Assembly: GCA_029933565.1 (NCBI GenBank)
Contig: JAOZNY010000006.1
Location: 1-33,227, forward strand
Source of the DNA: Bacteroidales bacterium
GTDB taxonomy: Bacteria > Bacteroidota > Bacteroidia > Bacteroidales > F082
Direction of reading: 5' to 3'
Length of the DNA stretch: 33,227 bases
Below are positions 1 through 33,227 of the stretch, piece after piece. Below the pieces are notes generated by a model, which ran no database searches, had not been told where the DNA came from, and was given only the letters and a program-made list of their open reading frames with translations. Position numbers and translations under genes: made by a program. Numbering within the stretch: position 1 is the first letter of the stretch; each line of letters starts with the position of its first letter.

Positions 1-77
1 CATCCTTGCACTAAAGTATTGTTAGCATCCCACACTAAAGTATTGTTAGCATCCCCGCACTAAAGTACGGGGTAACT
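1..77. repeat. Short tandem repeat array, unit CACTAAAGTATTGTTAGCATCC (period 24-25 bp), ending in palindrome CCCCGCACTAAAGTACGGGG; truncated by window start
   Basis: Identical 22-mers at 9-30 and 33-54; third partial unit starts at 58; CATCC at 1-5 is the tail of an earlier unit. Confidence 0.8.
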
Positions 78-125
78 CATATTGCGGTTAGTACGGGAAA
101 AAGAAATTCTAAGAAAAAACTTTCT

Positions 126-554
126 TTATGCCAAAACTGCTTTCCACGGAATCATCATTGCCACTATTAATAAGGCAATCGAATAAAATATCAAAATAGT
201 TCTAATTGCATGCAAGGAATTGGCTTTCTTTTTCGCCTTGAACAAACCAATAGCCAAAAAAGCAATAACAATAAGCATCATTAATGGGTGTTCCATTCCA
301 TAAAACCTTAAATCCTTTGATTTCATAAAGCCTTCCCCAAAATGCACTTTTTCACTTATAAAAAGCAAAACTATCCCTAAAACTGCCTGAAAATAAAAGA
401 GCCATTTTGTGAACTTAAATATTTTTTCCCGCTTGGCGAAACATTCTTCCTTTTTCTTTATTAAGATAACCGTTGCAAGTAGTACGCTTAAAAAAAGCAT
501 CGCTACCGCTATCCACATAATTCCCGAATGGGTGTGTTGAATTATATTGTACAT
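126..554 (-). CDS. Small four-helix membrane protein, cytochrome-b-like family seen in Bacteroidota
   Basis: 142-aa ORF with about four hydrophobic helices and conserved-looking His residues (HTHSG, GMEHPLMM, SLHAIRT). Confidence 0.6.
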   Translation of the reverse strand: MYNIIQHTHSGIMWIAVAMLFLSVLLATVILIKKKEECFAKREKIFKFTKWLFYFQAVLGIVLLFISEKVHFGEGFMKSKDLRFYGMEHPLMMLIVIAFLAIGLFKAKKKANSLHAIRTILIFYSIALLIVAMMIPWKAVLA

Positions 555-723
555 TTTTATATCTGTTTAAATAAATTGTTAAATTATTTCTGCTGCAAAT
601 TAATGCATTTTTAAACCAATAAGCACTATCTTTTTTTATATGATTTATCATGTTGCAAGCATCATGGAACTCTATCGCAATCTGAAAAAAAGTTTTATAA
701 AATATTAACCCATTCGTTGATAA

Positions 724-879
724 ATGAAACTTCTCGCAGTAAACTGACTGAGGTATCCAAGTCGAATCATGATATTTATTAGCATCAAGCTGCGGGGAAG
801 AAAACCCATGAGATCCCTCGACTATCGCTCGGGATCAGTTCGGCTAAATGATTTTGAAAAACAAAATAATAGTCTCACT
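724..879 (+). repeat. Dispersed repeat copy 1 (about 156 bp; strongly conserved core 801-879)
   Basis: Core matches 28014-28092 at 76/79 positions; weaker similarity extends to 724 (ATGAAACTTCTCGCA vs ATGAAACTCCTCGCA). Confidence 0.85.
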
Positions 880-922
880 GATTTAAATATTTACTTTTGC
901 GCCACATCAAATATTTATATAA

Positions 923-2725
923 ATGAACATTAGCCCTCTAGAATATTTTACTGCAAATCTGGAAAAATATCAGCAACAACTTAAAACAACAAAAGACAAA
1001 ATTCGACAGACTTCTATTTTAAGGCTTATTGTGTTTGTAGTTAGTGCAGGTGCAATTTACATTAGTACTTCTTTTAGCCTGCTTATTCTATTTACAAGCA
1101 TTTTTGCAGGTCTTGTTGTTTTTGTTCTTCTAATTAAAAAACACCTAAGACTCTACAAACAAAAACAATGGTTAGAGGCTTTGGTAGAGGTAAACACCAA
1201 CGAAATAAGCATTTTAAAAATGGAGGCTCATGCTGAATATTCAGGTAAGGAATTTATTGACGACGACCACCCTTTTAGTTCCGATTTGGATCTGTTTGGA
1301 AAAAAATCTCTGTTTAGGCTAATCAACCGTACTTCTACATTAAATGGCAAAAAGCAACTTGCCAGTCAACTTACATTTCCCAATAAAAATGAAAATAAAA
1401 TAAAGGAACGACAGGCGGCAATTGCCGAACTTAATACTAAAAACAATTGGCGGCAGAAATTTCAGGCAACCGGCCGTTTAAACCCTGAGAAAGAAAACGA
1501 TGTTGAAGGTCTTGTTGATTGGGCAAACACGAAAAATACCAGTTTTAATAATTGGTTTTATAAATCTATGCTTTTTATTAATCCAATAATCGGATTTTCT
1601 GTTGTAACACTAATAGGTTTTGGTATTCTTAATTTTTCAAGTTTTCTGGTTTTTCTTTTATTACCTTTCTCATTGGTAGGGCTGAAACTAGGGGAAATAA
1701 ACAAAGAATATGGTTTGATGGGCAAAAAAACAAAACTGCTTATAAAATATTCTGAACTCTTTAAATTATTTGAAAATGAAGAGTTTACGGGCAACTTGCT
1801 AAAAGAACTTAAAAAAGAAGTCGCAGCAGAAAATCTATCGGCTTTTGCCGAAACAAAAAAACTCTCAAAAATAATGGCAGCCTTCGACTATAGGCTGAAC
1901 ATGATTATGGGATTCTTGCTGAACATATTTTTTATATGGGATATTTTGCAAATAATAAGGCTGGAAAACTGGAAAACAAAAAATTCATCTAAACTAAAAA
2001 CCTGGTTTGAGATGTTGGCAACCGTAGATGAACTAAATTCCTTCGCTGGTTTTAATTACAGTTTTCAACTATCTGTTTTTCCTGAATTCTCAAATGACTT
2101 TTCAATTATCGCTGAAAATGCAATGCACCCTTTTATTACAAAAGAAAACAATGTTGGGAATCCTATTAATATTGCTGCCTGGAAAAAATTCAATGTGATT
2201 ACAGGTGCAAACATGGCCGGAAAAAGTACCTATCTCCGAACGGTTGGTGTAAACTTAGTGTTGGCGATGACGGGTTCTGCTGTGTTTGCCGATAAATTTG
2301 TTTTCAAGCCGGTTGAAATTATTACCGGAATAAAAACTTCCGACTCTTTACAAGATGGAGAATCTTACTTTTTTGCAGAACTAAAACGTTTAAAACAAAT
2401 AATTGATCAACTCGAAAAAGGAGATAAATTGTTCATTATCCTCGACGAAATATTGCGTGGCACAAACTCTGCCGATAAACAAAAAGGCTCGCTGGGGTTA
2501 ATAAAACAATTGCTTAGATTAAATGCTTCCGGAATTATTGCTACCCACGATCTTGCTCTGGGAAAACTAATTGAAAGTTTCCCTGAAAGCATTACCAACA
2601 AACGTTTTGAGGTGGAAATAACTAACAACCAACTTGTGTTTGATTATAAAATAAAAGATGGAATTTCGCAAAACCTCAATGCTACATTTTTGATGAAAAA
2701 AATGGGAATTGTTCCAGTTAAGTGA
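923..2725 (+). CDS. Membrane-anchored MutS-like ATPase (MutS core/ATPase domains, no mismatch-recognition domain)
   Basis: Walker A TGANMAGKSTYLRTVG, Walker B LFIILDEILRGTNSADK, ATHD motif; N-terminal and internal hydrophobic helices. Confidence 0.85.
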   Translation: MNISPLEYFTANLEKYQQQLKTTKDKIRQTSILRLIVFVVSAGAIYISTSFSLLILFTSIFAGLVVFVLLIKKHLRLYKQKQWLEALVEVNTNEISILKMEAHAEYSGKEFIDDDHPFSSDLDLFGKKSLFRLINRTSTLNGKKQLASQLTFPNKNENKIKERQAAIAELNTKNNWRQKFQATGRLNPEKENDVEGLVDWANTKNTSFNNWFYKSMLFINPIIGFSVVTLIGFGILNFSSFLVFLLLPFSLVGLKLGEINKEYGLMGKKTKLLIKYSELFKLFENEEFTGNLLKELKKEVAAENLSAFAETKKLSKIMAAFDYRLNMIMGFLLNIFFIWDILQIIRLENWKTKNSSKLKTWFEMLATVDELNSFAGFNYSFQLSVFPEFSNDFSIIAENAMHPFITKENNVGNPINIAAWKKFNVITGANMAGKSTYLRTVGVNLVLAMTGSAVFADKFVFKPVEIITGIKTSDSLQDGESYFFAELKRLKQIIDQLEKGDKLFIILDEILRGTNSADKQKGSLGLIKQLLRLNASGIIATHDLALGKLIESFPESITNKRFEVEITNNQLVFDYKIKDGISQNLNATFLMKKMGIVPVK

Positions 2726-2833
2726 AATTGCAGAATTCAACCTTGCTCTCAGAAACGACAACCCCACTAAAACCTGGGAAATCGACGGAGGTTTGTAAAT
2801 CATTTTTTTTCAATATTAGTTTTCTATCACAAC

Positions 2834-2864
2834 TTGCATATTGTTCAAATATACATTACCTTTG
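2834..2864 (+). promoter_or_regulatory. Predicted Bacteroidota-type promoter for hipBA (TTG-N20-TACCTTTG)
   Basis: TTG at 2834-2836, TACCTTTG at 2857-2864, 45 nt upstream of the HTH gene start. Confidence 0.5.
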
Positions 2865-2908
2865 CTAATGGCTAATTTATTAGTTGTTACATAACTTAAT
2901 ACTATATT

Positions 2909-3241
2909 ATGGATAATATATTATATGATAATGAATTTGTTCTTGATGAGTTTAACCCTGTTGCCATTCGAATAAAAATTGCTGAAAAGATAAAGAAAAA
3001 GCGCTTGAGTCTTGGACTTGGGCAACAGACGTTAGCAAAAAAGTCGGGGGTAAGTTTGGGAAGTTTAAAGCGTTTTGAAAACAAATATGAAATATCCCTC
3101 AAACATCTTTTACAACTGGCAATGGTTTTGGGTGCTTTGGATGAGTTTAATAACCTCTTTCCTGAGAAAGAATTCAACAGCATTGATGAGATATTAAAAT
3201 CAAAAAAAATCAAAGAACGCAAAAGGGGGAAAAATGATTAA
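2909..3241 (+). CDS. HipB-like helix-turn-helix antitoxin/regulator
   Basis: Xre-type HTH (KKKRLSLGLGQQTLAKKSGVSLGSLKRFENKYEISLKHLLQLAMVLGAL); overlaps the following HipA-like gene by 8 nt. Confidence 0.8.
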   Translation: MDNILYDNEFVLDEFNPVAIRIKIAEKIKKKRLSLGLGQQTLAKKSGVSLGSLKRFENKYEISLKHLLQLAMVLGALDEFNNLFPEKEFNSIDEILKSKKIKERKRGKND

Positions 3242-4334
3242 GGAAACAGAATTGATCAAAGTAAAAATTGGAAACCAAAAAGTTGGCACCTTAATCCTAT
3301 CTAATAACAACTTATGCTTGTTTGAATACGACAGGGAATTTGTTTCTGCCGGCTTTTCAATCTCTCCATTTTATTTACCATTAAAATCTGGGGTTTTTAC
3401 AGCAAAACGTGATCCCTTTAATGGACTTTTTGGTATTTTCAACGACAGTTTGCCAGATGGATGGGGCTCCCTTTTAATTAATAGATATCTCAAAAGCAAA
3501 AACATCAACCCTGCTGATTTATCTGTTCTCCATAGGCTAAGCCTTGTTGGTAATTCAGGAATGGGGGCTCTGGAGTTCGAGCCCAATACCACTCTTAAAA
3601 CGGCACAAGAAATAACCGACCTTAACCAAATTGCCAACGAAATAGAAATAATATTTAAGGAGGAGAAAGAAAGCTCTTGTTTGGAACAATTAGTCCAACA
3701 GGCAGGTTCTTCGGGAGGAGCACGCCCAAAAGTATTTGTTAATGTTAATAATGAATCATGGATAGTAAAATTCAGGTCATCGACCGACCCAATGAATATG
3801 GGGGAAATTGAATACCACTATTCGTTGGTAGCTAAAAAATGTAAAATTGAAATGCCAGAGACCACACTTTTTGAAAACAAGTATTATGGTGTTAAACGTT
3901 TTGATAGGTTTGCAGCAAAAAAAATATTGACCCATTCCGCATCTGGCTTGCTTTATGCCAGTCATCGCTTTCCGTCCCTTGATTATACCGAATTGATTAA
4001 GGCAACTCTGGCATTAACAAAAAACATGGAAGAGGCTCTCAAAGTTTTCCGCCTTATGGTTTTTAATGTATTAACCGGCAACAAGGACGACCATGCTAAG
4101 AACTTCTCTTTTTTGTACAGAAAAGGAAACTGGGAATTTGCCCCAGCCTACGATTTAGTACCAAGCAATGGCTTTAATGGAAATCACTCAACAACAATTT
4201 CTGGAAGCGGAAACCCAACCAAAGAACAAATTTTTAATGTTGCGCAAAACTGTGGTTTACCACAAAAAAATGTCAACATTATTTTTGAGGAAGTGTTTAT
4301 TGCTAGCAAAGAAATCCATAAGGTAAAACTGTAA
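3234..4334 (+). CDS. HipA-family serine/threonine kinase toxin
   Basis: N-terminal coupling region FNDSLPDGWG, Gly-rich loop AGSSGGARPKVFV, catalytic LTGNKDDHAKNFSF and FAPAYDLVPS. Confidence 0.9.
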   Translation: MIKETELIKVKIGNQKVGTLILSNNNLCLFEYDREFVSAGFSISPFYLPLKSGVFTAKRDPFNGLFGIFNDSLPDGWGSLLINRYLKSKNINPADLSVLHRLSLVGNSGMGALEFEPNTTLKTAQEITDLNQIANEIEIIFKEEKESSCLEQLVQQAGSSGGARPKVFVNVNNESWIVKFRSSTDPMNMGEIEYHYSLVAKKCKIEMPETTLFENKYYGVKRFDRFAAKKILTHSASGLLYASHRFPSLDYTELIKATLALTKNMEEALKVFRLMVFNVLTGNKDDHAKNFSFLYRKGNWEFAPAYDLVPSNGFNGNHSTTISGSGNPTKEQIFNVAQNCGLPQKNVNIIFEEVFIASKEIHKVKL

Positions 4335-4349
4335 TAATATTCATTCAAA

Positions 4350-4381
4350 TTTGCCTCCCGTCTTTTAAAATATTATTTTTG
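4350..4381 (+). promoter_or_regulatory. Predicted promoter of the outer-membrane protein gene (TTTG-N20-TATTTTTG)
   Basis: TTTG 4350-4353 and TATTTTTG 4374-4381, just upstream of ATG 4405. Confidence 0.5.
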
Positions 4382-4404
4382 TAAGATAATTAATCTATAC
4401 TACT

Positions 4405-5133
4405 ATGAAAAAAATACTGCTTATTTCAATTATCATGTTTTCAATTATTACCGTTTTTGCTCAAAGCCCCTGGTGGTTTGGAGGTCACCTTGGTGTTAAT
4501 TTCAACACTGTTACAGGACAATACAATAACGACGACGACATCAAGCACACCTTTATTACAACACCAATGTTCGGAGCAATAGCCATGTACTCGGTTAACG
4601 ATATGATTTCGGTGATTACCGAAATAAATATTGCTAAATCAGGCGCAACGTATAAATACGATTATAATGATGAAACTCGTAATTTCTCAGAGGCAGTTGA
4701 TGTAAAATACAAAGAATGTTATACTATTCTGCAAATTCCGGTGCTAGCCAAATTTACATTTGGTGAAGATTGGCAATATTTTGGCTATGGAGGATTTTAC
4801 TGGAGTTATATCCTTGGAGGAAAATACAAAGCTGAGTCAGAAAATGGAAATTTCGATGGAAAGATAAAGTTTGGTGATTATCCTGATAATTATAATGGTG
4901 ATGATATGTACCTTGATAAAGATTACAACAGAAGAACTGATATAGGTTTAAACATAGGTGGCGGTGTTCAAAAAGAACTGGGACCAGGTGTTATTGCTGC
5001 AGATCTTAGATTTGGATTTGGATTTCTCGATTCAAATAAATGGCCAGATGACGATAAACCAGACGATTACAAAGCCTATAGGAATTTTGTAATAGGCCTT
5101 AATATTTCATATTTAATTAATTTGGGCAGATAG
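4405..5133 (+). CDS. Outer-membrane beta-barrel (porin-family) protein
   Basis: Signal peptide MKKILLISIIMFSIITVFAQ; alternating aromatic/polar strands; typical Bacteroidota OMP_b-brl ending in Gly-Leu-Asn-Ile-Ser-Tyr-Leu-type strand. Confidence 0.75.
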   Translation: MKKILLISIIMFSIITVFAQSPWWFGGHLGVNFNTVTGQYNNDDDIKHTFITTPMFGAIAMYSVNDMISVITEINIAKSGATYKYDYNDETRNFSEAVDVKYKECYTILQIPVLAKFTFGEDWQYFGYGGFYWSYILGGKYKAESENGNFDGKIKFGDYPDNYNGDDMYLDKDYNRRTDIGLNIGGGVQKELGPGVIAADLRFGFGFLDSNKWPDDDKPDDYKAYRNFVIGLNISYLINLGR

Positions 5134-5224
5134 TGTTTATCAGTTCATTACTGTCTTTTTTTGCCATAATTTTCGGATGAGAGGCCTACGATTTAATCTC
5201 TATTATTAACACTAAGTGTTTGTT

Positions 5225-7552
5225 TTAGTTTAAACTACTTCTGCTAATAATTTCATTTTGTGCCTCTAGAGTTAGATCATTAAAAAATGCTGAATAGCCA
5301 GAAACCCTTACTAAAATATTAGGATATAAATTAGGATCTTTTTGTGCCTTAATAAGTATTTTAGGGTCCAAAACATTAAGTTGAACTTGCATACCTTTTC
5401 GTTTAAAATATGTGGTAACTAACGATTTTATGGCGTTCTTTCCTATTTCACCTCTTAGTGTTTCTTTGTTAAATTTTACATTGAGGTTTACTCCATTTGC
5501 GAATTTTGTAAAATCTATGCGATTAAGTGAATTAAACATTGCAGTAGGTCCACTTTTGTCTGCTCCGTTTGTAGGTGCAATACCAGATGAAAACGATACT
5601 CCCTTTTTTCTTCCACTTGGCAAGGCTCCTGTAATTTTTCCAAAATATGCATGTGTGGTCATTGAGTACAAACCTGTTACATACTTACCTCCCCTATAGT
5701 TTGTGTATTCATTTAAAAGTTTGCTAAAGGTTCCCGCAACATACATAACCATTTTATCGACTTCTTCAATATCATTACCAAATTTCGGAATTCTGAGCAA
5801 CTGTTTTCTTATGGTCTCATTTTTAAAATCTGACTTCAACTCTTTAATAAGTTCTGCAAAATTCATAGATTTATCTTCAAAGACAGCCTTTTTTATAGCA
5901 AAAAGTGAATCACCAGCATCTACTGCACCCACGCACTGAACACCCGACAAATTATAAATTGCCCCTCCTCCAGTGGAACATACACCTGAAGAAATACAAC
6001 CATCGATAAAACTACTTGACAAAGGTGTTGGATGAAATTTATGATTCGCCCTTTCAATTGCATGCATATCCGAAATAAATTTCTTAATCAGAATTCTCAA
6101 CTGATTTTCAAAGGCTTCTAATAATAACTCAAAAGTATCGAACTTAGTTTTGGAATAAATGGTTTTTTCGAGAACACTGACCACATTAAATAAGGCAGCA
6201 TCGGTAGAAGCAAAACTCTTTCCGGAAACCGTTGGTTCAACACAACCAACTGGTGTATAATTTCCGACATCCTCAGCGGAATACCCATTAAGTTGAAGTG
6301 TTTCTGGTATCACCTCATCATTGTAAAGCGCCGGTGACCCGTATCCAGTCGCTAAAACACTAAAAATCTTGTTCAAATATTTAGTAGGAGAATTATTATG
6401 AATGCGTGCATGAAAGTTAGGCTGTCGTAAACCCAGTTCTTCCATAATTTCCAAAAGAATATAACTCAATTCATTGGTTGCATCCGTTCCGTCCGCATTC
6501 TTCCCTCCTACACAAACCACTTGCCCGCTCATTAGTCCACTATGATATTCAGTAATTTGCTCAGATAAAATCGGGATTAATTCAGCAAATTTAATACTGA
6601 AAGCAGCAAGCAATTCTTTGGCTTTTTCACGGCTTAATTCGCCGGAAGCGATTCCTTTTTCATAAAACTCAAAAAGGTAATTATCTATTCTTCCAGGTGA
6701 AATTCCATTGTCGAGACTTTCTAAATTTATTGCTATCTGAACAAAAAATATTGATTGTAATGCTTCATGTAAGTTATTTGCAGGATTTAGAGGAACATTT
6801 TTACAAACGTCTGAAATTGAAATTAATTCGCGCTTTCTGTCTGTGTCATCTTCCGTTTCTGCCAATCTCAAAGCTGCTTTAGAATATCTGTCTGCAAAAT
6901 CAACCATCGCTGTATTAACAATCTTGACCGCTTCATAAAAGTTCCATTTCTCACTTCCCTTTTCTTGCTTTGCTTGCAAGGTATTGGCTTCTTCCAAAAT
7001 ACCTTTTATTCCGTACTTAACCAATTTCTTATAATCCGGAGCAAAATGTGCAATACCTCCCGTTTCGTTTATCACATATTCTGTCGATTTAAGTTGACTA
7101 ATAATAAACTTAATTTTATTTCCAAGACCCGAAAATGCTTTCATCGCTAAGAAGCGCATAGACCAAAAAGGCATAGTCTTTAATAATTTTTTTCTTTCTT
7201 CCGAGGTGATTTTTAATGGGTTAACCTTTCTTGATGAAAATTTGAAAATATCAAGCAATACCGCAAAGCCATGAAGTTCGGGATAAATAGAACCCCCAAC
7301 ACGCTTTGCACTAAAATTACCAACTATTAATTCATCTGGATAAATTGTTATCGATTTTTCCAGCAGAACCCTCCTCATTGCTTCAGCAATTTGAATATCA
7401 ATAGGCTTTTTTCGATTCGAAGATTTTTTAAAATAATCTGTCCAAATTACTGCCCGCTCAGCACACACAGAATATTCTGCATCTAACACTGCCTTTTTCA
7501 AAGTTGTTATTCTACCGATTGCCTTGTTTGTTATTGTATTTGGTTTAATCAT
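5225..7552 (-). CDS. Glycyl radical enzyme, pyruvate formate-lyase/dehydratase superfamily, substrate unknown
   Basis: Glycyl-radical motif RVSGYSAFF near the C-terminus; active-site loop YTPVGCVEP (Cys-x-Glu, dehydratase/decarboxylase type rather than the Cys-Cys of true PFL). Confidence 0.92.
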   Translation of the reverse strand: MIKPNTITNKAIGRITTLKKAVLDAEYSVCAERAVIWTDYFKKSSNRKKPIDIQIAEAMRRVLLEKSITIYPDELIVGNFSAKRVGGSIYPELHGFAVLLDIFKFSSRKVNPLKITSEERKKLLKTMPFWSMRFLAMKAFSGLGNKIKFIISQLKSTEYVINETGGIAHFAPDYKKLVKYGIKGILEEANTLQAKQEKGSEKWNFYEAVKIVNTAMVDFADRYSKAALRLAETEDDTDRKRELISISDVCKNVPLNPANNLHEALQSIFFVQIAINLESLDNGISPGRIDNYLFEFYEKGIASGELSREKAKELLAAFSIKFAELIPILSEQITEYHSGLMSGQVVCVGGKNADGTDATNELSYILLEIMEELGLRQPNFHARIHNNSPTKYLNKIFSVLATGYGSPALYNDEVIPETLQLNGYSAEDVGNYTPVGCVEPTVSGKSFASTDAALFNVVSVLEKTIYSKTKFDTFELLLEAFENQLRILIKKFISDMHAIERANHKFHPTPLSSSFIDGCISSGVCSTGGGAIYNLSGVQCVGAVDAGDSLFAIKKAVFEDKSMNFAELIKELKSDFKNETIRKQLLRIPKFGNDIEEVDKMVMYVAGTFSKLLNEYTNYRGGKYVTGLYSMTTHAYFGKITGALPSGRKKGVSFSSGIAPTNGADKSGPTAMFNSLNRIDFTKFANGVNLNVKFNKETLRGEIGKNAIKSLVTTYFKRKGMQVQLNVLDPKILIKAQKDPNLYPNILVRVSGYSAFFNDLTLEAQNEIISRSSLN

Positions 7553-8450
7553 ATGTTATTGGAGTAATTCCAAAATTGGAAAATTGATACTTTATTTTTT
7601 CTATTTCCCCCTTGCTATGAGGTTTGACTTTGAATATTTCTGTGTTGTGATCAATTCTTATTGCTTTTGAGTTTCCCATACTGTGATATGGAAGCAGATG
7701 TGTTGTAGTGTGCCCGTTTTCTTGCAAATAATTACAAAACAGTTCTATATCTTCAATACTGTCGTTTACGCCTGGTATTAAAGGTATTCGAACTTGTACA
7801 TTTTTATAAATATGATTGAGTTTCTCGAAATTACTTAAAATTGTGGTATTAGTAATCCCTGTATATTTTTTATGCATTTGTTTGTCCAGATGCTTAATAT
7901 CAAAATAAATTAAATCGATATATGGAAGTAGGTCAACAATCTTTTCAAAATCAAACTGTCCGGATGTTTCAATATTTATATGGATTTTATTCTTTTTAAG
8001 TGACCTAAGAATACCATTGAGAAACTCAGGATTAATTAATGGCTCACCACCTGAGAATGTTACTCCACCATCAGAATCATCATAAAAATCAACATCCTTA
8101 AGCAACTCTTTCAATATATCTATTTCATTCATTTTTTGCCCTATCATTCTGCGGGCATCTTTTGTACAAATATCAATACAAGCACCACAGGCTGTGCAAG
8201 TTGAATAATCACTAATTTTGGTAATCTTATCTATTGCACTAACAGGGCAAACATCTATACATTTTCTACAATCCTCACAATTTTCCGAGTAAAAAGCAAC
8301 TTCTGCCTTGCCTTTTTGTGATTCCGGATTCTGACACCATTTACACTTTAACGGACAGGCTTTTGTAAACACTACTGTTCTTATTCCAGGTCCATCGTGA
8401 ATGGAAAATCTCTGAATATCAAAAATGTAGGGCGAATTATTTTCTAATAT
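7545..8450 (-). CDS. Glycyl-radical enzyme activating protein (radical SAM with two [4Fe-4S] ferredoxin-like clusters); true start uncertain
   Basis: CPLKCKWC, ferredoxin motifs CEDCRKCIDVC and CTACGACIDIC, SGGEPL. Listed ORF starts at an internal GTG (8372), but the reading frame is open up to 8495 and encodes IFDIQRFSIHDGPGIRTVVF upstream. 8450 marks an in-frame ATA where an ATG would be expected. Overlaps the GRE by 8 nt. Confidence 0.85.
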   Translation of the reverse strand: MLENNSPYIFDIQRFSIHDGPGIRTVVFTKACPLKCKWCQNPESQKGKAEVAFYSENCEDCRKCIDVCPVSAIDKITKISDYSTCTACGACIDICTKDARRMIGQKMNEIDILKELLKDVDFYDDSDGGVTFSGGEPLINPEFLNGILRSLKKNKIHINIETSGQFDFEKIVDLLPYIDLIYFDIKHLDKQMHKKYTGITNTTILSNFEKLNHIYKNVQVRIPLIPGVNDSIEDIELFCNYLQENGHTTTHLLPYHSMGNSKAIRIDHNTEIFKVKPHSKGEIEKIKYQFSNFGITPITYD

Positions 8451-8663
8451 GCTTTGAATATTAACTGTGTTTAAGGCAGGCTTTGTATTAATTAATTACA
8501 AAACTGTCAATTTCTTAAGTCACAAAAGTATCAATATTTTCCAAAGTTATTTTTGCCTTCAATATTATTCATACTTTTTAACTGGCGCTAGCCCATTGTC
8601 ATTAAGTAAAAGTATGACGGCCACATTCACAAAATAAAACTTTAATCTTTTTAACAAAAACAC

Positions 8664-8692
8664 TTTGATTATAAAAATAATATATAATTTTG
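8664..8692 (+). promoter_or_regulatory. Predicted promoter of the mce-mmd operon (TTTG-N17-TAATTTTG)
   Basis: TTTG 8664-8667; TAATTTTG 8685-8692; spacing slightly short. Confidence 0.35.
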
Positions 8693-8775
8693 TGAATTAT
8701 TTAACAGATGGTTTTAAGACTGTAAAATTTTAATAAAATCGAAGCAAAAATTTCAAACCAATAGAACAATTCAAA

Positions 8776-9180
8776 ATGGAATTAACTCATATCGAACACA
8801 TTGGCATTGCAGTAAAAAGCCTTGAGCAGGCAATTCCATATTACGAAAACATACTTGGTCTTAAGTGTTATGCCATCGAAGAGGTGAAAGACCAGAGGGT
8901 AAAAACAGCCTTTTTTAAAATTGGACAAACAAAACTGGAACTTTTGGAAAGCACAAATCCGGAAGGGCCTGTTGGGAAATTCATAGAAAAGAAAGGCGAA
9001 GGAGTTCACCACATTGCATTTGCAACTGATGGTGTTCAGCAAGCCTTAAATGAAGTTGAAGAAAAAGGTATCCGCCTAATCGACAAAGTCCCACGCAAGG
9101 GAGCTGAAGGATTGAATATTGGATTCTTGCACCCAAAATCTACTTTTGGAGTACTTACTGAATTTTGCGAAAAACCATAA
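8776..9180 (+). CDS. mce: Methylmalonyl-CoA epimerase
   Basis: VOC-fold protein ([36 protein letters not shown]) directly upstream of methylmalonyl-CoA decarboxylase genes. Confidence 0.93.
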
Positions 9181-9181
9181 A

Positions 9182-9232
9182 TGTTTTGAGTTCTGTGTTA
9201 GACAAAAAACACAAAACACTGAACTCAAAACA
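9182..9232. repeat. Large inverted repeat in the mce-mmdA intergenic region
   Basis: TGTTTTGAGTTCTGTGTT (9182-9199) vs AACACTGAACTCAAAACA (9215-9232): 17 of 18 pairs, 15-nt loop. Confidence 0.8.
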
Positions 9233-9247
9233 CCAAACATTGAACCA

Positions 9248-10807
9248 ATGACTATTGAAGATAACATTCAAAAACTTCTTAGCAAACGCGAAGAGGCAAA
9301 ACTGGCAGGTGGCGAAAAACGAATTGCTTCACAAAAAGCCAAAGGAAAATTCACGGCCCGCGAACGCATTCATCTTTTGCTCGACGAAGGTAGTTTTGAA
9401 GAATACGATATGTTTGTGACCCACCACTCAAACGAGTTTGGTCTTGAAAAACAAAAATTTCTTACCGACGGAGTTATTACAGGTCACGGAACCATCGATG
9501 GACGGGTGGTATACGTTTACTCACAGGATTTTACAATTCTAGGCGGCTCACTTTCTGAAAGTTATGCCAAAAAGATTTGTAAAATAATGGATCAGGCATT
9601 AAAAGTTGGGGCTCCATTAATTGGTATAAACGACAGTGGTGGTGCACGAATTCAAGAGGGTGTTCAAAGTTTAGCTGGCTATGCCGAAATATTCCAACGC
9701 AATATTATGGCCTCGGGTGTAATCCCTCAGTTATCTGCCATTTTCGGTCCTTGTGCAGGTGGTGCTGTTTACTCTCCTGCCCTCACCGATTTTATCCTAA
9801 TGAGCAAGGAAAATTCCTATATGTTTGTTACCGGTCCAAAGGTTGCCAAAACCGTAACCGGAGAAGATATTTCAATCGAAGATCTGGGTGGTCCCGATGT
9901 TCATGCAAAAAAGTCGGGGGTTTCACACTTTATCAGTGAAGACGAGGAAGAGGGATTTCTGATTTTAAGAAAACTCCTATCGTATCTTCCACAAAATAAT
10001 CTTGAAGACCCAATTGTAACAGAGTGTGATGACCCCGTTGACAGAAAGGAAGATTTACTGAATGAAATTATTCCTGATAAGGCAAGTATTCCCTATGATG
10101 TTAAGGATGTAATTTATGCTATTGTTGACTATTCAGAATTTCTTGAAGTACAAAGACATTATGCTGCTAATATTGTTACCGGTTTTTCGAAATTTAATGG
10201 AATTCCTGTTGGGATAGTTGCCAACCAGCCCAACTTTTTAGCCGGAGTGCTCGACATAAATTCATCGCGTAAAGCTGCACGTTTTGTTCGCTTCTGCGAT
10301 GCTTTTAATATTCCAATTATTACACTTGTTGATGTTCCGGGTTTCCTTCCGGGAAGCGCACAGGAATATGGTGGGATAATTTTGCATGGAGCCAAATTGC
10401 TATTTGCCTATGGAGAAGCAACGGTTCCAAAAATTACTATTACACTTCGTAAATCTTATGGCGGTGCCCACGATGTTATGGGGTCGAAACAATTAAGAGG
10501 CGATATTAATTATGCATGGCCTTCGGCCGAAATTGCAGTTATGGGTCCTGAGGGTGCCATTGAAATTATTGAGGGGAAAAATATAAAAGCAATTGAAAAT
10601 GAAGAAGAAAAACAAAAGTTCATAAAAGAAAAGGAAGAGGCTTACAAAAAGAAATTTGCAAACCCATTTGAGGCTGCCAGTTACGGTTTTATCGATGATG
10701 TTATTGAACCCAGAAATACAAGGTTTAGGATAATCAGAGCATTGAAGGTGTTAGCCACTAAAAAGGATACTAATCCTCCCAAAAAACATTCAAATATACC
10801 TCTATAA
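9248..10807 (+). CDS. mmdA: Methylmalonyl-CoA decarboxylase alpha subunit / acyl-CoA carboxylase carboxyltransferase
   Basis: Carboxyltransferase signatures ([49 protein letters not shown]). Start set at ATG 9248 ([17 protein letters not shown]); the ORF track start at 9119 runs through mce and the hairpin. Confidence 0.93.
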
Positions 10808-10819
10808 AATCATTTTATT

Positions 10820-11173
10820 ATGACACTGATATTTGATACTCCGGCCTTTCTCGAACAGGGAATAATTATTGCAATTACAGGTTATGTGATAGTTTTTACA
10901 GCCCTGGTAATTTTATATTTTGCTTTTACTGCTGTTTCTAAAATACTTCTCATTAAAACTAAAAGACATCTCGCCAAAAGCGGCAAACTAAAAAACCTAA
11001 AAAACAATGAAATACATATTAGTGGAGAAGTTTCGGCAGCCATAGCAATGGCTGTTTATTTACAAAACTATCTGCACGATGAAGAAAGTGGTATACTAAC
11101 AATAAAGAAAATCTCCAAAACCTATTCGCCATGGAGTTCAAAAATTTACGGACTAAGAAATTCTAACCGATAG
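10820..11173 (+). CDS. mmdD: OadG/MmdD-like decarboxylase delta/gamma subunit
   Basis: Single N-terminal TM helix, EIHISGEVSAAIAMAVYLQ motif, position between mmdA and the biotin carrier. Confidence 0.8.
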   Translation: MTLIFDTPAFLEQGIIIAITGYVIVFTALVILYFAFTAVSKILLIKTKRHLAKSGKLKNLKNNEIHISGEVSAAIAMAVYLQNYLHDEESGILTIKKISKTYSPWSSKIYGLRNSNR

Positions 11174-11175
11174 AC

Positions 11176-11604
11176 ATGCAAAAGTTTAAATTTACCATAC
11201 GTGGAAACGATTACGAGGTTGAAATCAAGAAAATGGAGGACTGCCATGCCAATATTGAAGTTAATGGCACCATTTACAATGTTGAACTTCACAAAGAGCA
11301 AACCATTTCAAAAACACCTATTTTAAGGAGACCAGCTATTAAGCATCCTGAGGGCTCTGACAGAATAAAAAAAGTTAATGAGTCTGTTTTTAAGGTTAAA
11401 GCACCCTTGCCGGGAAATATTTTACAGTTGTTCGTTAAACAAGGTGATGAAATAAAGAAAGGTGATAAACTGCTTCAATATGAAGCCATGAAAATGGAAA
11501 ACAACCTATTATCAGAAAAGGATGGAGTTGTTGCTGAAATTAAAGTAAACCTTGGAGATACAGTACTTCAGGATGATGATTTGATTTATTTGGAACTTAA
11601 ATAA
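11176..11604 (+). CDS. mmdC: Biotin carboxyl carrier subunit
   Basis: Biotinylation motif YEAMKMENN within a lipoyl/biotinyl domain (VKAPLPGNILQLFVKQGDEIKKGDKLL). Confidence 0.92.
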   Translation: MQKFKFTIRGNDYEVEIKKMEDCHANIEVNGTIYNVELHKEQTISKTPILRRPAIKHPEGSDRIKKVNESVFKVKAPLPGNILQLFVKQGDEIKKGDKLLQYEAMKMENNLLSEKDGVVAEIKVNLGDTVLQDDDLIYLELK

Positions 11605-11608
11605 CGAA

Positions 11609-12931
11609 ATGATGTTTGGGCTAAAAAAGGCATTGACAGTTTTTGGGATAATTGCAACTCTTGCAGTAATGAACATTGTTTTCGTTCAAAACAGTTTTTC
11701 AAAAAACACAACTACTGTAAGCATTGATAAGAACGAAACACAATCAGAAGGGGGTGTTCTTAATGGTATTACAAAATTCTACACATATTCCGGTTTCAGG
11801 AATGCAAACCCTGGAAACTTCTTTATGATCCTTGTGGGTCTTCTTTTTATTTTTCTTGCCATTAAATACGACTACGAACCACTGCTGCTAATTCCCATCG
11901 GGACTGGAATAATTATTGGTAATATCCCGTTTTTTCAAGATGGGGGTGTTAATCTCCAACTTGGAATTTATCAGGAAGGCAGCGTTTTAAATTATCTCTA
12001 TTTTGGGGTTGTAAAAGGCATCTATCCCCCACTGATATTTTTAGGTATTGGTGCAATGACAGATTTCTCCTCTTTGATTTCCAATCCACGATTAATGCTT
12101 CTTGGTGCTGCTGCTCAGGTTGGCATTTTCCTAACTTTTCTTGGTGCTTTATTTTTAGGCTTCAATATGCCTGAGGCAGGTGCCATTGGAATAATTGGAG
12201 GCGCAGATGGCCCTACTGCAATTTTCCTTTCTTCAAAATTGGCAAACGGTTCAATTATTAATGGTATTCAAACCAAGAATTTAATTGGCCCCATCGCTAT
12301 CGCAGCATATTCCTATATGGCATTGGTTCCGGTTATTCAGCCACCAATAATGAGACTGCTAACCAACAATAAAGAAAGAATAATAAGGATGAAACCGCCA
12401 AGAGCGGTTAGCAAACTGGAAAAAATAATTTTTCCAATTGTTGCTATGATACTTACAACTTTTATTTCTCCTGGCGCATTGCCATTGCTTGGAATGTTAT
12501 TTTTTGGCAACCTGTTAAAAGAAAGTGGTGTTACAAAACGCCTTGCCGACACTGCCCGAACTTCACTTATTGATATTGTTACAATACTTTTAGGACTTAC
12601 GGTTGGAGCCTCCACCCAGGCCGATGTATTCTTAACTTCCGAATCAATTTTAATCTTTGTTCTTGGAGCATTGTCATTTGTGGTTGCAACAGCAGGTGGT
12701 GTTATGTTTGCCAAAGTAATGAACCTGTTTTTAAAGGGTGATAGTAAAATAAACCCACTTGTAGGAGCAGCAGGAGTTTCGGCAGTTCCCGACAGTGCCA
12801 GGGTTGTACACACCGAAGGGCTTAAATACGACCCATCAAACTATTTGCTAATGCATGCTATGGCACCAAATGTAGCAGGAGTTATTGGTTCGGCAGTTGC
12901 TGCAGGTATTATGATGAGTTTTTTGATGTAG
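11609..12931 (+). CDS. mmdB: Sodium-translocating decarboxylase beta subunit
   Basis: OadB-like membrane protein: GAMTDFSSLISNPR, GIIGGADGPTAIFLSSKLA, LVGAAGVSAVPDSARV. Confidence 0.93.
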   Translation: MMFGLKKALTVFGIIATLAVMNIVFVQNSFSKNTTTVSIDKNETQSEGGVLNGITKFYTYSGFRNANPGNFFMILVGLLFIFLAIKYDYEPLLLIPIGTGIIIGNIPFFQDGGVNLQLGIYQEGSVLNYLYFGVVKGIYPPLIFLGIGAMTDFSSLISNPRLMLLGAAAQVGIFLTFLGALFLGFNMPEAGAIGIIGGADGPTAIFLSSKLANGSIINGIQTKNLIGPIAIAAYSYMALVPVIQPPIMRLLTNNKERIIRMKPPRAVSKLEKIIFPIVAMILTTFISPGALPLLGMLFFGNLLKESGVTKRLADTARTSLIDIVTILLGLTVGASTQADVFLTSESILIFVLGALSFVVATAGGVMFAKVMNLFLKGDSKINPLVGAAGVSAVPDSARVVHTEGLKYDPSNYLLMHAMAPNVAGVIGSAVAAGIMMSFLM

Positions 12932-12951
12932 GAAATTATTTTGTATTTTTG
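12922..12951 (+). promoter_or_regulatory. Predicted promoter of the downstream TA pair, overlapping the end of mmdB (TTTG-N18-TATTTTTG)
   Basis: TTTG 12922-12925; TATTTTTG 12944-12951; TA start at 12970. Confidence 0.4.
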
Positions 12952-12969
12952 TACTTCAATTGAGTTAAC

Positions 12970-13179
12970 ATGAAAGTACTACTTGAAGTAAAAGATAATA
13001 AGGTTGCTTTTTTTTTAGAGATTATTAAAAACTTCTCTTTTGTAAAAGAAGTAAAAACAATATCAGATGCTAAAGCAGATTTAATTCAAGATATTAAAGA
13101 AACTGTTGAAGAACTAAAATTGGTTAGAGATGGCAAATTAATAGCCCGTAATGCCGAAGACTTAACAAATGAGTTATAG
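12970..13179 (+). CDS. Putative antitoxin of a RelE/ParE-type module
   Basis: 69-aa charged ORF overlapping the downstream toxin-like ORF by 11 nt. Confidence 0.65.
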   Translation: MKVLLEVKDNKVAFFLEIIKNFSFVKEVKTISDAKADLIQDIKETVEELKLVRDGKLIARNAEDLTNEL

Positions 13180-13495
13180 TGTTAAGGTCATACCCAAGTT
13201 TGAAAAAAACTTAAAAAAACTGTCCAGAAGATACCCATCTTTAAAAATGGAGTTTTCTCACCTTGTACAATCATTAAAAGATAATCCAAAACAAGGTAGT
13301 CCTTTAGACCATAATTGTTTCAAAATTAGAATTTCCATTGCTTCAAAAGGCAAAGGCAAATCTGGAGAAGGGCGAATAATCACTAATCTGGTTGTTAGAG
13401 ATAAAACGGTTTATTTACTGAGTATTTATGATAAATCTGATAAAGAAAATTTATCAGACAAGGAACTTTTAGAATTACTAAAAAATGTTCCGTAA
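13169..13495 (+). CDS. RelE/ParE-superfamily toxin-like protein
   Basis: YSVKVIPKFEKNLKKLSRRYPSLKMEFSHLVQSLKDNP...GRIITNLVVRDKTVYLLSIYDKSDKEN matches the RelE/ParE-like pattern. Confidence 0.75.
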   Translation: MSYSVKVIPKFEKNLKKLSRRYPSLKMEFSHLVQSLKDNPKQGSPLDHNCFKIRISIASKGKGKSGEGRIITNLVVRDKTVYLLSIYDKSDKENLSDKELLELLKNVP

Positions 13496-13511
13496 ATTAT
13501 AAAATCAAATT

Positions 13512-14120
13512 ATGCTAATTATTGGAATTGCCGGAGGTAGTGGTTCGGGGAAGACCACAGTAGTAAAAAAAATTGTTAGGGCTCTGCATAAAAGTGCCGT
13601 AACGGTTATCCCTCAGGATGCTTATTATTTTGACAATGGCCATCTGACTAAAGAAGAAAAGCTTAAAATAAATTTTGACCACCCAAACTCCATTGAATGG
13701 GATTTATTGAATGAGCATCTCGACGACTTAAAAAAAGGAAAGTCCATTGCCAAGCCCAATTATGATTATGTAAGTTGTGCCAGATTAGAAAATTACGACA
13801 TTATTCAACCTAACAAAGTAATAATTGTTGAGGGGATACTCGTTCTTTCAAATGAAGAACTTCGTAAACGAATGGACATTAAACTTTTCGTTTCAACCGA
13901 TAGTGACGACCGGCTTATGAGGATAATAAAACGCGATACTTTATCGCGAGGAAGATCGCTGGACGCTGTTCTTACTCACTACAGTAAGTATGTACAACCC
14001 ATGCACCAACAATTTATTGAACCCGCAAAATTATTTGCCGATGTTATTATTCCACAAGGTGGTGAAAACAAAGTAGCCATTGAAATGGTTGTTTCCAGAA
14101 TAAAAATGTATCTCCCTTAA
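13512..14120 (+). CDS. udk: Uridine kinase
   Basis: P-loop GIAGGSGSGKTTV, QDAYYF, NFDHPNSIEWDLL, RIIKRDTLSRGRS. Confidence 0.92.
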   Translation: MLIIGIAGGSGSGKTTVVKKIVRALHKSAVTVIPQDAYYFDNGHLTKEEKLKINFDHPNSIEWDLLNEHLDDLKKGKSIAKPNYDYVSCARLENYDIIQPNKVIIVEGILVLSNEELRKRMDIKLFVSTDSDDRLMRIIKRDTLSRGRSLDAVLTHYSKYVQPMHQQFIEPAKLFADVIIPQGGENKVAIEMVVSRIKMYLP

Positions 14121-14317
14121 TGAGCCTAAACAATAACATAAAAAATCCATGTATTCAAGTTTGCACTAAAGATGAAAATGGTATTTGTTTGAGTTGTTAC
14201 CGTAGCAAGGAAGAAATTAGAGGTTGGTACAAATGTGACGATACGCAAAAACAATTCATTCTAAAAAAGGCTAATAAACGTAGAGCAGAATTTGATAAAA
14301 ACCAGTTTTACATTTAG
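14120..14317 (+). CDS. DUF1289-family Cys-rich protein
   Basis: NPCIQVCTKDENGICLSCYRSKEEIRGW; start overlaps the udk stop (TAATG). Confidence 0.8.
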   Translation: MSLNNNIKNPCIQVCTKDENGICLSCYRSKEEIRGWYKCDDTQKQFILKKANKRRAEFDKNQFYI

Positions 14318-14332
14318 AAACCTACAAGTATT

Positions 14333-14442
14333 TGTCATCCTGAGCCAAAGCGACCACGTGCGCTATAGCTTTAGCGGCGGCACAAGAATCTCTAATACAG
14401 TGAATAAAATGAAACAGATTCTTCACTGCATTCAGAATGACA
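14333..14442. repeat. Imperfect palindromic intergenic element (REP/MITE-like)
   Basis: TGTCATCCTGA (14333-14343) vs TCAGAATGACA (14432-14442), 10/11 complementary; inner AAGAATCT and AGATTCTT arms. Confidence 0.75.
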
Positions 14443-14491
14443 GACCTCTCTTTATTTTGAACAGCCTTTTTGAAACTGCTAGCATTATTCT

Positions 14492-14833
14492 TTACTTCAC
14501 ACTTTCGTCTCTTTCCTTTTTTTCAAGAAAATGACCAATTACAAGTGCTATTCCACCAAATAGAAATATCATCGAAAAATATGCTGGATTTTCCGGTAAT
14601 AATTCCATGCTGTTAAGAACTCCTCCCAACAGCAAGCCAAGTGCGGCTCCAATAAATAATAGTCCTATTTTTAAGGCAGAAAAACCCTGTGGTTTGTTTG
14701 GGCTTAAAAATATTGAGGCATCAACACCTTTTTCAAGTAATTTAAACCTTTCGCTTCTTCTAATCATTAAAAAGATTACTGAATAACTAAATCCAAAAAT
14801 AATTGCGGTAATAAAAATTGGTTCTAATTCCAT
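14492..14833 (-). CDS. Small membrane protein, DUF6249-like
   Basis: 113 aa, three hydrophobic helices, RRSERFKLLEKG linker typical of these Bacteroidota proteins. Confidence 0.6.
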   Translation of the reverse strand: MELEPIFITAIIFGFSYSVIFLMIRRSERFKLLEKGVDASIFLSPNKPQGFSALKIGLLFIGAALGLLLGGVLNSMELLPENPAYFSMIFLFGGIALVIGHFLEKKERDESVK

Positions 14834-14917
14834 TGTTTTATAATTTAATTATGATTTATACGTTTTGCTTTTTTGACGCCATACTTGTTTTAAGGTTACA
14901 TAATTTCAGTTTTTTCA

Positions 14918-14925
14918 TATATTTG
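14918..14925 (+). promoter_or_regulatory. Predicted -7 element TATATTTG of the tryptophanase leader
   Basis: Exact TAnnTTTG match 25 nt before the short leader ORF; no convincing -33 element found. Confidence 0.4.
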
Positions 14926-14949
14926 TGCCACATTAACGGGAGAGTTTTC

Positions 14950-15021
14950 ATGAGTAACATTCTTCAAATAACCAAAAAAAGTACTTTTCGCAGCATTAAA
15001 AAACGCGATAGTTTTGCATAG
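14950..15021 (+). CDS. Candidate 23-aa leader peptide upstream of tnaA (MSNILQITKKSTFRSIKKRDSFA)
   Basis: Short ATG-TAG ORF between the candidate -7 element and a terminator-like hairpin. Confidence 0.35.
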   Translation: MSNILQITKKSTFRSIKKRDSFA

Positions 15022-15031
15022 TACTTCCTAA

Positions 15032-15056
15032 TGCCTTTCCAAAAAAGGCAGTTTTT
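15032..15056 (+). terminator. Intrinsic-terminator-like hairpin within the tryptophanase leader
   Basis: TGCCTTT-ccaaa-AAAGGCA followed by GTTTTT; the preceding annotated gene is on the opposite strand, so this cannot be its terminator. Confidence 0.6.
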
Positions 15057-15091
15057 AATTTTCTTTCATAATAATTTTAAAAATCAAATCA

Positions 15092-16468
15092 ATGGAATTA
15101 CCATTTGCAGAATCATTTAAAATAAAAATGGTGGAGTCGATTAAGCGAAGTACCCGCCAGAACAGAATAAAATGGATTGAAGAAGCGAAGAATAACCTCT
15201 TTAATCTAAGTAGCGACAAGGTTTTTATTGACCTGCTCACCGACTCAGGAACAGGTGCCATGAGCGATAAACAATGGTCGGAAATGATGCTCGGTGACGA
15301 AAGTTACGCAGGAGCGTCATCTTTTTTTAAACTTAAAAATGCAATAAAAGACATTACAGGTTTCGATTATTACCTTCCAACACACCAGGGAAGAGCAGCA
15401 GAAAATGTATTGTTTTCAGCAAAAATTAAAGAGGGAAACCTGGTTCCCGGAAATACCCATTTCGATACCACAAAAGGGCATATTGAATTTAGAAAGGCTT
15501 ATGCTATTGACTGCACTATCGATGAAGCATTTGACACAGCCATCGATCACCCTTTCAAGGGAAACCTTGATTTAATTAAATTGGAGAATGTACTTAAGAG
15601 CAATCCTAAGGAAAATATTCCATTAATTATTGTTACTATTACCTGCAACTCTTCGGGTGGTCAGCCGGTTTCTATGGAAAACCTTAAGGCAGTAAGGCAA
15701 ATGTCTGACAAATATGGAATTCAGGTGTTTTTCGATTCGGCTCGTTTTGCCGAAAATGCATACTTCATTAAAATACGTGAAAAAGGATATGCCCATAAAA
15801 GCATTCGCGAAATAGTTAAGGAAATGTTTTCGTATGCCGATGGAATGACAATGAGTGCCAAAAAGGATGCTATTGTAAATATGGGCGGTTTTATCGGGTT
15901 CAGAAATAAAGACGATTACGATGATGCAAGTGTTTTTAACATTATGTTCGAAGGTTATCTTAGTTATGGAGGAATGTCGGGCCGCGATATGAATGCACTT
16001 GCACAAGGACTCTACGAAGGAACCGAATTTGATTATCTGGAAACAAGGATCTCGCAAGTGGCCTATCTGGGGCAAAAACTTAAAGATTACGGCGTTCCTG
16101 TACAATATCCGTTTGGTGGCCATGCTATTTTTGTTGATGCCAAAAAATTCCTTCCTAACATTCCGAAAGAGGAATATATTGCCCAAACACTTGCTGTTGA
16201 ACTTTATATTGAAGGAGGCGTTCGCGGAGTAGAAATTGGTACATTGCTAGCCGATAGGGATCCTGAGACAGGAATAAACCGATATCCCGAATTAGAGTTA
16301 ATGAGACTTACTATTCCAAGAAGGGTTTATACCAACAACCATATTGACTATGTTGCTGCTGCCCTAATTAATGTTTACGACAGAAGGAATGGTATTACCA
16401 AAGGTTTTAAAATAACTAAGGAAGCACCTATTTTAAGGCATTTTACTGTTAGTTTGGAGAGGGTTTAG
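15092..16468 (+). CDS. tnaA: Tryptophanase
   Basis: MELPFAESFKIKMVESIKRSTR, LLTDSGTGAMSDKQWSEMMLGDESYAGASSFF, PTHQGRAAENVLF, PLP lysine region MTMSAKKDAIVNMGGF. Confidence 0.93.
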   Translation: MELPFAESFKIKMVESIKRSTRQNRIKWIEEAKNNLFNLSSDKVFIDLLTDSGTGAMSDKQWSEMMLGDESYAGASSFFKLKNAIKDITGFDYYLPTHQGRAAENVLFSAKIKEGNLVPGNTHFDTTKGHIEFRKAYAIDCTIDEAFDTAIDHPFKGNLDLIKLENVLKSNPKENIPLIIVTITCNSSGGQPVSMENLKAVRQMSDKYGIQVFFDSARFAENAYFIKIREKGYAHKSIREIVKEMFSYADGMTMSAKKDAIVNMGGFIGFRNKDDYDDASVFNIMFEGYLSYGGMSGRDMNALAQGLYEGTEFDYLETRISQVAYLGQKLKDYGVPVQYPFGGHAIFVDAKKFLPNIPKEEYIAQTLAVELYIEGGVRGVEIGTLLADRDPETGINRYPELELMRLTIPRRVYTNNHIDYVAAALINVYDRRNGITKGFKITKEAPILRHFTVSLERV

Positions 16469-16525
16469 GAAAAGCAAAAATAATAAACGTGAATATTATT
16501 TATTTATCGTTAAAAGAAAAAAATT

Positions 16526-17077
16526 ATGGCAAAAAATAACTTTAGCAACTGGTGGACTTTAGCATTTAATGGGGTAATTGCTATTTTATATGGCCTATTG
16601 GCGATTTTTGTTCCACAAACAACCCTACTCACAATAGTAACGTATTTTGGTATTGTAATACTAATAATTGGCCTCGCCATGCTTTTTGGGGTTGTAAACA
16701 ATATGAAAAATAAGCAGTCTTATGCAGGAGATATGATAATTTCAATAGTAACTATTATTATTGGAGGCTTGTTGGTATTTTACACACAAAAGTCACTTGA
16801 AATATTTGTTATTGTAATTGGAAGTTGGGCTATTTTATTGGGCATTTTTCAACTCTTCTTATTAACAAATGATCATTACACAAAATCTACTAAAAACACA
16901 TTTCTTGTAAATGGACTATTAACACTGGCTTTTGGAGTAATGCTTTTTTTCAACCCCTTCGAGGCGGCATCAATAATGCTAGTAATTAGCGGAATACTGG
17001 CTTTTGTATTTGGAATTATCCTAATTTCTATTTCTATGAAAGTTAAAAATCTTACTGATAATCATCAGAATCAGTAA
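16526..17077 (+). CDS. HdeD-family (DUF308) membrane protein
   Basis: 183 aa with paired TM helices in the HdeD pattern (ALNGVIAILYGLLAIFVPQTTL; VNGLLTLAFGVMLFFNPF). Confidence 0.85.
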   Translation: MAKNNFSNWWTLAFNGVIAILYGLLAIFVPQTTLLTIVTYFGIVILIIGLAMLFGVVNNMKNKQSYAGDMIISIVTIIIGGLLVFYTQKSLEIFVIVIGSWAILLGIFQLFLLTNDHYTKSTKNTFLVNGLLTLAFGVMLFFNPFEAASIMLVISGILAFVFGIILISISMKVKNLTDNHQNQ

Positions 17078-18821
17078 ATTTAATATCTAATACCCTTATT
17101 TGAAGGGTGGTACGGCCTTGCCAGGTGTTTTCATCAATATGATAGCAAACACTAAATGCTTTGCCTTCTTTCATTTTATCGTAATGATGGCCTAGGTTAA
17201 ATCCAATTGCAGGAATTGGAGCACCACGCTTAGTAGTTTGAACTACCGAGAATTTTAAGTGTTTTTGTCCGTTCTTACCAACAACCTTTGCATAGCCTGT
17301 GTCAATAACATTATTTGATTGAAAAATTGGCGACATATTTCCCGGGCCAAAAGGTGCAAACTGCTTTAAAATTTTGAAAAAGTTATCGTTAATATCTGAG
17401 ATATCAAGTTCCTGATCTATTTCTATTTCAGGAATCATCATGTCATCAGTAAGTTTTTCGTTGGCATAATCCTCAAATTCTTTTTTAAATTTATCAAAAT
17501 TTTCAGGTTTAAGAGCCAGGCCTGCCGCATAAGTATGTCCACCAAAATGCTCTAAAAGATTACTGGAATTGTCGATACCATCATAAATATCAAACTTTTT
17601 TATTGATCGTGCCGAACCGGTTATCAAATCATCTGACTTAGTAAAGACTATTGAGGGTTTATAAAACCTTTCGATCAAACGTGAAGCAACAATACCAATT
17701 ACACCTTTATGCCAATCAGGACTATAAACAATGGTAGTTTTTTTGCTATTATTAATTGGATTATTTTCAATTTGTTCAATTGCTTCTTTTGTGATATTGC
17801 TATCAAATTCTCGGCGGGTAATGTTTAGTTCATTGATTTGAGCCCCCAATTTCTCGGCATACTCCATATTTGTACTAATCAGCAGCCTCACTGAGTTTGT
17901 AGCATCTTCTATCCTGCCGGCAGCATTAATTCTAGGTCCGAGCGAGAAAACCAAATCGTTAACAGTAATTTCCTTTTTAAAATAGAATTTCGATGATTTT
18001 TCTTCTGCCGGTACGGTTCCCGCCGATTTAAATAATGAACAAATTCCACTTCTTGGATTTTTATTGATTTTATCTAAACCATAAAACGCCAAAATCCTAT
18101 TTTCGCCCGTTATGGGTACAATATCAGCAGCAATACTAACTGCAACTAAATCCAAAAAGTCAAATACCTTTTCTTCATCTAAATTAGTTTTAATTGCTAT
18201 CGCTTGTGCCAGTTTAAAACCTACGCCACAACCCGAAAGTTCTTTAAATGGATAGTTGCAGTCATCCTGCTTGGGGTCGAGCACAGCTGCAGCTGCGGGA
18301 ATTATATCGCCAGGCCGGTGGTGGTCACCAATAATAAAATCAACACCTTTTTCGGTGGCATATTCAACTTTATCAACTGCTTTAATTCCACAATCCAAAG
18401 CAATTATTAGTTTGACCTTATTGCTGGCAGCATAATCAATGCCTTTAAACGAAATCCCATAACCTTCATTGTAGCGGTCGGGAATATAAAATTCAATATT
18501 TTTATAAAAAAGTCTTAAAAAACTATAAACCAAAGAAACAGCTGTGGTACCATCTACATCGTAATCACCGTAAACCATTATCTTTTCGTGTTTCTCAACA
18601 GCCAATATTACCCTTTCAACGGCCTTGTCCATATCTTTCATAAGAAACGGATCGTGTAGTTGGTCGAGTTGGGGGCGGAAAAACCGTTTTGCCTCATCGA
18701 AGTTGGAAACACCTCTTGTGAAAAGTAGACTACCTAACTTTGGGTTAATATTAAGTTCCGAAGACAAGCGCTTAACTTTCTCAATTTCTGCATTTTCGTT
18801 CAATATCCAGCGCTTCTCCAT
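17052..18821 (-). CDS. recJ: Single-stranded-DNA-specific exonuclease RecJ
   Basis: DHH-family motifs VYGDYDVDGTT, ALDCGIKA, IGDHHRPGDIIP, FGGHTYAAGL. Confidence 0.95.
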   Translation of the reverse strand: MEKRWILNENAEIEKVKRLSSELNINPKLGSLLFTRGVSNFDEAKRFFRPQLDQLHDPFLMKDMDKAVERVILAVEKHEKIMVYGDYDVDGTTAVSLVYSFLRLFYKNIEFYIPDRYNEGYGISFKGIDYAASNKVKLIIALDCGIKAVDKVEYATEKGVDFIIGDHHRPGDIIPAAAAVLDPKQDDCNYPFKELSGCGVGFKLAQAIAIKTNLDEEKVFDFLDLVAVSIAADIVPITGENRILAFYGLDKINKNPRSGICSLFKSAGTVPAEEKSSKFYFKKEITVNDLVFSLGPRINAAGRIEDATNSVRLLISTNMEYAEKLGAQINELNITRREFDSNITKEAIEQIENNPINNSKKTTIVYSPDWHKGVIGIVASRLIERFYKPSIVFTKSDDLITGSARSIKKFDIYDGIDNSSNLLEHFGGHTYAAGLALKPENFDKFKKEFEDYANEKLTDDMMIPEIEIDQELDISDINDNFFKILKQFAPFGPGNMSPIFQSNNVIDTGYAKVVGKNGQKHLKFSVVQTTKRGAPIPAIGFNLGHHYDKMKEGKAFSVCYHIDENTWQGRTTLQIRVLDIKFTDSDDYQ

Positions 18822-19028
18822 CAGGGGGGTAGTTTAATTCGTAAAGATAGCCAATTAAAGAAGGTTTCAAAACTCAATATTGACAAAAGAGAGTATATAT
18901 TCTGTTTTTTATCATAACTTTCTTGTTATCAGGGAGCGGAGGTTTGGGGGAGTTTATCGGGTTGTTAAGTTATCAAGTTGTCAATGTTACCAACTAAATT
19001 CAGAAAGTGTTACACAGCCTCTTGATTC

Positions 19029-20270
19029 CTAAAAACTAGACCTCATTGCCTCAACAGGGTCAAGACGTGAAGCTGAATATGAAGGTACAAAACCCGAAAC
19101 CAAACCTATTAATGCTGAAACAAAAATTCCTAGAAATACATTTTCAAATGTTAACGTAAGTTCAAAATTAAGCATCGACTCTGAAAAGAAAGTAAGAATA
19201 TAAACTATAAAAAGACCTACAAGTCCACCCATTAGTGAGAGGAAAATTGCTTCAAAAAGAAATTGCAGTAGGATAAAATAATTCTTCGCGCCCAGCGACT
19301 TTTGAATACCAATTTGATTGGTGCGCTCCTTTACAGATACAAACATAATATTGGCTATACCAAACCCACCAACAAGCAACGAAAAACCACCAATTATCCA
19401 TCCTACCATCGCAATAACGGCAAATAACTGGTCGAAGCCTTTACTGATAATATCCGTTTCGTTTATGGCAAAACTATCGTCGGCACGTGGTGGTAATTTG
19501 CGTATTGAGCGCATTATTCCTGTTAGTTCATCTATCATTTGCTGATTTGAAATCCCAGGTTTTGCCATTACGGCTAAGGTTGAACCAATATTTCTTACAT
19601 CCAAAACACTACGTCCATAATTTATTGGTATGAACACCCTATTGTCTTTAGATTCGCCAAAAACACTCTCCCCTTCTTTTTTTGTAACTCCAATTACATC
19701 CAGTTTTCGTCCAAACACTTTTATTTTCCTTCCAATGGGATCTATTCCCTGAAATAACTGGTCGGCTATTTCTGTTCCAATAATGGCAACATTGTTTCCT
19801 CTATGTGTTTCGACTGGTGAAAAATATCTTCCGGCCTCAAGATCGAAAGGAAAAACCTTATTGTAATCCTGCGAAACGGCTATAATAGGCACGTTTTGCA
19901 TTTCATTATTTTTATAGTAAATATTCCGACTTACCCCAAGTATAAATGCCGATGCCTCAACGGTGCTACTTCGCTTTTGCAACTCCTCCATTTCACTTAC
20001 TTTTGGCTCAGGTCTGTTATAATATTTCCACCACGGATAATCGCCACCCATTGCCCATGGCCATTTTTGTATAAAAATAACATTGCTGCCCAATGAGTTT
20101 ATTTCCGATTTAATACTATTTTCCAAACTGTCGAAAACAGTGAATACAGAAATAATAGAAAATATCCCAATCGTAATTCCCAGCAATGAAAGTAAAGTTC
20201 TTACCTTATTCACTACCAGTGCATTTATTGCAAACAAAAAACTCTCGATAAACAGTTTAATAACAATCAT
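19029..20270 (-). CDS. MacB/FtsX-type ABC transporter permease
   Basis: MacB periplasmic core plus FtsX domain (VVNKVRTLLSLLGITIGIFSII, GGFGIANIMFVSVKERTNQIGIQKSLGAK). Start set at the internal Met giving MIVIKLFIESF. Confidence 0.9.
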   Translation of the reverse strand: MIVIKLFIESFLFAINALVVNKVRTLLSLLGITIGIFSIISVFTVFDSLENSIKSEINSLGSNVIFIQKWPWAMGGDYPWWKYYNRPEPKVSEMEELQKRSSTVEASAFILGVSRNIYYKNNEMQNVPIIAVSQDYNKVFPFDLEAGRYFSPVETHRGNNVAIIGTEIADQLFQGIDPIGRKIKVFGRKLDVIGVTKKEGESVFGESKDNRVFIPINYGRSVLDVRNIGSTLAVMAKPGISNQQMIDELTGIMRSIRKLPPRADDSFAINETDIISKGFDQLFAVIAMVGWIIGGFSLLVGGFGIANIMFVSVKERTNQIGIQKSLGAKNYFILLQFLFEAIFLSLMGGLVGLFIVYILTFFSESMLNFELTLTFENVFLGIFVSALIGLVSGFVPSYSASRLDPVEAMRSSF

Positions 20271-20414
20271 TGCTTTTTTATTTTTATCTACCCAAACTAA
20301 AGCAAGGGTAATGCAAAAAAATCTTTGTAAAAGTAACACAAGTTTTAATTAATTCTGTTATTTTGCAAAAGCCTTTCAATTAAAATTAAGGAGTCATAAA
20401 AAAACTAATTTGCA

Positions 20415-21932
20415 ATGTCAAAAAAAATCACATCAGCATTAATATCAGTTTTTTACAAAGACGGCTTAAAGCCGGTTCTTGAAAAACTAAACGAACTGGG
20501 TGTTGAAATTTATTCAACTGGTGGAACCTTTGATTTTATCACAAAAAATGACTTCAAGGCTAAAACCATTGAATCGCTCACATCTTACCCCTCAATTTTG
20601 GGTGGCAGAGTAAAGACACTTCACCCTAAGGTTTTTGGTGGAATTTTGGCACGAAGGGAAAACCAAAGTGACATTCAGCAACTGGCCGAATATGAAATTC
20701 CGGAGTTTGACCTTGTAATTGTTGACCTCTATCCATTTGAAGAAACTGTGGCAAATTCTGATAATGAAACTGAGATTATTGAAAAAATTGATATTGGTGG
20801 TATTAGTCTTATCCGTGCTGCTGCCAAAAACCATAAAGATGTTTTAGTTGTTTCCTCTTCATCGCAATATGATGAACTTCTTTCATTGCTTGAAAAAAAC
20901 AATGGAGAAACAGAACTTAGCGACCGAAGATATTTTGCCTCTCAATCATTTAACGTTAGTTCGCATTATGATACTGCCATTTTCAATTGGATGAATAATG
21001 GTGAAATTGACGTTTTTAAATCGAGCAACCAATTACCAAATGTACTTCGCTATGGCGAAAATCCACATCAAAAAGGGGTGTTTTATGGTGAAATGGAAAA
21101 GGTGTTTAAACAACTTCATGGCAAAGCAATTTCGTACAACAACCTACTTGACCTTGAGGCAGCAATAAACCTCATTAACGATTTTGAAGAAACCACTTTT
21201 GCAGTAATTAAACATAATAATGCATGTGGCCTTGCTTCGCGCGAAAAACTTGTTGACGCCTGGAAGGATGCATTGGCTGGCGATCCTGTTTCGGCCTTTG
21301 GTGGTGTATTAACAACCAATAGAAATATTGACAAGGAAACAGCCGAGGAAATAAATAAAATTTTCTTTGAAATAATTATTGCCCCATCTTACGATGATGA
21401 TGCTCTTGAAGTATTAAAGACAAAAAAGAATAGGATTATCCTCGAAAAAGTGGGCTTTGAATTTGGTAATAAACAGTTTCGCTCGATGATGAACGGTGTT
21501 TTGGTTCAGGACAAAGACCAAAAAACTGAAACTGTTGATGATTTGAAAACCGTTACAGCCAGTTCGCCCGACGCAAGGGAAATAGAAGATTTGTTATTTG
21601 CCAATAAACTGGTAAAGCATACCAAATCGAACACCATTGTTTTAGCCAAGAACAAACAGTTGATTGGTTCAGGCACAGGACAAACTTCGAGAGTTGATGC
21701 ACTTAAACAGGCAATTGAAAAAGCACATAATTTTAAGATGGATCTTCAAGGTGCAGTAATGGCTTCAGATGCTTTTTTTCCATTTGCCGATTCTGTTGAA
21801 ATTGCAGGTAAAGCAGGGGTTAAATCTGTTGTTCAGCCAGGAGGTTCTATTCGCGACAAACATTCAATTGAATATTGCAACAACAATAAAATAAGCATGG
21901 TGTTTACAGGAGTTCGCCACTTTAAACATTGA
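20415..21932 (+). CDS. purH: Bifunctional AICAR formyltransferase / IMP cyclohydrolase
   Basis: STGGTFDFI, GGRVKTLHPKVFGGILARR, RYGENPHQKGVFY, KHNNACGLA, FFPFADSVEIAGKAG. Confidence 0.96.
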   Translation: MSKKITSALISVFYKDGLKPVLEKLNELGVEIYSTGGTFDFITKNDFKAKTIESLTSYPSILGGRVKTLHPKVFGGILARRENQSDIQQLAEYEIPEFDLVIVDLYPFEETVANSDNETEIIEKIDIGGISLIRAAAKNHKDVLVVSSSSQYDELLSLLEKNNGETELSDRRYFASQSFNVSSHYDTAIFNWMNNGEIDVFKSSNQLPNVLRYGENPHQKGVFYGEMEKVFKQLHGKAISYNNLLDLEAAINLINDFEETTFAVIKHNNACGLASREKLVDAWKDALAGDPVSAFGGVLTTNRNIDKETAEEINKIFFEIIIAPSYDDDALEVLKTKKNRIILEKVGFEFGNKQFRSMMNGVLVQDKDQKTETVDDLKTVTASSPDAREIEDLLFANKLVKHTKSNTIVLAKNKQLIGSGTGQTSRVDALKQAIEKAHNFKMDLQGAVMASDAFFPFADSVEIAGKAGVKSVVQPGGSIRDKHSIEYCNNNKISMVFTGVRHFKH

Positions 21933-21936
21933 TTCG

Positions 21937-21944
21937 TATATTTG
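21937..21944 (+). promoter_or_regulatory. Predicted -7 element (TATATTTG) of the mreBCD operon
   Basis: Exact TAnnTTTG match 5 nt after the purH stop; about 85-nt untranslated leader. Confidence 0.4.
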
Positions 21945-22038
21945 CTGGTTCTGTTTGAACTTTGTTCTTTAAAAAAAATTCACCGCTCAGCGGTTATTAA
22001 CACATTAAAAATTGCAGCATTAAGGCTGCCCACAGAAT

Positions 22039-23061
22039 ATGGGAATGTTTTCGTTTTTAACAAAAGAAATTGCTATTGACCTTGGAACGGCCAATACCAT
22101 CATTATTTACAACGATAAAGTAGTTGTTGATGAGCCATCGATAGTTGCCCTTGAAAGAAATACGGGCAAAATTATCGCAATAGGAAAAAGGGCACAAATG
22201 ATGCATGGCAAAACACACGAAAACATAAAAACCATCAGGCCTCTACGCGATGGTGTTATTGCCGACTTCCAGTCAGCAGAATTTATGATTCGTGAGATGA
22301 TTAAAATGATTGGGATTAAAAGTTGGCTTTTTCCTCCTGCCTTGAAAATGGTAATCTGTATCCCTTCGGGAATAACGGGTGTTGAAGAAAGGGCCGTAAA
22401 AGACTCTGCCGAACAGGCTGGAGCGAAAGACATTAAACTGATACACGAACCAATGGCCGCCGCAATTGGAATTGGCATCGACGTGCTTGAACCAACAGGA
22501 AATATGATTATTGATGTTGGGGGTGGTACAAGCGAAATTGCTGTAATAGCACTGGGTGGTATTGTTAACAATACTTCAATACGCATTGCAGGCGATGATT
22601 TTAATTCCGACATTGAAGAATATATGCGCAAAGAGCATAATATTAATATTGGTGAGCGAACCTCGGAAAGAATAAAAATTGAAGTTGGAGCTGCTATTGA
22701 TGAGTTAGAAAATCCACCCGATGATTACGAAGTACTAGGCAGGGACATGCTTACGGGCATCCCAAAAGGCATAATGGTAAATTATAAAGAAATAGCCCAA
22801 TGTTTGGATAAATCTATTTCAAAAATTGAAGCTGCGGTTCTTAATGCTTTGGAAAATACCCCTCCCGAATTATCGGCAGACATTTATCGTACGGGTATTT
22901 ATCTTGCAGGAGGCGGTTCGATGCTTCGCGGACTTGACAAAAGAATCCACCTTAAAACCAAACTTCCGGTACATGTTGCCGAAGATCCACTTAGGGCTGT
23001 AGCCAGAGGCACAGGAATCGCCCTTAAAAACTTTGATAAATTCACCTTCTTGATTAAATAA
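22039..23061 (+). CDS. mreB: Rod shape-determining protein MreB
   Basis: AIDLGTANTIIIYNDKVVVDEPSIVA, IDVGGGTSEIAVIALGGIV, followed by mreC and mreD. Confidence 0.97.
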   Translation: MGMFSFLTKEIAIDLGTANTIIIYNDKVVVDEPSIVALERNTGKIIAIGKRAQMMHGKTHENIKTIRPLRDGVIADFQSAEFMIREMIKMIGIKSWLFPPALKMVICIPSGITGVEERAVKDSAEQAGAKDIKLIHEPMAAAIGIGIDVLEPTGNMIIDVGGGTSEIAVIALGGIVNNTSIRIAGDDFNSDIEEYMRKEHNINIGERTSERIKIEVGAAIDELENPPDDYEVLGRDMLTGIPKGIMVNYKEIAQCLDKSISKIEAAVLNALENTPPELSADIYRTGIYLAGGGSMLRGLDKRIHLKTKLPVHVAEDPLRAVARGTGIALKNFDKFTFLIK

Positions 23062-23080
23062 TAAAACTGATTAAAAACCA

Positions 23081-23896
23081 ATGCGGAATTTATTCATTTT
23101 CCTGTGGAATAATAGGTTTTTGTTGGTGTTTTTAATTTTGGAATTTTTCTCTTTAGCTCTACTTTCAACATCTTATTCTTATCATCGAAGTCTTAGTTTT
23201 AATTTAAGTAGCGATATTTCAGGAGGGTTCCTAAGTAAGGCTGCTAATATTTCAGATTATTTTTTCCTAAAAGAAGTAAACAAAAATCTCCTTAAAGAAA
23301 ATGCTCTTTTAAGAAATCAACTTTCCAGTTCTTTTCTAACAACCGACACAAACATTGTTTTCAGCGATACTCTTTTTCAGTTTATACCTGCCAGAGTTAT
23401 AAGCAACACCACAACTATGCAGTCGAACAGAATAATTGTAGATAAAGGTAAGTTGCATGGTATAGAAAAAGAAATGGGCGTTATTTCAAACAATGGCCTG
23501 GTTGGTATTGTAATTGGTGTTTCAAACCACTATTCAACAATTATGTCGGCTTTGCATCAAAATGCAAATTTCAGTGCAAAAATTAAGGAAAGCGGGCAAT
23601 TAGTAAATGTTTCATGGCCCGGAAAAGATTACAAATTTGGTGAAGTTACAGATATTCCATCGCACATTCAATTGCTAACAGGCGATACAATAATTAGTAG
23701 CGGAAACTCTATTATCTTCCCTGAAGGAGTGATAATTGGAATTATTGAAAACCATGAACAACGTGTGGATAAAGACCTGAGCATTGCCAGTATTAAGTTT
23801 AACGTAGATTTTAACAGCCTTCATTCTGTTTACCTTATTAAAAACATGATGAAGACTGAAATAGACTCACTTTTAATACTAAATAGAAATGAATAA
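23081..23896 (+). CDS. mreC: Rod shape-determining protein MreC
   Basis: N-terminal TM, coiled coil, and MreC beta domain (ARVISNTTTMQSNRIIVDKGKLHGIEKEMGVISNNGLVGIV). Confidence 0.93.
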   Translation: MRNLFIFLWNNRFLLVFLILEFFSLALLSTSYSYHRSLSFNLSSDISGGFLSKAANISDYFFLKEVNKNLLKENALLRNQLSSSFLTTDTNIVFSDTLFQFIPARVISNTTTMQSNRIIVDKGKLHGIEKEMGVISNNGLVGIVIGVSNHYSTIMSALHQNANFSAKIKESGQLVNVSWPGKDYKFGEVTDIPSHIQLLTGDTIISSGNSIIFPEGVIIGIIENHEQRVDKDLSIASIKFNVDFNSLHSVYLIKNMMKTEIDSLLILNRNE

Positions 23897-24401
23897 TATA
23901 ATTATCAAAAATATTGTCCGTTTTCTGTTGCTGGTGGTAATTCAGGTATTTCTACTAAACAAAATGAATTTGTTTGGTTACATCACTCCGTTTATTTACA
24001 TGCTCTTCATTATTTTATTGCCACTTAGAACTAATAAACTATTAATACTTTTTCTTGCTTTTTTAACAGGTTTTACCATCGATTTTTTTGGCGACACACC
24101 GGGTCTGCATTCATCGGCAACAGTACTTATAGCTTTTTTACGACCGGGTTTATTAAAAGCCTTTTTTGGGAATATCGAATTTAATTTGGATGAAGAACCC
24201 AATATTATTAAGCTTGGTTTTTTCGGGTTTTTCCGCTATGCTCTTGTAATGGTGATTGTTCATCATTTTTCATTGTTCTTTCTCGAAGTATTAAATTTAT
24301 CCAAAATGGTGTTGATTCTAAAAAATACTCTTTTTAACAGTTTGGCTTCATTATTCCTGATCTACATTTATATTTTTCTATTTACCCGAAACAAGAGTTA
24401 A
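23889..24401 (+). CDS. mreD: Rod shape-determining protein MreD
   Basis: Polytopic 170-aa membrane protein overlapping mreC by 8 nt. Confidence 0.85.
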   Translation: MNNIIIKNIVRFLLLVVIQVFLLNKMNLFGYITPFIYMLFIILLPLRTNKLLILFLAFLTGFTIDFFGDTPGLHSSATVLIAFLRPGLLKAFFGNIEFNLDEEPNIIKLGFFGFFRYALVMVIVHHFSLFFLEVLNLSKMVLILKNTLFNSLASLFLIYIYIFLFTRNKS

Positions 24402-24403
24402 AG

Positions 24404-24445
24404 GATAAAAAAAAGACTTGCCTCCAATGGAAGCAAGCCTTTAAT
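24404..24445. terminator. Bidirectional terminator-like hairpin between mreD and the S46 peptidase
   Basis: CTTGCCTCCAATGGAAGCAAG stem-loop (24417-24437) flanked by A-tract and T-rich sequence, between convergent genes. Confidence 0.7.
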
Positions 24446-24503
24446 TTAATGTTCTTGAACAGATAATTTTCTAAATCTAAATCACCTTCAAACTATGTAT
24501 TTA

Positions 24504-26762
24504 TTATTCCTCAATAGGAACATCTTCTAAAGTTTCAATCCTTACTGGTTGAGGAATGGTTTTACGAATTGTTAGTTCGTCAACCAAATGACCGGCACCG
24601 GCAAATTTATCGATGATAAATAATACGTAACGGGCATCAACTACAATTGTACGTTGAAGTTTAGGAGCAAAAGCAAGATCGCTGCTCATTGCCTCCCAGT
24701 TCCCATCAAAAGCAAGACCAATTAATTCGCCTTTTCCATTCATAACAGGAGAGCCTGAATTACCACCAGTAATATCATTGTTGGTAAGGAAACAAACCAC
24801 CATTCTACCGTCATCGTTTGCATAAGGGCCATAGTCTTTTGTTTCATAAAGTTCCTTTAATTTAGGAGCAACAATAAATTCATTATTCTCTGAATCTTCT
24901 TTTTCAATTACACCACTTAAGTGAGTTACATAATCGTAGGTAACTGCATCCTGTGGATCATAACTTAAAACCTGACCATAAGTAAATCTCATTGTAGAGT
25001 TAGCATCAGGATAGAAATATCTTTCGGGCTCCATTTCGCGCATTGCCTGCATATAAAGTCTTTTGGCTTTTGACATTGTTGCTCCACCTTTTTTATAGTT
25101 GCCAGAGGCAGTCATAATATTAGCCATAAACTGCTGCATTAAAACAAAACCAGGGTCTTTATTAATAACTTTAAGACTTGGATCTTTTAAAAATGCCTCT
25201 GTTTTTGCTGCATCACTAAACATTGATTTCTCAAAAACATAATCTGCAATAGCGTAAAAATCACCATCGTGCTTTTTATACAGTTCGGTAAGAAGTTCAG
25301 GTTGCATATCAGAAGGAAGTTTTTCGTAATAAAGTTTTGTCATTTCAGCAAAAACATCCCTATCGGTTGCCATATCATAATCTTTAAAATGATCAGCAAT
25401 TCCTTCAATCATTCCCTCAGAAGCCTGAGAAATATTCTCTTCTTTTTTAGCTTTCTTCTTTTTATCCTTTTCTTCTTTAAGTTGCTTTAACATTCCCTGT
25501 AAACCAGAATACTCCTGTGCATAACCAATAATTCCACTTCCTCCTATACCTGTAATACTCGCATAAATTAGAGGCGTTATACCATCTGCCATACTTTTGT
25601 AGGCATCGTCAATATCAGTAATCACATTTCCATACTTTTCTTTTCTGTCAGCATCAGCCTCAACCCATTCCTGAAACTTCTTTTCGTATTCTTTCTTTTG
25701 GCCAACAACGTCTAGTTTTTCAACACCACGGTTTTGCCCAATAAAATATTTCCAACCATTAGCAATTCCTGCATACTGTGAGGCATACTTAATTCTTACG
25801 GCCTGATCGGCATCCATATGTTTTTTCCATGTTTCAAGTTTTTTTCCAAAAACCTCAATTAACGGAGGAAAATAATATTCTGTTTTAAAGTTAAGTCCTT
25901 CGGCTGTTAAATACCTTTCGGTACTTCCGGGAAAACCCCAAATCATTGCAAAGTCATTTTCTTTAACACCATCCAACGAAACAGGTAAGTGATGTTTAGG
26001 TACCATTGGAATATTTTCTTCTGAGTATTCAGCAGGACTTCCGTCAGGTGCTGTGTAAACTCTAAAAATTGAAAAGTCACCGGTATGACGAGGCCACATC
26101 CAGTTATCGGTATCGCCACCATATTTTCCAATTGACGATGGTGGGGCACCTACCAAACGAACATCCTTAAAAACTTGATAAACAAATAAATAATACTCAT
26201 TTCCATCAAAAAAACTTTTAACCACAACATTATACTTTCCATCTTCTGCAGCAGCCTTTTTCAGGCGGGAAGTAATTTCTTTGATAGCCGATTTACGATC
26301 TGAACCCTCAAGGGTGTCGCTAATCATTGGAAGAATACTATCGGTAACATCATCCATCCTAACAAGAAACGAAGCGGTAAGCCCTTCATTGGGCAATTCT
26401 TCTTCTTTGCTCATTGCCCAAAAGCCATCGGCAAGATAATCGTGCTCAACAGTAGAGTGCTTTTGAATGGCGTCGAACCCACAGTGATGGTTGGTAAACA
26501 ACAGTCCTTGTGATGAAACTATTTCACCGGTACAAAAATAGCCACTAGGCTTAGGGTCGTTTGATAAACCAACAATGGCATCTTTCAAACTTGAACTATT
26601 AATACTATAAATTTCTTCGGGTGTTAACTGTAAGCCCTTTTTCTGCATATCCACATAATTCAATCTGTCGATAAACATGGGAAGCCACATCCCTTCGTCT
26701 GCTTTTAGTTTCATTCCTGAGAATAAAATCAAAGCAACAATTACATAAGTAAATCTCTTCAT
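24504..26762 (-). CDS. S46-family dipeptidyl-peptidase, DPP7-like
   Basis: LLFTNHHCGFDAIQ (His), NWMWPRHTGDFSIFR (Asp), TGGNSGSPVMNGKGELIGLAFDGNWEAM (Ser); Gly 18 residues after the catalytic Ser. Confidence 0.92.
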   Translation of the reverse strand: MKRFTYVIVALILFSGMKLKADEGMWLPMFIDRLNYVDMQKKGLQLTPEEIYSINSSSLKDAIVGLSNDPKPSGYFCTGEIVSSQGLLFTNHHCGFDAIQKHSTVEHDYLADGFWAMSKEEELPNEGLTASFLVRMDDVTDSILPMISDTLEGSDRKSAIKEITSRLKKAAAEDGKYNVVVKSFFDGNEYYLFVYQVFKDVRLVGAPPSSIGKYGGDTDNWMWPRHTGDFSIFRVYTAPDGSPAEYSEENIPMVPKHHLPVSLDGVKENDFAMIWGFPGSTERYLTAEGLNFKTEYYFPPLIEVFGKKLETWKKHMDADQAVRIKYASQYAGIANGWKYFIGQNRGVEKLDVVGQKKEYEKKFQEWVEADADRKEKYGNVITDIDDAYKSMADGITPLIYASITGIGGSGIIGYAQEYSGLQGMLKQLKEEKDKKKKAKKEENISQASEGMIEGIADHFKDYDMATDRDVFAEMTKLYYEKLPSDMQPELLTELYKKHDGDFYAIADYVFEKSMFSDAAKTEAFLKDPSLKVINKDPGFVLMQQFMANIMTASGNYKKGGATMSKAKRLYMQAMREMEPERYFYPDANSTMRFTYGQVLSYDPQDAVTYDYVTHLSGVIEKEDSENNEFIVAPKLKELYETKDYGPYANDDGRMVVCFLTNNDITGGNSGSPVMNGKGELIGLAFDGNWEAMSSDLAFAPKLQRTIVVDARYVLFIIDKFAGAGHLVDELTIRKTIPQPVRIETLEDVPIEE

Positions 26763-26872
26763 TATTTCGGTTTTTTGTATTTAAATAATCTTTTCAAATG
26801 TACATAAATTATACCAGCAAGTATAATGTGTTGATATTTACTTTTTTACTGAGTTTCAAATTTGGAAATAAA

Positions 26873-26896
26873 TTCACAATTGTTCACAATTGAACA
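26873..26896. repeat. Tandem 10-mer TTCACAATTG x2 forming palindrome TGTTCACAATTGAACA
   Basis: 26873-26882 and 26883-26892 identical; TGTTCA/TGAACA arms at 26881-26896. Confidence 0.6.
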
Positions 26897-27118
26897 TGCC
26901 ATTTTAATTTCGGACAAAATATGATTTTAAAAAATCTTAAAAAAATAACGTTTGATTGAGATGTCCATAAACGGAGATACTTAAACTATTATTATGTAAA
27001 ATAGCATTTACAGATAAGGGCTTAACAACTATTATTTTCATAACCTGTACATTATAATGGCGGTATAATTATTGCTAAACAACACCATTATCTTTAACTA
27101 ATTTCTAACAAACACATA

Positions 27119-27814
27119 ATGAAAATGAAAAAATTAATTTTACTTTTTACGATTGGGCTTTTTGCCACTTTAACATTTGGACAGGATTTATATTTAGGTT
27201 CCGCTGCCCCGGAAAACTATATTTCACCTGATGAAAACCCAATAGTTCTTGATGGAGACAGAAGTTTACCATGCCTTGCATGTTCTATTCCTGAAGGAGA
27301 AGCAGATATTCAAGATAACGAAGAAGATGTAGTTAATGGTGGGTGCAACACTAATCCTCCTTTATTTATTGACGTAAACCCTGGTGATGTTTACTGTGGT
27401 CGAACTAATACTTACAACAATGGTAGTTCGAGAGACACCGATTGGTACAGACTGATTCTTACAGAAACCAAGACTATGTATTTAACAGGTTCCGGTGATT
27501 GTGATTTAAATCTTTTTATTCTTTCAACTGACGATAATTGTAATGCTTCTGTTGTGGCAAATGTAACTGCCCCTGCCGGAGTTGATTCACAAACATCTTA
27601 TGTTTGTACTCCAGGTACATGGTATTTTTGGGTAGGATCTCCGACGTTTTCGGGAGTGGACAATGGTGCCGACTATCAAATAGTAATAACAGAAGGTCCT
27701 CCAACTGATCCATGGTGCGCTTCAGAAATCCCTGTTTCAAACTGGGCAATTTACTTAAGTATATTCCTAATGCTAATTTTCTCTGCTTTTTATTTCAGAA
27801 GAAGGCTGGCTTAA
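27119..27814 (+). CDS. Secreted PPC-like (pre-peptidase C-terminal-type) domain protein with tripartite C-terminal segment
   Basis: Signal peptide; NGGCNTNPPLF...CGRTNTYNNGSSRDTDWYRL; C-terminus IPVSNWAIYLSIFLMLIFSAFYFRRRLA. Confidence 0.75.
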   Translation: MKMKKLILLFTIGLFATLTFGQDLYLGSAAPENYISPDENPIVLDGDRSLPCLACSIPEGEADIQDNEEDVVNGGCNTNPPLFIDVNPGDVYCGRTNTYNNGSSRDTDWYRLILTETKTMYLTGSGDCDLNLFILSTDDNCNASVVANVTAPAGVDSQTSYVCTPGTWYFWVGSPTFSGVDNGADYQIVITEGPPTDPWCASEIPVSNWAIYLSIFLMLIFSAFYFRRRLA

Positions 27815-27875
27815 AAATATAATTGATAATTAACCGCTGATTAAAAATTCTTCTTCGTTTAAGACGGATTAGAAT

Positions 27876-27919
27876 AAAAACAAAAAAGCGACTTCAAATG
27901 AAGTCGCTTTTTTGTTTTT
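27876..27919. terminator. Strong bidirectional intrinsic terminator
   Basis: AAAAACAAAAAAGCGACTTC-aaat-GAAGTCGCTTTTTTGTTTTT: perfect 20-bp stem with A/T tracts, between convergent genes. Confidence 0.92.
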
Positions 27920-27932
27920 ACTAATTTTTCTA

Positions 27933-28092
27933 ATGAAACTCCTCGCATCAAGTTGATGAAATATTTCAATCGAATTTTGTTTTTTTTACATCGTGCATCA
28001 ATATGCAGGGAATAAAACCCATGAGATCCCTCGGCTATCGCTCGGGATTAGTTCGGCTAAATGATTTTGAAAAACAAAATCATAGTCTCACT
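27933..28092 (+). repeat. Dispersed repeat copy 2
   Basis: Core 28014-28092 matches 801-879 at 76/79; contains perfect stem ATGATTTTG-aaaaa-CAAAATCAT (28061-28083). Confidence 0.85.
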
Positions 28093-29732
28093 TATTTAAG
28101 ACCCAGCATTTTAGGTCCCTGTTTGAAATAAATATCAACAGGAATACCTGCGTCGTTTACCCTTTGAAGGTCGTCTTTTAACTGATCTTTAATTATTCCA
28201 TCTTTCTCTATCCATGCTTTTGCTGCCTCGTAATCTCCATCACCCTGCATTTTTAAAATCTTTTGTGTTAAATCAGCTGCTGCAATTTTCATTTTATCTA
28301 TGTCGGTGGTGTAAGTACCATCTTCGTTACGGACAAAAGCACCTTTTTCCATAAAATAATTAAATCTTAACATATTTGCCATTCCGTGTGCACTTGATGC
28401 GCCAAAACGAACAGAACGGAAAATACCGGCCATAAAAGTAACATAGTTGTCCATGAGGTCGGTATCGTTAAACTCACCCATTTTGTTGAGTTTGGTAACC
28501 AGAAATAAACCAAGAATATCGGCTTTGCCTTCCTCAATGGCTGAATACTTTTCCTTTAGTGCTTTACGTGCTGAGCCTTTTCCATTAATGGTATTTTTTA
28601 TTCCTAAACCATGAGCCACTTCGTGAAACATGGTGTTTGAGAAAAACGCATCAAAAGTGATGTGTTTCCTTTGATCTTTGGCAATTAAAACATCGGCAAT
28701 GGGAACAAGGATATTATCAAATTTAGCACGCATGGCATTTTTCAACTGTAACTTTCGAGTTCCTTTTTGTAACTGAACTCTTTCATCATTTGGTAAATTG
28801 ATGGCAATGGTCTTGCCGGCCATATTACAGTCGCCTGCATAGTAAATCACATCGTAGGCGTTGAGGTCAACATCTGAACCTGGTGTTTCTGCTTTGTAGG
28901 CATCTTCAACGGGCAATTCCTTTTGAAGTTGAGGGAGGAAGGCTGCGTATTTAGAGAGTCTGTCGCTCCACACAACATCTTTAACCAAAACAAACGATTC
29001 GTGAGCGGCTTTGTAGCCAAACAACCCATCAGTATAATTTTCAATGGGACCCACAACAATGTCCACAAGATTGTTTTTCATGCTCAGCCATGCCATATCA
29101 CTTTCAAAATAATCATCGGTAAGCAGAGCCTTAGAACGTAATGTTAAATAATTGGCAAAATCTTTATCATCGGCAAAGGAGGCCGCCTCCAGCAGTAAGC
29201 CTGCTGCTTTTTCTACATGTGACTTAAAGGCATCGTGATACCAAACGATGGTAAGTTTTCCTTCGTCGTTACGTTTAACAAGTGTGTAAAGGTTAGTTTT
29301 GTCGGGATTGTCCCAGGCTTCAAATTCCTCAACAGTCATGTCGTGGGGATAGAATTGTGCCCCAGCCGGCTTCTTTTCATAACCATCAATAAAAGGCGCA
29401 AGGTTGTTTAATTCGTCCCAAGGACCGTAATTAATCTCAGCATAACGACGAATATTGTTGTCATCTATTCCCGATAAAAAATCTTGTTTGTCCCCAATAT
29501 TTTCCAACCAGAATATTTCTTCCATCACATCAGCAGCCTGGAATAGTTTCTTTAGCATTTCCCTTTGATTGTCACTTAAGTGAGAAATATCGGTTGTAAG
29601 TTTTACCTCAGCATATTTTGCCATTTTATAAGTGGTTTTTTCTTTGTTTTCTGAGGTCTTTTTTTCTGCGTTATCGCATGAAGTCAATATCATTGAAAAC
29701 ATCATTACGAAAAGTAAACTATATTTAATCAT
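28092..29732 (-). CDS. Lipoprotein zinc metallopeptidase-like protein, M49 (DPP III)-related
   Basis: Lipobox LTSC; HEVAHGLG (HExxH) and AIEEGKADILGLF, the two zinc-binding motifs in M49-like arrangement. Confidence 0.75.
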   Translation of the reverse strand: MIKYSLLFVMMFSMILTSCDNAEKKTSENKEKTTYKMAKYAEVKLTTDISHLSDNQREMLKKLFQAADVMEEIFWLENIGDKQDFLSGIDDNNIRRYAEINYGPWDELNNLAPFIDGYEKKPAGAQFYPHDMTVEEFEAWDNPDKTNLYTLVKRNDEGKLTIVWYHDAFKSHVEKAAGLLLEAASFADDKDFANYLTLRSKALLTDDYFESDMAWLSMKNNLVDIVVGPIENYTDGLFGYKAAHESFVLVKDVVWSDRLSKYAAFLPQLQKELPVEDAYKAETPGSDVDLNAYDVIYYAGDCNMAGKTIAINLPNDERVQLQKGTRKLQLKNAMRAKFDNILVPIADVLIAKDQRKHITFDAFFSNTMFHEVAHGLGIKNTINGKGSARKALKEKYSAIEEGKADILGLFLVTKLNKMGEFNDTDLMDNYVTFMAGIFRSVRFGASSAHGMANMLRFNYFMEKGAFVRNEDGTYTTDIDKMKIAAADLTQKILKMQGDGDYEAAKAWIEKDGIIKDQLKDDLQRVNDAGIPVDIYFKQGPKMLGLK

Positions 29733-29900
29733 TTTATTAATTTTTTATCCAAAAAACGGATGGTTTGAAGTGCGAAGGTAAGAGTTTTAGACGCAGATTG
29801 CGCAGATATTTTATGATTTAGTTTTATGTGAAGACACTATTATTATTTGATTTTTAGTATTGGGATGATTGATTATTTGTTTGAAAAATGAGTTGCCATT

Positions 29901-31022
29901 TTATAAAAGAAACTCCTCCAAATTATATGGGCTTATGGTTTCGAAATAAGCAACTTGATAAGCTTTACTAAAAGTAAGTGGTATTTTTCCAGACTTTCGT
30001 GGATTTACTTTAAACTCAAAAACACTATATTGCCCATCCATTTCCTCAATAAGGTCTATTTCTTGTTGTTGTCGTGTCCTCCAAAAATAATGGCTTCCAT
30101 AAAACCCATCGTAGGAAGTTTTTTTTATTCTTTCGCTAATAATAAAATTTTCCCATAAAGCACCTTTATCTGTGCGTTTTTCCCAAGGAAGAAAATTACC
30201 AATTAAAGCATTGCGGATGCCATTATCGTGAAAGAATATTTTCTTGCCTTTTTTTATTTCGTTTCTAGTATTGCCACTAAGGGCATTAAGCCTGAAAATA
30301 ATAAAGGCTTTTTCAAGCAAATCAATATACCTTTCTACGGTTTCTTTATCAACTCCAACATTTCTGCTTAACTCAAGAAATGAAACCTCACTTCCTACCT
30401 GATGTGCCAGTAGTTTAAGTATTTTATCCAAAACAACGGGCTTCTTAATTTGTCCGAACGACAGAATGTCTTTGTATAAATAACTTCCTGCAAGATTTTT
30501 AAGCAGTTTTATTTCCTGTCCCTGACTAGTTACTATTTCAGGGTAATAACCATAAATCAATCGGGTGTTTAGCATTCGTTTTTCGGTAATTAACCCATGA
30601 TGGTTAACCATTTCCTGAAAAGATAAAGGAAATAAAATATATTCGAACTTCCTTCCGGTAAGAGGTTCGTTAATTGTATTTGCCAATTCAAGTGCTGAGG
30701 AACCGGAAACAAAAAGCCGCTTATCGCTTAAGTAATCAGTAATCAATTTCATTACTATTCCAATATTTGGTATCATTTGCGCTTCGTCGATAACAATGCT
30801 GTTGTAATTAGAAAACAGTTGGGTGAGTTGTAATGAATTTGTCCCTGTTAATAAATCCTTAGTGTCGGGTTCGTCACCATTCAAAAAAACCACTTTATCC
30901 TTTTTGCTGAACAAATTGTTCAATAGGGTTGTTTTGCCTACTTGTCGGGCTCCTAAAATTACAATTGCCTTTTTTTTATTGGTCTCTGATTTTATTAAAT
31001 GGATAATATTTCTTTCAATCAT
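29901..31022 (-). CDS. AAA-family ATPase with C-terminal DUF4143 (PD-(D/E)xK-like) domain, paralogue 1
   Basis: Walker A LGARQVGKTTLLN, Walker B SIVIDEAQ, QQQEIDLIEEMDGQYSVFEFKVNPRKSGK. Confidence 0.9.
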   Translation of the reverse strand: MIERNIIHLIKSETNKKKAIVILGARQVGKTTLLNNLFSKKDKVVFLNGDEPDTKDLLTGTNSLQLTQLFSNYNSIVIDEAQMIPNIGIVMKLITDYLSDKRLFVSGSSALELANTINEPLTGRKFEYILFPLSFQEMVNHHGLITEKRMLNTRLIYGYYPEIVTSQGQEIKLLKNLAGSYLYKDILSFGQIKKPVVLDKILKLLAHQVGSEVSFLELSRNVGVDKETVERYIDLLEKAFIIFRLNALSGNTRNEIKKGKKIFFHDNGIRNALIGNFLPWEKRTDKGALWENFIISERIKKTSYDGFYGSHYFWRTRQQQEIDLIEEMDGQYSVFEFKVNPRKSGKIPLTFSKAYQVAYFETISPYNLEEFLL

Positions 31023-31029
31023 AACTTTG

Positions 31030-31037
31030 CAAATATA
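31030..31037 (-). promoter_or_regulatory. Predicted -7 element (TATATTTG on the minus strand) of ATPase paralogue 1
   Basis: CAAATATA on plus strand, directly adjacent to the 31043-31124 palindrome array. Confidence 0.45.
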
Positions 31038-31042
31038 ATAAA

Positions 31043-31124
31043 TTTCGTATTGAAACGAAAAATGTTATGCTTATTTTCGTATTAAAACGAAAAATGTTAT
31101 GCCTTATTTCGTATTAAAACGAGA
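31043..31124. repeat. Three tandem 18-bp palindromes (TTTCGT-N6-ACGAAA), 32-bp period
   Basis: 31043-31060, 31075-31092, 31107-31124 (last arm ACGAGA); linker AATGTTATGC repeated. Confidence 0.92.
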
Positions 31125-31128
31125 AATA

Positions 31129-32433
31129 TTATTGTTGTGATGCAAGAAATGAGGCATAATAAATTGGAATAAATTCAAGTTTTTGGGTTTTCAATTTTCC
31201 TAATTCGCCATGAGAAAGAACGTAGGCGTTTTTAATATCGGCAAATTGATTCAATAATAGGTGCAGGCTTTTTAAACTTCCTGAACTACCACTTTTTACT
31301 TCAACGGGAATTATTTCGTTGTTTACGGCCAACAAATAATCAACTTCAGCACTACTGCTTTTCGATTGCCTTGCCCAATAATAAAGATTCTTCTGTCCGG
31401 CAGCCAAAAATTCCTGACCAACAAACTGCTCTGCCATCGCCCCTTGAAATACTGTATTAATATTATGTTTTATTTCCAGAAAACTATTGCTCAATCCGTT
31501 AAGATGAGCCATTAACCCAATGTCCAAAAAAACAGATTTGAATTTCTTTTCGTTTGCACCTGCTTCAAGAGGAAGGCCGGAAGGGCTTGTTGCCTTTATT
31601 TTACGGAGCAACCGGGCATTGGTAAGTGCGTTGAAAGCACTTTTTATTGTTGGGTTAGTAAAGCCACTTGCCAATTGCGAATACTTAATTTGTTTACCGG
31701 TAGATTTGGCGGCAGACGACAAAACTGTGTTCAGGCATTCAGTATTTACAGCAGGGGAGTATTTTGAAAAATCTTGAGCGTAAGTATAAAGTAAATCGGA
31801 ATGTATTTCGAATACCTCTGAAATTCTCCCCCCATTACTAAAATGTTTGACTGCTTCGGGCATACCTCCGACAAAAAAATAGGTAAACACATCCTCCAAA
31901 ATTGTTTGATGGATGATTGCCGAAAGTTGTTTGGGTTGTGAATTTATTATTTCATTCACCTGCTCTTTTCCATTTGCCCTTAAAAACTCAGAAAAACTCA
32001 TGGGTAACATTTCCTGGGTTTGAACCCTGCCCACAGGAAAGGGAATATTATTGAGTGTGAATTCAAGTAGCGAACCGGCTGCAATTACGTGAATTTCGGA
32101 TAGTTGTTCATAAAAATACCGTAATGACATTATTGCATTTGGACAGTTCTGTATTTCATCGAAAAATAAAAGGTCGTGTTCAGAATTGATTTTACTATTA
32201 AGCAAAACTTCCAGTTCGCCAATAATTCTACCAGCGTCTAAATCTTGCTCAAAGATGCCCTTCCATTTTGGGTTTTTCTCAAAGTTTACCTGATGTACTT
32301 TTCCTTTGTACTGTTTACCGAATTCCAGAATGCTGTAAGTTTTACCTACTTGCCTGGCTCCTCTAATTATCAAAGGTTTACGATGATCGGAGTTTTTCCA
32401 TTGTATTAATTTGTCCTGAATATCCCTCTCCAT
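31129..32433 (-). CDS. AAA-family ATPase with C-terminal DUF4143 (PD-(D/E)xK-like) domain, paralogue 2
   Basis: Walker A RGARQVGKTYSILE, Walker B LLFFDEIQNCP, SSSAEVDYLLAVNNEIIPVEVKSGSSGSLKSL. Confidence 0.92.
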   Translation of the reverse strand: MERDIQDKLIQWKNSDHRKPLIIRGARQVGKTYSILEFGKQYKGKVHQVNFEKNPKWKGIFEQDLDAGRIIGELEVLLNSKINSEHDLLFFDEIQNCPNAIMSLRYFYEQLSEIHVIAAGSLLEFTLNNIPFPVGRVQTQEMLPMSFSEFLRANGKEQVNEIINSQPKQLSAIIHQTILEDVFTYFFVGGMPEAVKHFSNGGRISEVFEIHSDLLYTYAQDFSKYSPAVNTECLNTVLSSAAKSTGKQIKYSQLASGFTNPTIKSAFNALTNARLLRKIKATSPSGLPLEAGANEKKFKSVFLDIGLMAHLNGLSNSFLEIKHNINTVFQGAMAEQFVGQEFLAAGQKNLYYWARQSKSSSAEVDYLLAVNNEIIPVEVKSGSSGSLKSLHLLLNQFADIKNAYVLSHGELGKLKTQKLEFIPIYYASFLASQQ

Positions 32434-32450
32434 CTCAATTGTTTTTTGAG

Positions 32451-32481
32451 CAAAGATAGTCTATTTACTTTAAAAACACAA
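32451..32481 (-). promoter_or_regulatory. Predicted promoter of ATPase paralogue 2 (minus strand TTG-N20-TATCTTTG)
   Basis: CAAAGATA at 32451-32458 and CAA at 32479-32481 on plus strand; the latter lies within repeat copy 1. Confidence 0.5.
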
Positions 32482-32553
32482 GGGTCTTTTTAAAATGATA
32501 CTTTAAAAACACAAGGGTCTTTTTAAAATGATACTTTAAAAAGGAAGGGGTGA
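32466..32553. repeat. Perfect 33-bp tandem repeat (two full copies plus partial third) with internal inverted arms
   Basis: TACTTTAAAAACACAAGGGTCTTTTTAAAATGA at 32466-32498 and 32499-32531 (identical); partial TACTTTAAAAA... from 32532. Arms ACTTTAAAAA/TTTTTAAAAT (9/10). Confidence 0.95.
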
Positions 32554-32592
32554 TACATTAACATTATCAAATATATAAAAAAATTTCTATCG

Positions 32593-33225
32593 CTAATTCT
32601 GTTTTTTAATCTTATCATCTTTCGACAAGCCCTCCAAAACTTCAATATTAATTCCATCGGAAAGGCCAGTTTTAATGTATCTCTTTTCAAATACTTGTGG
32701 CTCTATTTCCACCTCTACAAAAACAGTATCATTTTCAAACTGAAGAAGACTTTCGGAAATTGCTAAAACACTGTCGACCCTGTTAAGTACAATATTTGCA
32801 TTTGCGCTGTAACCTGCTCTGATAAATTGATTTTCCAGAAGTTTCACATCAGCCTTAATTTCGAATTGAACGGCACCATTTACCTCAGCACCCTTTGGGG
32901 AAATATGTTCAAGCATTGCTTCAAACTCCACATCTTCGAGTGCACCAATAACAAGAATTAAAGGCATTCCCTCTTTAATTTTTCCTACTTCCGACTCATC
33001 GATATTTCCTTCAAAAACCATTTCTCCCATATCGGCAATATTTGCAATTGTTGTTCCTGCATTAAAGTTATTAGCCTCAATTACCTGATATCCAATCTCA
33101 ACAGGAATAGCCAAAATCATTCCATCTATGGTTGCTTTTACAAGAGTATTTGTCTGTCCTCCTGAGTTTTTTGTCTGACCTTCCAGAATTAACTCAAGGG
33201 TTTCCTGTGCTGTTTCCAGTTCTTC
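32593..33225 (-). CDS. HlyD-type efflux periplasmic adaptor subunit (partial, N-terminus beyond window)
   Basis: ATIDGMILAIPVEIGYQVIEANNFNAGTTIANIADMGEMVFEGNIDESEVGKI; frame stays open upstream of the listed Met to the window end (EELETAQETLELILEGQTKNSGGQTNTLVKATIDGM). Confidence 0.85.
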   Translation of the reverse strand, partial: EELETAQETLELILEGQTKNSGGQTNTLVKATIDGMILAIPVEIGYQVIEANNFNAGTTIANIADMGEMVFEGNIDESEVGKIKEGMPLILVIGALEDVEFEAMLEHISPKGAEVNGAVQFEIKADVKLLENQFIRAGYSANANIVLNRVDSVLAISESLLQFENDTVFVEVEIEPQVFEKRYIKTGLSDGINIEVLEGLSKDDKIKKQN

Positions 33226-33227
33226 GA

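Follow-up and report, generated by a model that had tools for sequence, protein, structure and literature searches.

The two genes that close the window, by which we mean the whole 33,227-nucleotide stretch of contig JAOZNY010000006.1 (assembly GCA_029933565.1) analysed here, are neighbours on the minus strand, and both encode an ATPase with a nuclease-type domain. ATPase 1 (29901..31022, minus strand, 373 aa) combines an AAA_14 domain, a winged helix-turn-helix (wHTH) and a DUF4143 domain of the PD-(D/E)xK type, and ATPase 2 (31129..32433, minus strand, 434 aa) combines an AAA_14 and a DUF4143 domain. Both Pfam domains score above cut-off in both proteins, and the PDC-S01 models of PADLOC match the two over nearly their whole length (E 3e-154 and 8e-138). 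We refer to the relatives of ATPase 1 as the short clade and to those of ATPase 2 as the long clade. A first-pass annotation, made from the sequence alone, had pointed to Walker A/B and E-x-D ... E-x-K motifs in both proteins; these residues are indeed intact in both, and form invariant columns among the relatives. In ATPase 1 the Walker A motif (GARQVGKT) spans residues 24-31 (30930..30953, minus strand), and the nuclease motif region, with E321-x-D323 ... E336-x-K338 invariant in relatives, spans residues 321-338 (30009..30062, minus strand). The AlphaFold model of this protein (mean pLDDT 90.5) places a winged-helix domain at residues 195-247 (30282..30440, minus strand), between the AAA and nuclease domains, and its predicted recognition helix at residues 226-238. 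Residues 225-231 (DKETVER; 30330..30350, minus strand), the N-terminal part of this helix, covary with the operator half-site described below. ATPase 2 has a putative recognition helix at residues 260-268 (NPTIKSAFN; 31630..31656, minus strand), the class of which tracks a CCTTGT-type array at the clade level only. A search of the PDB found no sequence relative, and the source assembly contains 15 DUF4143 matches. Elsewhere in the window, a HipB/HipA-type pair (HTH_3 plus Couple_hipA/HipA_C) is located at 2909-4334, and a repeat of roughly 100 bp, at 28000-28103 and 791-886, recurs on many contigs of the same assembly with 89-96% identity.

Both genes are preceded by a tandem array. Array A (31034..31129), upstream of ATPase 1, consists of three 32-bp units with candidate operators of the form TTTCGT-N6-ACGAAA at 31043-31060, 31075-31092 and 31107-31124. 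The first two sites are perfect and the third reads TTTCGT-N6-ACGAGA; of the earlier description as three palindromes at 32-bp spacing, the spacing holds exactly (32, 32), but the third copy carries one mismatch. As also described earlier, the array extends to the stop codon of ATPase 2 (31129-31131). A whole-assembly pattern search found TTTCGT-N6-ACGAAA nowhere else in the 3.24-Mb assembly, and a second gene under the array A operator was rejected because the pattern is unique there. Array B (32466..32551), upstream of ATPase 2, is built of 33-bp units with the core ACCCTTGTGTTTTTAAAG on the minus strand, and comprises two identical copies at 32466-32531 and a third, partial copy of 20 nt (80%) at 32532-32551. 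The perfect tandem pair had been recognised correctly, and its inverted arms are long (27 nt) as claimed, but only 78% complementary. Directly 3' of the array, both genes have a TAnnTTTG box: the -7 box of ATPase 1, TATATTTG (CAAATATA on the plus strand), lies at 31030..31037 (minus strand) in a fixed register with the array, and that of ATPase 2, TATCTTTG (CAAAGATA on the plus strand), at 32451..32458 (minus strand). The suggestion that the two arrays share a common design holds in part, as both are tandem and near TAnnTTTG, but array B belongs to a directional 33-bp class, so the palindromic likeness is only partial. Judged by eye, most of the paralogues in the source assembly that have upstream DNA possess their own, differing repeats or palindromes beside TAnnTTTG.

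Autocorrelation of the 145 bp upstream was compared between 231 short-clade genes, 39 long-clade genes (a set without the window's own ATPase 2, which is included in the comparison of helix and array classes below), 81 other DUF4143 genes and 998 control genes, the controls being other genes of the same loci. The short clade peaked at exactly 32 bp (0.409 vs about 0.295, z 13.9) with a harmonic at 64, and the long clade at 33 bp (z 13.4) with a harmonic at 66, whereas neither the 81 other DUF4143 genes nor the 998 control genes had a 32/33-bp periodic peak. The 32-bp peak was repeated (0.403) in 47 further genes from other orders and classes. The window arrays show exactly the periods of their clades, 32 bp for the short and 33 bp for the long. 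The period is constant within a clade and the repeat sequence varies gene by gene, so that one general rule, a clade-fixed period with a gene-specific sequence, covers the window case; that the exact period is a trait of the clade is a point absent from the first-pass annotation. Tandem arrays, called at a tandem score of at least 12 with a period of 31-34, were found upstream of 145 of 230 short-clade and 32 of 38 long-clade genes, compared with 4 of 75 other DUF4143 and 13 of 874 control genes, which is the enrichment among homologues that the annotation had proposed to look for. About a third of the short-clade genes lack a detectable tandem array. The strongest control arrays mostly belong to a divergent neighbour across the same ATPase array, plus two simple repeats. 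In a subgroup of the short clade (L001, L040, L078, L163 and relatives), one widely spaced palindrome, ATCGTAATGAC ... GTCATTACGAT, takes the place of the tandem array; dispersed intergenic repeats with a CGTTGTGCACAAGC-like end are often close by. Upstream 33-bp repeats were also seen at the distant DUF4143 relatives L117 (4183-5395), L356 and L362, two of which are on contigs from viral collections.

TAnnTTTG was present at most 75 bp from the start in 82% of the short-clade, 55% of the long-clade and 16% of the control genes, and the distance from this box to the operator centre was 15-20 modulo 32 in about 90 of 99 short-clade genes. Promoters of Bacteroidota are laid out with -33 and -7 elements. 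Given this layout, and because of the constant phase to the -7 box, the operator would cover the -33 to -7 region, which is the geometry of a repressor site.

The half-sites of 127 genes were extracted blind to the protein and tested against about 365 alignment columns. The strongest combined association among these columns was that of residue 227, at the start of the recognition helix (z 14.6 for half-site base X5), followed in the same helix by residue 226 with X5 (z 8.8) and residue 225 with X4 (z 8.2); some near-invariant columns, e.g. 160 and 351, also reached high z values, probably inflated by tiny variances. Lysine, histidine or arginine at 227 goes with G at X5, glutamate or glutamine with C, and asparagine with T (K with G in 34 of 38 genes, E with C in 21 of 27, N with T in 20 of 21, Q with C in 11 of 15). 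Likewise, 225D goes with G at X4 (94/102) and 231K with A at X3 (61/64). Phylogenetically independent pairs, taken from a tree built without the helix, gave 5.9 vs 0.1 for 227K and X5 G, 6.4 vs 0.5 for 225D and X4 G, and 5.4 vs 0.0 for 231K and X3 A, the pairs being few and single tests lying near or above p = 0.05, with only some pairings at p < 0.05. Furthermore, a prediction rule written down before new genes were scored named the right X5 base in 16 of 19 held-out genes, against 8.9 on average under permutation (p = 0.00015), and the rules for X4 and X3 were right in 24 of 29 and 10 of 12; for a number of genes the half-site phase is ambiguous, and a wrongly set phase is likely in two of the three X5 misses. 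ATPase 1 (D225, E227), itself among the training genes, fits the code, its half-site TTTCGT having G at X4 and C at X5. Long-clade arrays fall into three classes (CCTTGT, GGAGATAA and CAATAGTG), which pair with three helix classes, at the clade level only. When whole-protein or domain identity was compared with half-site distance, the wHTH did not stand out (Spearman 0.20-0.32 across all segments); the column-wise analysis alone picked it out. With regard to the earlier suggestion that divergence of the arrays may keep paralogues insulated, none of 25 within-genome paralogue pairs had identical half-sites, about 0.3 being expected.

The earlier idea that the arrays diverge with the protein is thereby supported down to single residues of the recognition helix, as exemplified by the 16 of 19 held-out genes. 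That members of this ATPase family read their own array, each with its own specificity, is well supported at the level of sequence. Because the half-site bases covary with recognition-helix residues, the protein appears to read its own array, which points to autoregulation. Each ATPase had been suggested to recognise its array either for autoregulation or as a target or immunity site; it is the autoregulation arm that the array, its link to the promoter and the helix covariation favour.

Array and gene also appear to travel together. In pairs of 85-98% identity from different genomes, the shared DNA is mostly confined to the stretch from the array, 50-140 bp ahead of the start, to no more than about 30 bp from the stop; syntenic species pairs, L110/L119 and L140/L157 among them, are the exceptions. 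At the window locus itself, identified by the same flanking genes, one congener (G003) has ATPase 2 without ATPase 1, and another (G002) has neither, although the absence of ATPase 1 in G003 may represent a loss there instead of a gain in the window. Copy number of the family within the genus is 0, 22, 16 and 0 matches. Of 182 units, 37 lie between direct repeats (8 inverted), compared with 1 of about 246 control genes; three 800-bp 'repeats' among the controls were artefacts, the genes in question lying at or close to the start of a contig. The bracketing repeats are 26-230 bp long and some are dispersed host repeats; none was found around ATPase 1. Target duplication as the origin of all flanking repeats was rejected, since those of L040 and L077 are dispersed host repeats and only 10 of 29 are in coding DNA. 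At L126, L386, L376 and L378 a duplicate of the upstream gene's 3' end (53-144 bp) follows the ATPase unit, as though the target had been copied during insertion. In one congeneric pair (L455, 6758-11300, and L456, 3400-4740), direct-orientation array copies flank the ATPase on both sides, and in G697 of this pair GmrSD_N (GmrSD-like), AAA_15/21 and YoeB-like genes are located between the array copies. Downstream array copies as general ends of the unit were rejected, as they are clear only in L391/G697 and the case of L120 is a possible tandem duplication. Phage cargo was also rejected, as 2.9 million viral contigs yielded only a small number of relatives (36 and 8 loci), most of them distant. 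As expected of a mobile element, one and the same unit occurs at unrelated sites, and relatives carry empty sites. Judging from these edges and sites, the array with its gene is a mobile single-gene unit, which the first-pass annotation had missed.

We consider it quite probable that the window genes are self-recognising, self-regulated and mobile single-gene units. The reading is backed by the period, the register, the residue-to-base code, the held-out prediction, the unit edges and the empty sites, all of them sequence features; binding, dimers, repression, nuclease activity and the mode of insertion are what we infer from these. The unit would consist of one gene, for an AAA ATPase with a winged helix and a PD-(D/E)xK nuclease-type domain, and of the operator array that precedes it and overlies its promoter. 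The recognition helix of the wHTH would read the array, with residue 227 specifying X5, 225 specifying X4 and 231 specifying X3. Proteins of the short clade would most likely bind as dimers on the palindromic 18-mers every 32 bp, i.e. three helical turns, and long-clade proteins in units repeated at 33 bp. Because the operator spans the -33 to -7 region in fixed register, the most likely outcome is that the protein, once bound, represses the transcription of its own gene, with cooperativity along the array; activation would leave identical traces in the sequence. As expected of an autoregulated gene, the sites recur over its promoter in a constant register, and the covariation and the held-out prediction suggest that the product reads them. 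Array and gene would move between genomes together, so that each copy would arrive with a matched operator and its own control.

A possibility that we put at somewhat short of an even chance is that the gene serves in anti-phage defence (PDC-S01), the ATPase-nuclease attacking incoming DNA and the array keeping its level low until infection. This is compatible with autoregulation, and is in line with the PDC-S01 model matches, the invariant nuclease residues and the rank of PDC-S01 in the literature, fourth by frequency among the candidate defence systems of prokaryotes (PMC12988326). However, validation is pending for most such candidates (PMC12988326), and defence families are about as frequent among adjacent genes as among distal ones (about 13/86 vs about 13/80, a rough count). 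Moreover, mobility alone would put such genes inside other systems, as in the 'guilt-by-embedding' choice of PDC candidates (PMC12988326). Membership in a defence island was rejected, as adjacent genes show no excess of PADLOC families, and from these neighbourhood counts the defence label stands on weak ground here.

More doubtful is a single-gene selfish element, in which the ATPase-nuclease would spread its own unit and the array would also be acted on in transposition, as an end, attachment or protection site. The patchy copy number in the genus, the sharp unit edges, the empty sites, the excess of direct repeats over controls and the locus pair with array copies on both sides of the ATPase all speak for such an element. 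The protein, however, contains no transposase-like domain, the direct repeats vary in length, include dispersed host repeats and do not bracket ATPase 1, and sharp edges would likewise result if the units were spread passively, by recombination or by other elements. We think it unlikely that PDC-S01 genes are mainly self-propagating elements, in which the private array would be read both for self-silencing and for directing insertion or protecting the own copy. If true, a top-counted 'defence system' would turn out to be, for the most part, a mobile element of a new kind, with array and recognition helix co-evolving as a matched pair.

Repeats over a promoter are usually sites for a regulator, and a separate host regulator, not the ATPase, could be thought to bind the arrays. 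We consider this very improbable and rejected it on the private, helix-matched repeat sequences: a host regulator would give one shared motif, whereas each paralogue differs, and the array bases track residues of the ATPase's own recognition helix. A neutral origin of the arrays, by tandem duplication or slippage, for which the recent look of the perfect 33-bp copies in array B might speak, has a negligible chance and was rejected on the exact clade-wide 32/33-bp periods in hundreds of unrelated sequences, the fixed register and the residue covariation.

In published work PDC-S01 is an abundant candidate for phage defence without validation, with 29,494 bacterial and 9,986 archaeal systems (PMC12988326), and no other single locus was as frequent in a rumen survey (PMC13356809). 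In the open-licence literature searched, we found neither a tested function of PDC-S01 nor a description of operator arrays, a recognition code or single-gene mobility for it; the full-text match to DUF4143 was to work on Argonaute in Thermus only. This very common, uncharacterised ATPase-nuclease gene is present in tens of thousands of genomic copies and is counted as a possible virus-defence gene. The arrays name the DNA that each protein most likely binds, and the residue-to-base code lends itself to a test with a single amino-acid swap. Movement of one gene could alone explain the embedding of PDC-S01 in other systems.

The window proteins have the ATPase plus PD-(D/E)xK layout of PDC-S01 (PMC12988326). 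Compared on fold alone, the best whole-length match with an ATPase of this kind is to the archaeal Walker-type/STAND ATPases such as PAB2304 (PDB 2qen; TM about 0.5, E 1e-7), and this match is partial. Phage repressors and plasmid Rep proteins with iterons are autorepressed genes with operator arrays. The units described here resemble them in that the protein would read a repeated site at its own promoter, with units spaced by whole helical turns, but differ in that an AAA ATPase carrying a nuclease-type domain would be the reader, and in that specificity changes from one gene to the next inside the same genome. Single-gene mobile elements, free-standing homing endonucleases among them, are similar in having one gene, its own site-specific DNA reader and a patchy spread, and we know of no homing family that is involved in the window units. 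For homing endonucleases the recognised site is the empty target, whereas here it sits in the promoter and travels with the gene.
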